IMG/VR virus record: IMGVR_UViG_3300013099_000056
Location: 1 to 31,075 of that record
Direction: 5' to 3' (one strand)
Source of the DNA: a virus
DNA: 31,075 nucleotides
Shown: piece after piece, positions 1 through 31,075 of the stretch
Layout: each line of letters opens with the position of its first letter
Position numbering within the stretch: position 1 is the first letter of the stretch
Program-made: the position numbers and the translations under genes
The notes under the pieces: model-generated
The model's database searches: none
Told to the model about the DNA's origin: nothing
Seen by the model: only the letters and a program-made list of their open reading frames with translations

Positions 1-384
1 AGTGATTATAGAACCAGCTACTGTAGATATTTCGCCATCTACATAACCTTTAGTACTAAGGTGGGCATCTTGGGTAGGCGTAACACCTGACACTGTATTA
101 CTAAAAGCTCTAGTACCATCAGCAAGTGTGTACTGTGGGTGGTCATCATCACCCAAACCAATCATAAGTCCATGGTCAAAAGTACCACCACTAATACTGG
201 TAATAGCTTCGTCAACATAATACTTTGTGGTTAAATGATAATCCTGTGTAGGATCTACACCGCTAATAGTACTGTCCAATCTAAACTCGGCACTATCAAA
301 CCACATGTTAGCATCAAGACCATCACCCCAAGTAACCTTTTGATTATCTTTGAGTCTTAAATCCTTGTTAACAAACTTAGCCAT
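1..384 (-). CDS. Tail-fibre-like structural protein, 3' end cut by window edge
   Basis: An open frame of 128 codons begins at the ATG at 384 and runs off the left edge without a stop, so only the N-terminal part is present. The start follows a clear AAGGAG site about 7 bases upstream. The protein holds two copies of a repeat of the form G-V-x-P-T-Q-D-x-H-L-(S/T)-T-K-x-Y-V-D, at residues about 43-60 and 94-111. Between them is a G-L-G-D-D-D-H-P-Q-Y motif near residues 76-85. Both kinds of motif are common in phage tail-fibre and head-fibre proteins. The D-D-D-H-x-Q-Y motif recurs in the gene at 863-1498. The role as a virion fibre or hinge segment is inferred from the repeats and the structural-gene neighbourhood; the exact organelle is not determined. 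Confidence 0.75.
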   Translation of the reverse strand, partial: MAKFVNKDLRLKDNQKVTWGDGLDANMWFDSAEFRLDSTISGVDPTQDYHLTTKYYVDEAITSISGGTFDHGLMIGLGDDDHPQYTLADGTRAFSNTVSGVTPTQDAHLSTKGYVDGEISTVAGSIIT

Positions 385-402
385 TTTTTGTTTCTCCTTT
401 TT

Positions 403-846
403 TTATTTTATTATGACATTACTTCCGTCAAAAGCATATTTAGGTCTAAATAGAATTACATTGCGATAAGACGCTACTCCTATTTCTTGTTCCCAATGTC
501 CATTAGTAGGCGCAATATTAGTTAAAGCGCCCTCAACAGTAGATACGTAAATCCTATCACCTTTTGTCCAAGTCCATGAATCTTTTCTCAACGAACCAGA
601 CCATAATACTAATCTTTTCTTTTTTCCTTTTCCAGGCTGTAACGCTAAAAAATCACAAGGCATAACGCTAGAATCTTTATTGGCATCACACTGTACTAAC
701 CAACCTTTAAATCTACCCTCGGTACAAATAGTTAGAGGACATCCTATACCTACATCATTTATAGCTACATGACGCCTAAAAAGTAAACCACTAGCAGTAT
801 TATTTTTATCTGGATAATCATCTAATAGTACACTATAATTAGTCAA
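403..846 (-). CDS. Fibre or decoration-like structural protein
   Basis: 147 residues. No ATG lies near the 5' end; translation most likely begins at TTG 846-844, which has GGAGG 10 bases upstream. The C-terminal third (I-Y-V-S-T-x-E-G-A-L-T-N-x-A-P, then a G-V-A segment and x-L-F-R-P) resembles a beta-barrel domain often found at the C terminus of phage fibre and capsid-decoration proteins. The middle is basic (KGKKKR). It lies between two fibre-like genes, 18 bases from the next one, and was probably acquired with them as a virion-surface component. No enzymatic motif is visible. The gene itself is well supported; the domain assignment rests on memory of family patterns only. Confidence 0.7.
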   Translation of the reverse strand: MTNYSVLLDDYPDKNNTASGLLFRRHVAINDVGIGCPLTICTEGRFKGWLVQCDANKDSSVMPCDFLALQPGKGKKKRLVLWSGSLRKDSWTWTKGDRIYVSTVEGALTNIAPTNGHWEQEIGVASYRNVILFRPKYAFDGSNVIIK

Positions 847-862
847 GTTACTTAAACCTCCT

Positions 863-1498
863 TTAAGCTATAGCTATCCAATTAAGCACATAATTATCTG
901 AATCTATATCGCCTGTGAATGTCACTTCAAAACCATTTACTGTTTTAGCTGTTATATTATAAGAGTAAATAGATGAGTCGGCGCCTTCAGATAAGTTTTC
1001 TATACTTATAGAAATAGAGTAGTCAGCATTTGAAAATACAGGTAGTATTGGAACCCAAATATCCTCAGCAGCATTAGGTATGTCTAATTGACCATATCTC
1101 TGGTCTCCTATCATAGCATCTATCTGAGCTTGAGTATAGTATCTATTGTCTCCTCTTGTGTTATTAAGATACTGTATATGATCATCATCAGAAAGACCAT
1201 CTAGTTCTCCATGATCTGAAGTCCCAGCAGAGCCTCCTAAATACTCGTACGTAGCTCTTAATATATCATCATTATGAGGAATTATATAATTTAATTTTAT
1301 TTTGTCTGAGCTTGTTTCTTCAAAATCTTCTGGACTATGTAATGACTGTCCGTTATACATTACACTTATCCTACTAGGCTCATACTCATGTGGTGTTTGA
1401 AATGTTTTGTTAGCACCATTAAGATCACCAGTCAGTGTTTGAGCTACTGCTACTGATGCCCCTCCTCCTTGTTGACCTGGTTTTCGTAGAATAATCAT
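863..1498 (-). CDS. Tail-fibre-like structural protein
   Basis: 211 residues. The N terminus has a flexible G-Q-Q-G-G-G-A segment. A beta-rich domain with F-x-T-P-H-E-Y and S-V-M-Y-N-G-Q-S-L follows (residues about 30-90), of the type that looks like a short fibre or receptor-attachment domain. Residues about 95-110 carry H-G-E-L-D-G-L-S-D-D-D-H-I-Q-Y, the same motif class as in the truncated fibre gene at the left edge, followed by R-G-D-N-R-Y-Y-T, a fibre hinge motif. The C-terminal domain is beta-rich. The ATG at 1498 has its GGAG about 15 bases upstream, an unusually long spacing. The gene is preceded by the long hairpin at 1527-1607, so it may start a separate transcription unit. Virion role inferred from motifs and neighbours. 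Confidence 0.75.
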   Translation of the reverse strand: MIILRKPGQQGGGASVAVAQTLTGDLNGANKTFQTPHEYEPSRISVMYNGQSLHSPEDFEETSSDKIKLNYIIPHNDDILRATYEYLGGSAGTSDHGELDGLSDDDHIQYLNNTRGDNRYYTQAQIDAMIGDQRYGQLDIPNAAEDIWVPILPVFSNADYSISISIENLSEGADSSIYSYNITAKTVNGFEVTFTGDIDSDNYVLNWIAIA

Positions 1499-1526
1499 GA
1501 TTAACTATCATCACTCCTTAAATTAC

Positions 1527-1607
1527 AAAAAAATATGGGCAACAACCGCATACTCTTATAGGTTTGTATTAATTTACCTATCTTTGTATAGCAACCGTTA
1601 CCCATAT
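1527..1607 (-). terminator. Extended three-segment hairpin with U-run, probable terminator
   Basis: On the minus strand an 11-bp outer stem (ATATGGGTAAC with GTTGCCCATAT, one G-U pair) encloses a GC(T)ATAC/GTATGC stem with one bulged T and then ATAGGT/ACCTAT. This makes an almost continuous hairpin of about 75 nt. The outer stem runs straight into seven T residues (plus strand 1527-1533), as in an intrinsic terminator. It would end the transcript of the gene at 1646-1957. It is much longer than a typical terminator and contains near-repeats of GGTTG, so a second role is possible. A TATAAT hexamer lies just upstream on the minus strand (near 1606-1611), but I see no good -35 for it. Confidence 0.65.
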
Positions 1608-1645
1608 ATTATACCTTCCTTATATTAAGTTTAGTCGTTATCTGC

Positions 1646-1957
1646 TTATCTATCATCTTTCTGATTATTTGCATCCTGACGAAGCGCTTTCTCAGCCTTC
1701 AGTCGGTTTGCTTCCCTGTCCGCAGCAGAAACTAGATTTTTAACTATATCCATTATAACTCTTTCGTTGGCTCTTAGTTGATTTATTTCGCCCTTTAATG
1801 TCAGTAATTGATCTGTTTTAGTATCTAAGTCGGATCTAAACCTCTCAACCAACATAACCACAAAACCAACTTCCTCTTGTGACATTACTTCTTTATTCCC
1901 TGCTTTATTAATAAGATTGTCTAGTCTATCCCTATTAGCAGTATCTTGTTGATTCAT
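1646..1957 (-). CDS. Small coiled-coil protein of the structural region
   Basis: 103 residues from the ATG at 1957, chosen because GGAGGT lies 7 bases upstream. A longer frame reaching 2008 would have to run through a strong GC hairpin (1984-2005) and has no such site. The protein is highly charged. Residues about 35-90 look like an amphipathic helix or coiled coil (leucine-rich, E/K/R-rich, no glycine). No known domain is recognised. Its place among fibre-like genes suggests a small virion or assembly factor, but that is inference only. It is the last gene before the long terminator-like hairpin. Confidence 0.7.
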   Translation of the reverse strand: MNQQDTANRDRLDNLINKAGNKEVMSQEEVGFVVMLVERFRSDLDTKTDQLLTLKGEINQLRANERVIMDIVKNLVSAADREANRLKAEKALRQDANNQKDDR

Positions 1958-1983
1958 TTCCTTTACCTCCAAACCATAATTCA

Positions 1984-2005
1984 TGCGGGGGGTAAAACCC
2001 CCGCA
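1984..2005 (-). terminator. GC-rich hairpin between structural genes
   Basis: An 8-bp perfect stem TGCGGGGG/CCCCCGCA with a short A-rich loop lies just after the stop of the 2014-2517 gene. No U-run follows on the minus strand, so it may attenuate transcription or protect the mRNA 3' end rather than act as a full terminator. It is the most GC-rich stretch in this region. Confidence 0.5.
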
Positions 2006-2013
2006 CATGTTTA

Positions 2014-2517
2014 TTACTGTCTAATAACGTACGTAATATTTCTTCCAGATTGTATATCAAATCTAAAAGTAATACCAGACGTAGTAGTTTCACCATAATC
2101 TCTATCAGCGTTAACCCCAGCTACACCGGTATCAGCCATCAATAACTGACCACCAACATACACATCCATATTTTTACCTTCTGCCCCTGAAGTAGATACA
2201 GGAGTATAGGTTATACTTCCAGGAAGCGTGTGCTCAGTATTTTTAGTGATCTCAGAATCTGTAGTTTCGACATATTTATCCGCAGATGAAGATGTAATAA
2301 GTCCAGATAAAGTGGTAAGATCCGTTCCAGGATCATCATACCAATTGGTAGTACCAGTGATATTCTTTATCAGGGTTCTAACTACATTCATATCATGCTG
2401 CAATGTCCCAGAAACTGCTATCTCGGCAATGTCAGAATTGTTTACATCGCTGACAAGATCGTCGTAAGTGGCTGAATTCCTAATCTGTTCTAATTGCCTT
2501 ATAAGACTTCGCGCCAT
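2014..2517 (-). CDS. Phage structural (fibre-like) protein
   Basis: 167 residues, ATG start with a GGGGGAATTTTAGAA leader. The N-terminal segment M-A-R-S-L-I-R-Q-L-E-Q-I-R-N-S-A-T-Y-D-D followed by x-S-G-T-L-Q-x-D-M-N-V-V-R-T-L-I-K and T-T-N-W-Y-D-D-P is a pattern I recognise from uncharacterised phage structural proteins that begin fibre-like polypeptides. The C-terminal half is beta-rich (Y-V-G-G-Q-L-L, G-I-T-F-R-F-D-I) and looks like a small fibre head domain. It follows the gene at 2551-3045 by 33 bases and ends at a GC hairpin. A virion attachment role is inferred. Confidence 0.7.
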   Translation of the reverse strand: MARSLIRQLEQIRNSATYDDLVSDVNNSDIAEIAVSGTLQHDMNVVRTLIKNITGTTNWYDDPGTDLTTLSGLITSSSADKYVETTDSEITKNTEHTLPGSITYTPVSTSGAEGKNMDVYVGGQLLMADTGVAGVNADRDYGETTTSGITFRFDIQSGRNITYVIRQ

Positions 2518-2550
2518 TTCTAAAATTCCCCCTTATGTTTTATAGTACAA

Positions 2551-3045
2551 CTATCGAGAAATTTGTATTTCCATTATTCTTTTTCTCAATATCCGGCAAA
2601 GACTATCTTTACCGGCAAGCGGAGAAGCTTCTTGTAATGCATACTTCAGTAAATTTAAATCTCTTATACCAGGAATAACTTCTCTCGCCTTTCGAACTGA
2701 AAGCTTAACCACATCAGCAACATCTAATTTAGCAGCTACTAACGGTGGCACATTATCGGGTTGCTTAGACCCTACTTTCTCATTCGGGGAGATATCTATT
2801 GGGGAGATATCGTTTTTTTCCTCTATGGCTTCTTCTTCCTCAGACACATATACTATTTTCCACTTTTCAGCGTCTCTTAATTTAACTTTCCTTAACCAAC
2901 CTACAAATTCTCTGCCCTCAGCTAAACCGTGCTTCTTTCCATACTCATTATATACTTCATCCAATGGAATTTCACCGCCAGGTTTAACTTCCCGTTTCAA
3001 CACGTGAGCCCATATAGGCTGCTTATTTAAAATATACCCATTCAT
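2551..3045 (-). CDS. Conserved phage protein of unknown function near capsid genes
   Basis: 164 residues from the ATG at 3045 (GGAG seven bases upstream), preferred over an ATG at 3063 that lies upstream of that site. The N-terminal part (about 1-70) has Y-I-L-N-K-Q-P-I-W-A-H and G-G-E-I-P-L-D-E-V-Y. The middle is acidic and low-complexity (E-E-E-E-A-I-E-E-K, two D-I-S-P motifs). The C-terminal 55 residues form a helical basic domain (V-R-K-A-R-E-V-I-P, L-N-L-L-K-Y-A-L-Q-E-A, L-C-R-I-L-R-K-R-I). I recall similar C-terminal helices in hypothetical proteins near phage capsid genes but can attach no function. It could be a head or neck accessory protein or a late-gene regulator. Confidence 0.65.
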   Translation of the reverse strand: MNGYILNKQPIWAHVLKREVKPGGEIPLDEVYNEYGKKHGLAEGREFVGWLRKVKLRDAEKWKIVYVSEEEEAIEEKNDISPIDISPNEKVGSKQPDNVPPLVAAKLDVADVVKLSVRKAREVIPGIRDLNLLKYALQEASPLAGKDSLCRILRKRIMEIQISR

Positions 3046-3085
3046 AATCGTTCTCCTTTTCAATGAATTAATTACCTTGTCCTAT

Positions 3086-3391
3086 TCAGGTATTTTCCTT
3101 GTTAATTCTATCTACAACAAAATGTAGAATATTAGATAGCCTATGTAATATTATGCCGTAAAAAAATATATTAACATAAAAATTATCTAACAAAATAAAT
3201 ACAACTACTACGAATAATGCAATCCATACAGAAGTACAATACCCGCAGTCTAGTAAACTATGAATCCAATTAAAAAATCTATTGCTTTTTTTCCTAAAAA
3301 AGAACTTCTTTAGCGGTTCAAAAAATTCAGATTTAGTTATTAACTCTGTCAATGCTTCAATGAGTATTATAGCTAATAGATATTTTATCAT
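3086..3391 (-). CDS. DUF1360-like integral membrane protein
   Basis: 101 residues with an N-terminal hydrophobic segment (about 3-15), a basic stretch (F-F-F-R-K-K-S-N-R) and two further membrane segments (about 56-67 and 73-85). The D-C-G-Y-C-T-S-V-W-I motif near residues 48-57 matches the cysteine-pair plus Trp signature of DUF1360, a family of small membrane proteins of unknown function found in some phages and bacilli. It lies directly after the capsid gene hairpin, an unusual place for a membrane protein. It may be a host-envelope modifier such as a superinfection-exclusion or lysis-related protein. Family match is by motif only. Confidence 0.65.
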   Translation of the reverse strand: MIKYLLAIILIEALTELITKSEFFEPLKKFFFRKKSNRFFNWIHSLLDCGYCTSVWIALFVVVVFILLDNFYVNIFFYGIILHRLSNILHFVVDRINKENT

Positions 3392-3408
3392 AATTACCTT
3401 TTAGTAAA

Positions 3409-3428
3409 CCCTGCGCTAATGCGCAGGG
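3409..3428 (-). terminator. Hairpin after the major capsid gene
   Basis: A perfect 8-bp stem CCCTGCGC/GCGCAGGG with a 4-nt loop starts 14 bases after the capsid stop. On the minus strand it is followed by TTTACTAAAA, a weak U-tract. It is a likely partial terminator or 3' stabiliser that would favour high capsid mRNA relative to downstream genes. Confidence 0.65.
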
Positions 3429-3441
3429 CACTATTAAACCG

Positions 3442-4509
3442 TTATAAACTTCTATCAATAACACCCATACCGAGCATTCTACTATCAAGACAAGCAAATC
3501 CAATTTCTGCCCAACCAAAAAAACCTTGTTTCTGGACACGAAGTAAAGTCGGATCGTCATAAGCTTCATACTCTTTTCTAATAGGCATAACCAAAGAATC
3601 ATTAACAGTCAGATCAAAACCAAGAACCTGAGTTTCACCGAGCGTAGTAACAATGCCGGTAGCGTCAACGATATTAGGATTGTCAAGACTATAAGAATTG
3701 TAGGTATTAGTGGAATCACATACAAACTTACCGTAAGCAGAACCAAAACCATTAATATTATACATACCAACGGCACCAAGATGGTCTACCTCGTGAAGCT
3801 GTACATTCCACAGACTTCCCATACCAGCAGCCTGAAAAATCTCACGCCTGGTTACAGGATCAATATCTGTATCAGTCCACTCACGAATATCAGCTGCATC
3901 TTCTGGAGATACATACAGATCCGTAAGAGTCCTACCAGTTCTCTTAAACCCAACAATCATTTTGTTTATAAGTTCTTTAGAAAGATAACCAGCTCCAGTA
4001 GAAGCGGGAGCTATCTCGTAAATAGGAGCAGGACGCGAACCAAGCAGTCCCTTCCCAGAAAAAGCTGAAGTAGCTGCAGGCATAATTACCCTCCAACCAC
4101 ACTCTTCCTCATAATTAGCCAAGTCCTTAGCAGCTCTAGCAGCAGCTCTGGACGCTATATCTACACGAGAATCTCTCGCGTATGTAATTTTCCAATCAGC
4201 AGAAGCATCGATGGTAAACGTAGGAACGTATACCTCTTCTCCGATACCTTCAATGAAGTTCTGGGCAACATAACCCAATCCAGGGAGTACCCATACAGGA
4301 ATCTCAAAATCCTCAGCGACAGGATATACAGCCTGTGCGCCTGGTGCCAGCCTCTCAACCGAGAACAGCTGACGCATAATAGATTCCAATTCAATTTTCT
4401 GCAAGATCGGAGTCGTCAGAGCGGCAGCAAAAGCTTTCCTTTTAGCTGCACCTTCAGGGGACATCTCAGCAGTTTCCCTGAAAAGCTCCATCATTTCATT
4501 TCTTTCCAT
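3442..4509 (-). CDS. Major capsid protein, HK97-like
   Basis: 355 residues. The N-terminal region (M-E-R-N-E-M-M-E-L-F-R-E-T-A, L-T-T-P-I-L-Q-K-I-E-L-E-S-I) followed by A-P-G-A-Q-A-V-Y-P-V-A-E-D-F-E-I-P-V-W-V-L-P and a long beta-rich body (Y-V-P-T-F-T-I, W-K-I-T-Y-A-R-D) matches major capsid proteins of a phage group whose family I remember only by pattern. The C-terminal part has L-V-M-P-I-R-K-E-Y-E and G-W-A-E-I-G-F. Position after scaffold and decoration genes and before a hairpin supports the call, as does the GGAGGAG site. No N-terminal delta domain is evident, consistent with a separately encoded scaffold at 5268-6020. Confidence 0.88.
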   Translation of the reverse strand: MERNEMMELFRETAEMSPEGAAKRKAFAAALTTPILQKIELESIMRQLFSVERLAPGAQAVYPVAEDFEIPVWVLPGLGYVAQNFIEGIGEEVYVPTFTIDASADWKITYARDSRVDIASRAAARAAKDLANYEEECGWRVIMPAATSAFSGKGLLGSRPAPIYEIAPASTGAGYLSKELINKMIVGFKRTGRTLTDLYVSPEDAADIREWTDTDIDPVTRREIFQAAGMGSLWNVQLHEVDHLGAVGMYNINGFGSAYGKFVCDSTNTYNSYSLDNPNIVDATGIVTTLGETQVLGFDLTVNDSLVMPIRKEYEAYDDPTLLRVQKQGFFGWAEIGFACLDSRMLGMGVIDRSL

Positions 4510-4578
4510 AGTAACAACTCCTCCTATATTATTTTCGGAAGTACTAATTCCGTACCTTAATCCGATGTTTTATATAAA

Positions 4579-5253
4579 TTAAATCATAAGCTTTATCCTA
4601 ATTGGAAAAAGCGTAGTATTATTAATTGTAGTAACACACTGAGCGGCATTAACGCCCTTTACAACTCTACCTACGATAGTAGATTTTACATTAGGTAACG
4701 CATTACCATCATAAGTGTCGTCACCGGCACTAGTAGAATCGTTTGTTACACGAGAACCACAATTAGCAGCCACGTAAAGCAGATCACCCGGTTTCATTCT
4801 AGCATTGGTTGCAACAGAAGCATTAACGCCTGCTGTTCCAGTAAACTGACACGTATAGTGTACAGTATCCCAAATACCTAAATGAGCAACGCCAAGCGGA
4901 GCAGCGTCAGTACCAATTATATTACCATTAGTATCATACCTAGGCTGTGCTACAACATCACTAGATCCTAAATCACCTGGCATATAAAAGCCAGTAGGAT
5001 GCACCTGGTGATAACCAGTTTTTACTTTCTGCATAGAAAAACCAAAAGGTACACGCTCTGAAGTCACGGCAGTCTCATTACTATAAAGGTCATACCTATT
5101 AACAACAGCGTCCTCATTAAGCGCAGCTTGAACTAAATAAACAACCGCGCCAGCATAACAGACCACTCCCCCAACACCGGCAGAACCAGTACCACTTTGG
5201 GATGTGAATTCACAAAATTGATTTTCTACAACAGGATGTCTTGGTATAAACAT
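4579..5253 (-). CDS. Head decoration-like structural protein
   Basis: 224 residues, beta-rich and glycine/valine-rich, with M-F-I-P-R-H-P-V-V-E-N-Q-F at the N terminus. Short motifs M-K-P-G-D-L-L-Y-V-A (about 160-169) and I-V-G-R-V-V-K-G-V (about 195-203) are like those of phage decoration or capsid-stabilising beta-barrel proteins. The gene lies between the scaffold and the capsid gene, the usual place for decoration proteins. There is a good AGGAGGAGAG site. No catalytic residues are seen. A minor capsid or fibre role is the alternative. Confidence 0.7.
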   Translation of the reverse strand: MFIPRHPVVENQFCEFTSQSGTGSAGVGGVVCYAGAVVYLVQAALNEDAVVNRYDLYSNETAVTSERVPFGFSMQKVKTGYHQVHPTGFYMPGDLGSSDVVAQPRYDTNGNIIGTDAAPLGVAHLGIWDTVHYTCQFTGTAGVNASVATNARMKPGDLLYVAANCGSRVTNDSTSAGDDTYDGNALPNVKSTIVGRVVKGVNAAQCVTTINNTTLFPIRIKLMI

Positions 5254-5267
5254 ATCCTCTCTCCTCC

Positions 5268-6020
5268 TTATAATTCAGTTTGTTTCTTTAAATTTTCTGC
5301 CATTGTTTTACCCAAATTGCTATACTTAGTAAGTATATCATCACCAATAGAAGCAGTCTCCATATTCAGAGCTGCAGCCAACTGATCACCTGGATCTACA
5401 TTAGCAGGAGGTGTCTCTTCGTCTTCCTCAGCACCTTCTTCAGAAGCGCCTTCGTCTTCCTCGGCATCTTCTTCAGAACCTTCTTCCTCAGTGGGATTGA
5501 CCGCAGAAGGTGTTTCTTCCTCGGCAGGAGCCGAAGGGTCAGCCAAGTTAGCTTCAAGTTCAGCAACCACAGACTGTCTAATAGCTACTAATTCTTCTTT
5601 ATAAGCAGCAAAATCTTCATCAGACATCTCTCTGATCTTAGCTATCTGAGCTTCTCTATCCGAACGGATAACCTTTGCCTCTTCGAGTTCAGACATCCGC
5701 ACATTAGCAATCTCATCTTTTTTCATTTCTTCTAAAGCCTTTTCTGTTTCAGTAAGCTTACCATTAGAAGTTTCAATCTCTGCCCTGGCTGCCTCTAGCT
5801 CAGATTCAAGATTTTCAACCTTCTCATTAGCTTCTGTGAGTTTTACCTCAACCTCAGAAAACTCAGTTTTCTTAGTCTCCAAAACAGAAGTAAGGTCTTC
5901 GATGGTTTTAGCGGCTTTCTGAAGTTCAAGCTCAGTCAATTCCCGCATTTCTGCTTCTTCCTTCTTAGAGAAAATCGCAGTGACCATAGCTTCAACATCA
6001 TTCATTAATTTTTCCTCCAT
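5268..6020 (-). CDS. Capsid scaffolding protein
   Basis: 250 residues. Residues about 20-115 are a continuous heptad-like coiled coil. A linker (about 115-155) follows, then a very acidic, low-complexity segment (about 160-205, mostly E/D/A/S with P) and a short C-terminal helix ending N-L-K-K-Q-T-E-L. This long coiled coil, acidic tail and small C-terminal helix is the usual design of internal scaffolds that template capsid assembly and are removed by the prohead protease. Two possible ATGs (6020 and 6005) each have their own GGAGG 8 bases upstream; I keep the first. The 143 bases upstream (6021-6163) hold only a possible 14-codon ORF without a ribosome site. Confidence 0.8.
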   Translation of the reverse strand: MEEKLMNDVEAMVTAIFSKKEEAEMRELTELELQKAAKTIEDLTSVLETKKTEFSEVEVKLTEANEKVENLESELEAARAEIETSNGKLTETEKALEEMKKDEIANVRMSELEEAKVIRSDREAQIAKIREMSDEDFAAYKEELVAIRQSVVAELEANLADPSAPAEEETPSAVNPTEEEGSEEDAEEDEGASEEGAEEDEETPPANVDPGDQLAAALNMETASIGDDILTKYSNLGKTMAENLKKQTEL

Positions 6021-6163
6021 CTAGAATTACCTCCTCATATATTTTTAAACCAAATAAATTCCATAATACAAGTAATTTACATTAGTCACCAACCTGATTA
6101 GTGTTTGTACCTTTACCATAAAACATTATTAAATTACAAAGTATTCATGGACAAATTACAACA

Positions 6164-6592
6164 TTAATAACTAGGTAACGGTAGTGTACCGAAACCACGA
6201 CACATAAATCCACTAAGATTCGCATCCTCACCTAACATGAACATAACATCAATAGCCGAAGAACCATCGTTAGCTCCTGCAGTAGCGCAGGTAGCAGTGA
6301 TAGTATTAGCTACAGTATCCTTAGTTACGTAAACATCACCAGCATTCCAATTAGGTGTAACTGAAACAGTTGCGTATGTGGCAGCATCATATCCATGATA
6401 CTTAATACCATCAGCGATTGTTACAGTAGTAACCCCAGATGCTACAGTGACAGCCCCAGCCCAAAGCATAGGATATGAATGATTATTACCCATATTCCTA
6501 TAAACAGCTTTCTGACTATCGTCACCGTTAATTCTTGTCATTTTAGGAGTACTTTTTCTAGTACCCATCAAACCAAAATTTTTCTGTACCAT
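6164..6592 (-). CDS. Small beta-rich structural protein
   Basis: 142 residues. The first 40 are basic and polar (M-G-T-R-K-S-T-P-K-M-T-R, G-N-N-H-S-Y-P-M). The rest is a Thr/Val/Ala-rich beta domain with T-V-A-S-G-V-T-T-V-T-I-A-D-G, N-W-N-A-G-D-V-Y-V and a C-terminal F-M-L-G-E-D-A-N-L-S-G-F. It lies between the protease and the scaffold, so it is probably a minor head protein or head fibre. The domain resembles short beta domains that decorate capsids. No enzymatic motif is seen. AGGAGG lies upstream of the ATG. Confidence 0.65.
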   Translation of the reverse strand: MVQKNFGLMGTRKSTPKMTRINGDDSQKAVYRNMGNNHSYPMLWAGAVTVASGVTTVTIADGIKYHGYDAATYATVSVTPNWNAGDVYVTKDTVANTITATCATAGANDGSSAIDVMFMLGEDANLSGFMCRGFGTLPLPSY

Positions 6593-6623
6593 CAGTTAAT
6601 CCTCCTTACGATTATTGTTTTGA

Positions 6624-6641
6624 CTGGCTCGTGTCGACCAG
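6624..6641 (-). terminator. Short hairpin after the prohead protease gene
   Basis: CTGGTCG pairs with CGA-(G)-CCAG around an ACA loop, just after the stop of the protease gene. There is no U-run, so it is a weak terminator or a processing or stability element at best. Confidence 0.35.
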
Positions 6642-6644
6642 CTG

Positions 6645-7778
6645 TTAAACCGTTTTAATACTATCTAGCACGGTAGATAAATTCTTTAACAGTTTTTTCC
6701 TTTTGTCCTTACGATTTCTATCTTCATTAAGATCTTCAATCAAAGAAGACACTGCTCTCCTTACTTCATTTCTCAGACATTTAGGATCTGTGGTATCTCT
6801 TGAAAACGAGGTACAGGATTCTTCATATAAAGTACACCAGTTACTGTGTAGTATGTTACTCCTACCATCTTTAAAAGTACTGTCAATAACTTCTTTCTTG
6901 TAACTTACACAAATACCTACTGTATCATTGTGCACCAATGTAGACTCCTCTTTAGTGTCCTCTTCTATATCTGTAGAGGTTACATTAATATCAGATGAAA
7001 TTTCAATATCTTCATCCTTCAATTTATCATAATCAAGAACTATCACACTATCGTCAACCATCTCCTCTTTCTTTGCCTCTTCCTCACTCGCCGTTTCTAA
7101 AATTATAGAGGGCGGATTAGCTGGTTTTTTAACAAAACCACAGCCGCTAAAAACAAGATCTCTTAAAACCCTGTCTATAGTACCCGAAGCTATTTCAACT
7201 TTATCTTTTATAACCTTTGCTAATTTACCTACCATACTTTCATCAGAAGCAATCCCCAATGCTTCGGCTTCATTCCTACTAATTATTAAATTACCTATCT
7301 TTACATCATAGTCTCTATAATAAGTTTCCATACTTACTTTCCAATCACCATCAGAGACCTCCGTAGCAAGTTCTGGAAATCTGTGCTTGTACATAATCCC
7401 TGCTATAACTATATGCATATCCTGTTTATTTATACTGGCATCATCTTTAGATGACGCTTCTTTCAAATCCAATAACTTACCCTCCGCATCTGTAAAAGCT
7501 CTGTCGTAAATATGACCAACTATGTCTTCCTCTTTGTGTTCAATGTCAAATGCCTTATTAACGATAGTACCCTCAGCCTTAATTAACTCAGACGGCTGGA
7601 AGTATGCATGATTTAGATTCACTCCAGAAGAAACAAAAATAGCAGTAAAATACAGTAAATCCGGTTGTTTATCTTTATCTTTGGGTAATTTAATAACAGA
7701 AGCTACAGCCTTTCTCATATCTTCTGTTTCTTCTTGAATCTCAATATCTGCCTCTAAATAAAATTTATTGTTATCCAC
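6645..7778 (-). CDS. Prohead maturation protease
   Basis: About 377 residues. The N-terminal 200 contain the features of herpesvirus-type phage prohead proteases: a beta strand with F-T-A-I-F-V-S-S-G-V-N-L-N-H, then I-E-H-K-E-E-D-I-V-G-H (probable catalytic His about 81) and W-K-V-S-M-E-T-Y (probable nucleophile Ser about 149). An acidic linker and a basic helical C-terminal domain follow, the latter with two cysteines. The enzyme would cleave scaffold and capsid after assembly. The ATG at 7784 is only one base from GGAGG, while GTG at 7778 is seven bases away, so I chose the GTG. The gene sits between portal and scaffold, as usual. Confidence 0.82.
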   Translation of the reverse strand: MDNNKFYLEADIEIQEETEDMRKAVASVIKLPKDKDKQPDLLYFTAIFVSSGVNLNHAYFQPSELIKAEGTIVNKAFDIEHKEEDIVGHIYDRAFTDAEGKLLDLKEASSKDDASINKQDMHIVIAGIMYKHRFPELATEVSDGDWKVSMETYYRDYDVKIGNLIISRNEAEALGIASDESMVGKLAKVIKDKVEIASGTIDRVLRDLVFSGCGFVKKPANPPSIILETASEEEAKKEEMVDDSVIVLDYDKLKDEDIEISSDINVTSTDIEEDTKEESTLVHNDTVGICVSYKKEVIDSTFKDGRSNILHSNWCTLYEESCTSFSRDTTDPKCLRNEVRRAVSSLIEDLNEDRNRKDKRKKLLKNLSTVLDSIKTV

Positions 7779-7833
7779 AACCATGCCTCCTTGAAAAGAT
7801 AATAAACCCTTCTAATAATAATAGGTTAGTTTA

Positions 7834-9654
7834 TTATTCTTCTTCTGATCTTATTTTTAACAATTCACCTATAAAACCATTGAACTGTTCTGAATCCATA
7901 TCCTTAACTACATCTGTTAAAGATGCCGATTTTTTCTGGTTTTGGGGTGTCTTTGTTTTATTAATCTTTTTAGTAACATTCTGCTGATTTTTCTTTACGT
8001 CTTGTCCTTTAGGACCTGCTGGCTGGGCTGGCGGTCTACCGGAACTCGGAGTACCAACAGGAGCTTTCTGCACCGGTTGCGACTTAGCTTGCTGCCAAGG
8101 GGAACCTAGAATACCAAAAGTGCCCTTCTTAACCAACTTAACCTCATTTTCCATATTCTCCAATTCATTATCATAGTCAAAACCTAAAGATTCTAAAGAT
8201 GTTCTATAACTCAACATCCTACGATCAACAAGCTGTGAAAGTGTATTCATATAAAGTATTGTATCTTTAAGTACACTTTCATCCCATCTTATTTTAGGAA
8301 ATCTATCAAAACCAACAGCTTCAGCTATCTGCTGATATTCTCTATAGATCCATCTAGTAACCTGTCTACGGGCGTAATTTATTTCTTCAGTTAATCCTTT
8401 AGTGATTAGTCCAGCTTCAGCAATACTGAGGGAGCCTACACCATCTATCATAGACCTTGATACACCTAAACCAACGGTCATATCTTCGTTTACCTGTTGA
8501 TATTTTTCTTTGCCCAAAATAGCCTCTATTTCTGGAGACACTATCTTCTCTATACTCAAAGTATGGTTCCAAACAACATCAAAACTTTTACTAGGTGTAT
8601 TAAACAATTCAGCAACAGCGTCAAGCTCTGCCTGAGAAGACACTGGAAATTCATCTGAACCTATAGTTATTTTTAAAATGTAATTAGAAATACCATCTAA
8701 TGTAGAAAGATCTGCTTGCTCAAGGGCTCTCTTATATTCTATTGCATCGAATACTTTAGTAGCTCTTGGTCTAGCATACCGCTCATAAGGCTGTTTACGA
8801 TAAGTAATACTGCCTACTAGACGTTCATCTAGCTGATAATCTCCACCTTTTTCAGCAGCAGCTTTTAAATCCGAAGGTAAAGACTTTATCAATAATTTCT
8901 CTGCGTCTGTTTGGTCTGACGTAGATTTTTTTAAGAGCTGTGTTAACTCTGGGGGTGGTTTTAGTTTGGTAGATACTTTATCAAATAGTAAGTTACCATC
9001 TATAGTAACCAGTAGAGGATTTAAAACAGTGTAAGATACTGGAAGATGTCCTTTAGACCATATTTTTTTCTTTGCGCCTGTAGCTTTCTTAGTTTTACCG
9101 TTACCTATTTTCTTTCCAGGAATAGGAGACAAGTAAGATACTCTAGGCTCATACTTCGATAATACTTTGTAAGTTGTAACATGACCAGTCTTAAAAAAAT
9201 CCAAATAGATCCACTCTAATATTTCTTCGAAATTCACATCGAAAGTCCACGTATCATAAAACTGTTTTATATTAGCATCGTCTATATCATTTTCAAAACC
9301 TTTACATGACATATTAGCAAGCATATTAGTTACTGACCCTAAAAGGGGATCAGTATAATAATACCGAATAACACGTTTATAGTTTTCTTCGGGAGTTTCT
9401 TCATAAGCATCTTTGGGCTTACCTAAGTCAAGAACCGAGCGGTCAATAGCGTCCCTAGATATAGTTGAGCTACGTTCTTTAAACTTCCTAGGTATAACAG
9501 CTTTACTAGCATCTATTGTTGCTAAATTTTGTTTTGTAGGCTCAAGATAAAAAGAAGCAGAACCATCACCAGCCACTTCGATCTTCTTTATACCGGCATC
9601 TGGATACTTCTTCCTTAATTCACTTGTAACTTTGCCTATTTCTTTTTCGTCCAT
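7834..9654 (-). CDS. Portal protein
   Basis: 606 residues, matching the size of phage portal proteins. The central region shows portal-like patterns: Y-Y-T-D-P-L-L-G-S-V-T-N-M-L-A (about 94-108), W-I-Y-L-D-F-F-K-T-G-H-V, then a long helical C-terminal part with R-Q-V-T-R-W-I-Y-R-E-Y-Q and F-P-K-I-R-W-D-E. The last 100 residues are low-complexity (Q/P/K-rich) with a short C-terminal helix. It would form the dodecameric ring at the capsid vertex through which terminase drives DNA. The order terminase, portal, protease, scaffold, capsid supports this. ATG with AGGAG seven bases upstream. Confidence 0.82.
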   Translation of the reverse strand: MDEKEIGKVTSELRKKYPDAGIKKIEVAGDGSASFYLEPTKQNLATIDASKAVIPRKFKERSSTISRDAIDRSVLDLGKPKDAYEETPEENYKRVIRYYYTDPLLGSVTNMLANMSCKGFENDIDDANIKQFYDTWTFDVNFEEILEWIYLDFFKTGHVTTYKVLSKYEPRVSYLSPIPGKKIGNGKTKKATGAKKKIWSKGHLPVSYTVLNPLLVTIDGNLLFDKVSTKLKPPPELTQLLKKSTSDQTDAEKLLIKSLPSDLKAAAEKGGDYQLDERLVGSITYRKQPYERYARPRATKVFDAIEYKRALEQADLSTLDGISNYILKITIGSDEFPVSSQAELDAVAELFNTPSKSFDVVWNHTLSIEKIVSPEIEAILGKEKYQQVNEDMTVGLGVSRSMIDGVGSLSIAEAGLITKGLTEEINYARRQVTRWIYREYQQIAEAVGFDRFPKIRWDESVLKDTILYMNTLSQLVDRRMLSYRTSLESLGFDYDNELENMENEVKLVKKGTFGILGSPWQQAKSQPVQKAPVGTPSSGRPPAQPAGPKGQDVKKNQQNVTKKINKTKTPQNQKKSASLTDVVKDMDSEQFNGFIGELLKIRSEEE

Positions 9655-9665
9655 TAAAATTCTCC

Positions 9666-9824
9666 TTAGCTAACGCTTCTTAATAATGAACCAGGTGCTT
9701 CGGTTCCTGATAGTGTAACCGGTTGGATATACGTAGGATCTCGTCTACCTAATTTATCTTCTACTTCATACGGTATATTACCAACAGTTCTGTATTTAGT
9801 ATAATCATCTTCTTTACTAGCCAT
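9666..9824 (-). CDS. Small protein between terminase and portal
   Basis: 52 residues (start M-A-S-K-E-D-D-Y-T-K-Y, end S-L-L-R-S-V-S). The ATG at 9824 has AGGAGGG eight bases upstream, and the stop lies 11 bases before the portal start, so it is translated in tandem with the portal. It is polar, with an N-terminal acidic/aromatic segment and P-Y-E-V-E-D-K-L-G-R-R-D-P. No family recognised. Small genes here in other phages sometimes encode portal- or terminase-associated factors, but nothing in the sequence proves this. Confidence 0.7.
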   Translation of the reverse strand: MASKEDDYTKYRTVGNIPYEVEDKLGRRDPTYIQPVTLSGTEAPGSLLRSVS

Positions 9825-9872
9825 AAGTAATCCCTCCTTTATTATATAACTACTACTAATTAAGAGGTTAGT

Positions 9873-12839
9873 TTATTTAATCTTTTTATGTAAAACAGCC
9901 AAATTACGTCCACCAACTCCAATAGCAGGACCTTTTGTATTAAAAGTTTTAAACTTATTTTCGTTTCTCATTCTAACACAACCGCTACTATTATGAAGAA
10001 CCAGTTCTGGTTCTCCCTCTAGTTCTTTCTCTACCATTCTAACTCCATGGGCTGCGAGTATTATAGCAGAGTACAAATCCTTATTCTGTCCTTTAGTGGG
10101 TGTATCAAAATGTAACAACCCACTGGACGTCTGTGTAACTATTATATTTAACATTTGACTTTTAAGTTTTTTAATGCTTTCATAAGCCACTGCCTCAGCA
10201 TCTAAAGTGGAAATTGGTGCCTCGGGAAACTTAAGTCTTTCATCCTCTAAAAGAGATAATGTTGTAAAGTTAGCATCTGAAATCCAAGACGGGTTAAAAT
10301 TAACCATTTCAAGTATGTGTCTTCCTTTCATATGCCTATGCTCCTCGTTGGTTCGATCTATTATAGGTTCCTTGCCATTATAACCATCCTCCAACAAATC
10401 ACATATAGCTTTTCCTCCGCCGCCCTTATCTACAAATATTCTCATCACGTTGTAGTTTTCACATAATCTTTGAACAAATGTAGTCATGTCTTGTGTAGTA
10501 TTCTTTTTTAATTCTATAACATTAGCCACTCTATTAACAGGACCCATCCTAATAATAACTACACCGCAACTAGCACTACCACCCTGATTAGGGTCCATAC
10601 CTACAATGTATTTAGCCGATGAATCTCCTCGTAAATCTATGGAAAAACCACTATTACGAGTACAAGCCTCTATCAAAGACGCTTTAAAAAATCCTTCTGA
10701 ATCAGAGATCATTTCTGCTTCATACTCCATACGGAACTCAGCACTAGACATAACACGCTTAGCTTCAGCAATATTATCTGCATCTGAGAACCCTTCTGGT
10801 AAATCCGTATATGGTACCTGGTGTACAGAATAAGTAGATTCATCATCCCCATATCTTTCCATCTGTTCCCAATAATCTCTCATTCTACGCCACATATGAT
10901 TAAACTTATAATAACCAGATGAAGTCATTACCATTTTATTAACTGTATTTTCTTCAAAATCATCAGATGTAGCTATACCTTTCGCTATTAACCTTCTTTG
11001 TCTTTCTAGACGCCGTACATTTTCCATAGGTTCCATAGTAGTGGCACCCATAGGACGAATTACCATGTCTAAAGTCTTATCTGGAATCTGTGCCAACTCG
11101 TCCAAACATACCAGATAAAAACGTGACCCACGAATCTTATTACCATCACCCAAAGGCAAAGCCTCTACGTAAGAAGCATTAAATCCCCCTACAGCTTTAA
11201 ACCTCAGATAGCATAAATCAGACCCTCTAGTAGGTCTTTTATCACAAGCCTCTCTAAGAAGAGGTGCTTTACTATACAGTTTCTCTATCTCAGAAAAAAT
11301 CATTTTTGAATTATGGGATATAAAACCACTAGACCAATAACAAGATTCTTTTTCTACTTCTACATCTATAGTAGGCGCAAAAAAATAATCATCTTCTACC
11401 ATCTTTACAAAGTACAATCCACGGTTATAGTAATCTTGACATTTAGAATAATTATTTTTTACTATAGAATTAGGTAAACCTATAGCTTTAGCCAAACTTT
11501 CTTCCCTGTTAAAATGTAAATCTAAATAGTTAGATAACTTTTTAGTTTTTCTTTTACATCTAAAACCTATAATACTATTAAACCTTGTAATAAATGTTTG
11601 CCCTGTAATTCTTATTTTATACGCTTCAGCACATTTGGACGGTTTATTTCTTCCTGCTAAACACCGTTCTTCTGCCTTTTTACTTACACCTAGATTAGAT
11701 ATTATACCTAAATTTAATAACACCGCATGAACTTCTTTTGCTAATTGTAAAGATGATGTAGAAAACCCAATAGTGCAACCATTAGTTTTTTTCTGTATAT
11801 AAACATTACCGTCGGTATCAAACAGTCCTTGCAAAAAAGCTACCATGTTTTCTCTAGAGACTTTTTTAATAACGTCTGGAACTTTTTTATCTAAAGCAGT
11901 AGTTCTTGTAAAACCACACTTCAGCAAATATATACATAATTTTTTATTATTAAATTGTAATTCTTTTATGTTATTCCTTCTTGGCTGCTCTTTGGTTTCT
12001 ATACCAAAATATTCTTTTGTGTATCTATGAAAACTGTCTAATAAGTCTCTATCTTCATTAACAAAATCTAATCTTGGTTTTTTATCGTTTTTTCTAAATG
12101 TAACACAACCGTCTCCAACTATCATACCAAATAAGTAAGCTAAATCAGGTGTAATCTCTTTAGGTATATTACAATCTTTTGACCTCCAACATAGTTCATA
12201 TTCATCAAATGTTGGCATTGAGTTGTTATTACCAAAGTAGTTAAATCCTGTTTTTATTGCTATATAATCGCTATATCTTAGGTCCTGCATATCTTTGAAC
12301 CCTATGTCATATATACTATTCAATACTACTACACCATGATCTACAGTACCTGCTAATTCAAAGCCTTTAGTAGTCTTTATACTTCTACATGCTCTATCTG
12401 GATTTTTCCACTTACTTAAAATAGTATTTTGAAAATCTAGAGACTGTGTTTTAGTTATACCTTCTTGTACAGAATCATAAAATTTTTGTGTAGAAGTTTG
12501 TAAACCACTTGAAGTCCAAAAAGTATCAAATCTGTAGTTATTTCCGGTACTTACGACCAAGCTCTGTCTGAAAACCGGGCCAATTAGTCCTACCCTATAT
12601 CCTGGATAAAGCATACTACTAAGAGAAGCCAATACACCCAGCATATAGGTTTTTCCACTGCCTCGACCCATTACAGATATTGTATTATTTTTAAACCACA
12701 TATCTTTAAATACAATTCTTTGGATAGGAGCAAAGTCGACGTTTAATAGATCGTATGCAGCAATACAAGGGTGTTCTCTATAAAACCTTACTAAGTCTTT
12801 ACCGTTATTTAAAATGTCTATGTAATTTTTATTTGCCAC
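9873..12839 (-). CDS. terL: Terminase large subunit interrupted by an intein
   Basis: 988 codons, starting at GTG 12839, which overlaps the TAG of the gene upstream by one base. The extein has the Walker A G-R-G-S-G-K-T (58-64), Walker B Y-L-V-C-L-D-E (575-581), coupling motif M-V-M-T-S-S-G (636-642), and an RNase-H-like nuclease with D749 (V-G-M-D-P), D804 (F-V-D-K-G-G) and D921 (K-D-L-Y-S-A). Residues 93-510 are an intein, leaving a 570-residue mature terminase. The enzyme cuts concatemeric DNA and pumps it into proheads through the portal. The gene follows the small terminase candidate. The intein must splice for packaging, since it sits 28 residues after the P-loop. Confidence 0.93.
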   Translation of the reverse strand: MANKNYIDILNNGKDLVRFYREHPCIAAYDLLNVDFAPIQRIVFKDMWFKNNTISVMGRGSGKTYMLGVLASLSSMLYPGYRVGLIGPVFRQSLVVSTGNNYRFDTFWTSSGLQTSTQKFYDSVQEGITKTQSLDFQNTILSKWKNPDRACRSIKTTKGFELAGTVDHGVVVLNSIYDIGFKDMQDLRYSDYIAIKTGFNYFGNNNSMPTFDEYELCWRSKDCNIPKEITPDLAYLFGMIVGDGCVTFRKNDKKPRLDFVNEDRDLLDSFHRYTKEYFGIETKEQPRRNNIKELQFNNKKLCIYLLKCGFTRTTALDKKVPDVIKKVSRENMVAFLQGLFDTDGNVYIQKKTNGCTIGFSTSSLQLAKEVHAVLLNLGIISNLGVSKKAEERCLAGRNKPSKCAEAYKIRITGQTFITRFNSIIGFRCKRKTKKLSNYLDLHFNREESLAKAIGLPNSIVKNNYSKCQDYYNRGLYFVKMVEDDYFFAPTIDVEVEKESCYWSSGFISHNSKMIFSEIEKLYSKAPLLREACDKRPTRGSDLCYLRFKAVGGFNASYVEALPLGDGNKIRGSRFYLVCLDELAQIPDKTLDMVIRPMGATTMEPMENVRRLERQRRLIAKGIATSDDFEENTVNKMVMTSSGYYKFNHMWRRMRDYWEQMERYGDDESTYSVHQVPYTDLPEGFSDADNIAEAKRVMSSAEFRMEYEAEMISDSEGFFKASLIEACTRNSGFSIDLRGDSSAKYIVGMDPNQGGSASCGVVIIRMGPVNRVANVIELKKNTTQDMTTFVQRLCENYNVMRIFVDKGGGGKAICDLLEDGYNGKEPIIDRTNEEHRHMKGRHILEMVNFNPSWISDANFTTLSLLEDERLKFPEAPISTLDAEAVAYESIKKLKSQMLNIIVTQTSSGLLHFDTPTKGQNKDLYSAIILAAHGVRMVEKELEGEPELVLHNSSGCVRMRNENKFKTFNTKGPAIGVGGRNLAVLHKKIK
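11310..12563 (-). mobile_element. Intein with LAGLIDADG homing endonuclease inside terL
   Basis: 418 residues (93-510 of the precursor). The N-terminal splice junction is F-R-Q followed by Ser-Leu-Val-Val-Ser-Thr, so the intein nucleophile is Ser1. Block B is G-F-E-L-A-G-T-V-D-H (159-168). The two LAGLIDADG helices are L-A-Y-L-F-G-M-I-V-G-D-G (233-244, Asp243) and F-L-Q-G-L-F-D-T-D-G (335-344, Asp343). Block F is T-I-D-V-E-V-E and the end is G-F-I-S-H-N followed by Ser+1. Joining R-Q to S-K-M-I-F restores a continuous terminase sequence. Both catalytic Asp residues are present, so the endonuclease may still be active and able to home into intein-less terL alleles. Confidence 0.92.
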
Positions 12840-13366
12840 TATAGATCGTCTACCTCCCCTTCACGTCTTGCAGCATCTACATCATACCTATTACCTACAT
12901 ACTCTTTTCTTTTTTCTCTGGCTTCTAACTCCTCTGCTTCCAACTCTTTTACCTTATCAGCAAGCTTATTCTTTCTCTCGCTATCATGAGCTACAGCTAA
13001 ATCCACTATAGAAAATCCTTTGTACTCATTAGGGTCTATTCTATCCCTTCTCCTAGAAGATAAATTCTCTCTTAGTTTGTCATTCTGCTTACGTATTTTT
13101 TCTACAGAAGCTGAAATATCTAACTGCCTATCTGGATCACCTTTACTAGTTTTTAGAAGTCTTATTTCTAAAACCCTATTCATAGCTAAACTCATTATAT
13201 CATCCATATCACCTGATGACATATCTTCAGGATCAAAATCAGCTAAATAAATATCCACTAAACTTTTATATATAGGTAATTCATCCTCATCAAAAATATC
13301 TTTTAGGGGTATTATATCCTTTAACATATTTTTAAACTTAGGAGGGTTCTTAGGTCTTCCTCTCAT
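12839..13366 (-). CDS. terS: Probable terminase small subunit
   Basis: 175 residues. It begins M-R-G-R-P-K-N-P-P, an AT-hook-like basic segment. A compact helical domain (about 15-75) follows, then a long charged helix/coiled coil (about 85-165) with S-S-R-R-R-D-R and E-L-E-A-E-E-L-E-A-R. Small terminases bind DNA at the packaging site and hand it to TerL, and they commonly combine an N-terminal DNA-binding part with an oligomerising coil. The stop overlaps the TerL start by one base, and the start overlaps the upstream gene by four (ATGA), indicating coupled translation. The assignment rests on position and architecture. The 13363-13782 gene is the alternative candidate. Confidence 0.55.
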   Translation of the reverse strand: MRGRPKNPPKFKNMLKDIIPLKDIFDEDELPIYKSLVDIYLADFDPEDMSSGDMDDIMSLAMNRVLEIRLLKTSKGDPDRQLDISASVEKIRKQNDKLRENLSSRRRDRIDPNEYKGFSIVDLAVAHDSERKNKLADKVKELEAEELEAREKRKEYVGNRYDVDAARREGEVDDL

Positions 13367-13782
13367 AACAACTCAGATGCCTCCTTTAAACTTATTCCTT
13401 GCCTTTCAAGATCCTCTTTTAGTATGAGTAAAGTTTCCGGTGTGAGATTGTGACTGAAATATTCTATGTTTTGTCCGTAAGCAAGTTCTATACGGCGGGA
13501 GTTTCGCATGGCTCTTTCGGTTCTAACGTCTTCAACTATATCTATACTTTCTTTATTATCTATGATCCAATAATTAAATTCTTCATTTTCAAGCCTACCA
13601 TATTTTCTGGCTATCTCCTCAGAAAGAGGGTGTAGCTTTTTAAAATATATCATTAGGGTTTTAGATATTTTATCCTTAGTAGTCTGCTTATGCCTCTGTC
13701 CTGTCTTAGAATAACTTATAGATCTTTTACTTTCTTCTGTCATCCGAAAACCCGGAGGTCTTCCTCTCTTACCATTAGACAT
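13363..13782 (-). CDS. NUMOD3-like DNA-binding protein next to terminase genes
   Basis: 139 residues. K-R-G-R-P-P-G-F (about 5-12) is an AT-hook-like segment similar to the start of the next gene. Two short repeats follow, T-E-E-S-K-R-S-I-S and T-K-D-K-I-S-K-T-L (about 15-43), of the helix type called NUMOD3, a DNA-binding module of homing endonucleases. There is no nuclease domain. The rest is helical (E-R-A-M-R-N-S-R-R-I-E-L-A-Y-G and a C-terminal leucine-rich helix). It may be a DNA-recognition subunit for packaging (a second small-terminase candidate) or a regulator. Four-base overlap with the gene downstream and eight with the gene upstream. Confidence 0.6.
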   Translation of the reverse strand: MSNGKRGRPPGFRMTEESKRSISYSKTGQRHKQTTKDKISKTLMIYFKKLHPLSEEIARKYGRLENEEFNYWIIDNKESIDIVEDVRTERAMRNSRRIELAYGQNIEYFSHNLTPETLLILKEDLERQGISLKEASELL

Positions 13783-14104
13783 TATCGCTCACCTCTTTTA
13801 CTTCGGAGTATTGTTTGCATTCACTACAAATAACTCCTACTGTATTTTTGGAAGCATAGGTAATATGACCACAGCTCACACACTGTACTAATTTATTTAC
13901 TGTTTGTTTTTTGGGTTTTGAAAAAGTAAAAGGTAGGTTTTTGTGGTCGTCAACAAATTTACTTTCTCTGTGGATTCTTTCATTGTGTTTTTTTATTCCG
14001 CCTGCAGGCTCCCAACGTCTACCTACAGAACCAGGAGTCAAATCACCGAAAGATTCATTAGACAATGATCTCTTGGCGTCGTTTATTAAATTATTATTAT
14101 CCAA
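13775..14104 (-). CDS. Small zinc-ribbon protein
   Basis: 109 residues from a TTG at 14104 with AGGAGGG nine bases upstream; there is no ATG nearby. The C-terminal half holds C-V-S-C-G-H-I-T-Y and C-S-E-C-K-Q-Y, a four-cysteine zinc-ribbon arrangement. The N-terminal half is polar with G-S-V-G-R-R-W-E-P-A-G-G. Such ribbons often bind nucleic acid or act as adaptors. Position just before the terminase genes suggests a DNA-packaging or late-gene role, but no direct evidence. Confidence 0.65.
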   Translation of the reverse strand: MDNNNLINDAKRSLSNESFGDLTPGSVGRRWEPAGGIKKHNERIHRESKFVDDHKNLPFTFSKPKKQTVNKLVQCVSCGHITYASKNTVGVICSECKQYSEVKEVSDNV

Positions 14105-14147
14105 TTCTACCGTCCCTCCTTTAGTTAACCTATCCCCTTGATACTGT

Positions 14148-14708
14148 TTATCTCCTATAATCTACATCTACGCACCTCTTAGAAGCTATATAATCACTTA
14201 AAAATACACACAATTCTTCTGATGTGTATTTAGATAAATCTTTAACCCAAGGATTAACACTCCATAAACCGTAATGATAACCTACACAGTTCCTTATAAT
14301 ATTATATGAGGTTTCTTCTATAATCCTAGTAGCCTCATAAACTTCTCCTACTAATTTGGCTGCCAGATCAGGATGACTTTTAGTAGTATGACCAGATCGA
14401 TTTAATCCTTGTTTACGTAAATCATGGATTATACAGGCACTCAAAATCTCATCCCTTCTATCCTCACACCCTAAACCCCTACACAACTCATAAGCCGTAG
14501 TCATAACTTTTTTTGTATGGATGACTGTACCATCCCAAGCTAACTCATCTAGAGGATGATATTTACCAGATGAACTAGCAGGACAATCCGTAAAAAAATA
14601 ATCAGGAGCAGCTATAATACACAACCTAGTAAACTCTCTAATGTTCACATCATAAATTAATTTTAATTCTTCAGCAAAAACTGCTACCTTGTCTTCTTGA
14701 GTAATCAT
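14148..14708 (-). CDS. HD-domain phosphohydrolase
   Basis: 186 residues with the HD-superfamily metal site: H64 (V-I-H-T-K-K), H95-D96 (I-I-H-D-L-R-K), H107 and H112 (G-H-T-T-K-S-H), H145 (G-Y-H-Y) and D172 (L-S-D-Y-I-A-S-K). HD proteins hydrolyse phosphate esters, often nucleotides. The neighbouring kinase genes suggest a 5'-nucleotidase or dNTPase-like task in nucleotide metabolism, but the substrate cannot be read from sequence. The start directly follows the kinase gene, whose stop is at 14709, so the two are almost certainly cotranscribed. Confidence 0.78.
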   Translation of the reverse strand: MITQEDKVAVFAEELKLIYDVNIREFTRLCIIAAPDYFFTDCPASSSGKYHPLDELAWDGTVIHTKKVMTTAYELCRGLGCEDRRDEILSACIIHDLRKQGLNRSGHTTKSHPDLAAKLVGEVYEATRIIEETSYNIIRNCVGYHYGLWSVNPWVKDLSKYTSEELCVFLSDYIASKRCVDVDYRR

Positions 14709-15242
14709 TTAAATCTCCTTTTCCTTTATTAATTCTAATACCTTACTAGGAGCATTGTAGTCACCATCTACATTATGATATTCTATATTATTATTAACCA
14801 AAAAATTAGTTATCCTCATACCTATGGTATCTGCTTCTTCTTCTGTTTGACTCCTACCGTAAGTCCTATACTTTTTAACTCTATTGATATAAATATTTAT
14901 ATTATCAAAAGAATCAAACAGCTCTCTTAGAAAAGGACCAAAAGAAGAAAAATAATTTTCTGGTGTATACATCAAACTCTGTATAATAGGAGAATCAGTT
15001 ATAGCATAATCAACCTGGTTCTTTAGTCTGTGTAGTCTGCTATACTGCTTAGCAGTTATATACAATTGATTATCACCTTCTAACTCCTTAAATCTCTCAG
15101 CATACACTAAATCTTTAGCGAACTCAGTTACCAGTTCTACACTATCAACAAATTTATTATCACTTTTCATCAGAAAAAATAAACCTGCGGCTGTAGTAGA
15201 CTTACCAGCACCCGGCGAACCGAATAAATTAATAACTCTCAT
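14709..15242 (-). CDS. P-loop nucleoside/nucleotide kinase-like ATPase
   Basis: 177 residues. Walker A is F-G-S-P-G-A-G-K-S-T (7-16). A T-D-S-P motif (about 81-85) is the Walker B/acceptor region, and R-V-K-K-Y-R-T-Y-G-R is a lid-like basic segment (about 122-131). The overall pattern resembles the AAA_28/NadR-type kinase group. The substrate is not certain; a deoxynucleoside kinase or a ribosylnicotinamide-kinase-like enzyme are both possible. The gene runs into the HD phosphohydrolase and lies close to the dNMP kinase, which favours nucleotide supply for phage DNA synthesis. The preceding gap is 10 bases and contains an AGGAG site. Confidence 0.72.
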   Translation of the reverse strand: MRVINLFGSPGAGKSTTAAGLFFLMKSDNKFVDSVELVTEFAKDLVYAERFKELEGDNQLYITAKQYSRLHRLKNQVDYAITDSPIIQSLMYTPENYFSSFGPFLRELFDSFDNINIYINRVKKYRTYGRSQTEEEADTIGMRITNFLVNNNIEYHNVDGDYNAPSKVLELIKEKEI

Positions 15243-15252
15243 TTAAATCTCC

Positions 15253-15459
15253 TTAATAAGGCTTAAGTGTATAAGTGTCGCTTTTCAAATTCACTCTTTC
15301 AATATGAGTAGAATTATGATTAACATTATAACCAGCCTGCTTAAACTCACCTTCTGCATAACCCCTAGGATTAGTTTCAAACTTATAGTACTTATCTTTT
15401 TTATCGTAACTAAAAGGATATCGTTCCCTAAACTTAACCCATCTAGGATTTCTAGGCAT
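15253..15459 (-). CDS. Small hypothetical protein, basic and aromatic
   Basis: 68 residues, rich in Lys, Arg and Tyr (R-E-R-Y-P-F-S-Y-D-K-K-D-K-Y-Y-K-F, then N-P-R-G-Y-A-E-G-E-F). The ATG has GGGGG eight bases upstream. The stop lies 10 bases before the kinase gene. No known domain is seen. The composition would suit a nucleic-acid or phage-structural partner, but no function can be assigned. Confidence 0.6.
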   Translation of the reverse strand: MPRNPRWVKFRERYPFSYDKKDKYYKFETNPRGYAEGEFKQAGYNVNHNSTHIERVNLKSDTYTLKPY

Positions 15460-15462
15460 TAG

Positions 15463-15735
15463 TTATACCCCCTTATCTTCTAGATTTTTAAAATCTTCCT
15501 CCATACCAGACCAAGCCACACCCGATACTTCTTTATTGGCTGTCATCATACCCATCATACTCATTGCGAAATCAGGTATCATTTCACCTTCCCATTCTAC
15601 ACTAACAGACATGTATGCTTTATCACCAAGTTTTATAGCCATTCTAGCTGCACTATAATCACTTGACCTAGTGATTGTTGTATGGACTACCTTATCTGGA
15701 TCTACTGTAATGCTAAAACCTTTCTTTTTTGCCAT
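15463..15735 (-). CDS. Small hypothetical protein
   Basis: 90 residues with an AGGAGG site. Basic start M-A-K-K-K-G-F, a mixed alpha/beta pattern with T-I-T-R-S-S-D-Y-S-A-A-R-M-A-I-K-L-G-D-K-A-Y-M, and a Met-rich stretch M-S-M-M-G-M-M (about 60-66). The gene is packed between the dNMP kinase (two-base gap) and the 68-aa gene, and is therefore part of the same operon. No family recognised. Confidence 0.6.
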   Translation of the reverse strand: MAKKKGFSITVDPDKVVHTTITRSSDYSAARMAIKLGDKAYMSVSVEWEGEMIPDFAMSMMGMMTANKEVSGVAWSGMEEDFKNLEDKGV

Positions 15736-15737
15736 AA

Positions 15738-16373
15738 TTAAATTCCTCCTTTATTACCTTCCATTATCATTATTGCTTTAATGGTACCTTCAGCAGCAAC
15801 GCTTAAATCATATAAAGTACCATTATTTTCTATATAAAAATCTATCGGATAATCTTCTTTATCCAAAGCTGTCTCTGTTTCGTGTTGTGGTGTGGTTATT
15901 TCATCAGCGTTTTCTCTGGTAATCCTTATATGATAACCACCCCTGTTAATTAAAGCATTTATTTCATTCCTCTGTCTAATATCAGTTACTATAACATTAT
16001 CCAACTGTTCGGTATCTATCATATCATACAACCTTCTTACCCAATGATTGGCTTCGATCTTTCTACACCACTGACCATATTCTTGCATGATTTCACGAGG
16101 AGTCCAAAAGGAAGCTACACCCCTACTACCAATATCATCTTCGACAGTCTCTTCTATAATAGGTCTTACAAATCGTTCGTCAGGTACTTCTTTTAAATCT
16201 CCATATAACTGCTCTCTAGTTAAACCGAAATTATTCACCAAATCATTCTTTAACTCATCAGCATACGCCACAGCTACAAAATTCAAACACTCTTGTTTTT
16301 GAAATTCTATCGCTAACATAGTAGCAAAAGTATCTTTCCCTGATCTAGCCTTACCGTTAATCCCTACGATCAT
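15738..16373 (-). CDS. Deoxynucleoside monophosphate kinase-like
   Basis: 211 residues. P-loop G-K-A-R-S-G-K-D-T (7-15), Y-A-D-E-L-K (about 37-42), T-P-R-E-I-M-Q-E-Y-G-Q-W-C-R-K (about 91-105), N-V-I-V-T-D-I-R-Q-R-N-E-I (about 125-137) and H-E-T-E-T-A-L-D. This set is typical of T4 gene-1-like dNMP kinases, which convert dNMPs to dNDPs and expand the dNTP pool. The neighbouring P-loop kinase and HD phosphohydrolase fit a nucleotide-metabolism block. The upstream region (16374-16385) is the short gap after the two overlapping microORFs. Confidence 0.8.
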   Translation of the reverse strand: MIVGINGKARSGKDTFATMLAIEFQKQECLNFVAVAYADELKNDLVNNFGLTREQLYGDLKEVPDERFVRPIIEETVEDDIGSRGVASFWTPREIMQEYGQWCRKIEANHWVRRLYDMIDTEQLDNVIVTDIRQRNEINALINRGGYHIRITRENADEITTPQHETETALDKEDYPIDFYIENNGTLYDLSVAAEGTIKAIMIMEGNKGGI

Positions 16374-16385
16374 CTTAACTCTCCT

Positions 16386-16541
16386 TTAAACCTTATTTTT
16401 TTCTTGGGTGTCCTTGATTACTTTATGTGTTTTATCATAAGCAGATTTTATTCTGTCCATCTGTGCTTTTTTATTATTATCTATTCCTCTGTTGATTTTT
16501 TCTCGTTCTTTTTTTGTTAGAATACCCGGTCTTTTTTCCAT
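16386..16541 (-). CDS. Small basic protein, overlapping frame B
   Basis: 51 residues (M-E-K-R-P-G-I-L-T-K-K-E-R-E-K-I). ATG at 16541, stop TAA at 16386. The reading frame overlaps the 16477-16653 ORF by about 65 bases in a different frame, with GGTGGT seven bases upstream as a weak ribosome site. Predominantly helical and Lys-rich. The stop lies just before the AGGAGAG site of the dNMP kinase. It is supported by coding-like composition and position, but is too short to be certain. Confidence 0.5.
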   Translation of the reverse strand: MEKRPGILTKKEREKINRGIDNNKKAQMDRIKSAYDKTHKVIKDTQEKNKV

Positions 16542-16653
16542 GTTTTTTACCACCATTATTTAATTTTCTCATCATATCAATAAACTCATCGTCCCTTGAC
16601 TTAAATAACGCATCTGCTTTTTTCATAGCTTCATACACAGATATTTTTTTCAT
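16477..16653 (-). CDS. Small basic protein, overlapping frame A
   Basis: 58 residues. The ATG at 16653 overlaps the stop of the 16650-16916 gene as ATGA, a typical coupling junction. The first 33 residues form a charged helix (M-K-K-I-S-V-Y-E-A-M-K-K-A-D-A) and the last 24 are extremely Lys/Arg/Asn-rich. The tail overlaps the start of the 16386-16541 ORF, so it is constrained by two frames. No homologue known to me. Confidence 0.5.
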   Translation of the reverse strand: MKKISVYEAMKKADALFKSRDDEFIDMMRKLNNGGKKHGKKTGYSNKKRTRKNQQRNR

Positions 16654-16916
16654 ACCTTAAACTTCCTTAAGCTTTTTTGTAATTCAGTAGATCGCCTTTT
16701 AAGTTTGTCAGATATTTTCTTTTCTAACTTATCGCTTGCATCCTGCACATTTTTTATTTTTTTTTCGTACTCAACGTCATCTACTATCTCAATAAATTTA
16801 GTAACGTACAATTTACATTCTGGATCATCATTCTCCAAACGACATTTCTTATCCCCATAAAGACACATACAATCAACATACATACCATCAAATTTTACCC
16901 AGTACTTATCTATCAT
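16650..16916 (-). CDS. Small hypothetical protein with four cysteines
   Basis: 88 residues. The N-terminal half contains C-M-C (about 16-18), C26 and C34 in V-D-C-M-C-L-Y-G-D-K-K-C and P-E-C-K-L-Y, possibly a metal site. The C-terminal half is a charged helix (K-K-I-K-N-V-Q-D-A-S-D-K-L-E-K-K). The start follows the upstream gene by two bases and the stop overlaps the next ORF, so it lies in the promoter-proximal part of the 17386 transcript. Function unknown. Confidence 0.6.
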   Translation of the reverse strand: MIDKYWVKFDGMYVDCMCLYGDKKCRLENDDPECKLYVTKFIEIVDDVEYEKKIKNVQDASDKLEKKISDKLKRRSTELQKSLRKFKV

Positions 16917-16918
16917 AA

Positions 16919-17341
16919 CTAATCAACCTTTGTACTCCAGGCATTAACATATATAACAGATTTTAATAAAACATATTCTTCCATTAAAGAATCTCTCTGC
17001 TCAATTAGTTTAAAAATATCTATTGAATGATCGTTATTTTTTATTACCACATCTATTGCTTCCATCTTCTTTAAAATAGTGTCTATTAATACTAAAGCGG
17101 AAGACACATCTACTTCATCAGAATCACCTATTTTTATATTACTATTATTGTTTGATCTGTTTAATAATAAAGTGTATCTTTGATATTCTTCTAATAAAAT
17201 AAATATCCTTTCTAAACACTCTTTATATATTCCGCCTTTACTGTTAGCCTCATCCGTAGGTAGAGAATGTAAATAGATTTTCAATTCTTTTATTTTATTA
17301 TCTATATTACTTCTTCTAACCGTTAACTCTCCTATAAACAT
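16919..17341 (-). CDS. DIP1984-family-like protein
   Basis: 140 residues. The pattern L-T-V-R-R-S-N-I-D-N-K-I-K-E-L-K (5-20), a helical middle, then L-L-L-N-R-S-N-N-N-S (about 57-66) and a last helix resembles the DIP1984 family (a small helical family with an I-N-R-T-N motif and unknown role). It is the first gene of a transcript from the promoter at 17357-17386. GAGG lies six bases before the ATG, and the predicted leader is only about 10 nt. The family match is from memory of the pattern. Confidence 0.6.
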   Translation of the reverse strand: MFIGELTVRRSNIDNKIKELKIYLHSLPTDEANSKGGIYKECLERIFILLEEYQRYTLLLNRSNNNSNIKIGDSDEVDVSSALVLIDTILKKMEAIDVVIKNNDHSIDIFKLIEQRDSLMEEYVLLKSVIYVNAWSTKVD

Positions 17342-17356
17342 TTACTTACCTCATTA

Positions 17357-17386
17357 ATAATATAAGCACTTATTTACATTTGTCAA
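17357..17386 (-). promoter_or_regulatory. Sigma70/SigA-type promoter
   Basis: Minus strand: TTGACA at 17386-17381, a 16-nt spacer, TATATT at 17364-17359. It sits in the intergenic space before the 16919-17341 gene. It shares the pattern TTGACAAAnnnAAAT with the promoters near 24970 and 26750. The predicted start is about 17352, leaving a very short leader that still includes the GAGG site. Confidence 0.75.
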
Positions 17387-17400
17387 GTACTTTTTAATTA

Positions 17401-17757
17401 TTATACAACATCAATTACTTCTATCGACCATATACCAGCAACACTTAACATCTCACCTACAGCAACCGCATAAACTGAAAAATCATATTCTCCTATTTCA
17501 CTAGGAGCAGTCCAAATGTAAGAATCATTGCCTGAAGAAGTAGTCGTTCCGCTAGCCGTCGTATAATAAAAATTATCAGAATCATAGTTAATCACCGTCA
17601 CCGTTAAATCGACGTCTGGATTTACCGTACTTTCTGTACCAGTAACGGTTGGAACGTCAGTCTGTGTACCAGAAGTAACAGTTATCAATTCTGCTTCTAA
17701 TAAAACAGCCTGTAAATCATAATAATCCTGAACCCAGTGCTGTGATAATGTAGTCAT
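17401..17757 (-). CDS. Ig-like domain protein, copy B
   Basis: 118 residues with an N-terminal helical tag (Q-H-W-V-Q-D-Y-Y-D-L-Q-A-V) and one beta-sandwich domain from about residue 28 to the end (T-S-G-T-Q-T-D-V-P-T-V-T-G-T-E-S-T-V, Y-I-W-T-A-P-S-E-I-G-E-Y-D-F-S-V, G-I-W-S-I-E-V). It resembles Ig-like/PKD-like domains that phages display on tails or heads to bind carbohydrates. It is clearly a paralogue of the 18099-18449 gene: 34 identical bases recur at 17476-17509 and 18168-18201. Unlike copy A it ends without a downstream domain. Display role inferred. Confidence 0.75.
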   Translation of the reverse strand: MTTLSQHWVQDYYDLQAVLLEAELITVTSGTQTDVPTVTGTESTVNPDVDLTVTVINYDSDNFYYTTASGTTTSSGNDSYIWTAPSEIGEYDFSVYAVAVGEMLSVAGIWSIEVIDVV

Positions 17758-17774
17758 TTATATACTCCTTATTA

Positions 17775-18098
17775 TTACCCGTAGAAATTAATTGATGCCA
17801 TCCACGCAGTAGAAGTTACCATAATTCTTGTTATATCTGAAACCCCAAATGCCTGTAAATTCTCTGTTGCACCTGGAGTATACATAGTATTTGTGTATAT
17901 TATAGTAGCACCAGCGTAAATAGTAAATGGTACCACCATTCCTGCTGGTAATGCGTTAAACTTGGTTGGGCGGAAATCAGTTGTCCATGATCCTATAGCT
18001 GTCAGATCAATAGTAGTCCCAACCCACTTAGAACCGTCCCAAGAACCTTCTACAGGAGTCCAATGAGTATTATCAAAATAAGATGCCCACTCTGGTCC
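17775..18098 (-). CDS. 107-codon tail-type domain in frame after a TAA of Ig-like copy A
   Basis: From the codon following the TAA at 18101-18099, the same frame stays open for 107 codons and stops at 17777-17775, directly before the AAGGAG site of the next gene. The translation (start G-P-E-W-A-S-Y-F-D-N-T, then W-T-P-V-E-G-S-W-D-G-S-K-W-V and F-R-P-T-K-F-N-A-L-P, end A-S-I-N-F-Y-G) reads like a beta-rich phage tail domain, with the common W-x-P-V-x-G-S-W-D-G-S-K-W pattern. There is no ATG, GTG or TTG in frame before residue 53. So it is either made by TAA readthrough, carried over from a nonsense mutation, or made from a non-standard start. I see no frameshift. Confidence 0.6.
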   Translation of the reverse strand, partial: GPEWASYFDNTHWTPVEGSWDGSKWVGTTIDLTAIGSWTTDFRPTKFNALPAGMVVPFTIYAGATIIYTNTMYTPGATENLQAFGVSDITRIMVTSTAWMASINFYG

Positions 18099-18449
18099 TT
18101 AAGAAGCTACTTCTATAGACCATATACCAGCATCACTTAATATCTCACCATGAGTAACAGCGTAAATTGAAAAATCATATTCTCCTATTTCACTAGGAGC
18201 AATCCAAATATAAGAATCACTACCTGAAGCGGTAGTCGTTCCGCTAGCTACTGACTGATAAAAGTTGTCAGAATCATAATCAGTTATTGTCACCACCAAA
18301 GTACCATCCGGTCCTACCGTACTTTCTGTACCGGTTACAGTAGGAACGTCGGTCTGTGTACCAGAACATGTACCTATTAAATCCTGTGTACATAATACAC
18401 TTTCTAAATCATAATAATAATCCACTAAATACGTCGAATAGTTAGACAT
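18099..18449 (-). CDS. Ig-like domain protein, copy A (possible readthrough gene)
   Basis: 116 residues from the ATG at 18449 (GGGAG ten bases upstream). A GTG-initiated extension to 18482 is possible but would lie in a hairpin. The fold is the same as copy B (G-T-Q-T-D-V-P-T-V-T-G-T-E-S-T-V, Y-I-W-I-A-P-S-E-I-G-E-Y-D-F-S-I, G-I-W-S-I-E-V-A-S). The gene ends at TAA, after which the frame continues open for 107 codons (17775-18098). Phages are known to append Ig-like domains to structural proteins by recoding, which makes the interrupted arrangement notable. The role is probably on the virion surface. Confidence 0.75.
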   Translation of the reverse strand: MSNYSTYLVDYYYDLESVLCTQDLIGTCSGTQTDVPTVTGTESTVGPDGTLVVTITDYDSDNFYQSVASGTTTASGSDSYIWIAPSEIGEYDFSIYAVTHGEILSDAGIWSIEVAS

Positions 18450-18468
18450 CAGATAATGTTCTCCCTTG

Positions 18469-18483
18469 ATGTGGTTGCTCACA
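18469..18483 (+). repeat. Inverted repeat, left copy
   Basis: Fifteen bases, ATGTGGTTGCTCACA, whose reverse complement recurs at 19321-19335. The copies flank the 18493-19251 gene. Each copy also forms a small ATGTG/CACAT hairpin. This one lies between the gene's stop and the ribosome site of the Ig-like copy A. Confidence 0.85.
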
Positions 18484-18492
18484 CATATTTTT

Positions 18493-19251
18493 TTAATCTA
18501 AAGCTGTACTACATCTAGCACAAAAATGTGCGCTAGACTTTGACTTTTTTCCGCATGTAGGACACTGAATCTTAGTCTTAGTAGTAATAGGTTTCTTTAA
18601 AGCTTTACCGCTAGACCTATATCCTTGTAATCTAATATTAATTACAGAACTACTTGTTTCAAGTTCTCCTATAGAACCATAAACAAAGCTCTGATCTACT
18701 TTAGAACCTTTAACCGTGATACCTTCTTCTGAGCGTGGTGAAGAACACCTCGTAGTATTAGAAGCAAAACTTGAGCTTCCTACGTTACTACACGAATAAG
18801 TAGACACAGGACTTCCGCTAGTAAAGTCTAATCCACCGATCGGAGTAATAGGATCATATGATCTCACACTATCCAAATTACACCAAATGTGTGGCTGTGG
18901 TAAACTCTCCTCAAACTGAAACTCAACGTGCACCATACCGTCGTCAACCCTATCACCACGGTAGTCAGAAATTTGTTTAGTTTTTTTAATAAACCTAAAT
19001 CTATTTTTAACATAAGTCCCTTTCATGAATCCTTTTAACGAGAACTCCTCATTAGGACCAATTATTAATCCATTACCATCAAGAGCGTCTTTTCCGTCTA
19101 CTTCAACGTTAACCAATGCCCTAACTGAATTTTTATTCTTCATTAAAACTTCATATTCTGAACCAAACGGTAATTTAATTATACCGCGGTTCTCTCTTAA
19201 AATTTTACCTTTATTTTTAATTACCGCAATAAAATCTTCTTTGTATACCAT
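18493..19251 (-). CDS. Conserved phage protein with C-terminal zinc ribbon
   Basis: 252 residues. The N-terminal 115 form a beta-rich domain (L-P-F-G-S-E-Y-E-V-L-M-K-N-K-N-S-V-R-A-L, D-G-N-G-L-I-I-G-P-N-E-E, R-G-D-R-V-D-D-G). I have seen this pattern in uncharacterised phage proteins. A Ser/Thr-rich linker follows (about 140-180). The last 23 residues are a C-P-T-C-G / C-A-R-C zinc ribbon (C230, C233, C245, C248). The ribbon suggests protein or nucleic-acid contact. The gene has GGAGG before its ATG and a structured 5' leader (19252-19375). Function unknown; a virion or assembly role is plausible from the neighbours. Confidence 0.7.
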   Translation of the reverse strand: MVYKEDFIAVIKNKGKILRENRGIIKLPFGSEYEVLMKNKNSVRALVNVEVDGKDALDGNGLIIGPNEEFSLKGFMKGTYVKNRFRFIKKTKQISDYRGDRVDDGMVHVEFQFEESLPQPHIWCNLDSVRSYDPITPIGGLDFTSGSPVSTYSCSNVGSSSFASNTTRCSSPRSEEGITVKGSKVDQSFVYGSIGELETSSSVINIRLQGYRSSGKALKKPITTKTKIQCPTCGKKSKSSAHFCARCSTALD

Positions 19252-19375
19252 AATAAAATTCCTCCTTTTTTCAGGCTCTGGACTACAGCCTCATATTTTT
19301 TAAAGTCCAGTGGTTTATTATGTGAGCAACCACATTTGTGACTGCCTACTAATGTAGACAGCCTTATAGTTTTAC
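19252..19375 (-). promoter_or_regulatory. Structured leader between csp and zinc-ribbon gene
   Basis: This 124-nt interval contains a 10-bp hairpin with two G-U pairs (19340-19363), a GTGGTT/AACCAC pair (19310-19315 with 19328-19333), a TGGACT/AGTCCA pair and a competing AGGCT/AGCCT hairpin just before the ribosome site. The last two share bases, so they cannot form together. No strong promoter is seen. The arrangement looks like an mRNA leader with switching structures, or a terminator plus 5' UTR. Confidence 0.4.
19321..19335 (-). repeat. Inverted repeat, right copy
   Basis: TGTGAGCAACCACAT, the exact reverse complement of 18469-18483, 838 bases away. In a transcript covering both copies they could pair over 15 bp and enclose the zinc-ribbon gene. 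Confidence 0.85.
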
Positions 19376-19594
19376 CTAATCGATAGGTGTAACATCAACA
19401 GCTTGAACACCTTTATCGGTATCTTTCAGTTCAAACTCAACAGCCTGACCTGTCTTAAGTGTTTTATAACCTTCCATATCTATACTTGAAAAATGAACAA
19501 AGTATTCTGTTTCTTCATCTTCACCTATAAGTACAAATCCGTAACCCCTTTCGTTATTAAACCACTTACAAATACCACTAACTCTTTCAGACAT
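19376..19594 (-). CDS. Cold-shock domain protein
   Basis: 72 residues, the usual size of a single cold-shock domain. RNA-binding motifs are present: K-W-F-N-N-E-R-G-Y-G-F-V (RNP1, about 10-21) and Y-F-V-H-F-S (RNP2, 31-36). These OB-fold proteins bind single-stranded nucleic acid and melt RNA structures; phages use them as RNA chaperones. It starts inside the end of the M15 peptidase gene (8-base overlap) with GGGGG upstream, so the two are translated together. Confidence 0.9.
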   Translation of the reverse strand: MSERVSGICKWFNNERGYGFVLIGEDEETEYFVHFSSIDMEGYKTLKTGQAVEFELKDTDKGVQAVDVTPID

Positions 19595-20075
19595 GATAAT
19601 TCCCCCTTAAATAATTTATAGAAACTTCTTCGTAATTGTGAGTAGCATCCTTCAATTTTAACTTTCTAGAATTAGCACCTTTTCTATAATCAACATGAAT
19701 CCAACCGTAATAAGGGTATTCTAGTATAAGATTTCTGAACTTCAATTCTCTATAAATAAAATCTATAATACTAAATAATTTTATATTACTATCTATAGGC
19801 TCCATATCAGAAGCCTCACCTCTACAGTGGTTACTGTACTCACTACCACCTGTTAATATATTCAATTCCTTACTTCTAAACCCGCTTGTAATTCTAATTC
19901 TTCCGAAATAATCCCTTACTGGCTGAAGAACATTGACAGCCAGTCTTTCGATATTATCCCACTGCCACTCTGCTGGAATATTATCGATCCCTTTCCGTAT
20001 CGCTATATCAGACCTAATAAATTCTTTATATTGAAAATTACTTGCGCCAGGTATACTGGCATTTAAATCTATCAT
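19587..20075 (-). CDS. M15-family peptidase, endolysin-like
   Basis: 162 residues. Zinc-peptidase M15 motifs are present: R-I-T-S-G-F-R-S (61-68), S-N-H-C-R-G-E-A-S-D (81-90, His83 and Asp90) and G-W-I-H-V-D (124-129, His127). The family cleaves D-Ala peptide cross-links in peptidoglycan, so it may act as the endolysin or a virion wall hydrolase. No signal peptide or separate wall-binding domain is seen, so export would need a holin. No clear holin is adjacent; the small membrane protein at 26056-26268 is one candidate elsewhere. Start ATG with GGGGG site; first gene after the terminator at 20115. Confidence 0.88.
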   Translation of the reverse strand: MIDLNASIPGASNFQYKEFIRSDIAIRKGIDNIPAEWQWDNIERLAVNVLQPVRDYFGRIRITSGFRSKELNILTGGSEYSNHCRGEASDMEPIDSNIKLFSIIDFIYRELKFRNLILEYPYYGWIHVDYRKGANSRKLKLKDATHNYEEVSINYLRGNYHV

Positions 20076-20114
20076 AATAAATCCCCCTGAAATCTAATAC
20101 AATAAATCTACAAA

Positions 20115-20141
20115 CAAAAAAAACCAGCATTTAGCTGGTTT
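20115..20141 (-). terminator. Intrinsic terminator after the actin-like operon
   Basis: Minus strand: AAACCAGC, five-base loop, GCTGGTTT, then a further run of T. The perfect 8-bp stem plus U-run is a canonical Rho-independent terminator. It follows the microORF at 20146 and closes the ClpP/actin transcript. Confidence 0.88.
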
Positions 20142-20145
20142 CTTA

Positions 20146-20223
20146 TTACTCGTATGTTGTAGACAAAACTATACCACTATATGTCCATTCTACCATATTA
20201 AAGTGTGGTAATAATTGTCTCAT
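20146..20223 (-). CDS. 25-residue microORF after the actin-like gene
   Basis: MRQLLPHFNMVEWTYSGIVL followed by STTYE. The ATG at 20223 has a consensus AGGAG five bases upstream, formed from the stop of the actin gene (TAGGAG), and the ORF ends just before the terminator stem. The strong site and coupling suggest it is translated. The size and lack of repeats allow no function; a leader peptide or small partner of the actin-like protein are options. Confidence 0.5.
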   Translation of the reverse strand: MRQLLPHFNMVEWTYSGIVLSTTYE

Positions 20224-20231
20224 ATTATCTC

Positions 20232-21266
20232 CTATAATTGAGCAGCTAACAAACAACCGCTAGCTACAGCACACATTGGATTTTCTGCTTTCCTTATCTC
20301 ACTTACTTTAAATGGTAACTCTATACCAGATAAAGCTGTTTCAAATCTCTTAACAAAACCCTTAGCCAAAGACAATCCACCAGACACAATTACTGGTATC
20401 GGTTCTCGGAAAAGGGGTAACTCTTTTTTGCTTTTTTCTAGTTGGTAAGCTATATTTTGTAAAGTATAATTAAATACAGACGAGTAATACACAGATACTG
20501 CTTCTTTTATTTTAACAGATAATTCTTCTTGTGACGTGGACATACTATCCTTACTACTAATTAGGTTACTTAAATCAATACCCGCTTCCTTCTCAAGCTG
20601 TACTAAAGAAGGTGAAAGATCTAAAGCATTACCTACAGACAAATCTATAAAGTCTCCTGACTTTGTAGTACTAAACTCTACTAGTGCGTCACCTTGATGT
20701 AGAACAGCTATATTAACCATACCTGCCCCCCAACTAATAGCAACACCACTCAAACCGTCATCTAATAGTTCATTCAAAGCAATGGCATATCCCTCATTAA
20801 GTGGAGACGCATCATAACCCATATCGTTAAGATACACATTCATCATTTCTGTATGGTATATTATATCATAACTTGCATCTATCGGTTTGGCGGGAACGCT
20901 ATAAACAATTTTATCACCTGTACTACCATCTCCTATAAGTTCTTTGATTAAATACTTAAGCATAGGTAAAGACGCTTTTTCTTTGGGGGAAACAACTCCT
21001 TTTCTCAGAGGTCGTTTTGCTACATCATTTCTCTCTATTGCTGTCTGAAGAGCATCCTCCCCAACAACAAGAAAATTATGACCGTCCATAATATACTTAC
21101 AGTTTTGTTTATCTAATGCTATCTGGATACTATGTTTGTTCACTTCTGATTTTGGTTCTATGGTATAAAAAGCATCCCTTTGCATTTTAAATTCAGGAGA
21201 ACCATCTTCCCCTACCCTTGCTGCAACCAGCATATTTGTACCAATGTCAAGCCCACAATTACTCAT
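20232..21266 (-). CDS. Actin-like ATPase (ParM/Alp class)
   Basis: 344 residues with the actin/Hsp70 ATPase signature: phosphate-1 G-L-D-I-G-T-N (5-11), connect-1 P-L-N-E-G-Y-A-I-A-L-N-E (155-166), phosphate-2 I-S-W-G-A-G-M-V-N-I-A-V (177-188) and adenosine loop V-I-V-S-G-G-L-S-L-A-K (292-302). Members build filaments that segregate plasmids or phage DNA. The usual D-x-G in phosphate-2 is S-W-G-A-G here, a notable departure. It follows the HNH gene, whose last codons contain its own GGAGG site. The coiled-coil gene two places upstream could be the adaptor. Segregation, capsid transport and nucleoid positioning are all possible. Confidence 0.82.
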   Translation of the reverse strand: MSNCGLDIGTNMLVAARVGEDGSPEFKMQRDAFYTIEPKSEVNKHSIQIALDKQNCKYIMDGHNFLVVGEDALQTAIERNDVAKRPLRKGVVSPKEKASLPMLKYLIKELIGDGSTGDKIVYSVPAKPIDASYDIIYHTEMMNVYLNDMGYDASPLNEGYAIALNELLDDGLSGVAISWGAGMVNIAVLHQGDALVEFSTTKSGDFIDLSVGNALDLSPSLVQLEKEAGIDLSNLISSKDSMSTSQEELSVKIKEAVSVYYSSVFNYTLQNIAYQLEKSKKELPLFREPIPVIVSGGLSLAKGFVKRFETALSGIELPFKVSEIRKAENPMCAVASGCLLAAQL

Positions 21267-21270
21267 AATT

Positions 21271-21912
21271 CTAACCTCCGCATTTTAAGTCTGAGCGTCT
21301 ACATCCATCTTTTGAATGTACTTCCTCATGACATTCTTTACATAACGTTATACACATATCTGTATCAGCAGACTCAATTGGGTTCTGCATTATTCCTTCA
21401 AAGTGGTGGCAATGTAATTCAGTATTTATTACTCCACACTTTTGACATGTGTAATTATCTCTTTCTAAAACAAGTTTTCTTAATTCAGGCTGTACTTCAC
21501 GTGAAGTACCATCTTTATGTCCTTTAGGAAACAATCTCATCCTAAATATAGGACAAGCATCTTTACAATCTTCCGAACAATAGAAACTAGCTTCACCTCT
21601 TGTTTTACCATTAACTAAAATCTTAAGCCTTTCACCTACATGGGACCTTTTAGGAGTAAACCATCTGCCACAATAGGTACATTTGACCTGAAGTGTGTTG
21701 TAATCATTAGGATCTCTTCTTACTTCTTCCACATAAGAAATTTTTTCAGCATAAGTATCAAATAAAGGTATGTTCTTTTTCCAATAACCACCTTTATAAT
21801 TAGGATTTTTATTCCCTTTTCTCTTACTAGCAGCCAAGGATATCTTCTTTTTAGATGCTACAGAGTGCTTCTTACCGTAAAAATAATTTTCTTTTCCTTT
21901 CTGTCCTATCAT
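21271..21912 (-). CDS. Free-standing NUMOD3/HNH homing endonuclease
   Basis: 213 residues. The N-terminal NUMOD3-like segment (G-K-E-N-Y-F-Y-G-K-K-H-S, 7-18, plus K-K-I-S-L-A-A-S-K) is a DNA-binding motif. The middle carries a zinc-knuckle-like C-x-x-C / C-x-x-x-C pair (about 78-116). The C-terminal HNH nuclease spans about 145-199 with C156, C159, H169-H170, an N-rich segment and C191-C194-H199. It sits between the coiled-coil and actin genes with only four- and three-base gaps, so it looks inserted into a pre-existing operon without breaking it. It would cut an allele lacking it and spread. Activity not testable from sequence. Confidence 0.88.
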   Translation of the reverse strand: MIGQKGKENYFYGKKHSVASKKKISLAASKRKGNKNPNYKGGYWKKNIPLFDTYAEKISYVEEVRRDPNDYNTLQVKCTYCGRWFTPKRSHVGERLKILVNGKTRGEASFYCSEDCKDACPIFRMRLFPKGHKDGTSREVQPELRKLVLERDNYTCQKCGVINTELHCHHFEGIMQNPIESADTDMCITLCKECHEEVHSKDGCRRSDLKCGG

Positions 21913-21916
21913 ATTC

Positions 21917-22801
21917 CTATACTACTTTAGGTAATTTACCTATTAAGTTCTTTAATTTTTCTGCCTTGTCTGCTACGTTTTCCTTTTCTTCGGTAATAAA
22001 TGTTTCTGCTTCTATCGTACCCTCAAGTTTATCCTCAGCACTAGCCTCCGAAGGATCTATAAAAACAGTCTCCATTTTCGGCTGATTAGGATCATAAACA
22101 CCACCATCTGAATCTATGGCTATCTTTTGAGCTACTAGTTCAGCTATACGTTCGTCGTTTATATCTAGTGGCACCGAAGTTTTTTCTTCTAAAACAGATA
22201 TAGTTTTTTCTTTGTCTCTAATTGCATTTTCTAAAGCATCTAGCTTATCCTGAAAGCGTAGTATTTCATTATCACTAGCCAATACTAATTTTTCATACCT
22301 AGCTGTCAAACCATCTAATTCATTAGCTTTTTCATTAATAATAGAGGTTAGTGTAGCTTCTACTTTCTTTATGTTAGAAGCAGCAGTTTCTTCAGCTACA
22401 GCAAGAATCTCTGCAGTAGCTTTATTTATCTCTTCATCCAACTGCTCAGGGGTAAGCATACCGGAGGGTATGCTTACATCCTCGTTAGTACTTTCTTTTG
22501 GTTCTGATAACTCTCTTTCTAGACTTTCAATTCTAGCAGAATATTCTTTTTTAGTTTCTTTAACGGCATCTGCAACAGCAGTCCTTAATTCCTTATCAAA
22601 ATCTTCGGCAGACACAGTAGATTTTTGTGTTAACGCTACAGTAAGCTCCCTAATCTGACTTCTTAATTCTTCTATTACAGCGTTGCCCGAAGAAATCACA
22701 GGTCCTTCTTGCTGTTGAAGTCTTCGCTGTAAATCCCGTGGACCGCCGGACATCAGCCGCCTTCCATCAGACTTCATATGTACCTTTTTGTCATATTTCA
22801 T
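21917..22801 (-). CDS. Coiled-coil protein between ClpP and actin-like genes
   Basis: 294 residues from the ATG at 22801, with AAGG seven bases upstream and directly after the ClpP stop. A longer in-frame extension overlapping clpP is unlikely. The N-terminal 45 are basic (K-K-V-H-M-K-S-D-G-R-R-L). Residues about 40-230 form long coiled coils with a short break at S-I-P-S-G-M-L-T-P-E. The C-terminal 65 are acidic with P-K-M-E-T-V-F-I-D-P. It could be an adaptor or cargo receptor for the actin-like protein, like ParR-type partners, or a ClpP substrate/adaptor. No domain recognised. Confidence 0.7.
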   Translation of the reverse strand: MKYDKKVHMKSDGRRLMSGGPRDLQRRLQQQEGPVISSGNAVIEELRSQIRELTVALTQKSTVSAEDFDKELRTAVADAVKETKKEYSARIESLERELSEPKESTNEDVSIPSGMLTPEQLDEEINKATAEILAVAEETAASNIKKVEATLTSIINEKANELDGLTARYEKLVLASDNEILRFQDKLDALENAIRDKEKTISVLEEKTSVPLDINDERIAELVAQKIAIDSDGGVYDPNQPKMETVFIDPSEASAEDKLEGTIEAETFITEEKENVADKAEKLKNLIGKLPKVV

Positions 22802-22811
22802 AAATAATCCT

Positions 22812-23399
22812 TTACTTTTTCTTTTCTTGTATTTTATCAACAAGCCCATATTCGATAGCTTCTTTAGCATCCATCCAATAATCACGTTCCATATCAGTTT
22901 TAACTTTTTCAATAGGTTGCCCTGTCACCTCAACATAGTGATTAGCCATCTTTTCTCTTAGCTTCAGAGCGTGTTTCAAATTAATTTCCATATCTGTGGC
23001 TTTACCTTGAACACCACCAGACAACTCATGAATCATAACTTCACAGTTAGGTAATATAAACCTCTTACCTTTTGTGCCTGCTGCTAAAATAAAAGAAGCA
23101 GCACTGGCCACATTACCAAAACCCAGTGTAACTACATCGTTTTTTATATAGTTTATGCAATCATAAATGGCATACATTGAGGTAATAGCTCCGCCTGGAG
23201 AATTGATGTACATATAAATATCTTCATCCTCATCTAGCATTTCCATAAATAAAAGTTGTGCTACAACAATATTAGCCATTTGATCATCAAAGCGTCCAGC
23301 TATAAAAATAATCCTATCTTTTAGCAATCTGCTAAATAAATCATAGGATCTTTCTTTGCCTTTCTCATCATGCTCAATCACGTACGGTATTCCTGCCAT
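22812..23399 (-). CDS. clpP: ATP-dependent Clp protease proteolytic subunit
   Basis: 195 residues, normal ClpP length. The catalytic triad is visible: Ser99 in G-N-V-A-S-A-A-S-F-I-L-A-A-G, His124 in M-I-H-E-L-S and Asp173 in E-R-D-Y-W-M-D. The M-Y-I-N-S-P-G-G-A-I-T-S loop (63-74) is the ClpP oxyanion/handle-region signature. It would assemble into a barrel with a host ClpX/A/C unfoldase, since no AAA+ partner is in the window. A phage ClpP may process virion proteins or divert host proteolysis. It follows the Tat/FnIII gene and precedes the coiled-coil gene. AGGAG before the ATG. Confidence 0.9.
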   Translation of the reverse strand: MAGIPYVIEHDEKGKERSYDLFSRLLKDRIIFIAGRFDDQMANIVVAQLLFMEMLDEDEDIYMYINSPGGAITSMYAIYDCINYIKNDVVTLGFGNVASAASFILAAGTKGKRFILPNCEVMIHELSGGVQGKATDMEINLKHALKLREKMANHYVEVTGQPIEKVKTDMERDYWMDAKEAIEYGLVDKIQEKKK

Positions 23400-23441
23400 A
23401 TTTAAATCTCCTATTCCTAAGTTAAGTCTTATTAGTGCTTC

Positions 23442-23984
23442 CTATCCATAAACCAAATTCAAATGAAACTTAGTAAAAGTACTACCTCCTGGAGGAGGTG
23501 GTACATTAAGTGCTACTTTTCGTATATTATAAACATCCCCAGGATTTCCAGAAATCGGAGCATTTACTTCCTCAGAATATTCACTTTCACCATAACTATT
23601 GTAAGCTGTAACAGCAAAATAGTAAGTATCGGCTTCGTTTATAATCAGCATCCCAGTATCAACATCCAAAACATCTAAAGGCGATGTCACTACAGTAGGC
23701 TGATCTACTGTAACTATCTGCATATATGTTACGCCAGGATCAGGATTTACATCGAGCCTTGCCGTAGTACCTATAGCAATAGTAGCCTCACTTTCGTAGT
23801 GTGGTCCTGGAACCAAATCCCCTGAACAACAAACTAAGAATCTACTATCAGTACCCCAATATATTTTATAACCGTCAGCCTCAGCCACTTTGTTCCACTG
23901 TAAGGTAACGTCTGCTGCAAGAACAGCTGTTGGAATTCCTAGTGCTAAAACACCGGCGGTCGTTATAAATTTTCGTCTATTCAT
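23442..23984 (-). CDS. Tat-signal protein with fibronectin type III domain
   Basis: 180 residues from the ATG at 23984, with GGAAG six bases upstream. The first 24 residues (M-N-R-R-K-F-I-T-T-A-G-V-L-A-L-G and then V-L-A-A-D) form a twin-arginine signal: R-R-K-F-I, a moderately hydrophobic core and an A-x-A-like cleavage site. The remainder holds an FnIII-like beta-sandwich (V-T-L-Q-W-N-K-V, G-Y-K-I-Y-W-G-T, T-Y-Y-F-A-V-T-A-Y-N-S-Y-G-E-S-E-Y-S). C-terminal P-P-P-P-G-G is a linker. It overlaps the upstream gene by 8 bases. An exported, carbohydrate- or protein-binding surface factor is likely. The Tat assignment is from the motif only. Confidence 0.75.
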   Translation of the reverse strand: MNRRKFITTAGVLALGIPTAVLAADVTLQWNKVAEADGYKIYWGTDSRFLVCCSGDLVPGPHYESEATIAIGTTARLDVNPDPGVTYMQIVTVDQPTVVTSPLDVLDVDTGMLIINEADTYYFAVTAYNSYGESEYSEEVNAPISGNPGDVYNIRKVALNVPPPPGGSTFTKFHLNLVYG

Positions 23985-24228
23985 TATCATCTTCCAGATA
24001 TTTTGAGTGTTGGTGTGATATAAGTTCATTTAGAACATCAATATCCTCAATATCAAGATTGGCTGCACCATCACCGTAGCAGTCAACAATACCATCACAA
24101 AGAGTATCCCAAGCGACCATCAAAAAGCTACCGTCCCAAAGCAAACTGTAAAAACTAATCAACGCAGTCTGACTTCTCAACTCCAAAGTTTGGCTAGCCA
24201 TGTATTTTCCGATAGTCGTTATTCCCAT
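23977..24228 (-). CDS. Small hypothetical protein
   Basis: 83 residues if started at the ATG at 24228. That codon lacks a close ribosome site, so the internal ATG at 24201 (GGAA nearby) may be the real start, giving 74 residues. Trp and Cys residues occur in the middle (F-L-M-V-A-W-D-T-L-C-D-G-I-V-D-C-Y-G-D-G). The C terminus is acidic (L-D-I-E-D-I-D-V-L-N-E-L-I). It could be a dockerin-like calcium-binding fragment because of D-x-D-x-D-like spacings, but this is weak. It ends inside the start of the FnIII gene. Confidence 0.55.
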   Translation of the reverse strand: MGITTIGKYMASQTLELRSQTALISFYSLLWDGSFLMVAWDTLCDGIVDCYGDGAANLDIEDIDVLNELISHQHSKYLEDDNE

Positions 24229-24248
24229 GTTCAGTTTTATTATTCCCT

Positions 24249-24260
24249 TTGCTTAAGCAA
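24249..24260. repeat. 12-bp perfect palindrome
   Basis: TTGCTTAAGCAA is its own reverse complement. It lies at the 5' end of the inverted-repeat cluster, just upstream of the 23977-24228 gene on the minus strand. Confidence 0.7.
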
Positions 24261-24266
24261 GTTTTT

Positions 24267-24289
24267 AAAAAAAGATTCTAAGAGTCTTT
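24267..24289 (-). terminator. Intrinsic terminator after the winged-helix gene
   Basis: Minus strand: AAAGACTC, TTA loop, GAATCTTT (one C-A mismatch) followed by a run of T. It would end the 24394-24903 transcript and separates it from the next operon. Confidence 0.65.
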
Positions 24290-24298
24290 AGTATTCTT

Positions 24299-24322
24299 AA
24301 CGGTGTACTTTAGTATACCGTT
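24299..24322. repeat. Imperfect 24-bp inverted repeat
   Basis: AACGGTGTAC, four-base spacer TTTA, GTATACCGTT, with one mismatch in ten. A possible operator or hairpin within the repeat cluster. Confidence 0.7.
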
Positions 24323-24338
24323 ACTTTAGTTATTATAT

Positions 24339-24381
24339 GGGTTCCCAGGTAGGAACCCTAGTAGGTTCCTGTACAGGAACC
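24339..24381. promoter_or_regulatory. Two tandem GGTTCC-N6-GGAACC dyads
   Basis: 24364-24381 is GGTTCCTGTACAGGAACC, a perfect 18-bp palindrome. 24340-24357 is GGTTCC, CAGGTA, GGAACC. Both have the same half-sites and the same six-base spacer, with centres 24 bp apart. Such a tandem dyad array is typical of operators or replication iterons. It lies directly behind a winged-helix gene, which is the natural candidate to bind it. I saw no further GGTTCC-N6-GGAACC in the window by eye. Confidence 0.7.
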
Positions 24382-24393
24382 CTATTTCTTACT

Positions 24394-24903
24394 TTAAGAC
24401 ATAAAACGAGCAACTTTCTCCTTTGCTATTATAACCCTATTTGATCTCATATTTCTTCTTATTGTAGCTGTCATTAATAAAGTTTCTTTCTTTTTTCCGT
24501 CCGTTATTTCCCACGAACCTAGCACATAATAGATTTTATTATTGAGTTTTACCTTCTTTATATATCCTAGTTCTTCAAGAGTTTTTGTTAGTTTTGATAT
24601 ATAAGGTCTTTTAAACCCAAGTTTTTTAGCTATTATATCCTGTGACCATCTTGCTGCTAAATATCTTTTGTTGTAAAAAGTATCTAATATGAACTTACGT
24701 TGACCTCTTATAATTTCTTTTCCGTTTTTAGGTCTCTGTATGTAAGTCAATAGATACTCGTAAACATTACATAAACTTCCGTTTTTCATACGTATAAATC
24801 TTCTTCGTTCATCACTTCTATATATGTCGTTAGGTATTGCTGTTTGAGATTCATTAACATCATCTGCTAGTATTTCTAATGTATCTAAAGCATCTAGCTT
24901 CAT
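24394..24903 (-). CDS. Winged-helix DNA-binding protein, replication/regulator-like
   Basis: 169 residues from the ATG at 24903, which has AGGAG five bases upstream; an upstream in-frame start at 24939 lies at the predicted transcription start. Residues about 62-125 look like a winged helix: Y-L-A-A-R-W-S-Q-D-I-I-A-K-K-L-G-F, K-R-P-Y-I-S-K-L-T-K-T-L-E-E-L-G-Y-I as the recognition helix, then K-V-K-L-N-N-K-I-Y-Y wing. The rest is basic. It resembles both MarR-type regulators and small phage replication proteins. The gene has its own promoter, and a palindrome cluster follows it, which is why I suspect autoregulation or origin binding. Confidence 0.7.
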   Translation of the reverse strand: MKLDALDTLEILADDVNESQTAIPNDIYRSDERRRFIRMKNGSLCNVYEYLLTYIQRPKNGKEIIRGQRKFILDTFYNKRYLAARWSQDIIAKKLGFKRPYISKLTKTLEELGYIKKVKLNNKIYYVLGSWEITDGKKKETLLMTATIRRNMRSNRVIIAKEKVARFMS

Positions 24904-24944
24904 AAATTCTCCTATGTAAATATTATTTCTTAACCACATGCCTA

Positions 24945-24972
24945 AATATAATCATTAATTTGTATTTGTCAA
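24945..24972 (-). promoter_or_regulatory. Sigma70/SigA-type promoter for the winged-helix gene
   Basis: Minus strand: TTGACA at 24972-24967, 16-nt spacer, TATATT at 24950-24945. The predicted start is near 24938, 35 bases before the ATG. The -35 overlaps the stop codon of the upstream gene. Same motif as at 17381 and 26750. Confidence 0.78.
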
Positions 24973-25265
24973 GAGCTAAATATCCTATCATTCTCAATAA
25001 TCGAATTTAAAACGTTCTTGCTACTATCTTTGTGGAAATTACACGCGTATACTTTACAGTCCAGCATTTCTTTTAAAAGTAAACACATGTGTTCTTCTAT
25101 CAGTGTGTCCATGCCCTGATCTACTAAGTCTTCTATTTCCTCTAACTCTTCATCACTGAAATCGTAATAATCAAAATTAAATGGTGCGATAATCCTGGAC
25201 ATTCTATAAACACATGATCTACAAATGGAATTTCCAAGTATAGTAGTATCTACATCTGATGCCAT
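24969..25265 (-). CDS. Small Cys-containing protein
   Basis: 98 residues. S-I-C-R-S-C-V-Y-R-M (about 13-22), then C61, C70 and C75 with H78 later could form a metal site. The middle is acidic (D-F-S-D-E-E-L-E-E-I-E-D-L-V). GGGGG lies before the ATG. The stop codon is inside the promoter of the next gene, so it is at the end of an upstream transcript. Family unknown. Confidence 0.6.
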   Translation of the reverse strand: MASDVDTTILGNSICRSCVYRMSRIIAPFNFDYYDFSDEELEEIEDLVDQGMDTLIEEHMCLLLKEMLDCKVYACNFHKDSSKNVLNSIIENDRIFSS

Positions 25266-25282
25266 GATATTACCCCCTATTT

Positions 25283-25489
25283 TTATCTTTGGTAATACGC
25301 TCTCTGTATGGCTTCTTCAGTCTTACCTCCTTTAATTTTTCCGGCAGCTTTCAGTCTTTTAATTTCAGCATTAATGCTATCAGCATTTCTTCCAGATAAT
25401 AGCTCCTCTAGTTCTTTAATGGTTTTAACATGGTAGTTGTTAATCAGTACAGCTTTTTCTGAATATAACCACCTCTTTCTTCTAGCCAT
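25283..25489 (-). CDS. SANT/Myb-like small DNA-binding protein
   Basis: 68 residues. M-A-R-R-K-R-W-L-Y-S-E-K-A-V-L-I-N-N-Y, E-L-E-E-L-L-S-G-R-N and I-N-A-E-I-K-R-L matches the SANT/Myb helix pattern of small phage HTH proteins. The C-terminal Y-Y-Q-R is a common end in that group. Overlaps the next upstream gene by eight bases. A DNA-binding or early regulator role is inferred. Confidence 0.6.
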   Translation of the reverse strand: MARRKRWLYSEKAVLINNYHVKTIKELEELLSGRNADSINAEIKRLKAAGKIKGGKTEEAIQRAYYQR

Positions 25490-25724
25490 TATCTTTATAA
25501 TCCTCCACCTTTTTAACCTTAACTGCTTTTACTAATTCTTTCATAATTTTAAATGTTTCCTTGTCTATGTCGTTCTTTGCAGACTCCATAGCCTTTTCAA
25601 TGCTTTTTTCTAACTCAGGTTTTCGTTCTTTCTCCCACCAATGACTCTTTAGTCTACCTAAAGAATCGGTGAAGCTTCTACCAGAGTTAAATACTTCGAA
25701 ACGCTCGTCAATTTCTTTTGCCAT
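25482..25724 (-). CDS. Small hypothetical charged protein
   Basis: 80 residues, helical and Lys/Glu-rich (K-E-R-K-P-E-L-E-K-S-I-E-K-A, then M-K-E-L-V-K-A-V-K-V-K-K-V). The ATG at 25724 has GGGAGG seven bases upstream. No domain recognised. It overlaps the SANT-like gene downstream by eight bases. A structured leader (25747-25838) lies upstream. Confidence 0.55.
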   Translation of the reverse strand: MAKEIDERFEVFNSGRSFTDSLGRLKSHWWEKERKPELEKSIEKAMESAKNDIDKETFKIMKELVKAVKVKKVEDYKDNG

Positions 25725-25746
25725 AACGAAACCTCCCTTCTGATAA

Positions 25747-25838
25747 AAAGATTGGCACTTCTATTTTTACACAGGTTAGTTAAATAACCACGATGGTTTA
25801 GATTTTTGATTTTCGCTATAGGTAGATTATCAATCTTT
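25747..25838 (-). promoter_or_regulatory. Possible structured leader with mutually exclusive hairpins
   Basis: AAAGATTG and CAATCTTT (8-bp perfect) close a 92-nt segment. Inside are two hairpins, AACCA/TGGTT and GGTTA/TAACC, that share bases and cannot both form. The element lies directly before the ribosome site of the 25482-25724 gene. A switching leader is one reading; random AT-rich pairing is another. No promoter seen. Confidence 0.3.
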
Positions 25839-25894
25839 ACGACCACGATACCGTTGATTTTTTCGACACTACCGCCAGACTTGAATATCGCCTG

Positions 25895-26074
25895 TTAGGA
25901 TAGTGTCTCTCTTAGTTTACGGTACCGCTTATCCATCTGAGCCCACAGTTTTTGCCCTAATTCAGCACCCAATACGTTTTGGTATATCACCCCATACATC
26001 CCATTGTTCTTTGTCCATGACATGAGGCTCAGGGCTTCTAAGACGGTCTTACCCACTAAGGTTTCTTTTTCCAT
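25895..26074 (-). CDS. Small protein of unknown function
   Basis: 59 residues: M-E-K-E-T-L-V-G-K-T-V-L-E-A-L-S-L-M-S-W then a helical tail L-G-Q-K-L-W-A-Q-M-D-K-R-Y-R-K-L. The ATG at 26074 overlaps the end of the 26056-26268 gene by 19 bases, with AAGGA immediately upstream (short spacing). Base composition is richer in G+C than neighbours. It reads like a genuine small globular protein. No family recognised. Confidence 0.55.
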   Translation of the reverse strand: MEKETLVGKTVLEALSLMSWTKNNGMYGVIYQNVLGAELGQKLWAQMDKRYRKLRETLS

Positions 26075-26268
26075 TTCCTTATCAATCCTATAGTTGTTAG
26101 TACACCTACTGCTATTGTAGTTATACTTGCTATTAGTATTATGTTACTACTTTCATTTACTACTGTTACCTTTATTATCTCTGGTATTGTAGGTGGACCT
26201 CCTGCTAGAACAATAAAAGGCAAAAAGCAAACTGACGCAATAATAATCTTTAATGGTGTGAGATTCAT
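26056..26268 (-). CDS. Small double-membrane-segment protein, holin-like
   Basis: 70 residues. Two hydrophobic segments: about 7-22 (I-I-I-A-S-V-C-F-L-P-F-I-V-L-A-G) and about 43-63 (N-I-I-L-I-A-S-I-T-T-I-A-V-G-V-L-T-T-I-G-L-I). The tail R-K-W-K-K-K-P is basic. The first segment could be a signal peptide with cleavage near A-G-G, leaving a coat-protein-like single-span peptide, or both could be transmembrane as in a holin. GGAG before the ATG. A lysis role is a guess; no lysin gene is adjacent. Confidence 0.6.
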   Translation of the reverse strand: MNLTPLKIIIASVCFLPFIVLAGGPPTIPEIIKVTVVNESSNIILIASITTIAVGVLTTIGLIRKWKKKP

Positions 26269-26280
26269 TTTTTATTCTCC

Positions 26281-26544
26281 TTATACTACTTCGGTTTTAT
26301 CACACTGATCTAATAAATTCTTATCTATCATTTCTACCCATTTGAGTAAACAGCCTTTACACACAGTACCTTCTGTTGAATAGCCATCAGCACCCTCAAA
26401 GTACACGTAAGAATCTTTATCTATTATGTATTTTTTAAATATATTTACATAGGACCCTGTCCTAGAACCGCATACATTACATACTAACTCGCCTAAACCC
26501 CCGTCTGATTTACGGGGATTTGATATTACTTCTGCTTTAATCAT
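26281..26544 (-). CDS. Small zinc-binding-like protein
   Basis: 87 residues from the ATG at 26544 (GGAGG five bases upstream), not the ATG at 26556, which has no site. C-N-V-C-G (about 22-26) and C-K-G-C (about 62-65) are two CxxC pairs, separated by about 35 residues with aromatic and acidic stretches. The gene follows the 44-codon ORF and the promoter at 26726. Function unknown. Confidence 0.6.
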   Translation of the reverse strand: MIKAEVISNPRKSDGGLGELVCNVCGSRTGSYVNIFKKYIIDKDSYVYFEGADGYSTEGTVCKGCLLKWVEMIDKNLLDQCDKTEVV

Positions 26545-26571
26545 TGTTTCCTCCATAACTCAGTCATGATA

Positions 26572-26706
26572 CTACTGTCTATCTAAAATATAATTATAAA
26601 GTTTGTAGTCTTCTTTTATATGACTGAAACTTTTTATTCTATAACCTTTAGTATTAACTTTAAAATCTCTACATTTACTTTGTAGGTTTACACACCCACT
26701 ATTCAT
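26572..26706 (-). CDS. 44-residue ORF behind a promoter
   Basis: M-N-S-G-C-V-N-L-Q-S-K-C-R-D-F-K-V-N-T-K then a basic/aromatic tail (H-I-K-E-D-Y-K-L-Y-N-Y-I-L-D-R-Q). It begins 13 bases after the predicted start of the 26726-26753 promoter. It has no good ribosome site (a weak GAGA), so translation is uncertain. It would be the first gene of an early transcript. Confidence 0.45.
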   Translation of the reverse strand: MNSGCVNLQSKCRDFKVNTKGYRIKSFSHIKEDYKLYNYILDRQ

Positions 26707-26725
26707 AATTTAATATCTCATCTTA

Positions 26726-26753
26726 AACATAACTACCTATTTGGGTTTGTCAA
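26726..26753 (-). promoter_or_regulatory. Sigma70/SigA-type promoter
   Basis: Minus strand: TTGACA at 26753-26748, 16-nt spacer, TATGTT at 26731-26726. The predicted start is about 26719. It matches the two other promoters at TTGACAAA and the AAAT in the spacer. It lies seven bases after the 134-nt structured element. Confidence 0.72.
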
Positions 26754-26760
26754 GTCTTGT

Positions 26761-26894
26761 GGCTAATTGGGGCGTTCGCCGTCGAGGGTTCTCAATTCCC
26801 TGCTTTGTTTACTTTACGCTCTGAGAGGAGCAACCATGCAGCTTTGACGACCTTCTTTATAAGAAATCCCCATATCATGGATTTTTAATTAGCC
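26761..26894 (-). ncRNA. 134-nt structured intergenic element, unknown
   Basis: The ends are a perfect 8-bp inverted repeat, GGCTAATT (26761-26768) and AATTAGCC (26887-26894). Inside, on the minus strand, are AAATCC/GGATTT (26864-26869 with 26879-26884), GTCGTC/GACGGC closed by a G-U pair, GCTC/GAGC, AGGG/CCCT and GGC-GAAC-GCC hairpins. One pair uses G-U on the minus strand but a mismatch on the plus, which favours the minus strand. The interval is visibly richer in G+C than its surroundings and has no ORF. It starts one base after the zinc-ribbon stop. It is not a tRNA and shows no hammerhead core. Confidence 0.45.
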
Positions 26895-26895
26895 T

Positions 26896-27051
26896 TTATT
26901 TATTTTCTACTACTATTCCACCGCACATATCACAAGTATCTGCCTCTTCCTCTAAAAGTAAAGGTACCCCACATAGCTTACAGTATCTATCTACTACTCT
27001 GCTTTGCTCTGGAGGTATCCATTTCTTAGGCTTTGGTGGTTTCCTCATCAT
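26896..27051 (-). CDS. Short zinc-ribbon protein
   Basis: 51 residues (M-M-R-K-P-P-K-P-K-K-W-I-P-P-E-Q-S-R-V-V then C-K-L-C-G-V-P-L-L-L and C-D-M-C-G-G). The four cysteines form a classic zinc ribbon at about 24-44. The N terminus is basic and Pro-rich. The ATG pair at 27051/27048 follows GGGGAG at 4 and 7 bases. It overlaps the end of the 27026-27367 gene in another frame and ends next to the structured element. Probable nucleic-acid- or protein-binding function. Confidence 0.7.
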   Translation of the reverse strand: MMRKPPKPKKWIPPEQSRVVDRYCKLCGVPLLLEEEADTCDMCGGIVVENK

Positions 27052-27367
27052 TAGACTCCCCTTTTTCTTTTTTTATGAAATCAGCAAATGATTGTTTTTC
27101 TTCTTTGGGCGCAGTGGTTGTAAACTGAGCCGTAGGAGTAGCACCTGGTATTGCAGCATTTGCTGCAGCTTCTTTCTTAGCTCTGATACCATTCTCAAAC
27201 CTATCCATTTCCTTCATTATGATCATAGATAAATCTTCTTGTTTAATGAATCCTACATCAACTAAAAAGTTCATGATTCCAATTATATACATTTCAAGTA
27301 GTGCACCATAACCATATATCTCTTGAAACTTACCTGACCTTAAATTAAATTGCTGATTTATTTCCAT
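27026..27367 (-). CDS. Hypothetical protein with helical core and low-complexity tail
   Basis: 113 residues. Residues 1-60 have a hydrophobic helical core (L-L-E-M-Y-I-I-G-I-M-N-F-L-V-D-V-G-F). Residues about 60-95 are Ala/Pro/Thr-rich (A-A-A-N-A-A-I-P-G-A-T-P-T-A). The end is acidic and basic (K-K-E-K-G-E-S-N-D-E-E). The start ATG shares a base with the stop of the next gene upstream, a coupled junction. No family recognised. Confidence 0.55.
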   Translation of the reverse strand: MEINQQFNLRSGKFQEIYGYGALLEMYIIGIMNFLVDVGFIKQEDLSMIIMKEMDRFENGIRAKKEAAANAAIPGATPTAQFTTTAPKEEKQSFADFIKKEKGESNDEETTKA

Positions 27368-27741
27368 TATATATACCCCTCATTTAATTCATTATATGCA
27401 TCGATAGCCTTATCAGGATCGCCTACACCTATGTTAATATAAATTTTATTCTTCATACTATACACATACCACTCTATAGATTCTGTTCCTGTATTCATCC
27501 TACCTTCTGTAGCCTGTATTTCTAGTATTACAAAAGGTAATGTCTTACCTAATACTCTACCTTTAGTAGCAACAAATATATTTATATTATCCATAAAAGA
27601 TCTCATATCCTCTATGTCATCATAAATTACTAGCTCATCGTCTATACTAAGTATTTCAGATTCATAAGGCTGTCCATTTTCGCCAGGCGGACCTATACCG
27701 TGTGCAACTATATGATACCAAATTTTAGATTCGTTAGTCAT
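27367..27741 (-). CDS. Hypothetical protein
   Basis: 124 residues from the ATG at 27741, with AAGG nine bases upstream. A GTG at 27750 would place the site too close. Mixed alpha/beta pattern with W-Y-H-I-V-A-H-G-I-G-P-P-G-E-N-G near the N terminus and Y-I-N-I-G-V-G-D-P-D-K-A near the C terminus. The gene overlaps both neighbours. Unknown role. Confidence 0.55.
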   Translation of the reverse strand: MTNESKIWYHIVAHGIGPPGENGQPYESEILSIDDELVIYDDIEDMRSFMDNINIFVATKGRVLGKTLPFVILEIQATEGRMNTGTESIEWYVYSMKNKIYINIGVGDPDKAIDAYNELNEGYI

Positions 27742-28153
27742 CCTTATCACCCTTAACTCCTATAGTTTTTATCAATAAGTCTTCAATCTCACTGTATATT
27801 CTCATTTTTTTAAGTAGGTCTTCCTTATCTTTCATTTCACCATAACTAAAACAGGTAAAACCTCCAGCGCGTACAGCTGTGTAATAAGAAAAAGCCCAGG
27901 TATGGTAATATGGTTTTTTCCACCAAGAAGCATCTTCCTTGATATCTATTTTCATAAAACTATAAAATTCTTTATCTGCAAATTTACGATCGGATTCTTC
28001 TCCACCTCTCCAGTAGTAAAAGTCGTGCTGATCACATGATGCCCTGAATATGAACTGAGGCGGCTTTATGCCGCCCCAAGCCTTTGGTCCACACCCATTA
28101 CAAAGTACGTCTTTTTGTTCTGGTGTTAAATCACTAAATCTTAGTTTATCCAT
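27734..28153 (-). CDS. Phospholipase A2-like protein
   Basis: 139 residues. C-N-G-C-G-P-K-A-W-G-G (18-28) resembles a calcium-loop region, and A-S-C-D-Q-H-D-F-Y-Y-W-R-G-G (38-51) has the C-x-x-H-D helix of phospholipase A2 (His43, Asp44). The following D-R-K-F-A-D segment fits. Phages encode such folds in some genomes. It could attack membrane phospholipids during lysis or entry, or be a catalytically dead relative. The match is motif-based. The gene overlaps both neighbours by eight bases. Confidence 0.65.
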   Translation of the reverse strand: MDKLRFSDLTPEQKDVLCNGCGPKAWGGIKPPQFIFRASCDQHDFYYWRGGEESDRKFADKEFYSFMKIDIKEDASWWKKPYYHTWAFSYYTAVRAGGFTCFSYGEMKDKEDLLKKMRIYSEIEDLLIKTIGVKGDKDD

Positions 28154-28343
28154 ACGTCTTTCCTACCCCCTTACGTTTTAAGTACTTTTTAATTACGTTA
28201 CATGCATCTGCTTGTGCTGTCCCCCAACCTTCCTCAGAAAAATAATTTTCGAAAATATCATCAGTTGGATTATTTATTAGCACCTGATTGATGTGAATAT
28301 CTACAGAAGTCACCAGTATTTTAACAGCATCTACAAATTCCAT
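28146..28343 (-). CDS. Small hypothetical protein
   Basis: 65 residues, helical N terminus, then acidic D-D-I-F-E-N-Y-F-S-E-E-G-W-G-T-A-Q-A-D-A-C-N-V and a basic end K-Y-L-K-R-K-G-V-G-K. GGGGG nine bases before the ATG. It overlaps the phospholipase-like gene by eight bases. No domain recognised. Confidence 0.55.
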   Translation of the reverse strand: MEFVDAVKILVTSVDIHINQVLINNPTDDIFENYFSEEGWGTAQADACNVIKKYLKRKGVGKTYG

Positions 28344-28377
28344 AAGAGGTACCCCCTAATTATCTATTTATTTTTTT

Positions 28378-28854
28378 CTATGAGTTACATTCTATACTTT
28401 TTTCCTCCCTCACCATTTCTAATCCTTCCAAATACGCTATAACTGCTATCTTTAATAATTCTATATTATCATCATCTATTTGTATATTACTTAGATCTAC
28501 TTTTACAAACTCTACCAAATCCTCTAGACTTTTCTGAAGCATTGCATCTTCTAAGTTCACTTCTTCCATAATATAACCTATTGCCATATTTGCAAAAACT
28601 GTTGCTCCTTCATCAGAGTATTCATCGGAGTTACAAGCAACTATGAATTCATTTGCTACTTTTTTTACATCACATATACTATCTGGATTATTATCTGATA
28701 CTTTATATCCTAACCCACGACTTACTTGTTTAATTACAAATTCAGTAGTATCGTTCTTCTCTATACCTAAACCTATAGTAGAACAACCAACACCACCTAA
28801 AAGAAACAAAGCAGTAATTCCTACAATGAACAACTTTTTCATCTTATTCAACAT
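28378..28854 (-). CDS. Phage lipoprotein
   Basis: 158 residues from the ATG at 28854 (GGAGG seven bases upstream), not the earlier in-frame start. The N terminus is a lipoprotein signal: K-M-K-K-L, a hydrophobic core and the lipobox L-G-G-V-G-C-S, with Cys24 as the lipidation site. The mature part is helical and acidic, with two cysteines. Phage lipoproteins often block superinfection or aid lysis; which one applies here is unknown. Confidence 0.7.
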   Translation of the reverse strand: MLNKMKKLFIVGITALFLLGGVGCSTIGLGIEKNDTTEFVIKQVSRGLGYKVSDNNPDSICDVKKVANEFIVACNSDEYSDEGATVFANMAIGYIMEEVNLEDAMLQKSLEDLVEFVKVDLSNIQIDDDNIELLKIAVIAYLEGLEMVREEKSIECNS

Positions 28855-28856
28855 AG

Positions 28857-29453
28857 TTAAACCTCCTTTATTTTTTTGTACTTCCACCAGTTTCTCATAT
28901 TGAACCCGTACACAGGTTCTAGTACTTCTCCCCTCCTTTCTACAGGGAAAAATTTACTGGCTTTAACCATACTACGAGTTAAAAACCCGTTATCTAATAC
29001 CCAAAAATCATCTCCTCCTCCGCTTTCATACCAACAAGCAAACATGTGACCGTATACATATACCATGCCTATATTGTTTTCAGGAAAAGCGTTATGTCTT
29101 AAATAAGCCCACATTGCTACAGCAAATCCATCGCAATCATCTCTGAATGTATTTAGTACCTCATCAGATGTAGCCCAATAATCACTAAGACCATAATTTT
29201 GTATATCTTTTACAAACTCCATTTTCCTTTGTACTTTTTTCAAAATATTTCGGACTGCCCATCTAGCCCAAATACCTTTTAGTGGTGTTACTCTTTTCTT
29301 ACCTAATTCTATGTGCCCTACATGCCATAAGTATTCAGCCTTCTGTCTATCCTGCCAATCAGCTATTTTACCTATTACATACATATTTTCAGGCATCATA
29401 GTTCTTACATATTTATGTTTAGGTTTACTTTTAAATAACCACCACATTAGCAT
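28857..29453 (-). CDS. Transglutaminase-like cysteine peptidase
   Basis: 198 residues. R-D-D-C-D-G-F-A-V (104-112, Cys107), Y-G-H-M-F-A-C-W-Y (134-142, His136) and W-V-L-D-N-G (151-156, Asp154) form the papain-like triad of bacterial transglutaminase-like proteins. The N terminus is aromatic and basic (M-L-M-W-W-L-F-K-S-K) but not a clear signal. It may cleave or cross-link host or virion proteins. Start overlaps the Cys-rich gene by seven bases. Confidence 0.7.
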   Translation of the reverse strand: MLMWWLFKSKPKHKYVRTMMPENMYVIGKIADWQDRQKAEYLWHVGHIELGKKRVTPLKGIWARWAVRNILKKVQRKMEFVKDIQNYGLSDYWATSDEVLNTFRDDCDGFAVAMWAYLRHNAFPENNIGMVYVYGHMFACWYESGGGDDFWVLDNGFLTRSMVKASKFFPVERRGEVLEPVYGFNMRNWWKYKKIKEV

Positions 29454-29833
29454 CCACCGCCATCATCATCTGGAGCTAGATCTTCGCAATCTCTAACATC
29501 AGCCCAATTCGAATTCCTATCAAACTTACTACATGCTTTGTCTCTTTTCAACACCGTAGGTCTAACACTGTTTACATAACTATTCATAAAATCATCTCTG
29601 TAAACCACCTGGGGTGGGTTGTAATAACATTTATAAGTCATTTTGTTAAACCTATAAATCCATTTGCATTCACCACACCTTTTTGGTGTCATATTCATGT
29701 AAAGTTCCTCCTCTTCTTTAGGTGGTTTTACAATCGGCATGGGGGCATAACCAGAAACTTTAGGCAAACCCCATGAACCAGATACAGTAGTTGGTTGGAA
29801 TATTCTTTTGATTAGATTTTTGATGTGGTCCAT
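29447..29833 (-). CDS. Cys-rich, probably metal-binding phage protein
   Basis: 128 residues. C-G-E-C-K-W-I-Y (about 53-60), Y-K-C-Y-Y-N-P-P (about 67-74) and K-A-C-S-K-F-D (about 99-105) give a C-x-x-C, C, C pattern seen in small phage proteins with a C-x-x-C-K-W-F start and N-P-P. The C terminus is acidic and Gly-rich, with two more Cys. GGAG before the ATG. Function unknown. Confidence 0.6.
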   Translation of the reverse strand: MDHIKNLIKRIFQPTTVSGSWGLPKVSGYAPMPIVKPPKEEEELYMNMTPKRCGECKWIYRFNKMTYKCYYNPPQVVYRDDFMNSYVNSVRPTVLKRDKACSKFDRNSNWADVRDCEDLAPDDDGGGC

Positions 29834-29838
29834 AATTC

Positions 29839-30372
29839 TTACTCCAGATCGAACATTGTATTGATAGCCCTCAATACTCTAAATAATTTATATAAAATAG
29901 TTAGGTGGTTCTCTGTTACATTCCTAGTACTTAATTTTTCCAATATGTATATTGTTTCTTTGTAATACAATTTAATAAACTCAATATCATCTAAAGTTAT
30001 TAAATCCCTAACATTATGAAACCGATCGGCTAACTTTATCAGTAAAGCCTCATCGGTCATTTTTAATATTTCTATACCTAAATATACCTTTTTTCCTAGT
30101 ATTTCTTTCTGTTTTTGATCAATTGTTAGTTCTTGAACTAGGTTTGCTATGTTTTCGTTAAACTCTACTGTTAAATCCTCTTTTGTAATTCTAGTATCCT
30201 CTATCACATCATGTAATAAAGCAGCAGCTATCATATCTGTGTCTTCTACTACTTTTGCTACTTGTAATGCAACTCCCATAGGATGGAATATGTAAGGCTC
30301 ACCGCCTCTTCTTACTTGACCTGTATGAGCCATCACTGCGAAATGGTACGCCTTCTTAGTTAAATCATTCAT
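29839..30372 (-). CDS. MESH1/SpoT-like HD hydrolase (alarmone hydrolase)
   Basis: 177 residues, the size of small alarmone hydrolases. A-H-T-G-Q-V-R-R-G-G-E-P-Y-I-F-H-P (15-31) is the substrate-loop motif, L-L-H-D-V-I-E-D-T (52-60) the HD pair plus E-D, and K-L-A-D-R-F-H-N (113-120) the last metal residue. There is no synthetase domain. It would remove (p)ppGpp, which could keep host transcription and growth favourable during infection. A related HD hydrolase of other substrates is possible. Confidence 0.83.
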   Translation of the reverse strand: MNDLTKKAYHFAVMAHTGQVRRGGEPYIFHPMGVALQVAKVVEDTDMIAAALLHDVIEDTRITKEDLTVEFNENIANLVQELTIDQKQKEILGKKVYLGIEILKMTDEALLIKLADRFHNVRDLITLDDIEFIKLYYKETIYILEKLSTRNVTENHLTILYKLFRVLRAINTMFDLE

Positions 30373-30398
30373 TATTATCCTTTCTACTTATTCAGAAG

Positions 30399-30572
30399 TT
30401 AGTTAAATAACATATAAAATGCTACTGTTAGTATGAATATTAAACTACCTAAGTTAGTTCCTGTTATAGGCAATCTAATATAGCTAGGTTCCAGCTTAAA
30501 CCTCGGTGGAGGTGCTGGGTACTTAGGTGTAGAATAGATCTGTCCTGGTTTAAGTGGTGGATATTTTTCCAT
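30399..30572 (-). CDS. Small single-span membrane protein
   Basis: 57 residues from the ATG at 30572, which has GGGAG seven bases upstream formed from the end of the neighbouring gene. Pro-rich polar N terminus (K-Y-P-P-L-K-P-G-Q-I-Y-S-T-P-K-Y-P-A-P-P-P) and one C-terminal membrane helix (G-S-L-I-F-I-L-T-V-A-F-Y-M-L-F). Probably a membrane-anchored adaptor or virion-lysis accessory. Function unknown. Confidence 0.6.
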   Translation of the reverse strand: MEKYPPLKPGQIYSTPKYPAPPPRFKLEPSYIRLPITGTNLGSLIFILTVAFYMLFN

Positions 30573-30573
30573 T

Positions 30574-31075
30574 TTAAATCTCCCTTGTACAGATAGACTG
30601 TAACGAAATAGCAGCATATCTTTCTGCTATTATTTTATAGCCTGGATATGTATAATGTAAAGGCTGAAGACCACCATCTACATCATCCGTACGAATTAAA
30701 TAAGCATTAGGATATTTTTCAACTATTTCACGATTTACACCTTCCATCTTTTTCCATTCAGGTGTCTGCTGATATCTGTTTAACTGCCCAACTATTAATT
30801 TAAAAGGCATACCAAGATCACGATTAAGCTGATTGTACACATTATCAAAACCATGTAGATATTTAGACACTTTACGTTGGAAAATATCTGAACCGCCTTG
30901 CTTCCAGATAAAATCAATCGAAGTAATGTTTCTACCGTCAATAGCTATTTTTACCTTCTTAATTAGTGTTTTGTATACTCTACCATTTAATTGCTCATCC
31001 CACCATTTTATTTCTAATCCCCCTATAGCATGTTTTACAAAGATTGTGTGGTTGGTTCCCACTTCCCCGTTGATA
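30574..31075 (-). CDS. SGNH/sialate-O-acetylesterase-like protein, 5' end cut by window edge
   Basis: At least 166 residues; the frame is still open at the right edge (I-N-G-E-V-G-T-N precedes the GTG at 31062), so the real start lies beyond it. W-K-Q-G-G-S-D-I-F (about 53-61 of the shorter reading) matches the W-x-Q-G-E-S-D block, and D-D-V-D-G-G-L-Q-P-L-H-Y-T-Y-P-G-Y-K-I matches the D-x-x-H block of carbohydrate-esterase family 6. F-K-L-I-V-G-Q-L-N lies between. The catalytic Ser block is outside the window. It may deacetylate host glycans. The end overlaps the ribosome site of the next gene. Confidence 0.72.
   Translation of the reverse strand, partial: INGEVGTNHTIFVKHAIGGLEIKWWDEQLNGRVYKTLIKKVKIAIDGRNITSIDFIWKQGGSDIFQRKVSKYLHGFDNVYNQLNRDLGMPFKLIVGQLNRYQQTPEWKKMEGVNREIVEKYPNAYLIRTDDVDGGLQPLHYTYPGYKIIAERYAAISLQSICTREI

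Follow-up and report, generated by a model that had tools for sequence, protein, structure and literature searches.

A gene for a small, predicted all-beta protein in an environmental virus is followed, in the same frame and immediately after its TAA stop codon, by 107 sense codons that encode a complete copy of a domain that recurs in about ten further viral lineages, as a part of tail and adhesin-like proteins. We believe that these codons are probably an adhesin module silenced by the stop, either because a nonsense mutation arose or because the module was acquired behind a stop codon that was retained. The window analysed here is the whole of a 31,075-nucleotide IMG/VR virus record (IMGVR_UViG_3300013099_000056). 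We refer to the small gene as copy A, to its paralogue in the window as copy B, and to the 107 codons as the extension; their coordinates are collected in Table 1.

Table 1. Features at and around the interrupted reading frame (coordinates of the window)
Feature	Coordinates	Strand	Description
Upstream flanking conserved gene	18493..19251	(-)	252 aa, C-terminal part zinc-ribbon-like; 16 relatives, 38-49% identical
Copy A ('Ig-like' in the original prediction)	18102..18449	(-)	116 aa, small all-beta, predicted N-terminal helix
Hairpin UGGUCU-AU-AGAAG-UAG-CUUCU-UAA-GGACCA	18090..18122	(-)	Putative element; stop in internal loop
In-frame TAA	18099..18101	(-)	Boundary of copy A and extension; UAAG context
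Extension	17778..18098	(-)	107 codons; predicted complete CBM-like jelly-roll domain of the 'W..yFDNTxW' family
TAA closing the extension	17775..17777	(-)	Read from sequence and translation
Copy B	17401..17757	(-)	Paralogue of copy A, 118 aa; has its own start and ribosome site, lacks an extension and ends TAATAATTAA
Downstream flanking conserved gene	16919..17341	(-)	140 aa; directly after the 252-aa gene in relatives

Coding status of the codons beyond the stop

The sequence and its translation bear out the original prediction that copy A ends at the TAA and that 107 in-frame sense codons then follow. It was also predicted that no ATG, GTG or TTG occurs before residue 53 of the extension; we find none before residue 54, where the first in-frame ATG is located (position 17939). 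Near-cognate starts are late as well: by our reading the earliest near-cognate codon is an AAG at residue 24, and no ATT or CTG lies ahead of residue 30. The TAA that closes the extension is followed by TAATAAGGAG, which contains a ribosome site, and then by copy B.

In random sequence of the same composition, an open stretch of 107 codons would occur with a probability of ~2e-4. In-frame open stretches of more than 60 codons follow the stop at 8 of the 54 gene ends in the window; judging from the list of open reading frames, we read the others as a following gene that has a start codon of its own and lies in the same frame. The in-frame codon score of the extension is 0.48 per codon, which is like that of the neighbouring genes, and the other two frames score -0.04 and -0.15. 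Codon usage in the 107 codons is phage-like, with no visible decay. Since homology (described below) settles the question and the codon signal agrees, the extension can be taken as true coding sequence; a chance open frame is ruled out on the same two grounds.

A stand-alone gene with an ordinary start can also be rejected. The first ordinary start codon comes only at residue 54, whereas residues 1-4 of the extension already mark the beginning of the domain: its conserved part sets in 1-3 residues past the TAA, and its invariant first tryptophan is residue 4. The residues leading up to this tryptophan ('PEW') are common to the extension and to the protein of another contig (L080). Therefore no start codon could serve the whole domain, and the original view that the extension is not an ordinary separate gene is upheld.

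The domain family and its predicted fold

A single-protein scan with the extension returned no homologues. A search of the records of 29 relatives of this virus, however, yielded a 344-aa protein with two stretches related to the extension, and profile scans then added further contigs, for a total of about ten lineages. The shared domain is an undescribed one, carried by environmental phage proteins (contigs L070-L086), and is characterized by the motif W..yFDNTxW ... GSW.g..kW ... RPTKIR ... IEFY, with five nearly invariant tryptophans. The extension is 23-36% identical to the other members over the aligned rows. A hidden Markov model built from 12 copies of the domain, the extension among them, covers the extension end to end (positions 3-121, E 1.5e-30, a value to be read with the extension as a row of its own model); independent support for homology comes from tblastn, where matches within the set of candidate stretches have E values between 3e-12 and 6e-6. 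At the sensitivity used, the domain has no match among annotated phages, nor by sequence in Pfam, PHROGs or the PDB, and a search of bacterial genomes returned nothing.

The homologues in tail and adhesin-like proteins support the original description of the 107 residues as a genuine phage domain of adhesion or tail type. Its place within these proteins varies. Elsewhere in the family the same domain is C-terminal after serine-rich linkers, internal, N-terminal or stand-alone. For example, serine-rich linkers accompany it in a protein of 1781 aa and in another of 886 aa, the second of which has a tail assembly match; L084 has an N-terminal copy, in a gene that begins TAA-ATG-GGA-TGG; and in L070 the domain forms a stand-alone gene of 136 aa. 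The original prediction proposed looking for homologues fused to Ig-like domains without a stop, and one such case was found: L080 carries a Big_1 Ig-like domain and the FDNTxW domain within one open frame. In another contig, L079, the domain is joined to a CHB_HEX_C domain, which has an Ig fold, only across a frame break.

Every other copy of the domain that we examined, L079 excepted, has an ordinary start and an open frame. In L079 (positions 3264-4345) the upstream phage gene contains the first half of CHB_HEX_C and stops at an ATGA stop/start overlap, and the remainder, together with the FDNTxW domain, continues in the -1 frame. When both parts are read as one, the Pfam match to CHB_HEX_C improves from 1.6e-10 to 8.4e-17. 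No other contig carries this junction, and the break could stem from mutation, re-initiation, recoding or an error in the sequence. It is suggestive that two family members are split beside a beta-sandwich domain, although two cases are no evidence for a mechanism.

The structure of the read-through form was modelled with AlphaFold from 13 alignment rows, with residue 117 standing for the TAA. Mean pLDDT in blocks across the extension is 67-92; a model from the single sequence reached a pLDDT of 43. When the extension was aligned structurally with VIA-align, the carbohydrate-binding modules CBM29, CBM86 and CBM8 scored Z 9.1-9.8 across 102-106 residues. CBM29 and CBM86 (9.2-9.8) were ahead of the other rows, and CBM29 was the best of all, at Z 9.8 with 102-104 residues aligned at an rmsd of 2.6-2.8 A. 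Because the best of these alignments start at model residues 116-118, the extension is predicted to be a complete jelly roll of carbohydrate-binding type, with the TAA at its boundary. The resemblance to CBM29, CBM86, CBM8, CBM32 and CBM6 extends over the whole extension and is one of predicted fold only, as identity is ~10-13% and no sequence match in the PDB or Pfam accompanies it. Foldseek alone found no PDB match below 1e-3 and a single BFVD match, with an rmsd of 19 A. Judging from the fold, the extension may bind sugars.

Paralogous copies in an inserted cassette

Copies A and B are 68% identical (dN 0.24, dS 0.57). Copy B terminates at ordinary stops and at nearly the same residue as copy A, four residues past a shared EV in B versus two in A; copy A can thus be regarded as complete without the extension. 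The original prediction called copy A Ig-like, a label that we could not confirm for either copy. Neither copy has a family match in Pfam (at the cutoff) or the PDB, PHROGs gives none for copy A, and the copy A half of the read-through model is predicted to be all-beta with a pLDDT of only ~30-50. Since that half was modelled so poorly, the Ig-like nature of the copies stays unproven.

The window encodes a large terminase and has a distant portal match to Bacillus phage G; contigs of its relatives reach 238 kb. In most of these relatives, only 19-54 nt separate the genes for the 252-aa and 140-aa proteins, whereas in the window the two are parted by ~1.1 kb containing copy A, the extension and copy B. 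Because the flanking genes adjoin one another in relatives, this cassette is an insertion, special to this phage among the relatives sampled. No relatives of copies A and B were found in viral contigs or in the 29 relatives' records, and the cassette as a whole has no close relatives in the viral and genome collections searched. Pfam zinc-ribbon matches of the 252-aa protein are all below the cutoff.

Several other features of the region were observed. A sigma-70-like promoter can be recognized by eye between copy B and the gene for the 140-aa protein (17359-17386, minus strand; TTGACA, 16 nt, TATATT). Positions 20232-21266 hold a gene of the actin superfamily (Pfam Volactin, E 1e-51; the family takes its name from an archaeal protein) that is kept in phage relatives at 52-67% identity. 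Beside it, at 21271-21912, is a small gene with a NUMOD3 motif and a weak HNH match, likely a free-standing homing endonuclease. The large terminase gene (9873-12839) contains an intein with a LAGLIDADG homing endonuclease; in many relatives the terminase match is ~1.3 kb shorter, consistent with an empty intein site. Finally, a relative of 237,910 bases (L093-L094) has a cluster of 16 tRNA genes, none of which was read as a stop suppressor, with one anticodon undetermined.

Probable silencing, possible recoding and known parallels

In the reading that we favour, the TAA would be a genuine, working stop, and the 107 codons an intact C-terminal adhesion module of carbohydrate-binding fold, in frame but untranslated save for trace ochre readthrough. 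The module would have entered the phage with, or beside, the cassette of copies A and B that was inserted between two conserved genes. It may have been fused to copy A until a nonsense mutation in the linker cut it off; alternatively, it may have been acquired behind the natural stop of copy A, lacking a start codon. The frame is undecayed, so the silencing event would be recent or mildly selected. Among bacterial stop codons UAA leaks least, and estimates of ochre readthrough in E. coli run from 1e-5 to 9e-4 (PMC5289835; PMC12645430). At such rates, most particles would hold well below one extended copy, even where the virion protein is abundant. Readthrough here would be basal only, and the order of events is likewise our reconstruction. 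The ordinary stops of copy B, the open frames around nearly all other copies of the domain that we examined, and the absence of the cassette from relatives speak for this reading as well.

Three observations weigh against this reading. The stop falls within a linker of ~5 codons out of 224, for which the chance is ~2% in the case of a random nonsense mutation. This low chance favours either acquisition behind a natural stop or real readthrough, and for this reason we continue to give programmed readthrough some weight, unlikely as we consider it. The lack of visible decay in the 107 codons and their phage-like codon usage also count against it. Moreover, known readthrough genes, among them the coat/A1 gene of Q-beta, are built in just this way, with an intact adhesion domain beyond a stop at a clean domain boundary. 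Under programmed UAA readthrough, a minor but constant fraction of the ribosomes would pass the TAA and produce a minor form of copy A bearing the CBM-like adhesion domain, at few sites on the virion. The position of the stop exactly at the boundary, the intact in-frame domain in phage codon usage, and the lack of an alternative start for the whole domain all agree with this account, as does a +4 base that is G rather than U, the strongest base at that position. The stop also lies in the loop of a hairpin (-10.8 kcal/mol) that is the second most stable at the 54 gene ends, although it ranks 74th among the local hairpins of the window. Phages, furthermore, often gain Ig-like C-terminal extensions by recoding (PMC5009743). 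Against it, UAA is the tightest of stops (PMC5289835, PMC12645430), and UAAG is not a leaky context for readthrough; structure downstream is not significant when longer stretches are shuffled (z -0.65, -1.23 and 0.04); none of the homologues found carries the same stop; and copy B lacks an extension. No suppressor tRNA was seen in the window (which has no tRNA at all), in the relatives' loci, or in three long relatives. Reassignment of TAA throughout the genome was rejected, because 37 of the 54 genes end in TAA and the conserved genes are unbroken by internal stops. Among the explanations first offered for the TAA, a nonsense mutation survives within our favoured reading, and no signal specific to programmed readthrough was found. 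We consider it doubtful that a dsDNA phage here uses UAA readthrough, perhaps aided by the hairpin, to equip a minor part of the copies of a small virion protein with a carbohydrate-binding adhesion domain.

The third explanation first offered, a non-canonical start, is unlikely, and we regard re-initiation at this site as quite improbable. Ribosomes would load at the UAAGGA and restart either at an unusual in-frame start or at an out-of-frame GTG, 11 nt past the stop, that opens only five codons (GTG GGC ATC TTA TTT TGA, MGILF) and would require a +1 slip at UUU-UGA. The sequence UAAGGA makes a good ribosome site; several genes in the window have a ribosome site overlapping the preceding stop, mostly with the start 11-17 nt on; the UUU-UGA resembles +1 shift sites of the prfB kind. 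The product, however, would lack the invariant first tryptophan, so that the start of the domain would be destroyed; the GTG is accounted for by conserved E-W codons (GAG TGG); chance alone would supply a start triplet at one offset or another; and no near-cognate in-frame start lies near the site. An error of sequencing or assembly, by which a true sense codon was misread and the gene is a plain fusion, seems to us a slim prospect. A fusion would be normal for this domain family, the record is a single metagenome assembly, and a near-identical contig (L004) ends before the locus of copy A and the extension. Yet the stop sits at copy A's natural end, and conserved genes of the window show no frame break or internal stop against relatives over ~19 kb of alignments in open frames; by our reading of the coordinates, the stops listed in those alignments either precede a start codon or belong to antisense shadow frames. 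Least credible of all is a hop over the stop, in which peptidyl-tRNA-Ser on the TCT before the TAA would re-pair with an in-frame TCT 21 nt on and resume at TAT TTT GAT AAT. The matched TCT codons and the hairpin holding the stop would suit such a bypass, but its product would also miss the invariant tryptophan, no nascent-peptide signal is known, and no natural in-frame cases are known (PMC5009743).

If the module is silent, as we favour, it captures a step of domain shuffling as it happens and draws attention to a so far undescribed family of adhesion domains across unrelated environmental phages. Were it translated by readthrough instead, the frameshifted Ig-like extensions known from tailed phages would have a counterpart that stays in frame and uses an ochre codon. 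The Q-beta coat/A1 gene likewise has a single in-frame stop after a small structural-type protein, followed by an intact C-terminal domain without its own start; the stop there is UGA, which is leaky and gives a known minor product (PMC8067240), whereas ours is UAA and known from sequence alone. A display domain likewise lies beyond the stop of a phage protein in the major coat of T3, in Lactobacillus phage A2, in Listeria phage PSA and in gp17.1* of SPP1. These recoded Ig-like or Fn3 extensions of tailed phages are modules spread by non-homologous recombination (PMC5009743). They are reached by -1 or +1 frameshifting at known sites, such as CCC-UAA in SPP1 (PMC6316719), whereas the extension described here continues in the same frame as copy A, and no shift is needed.
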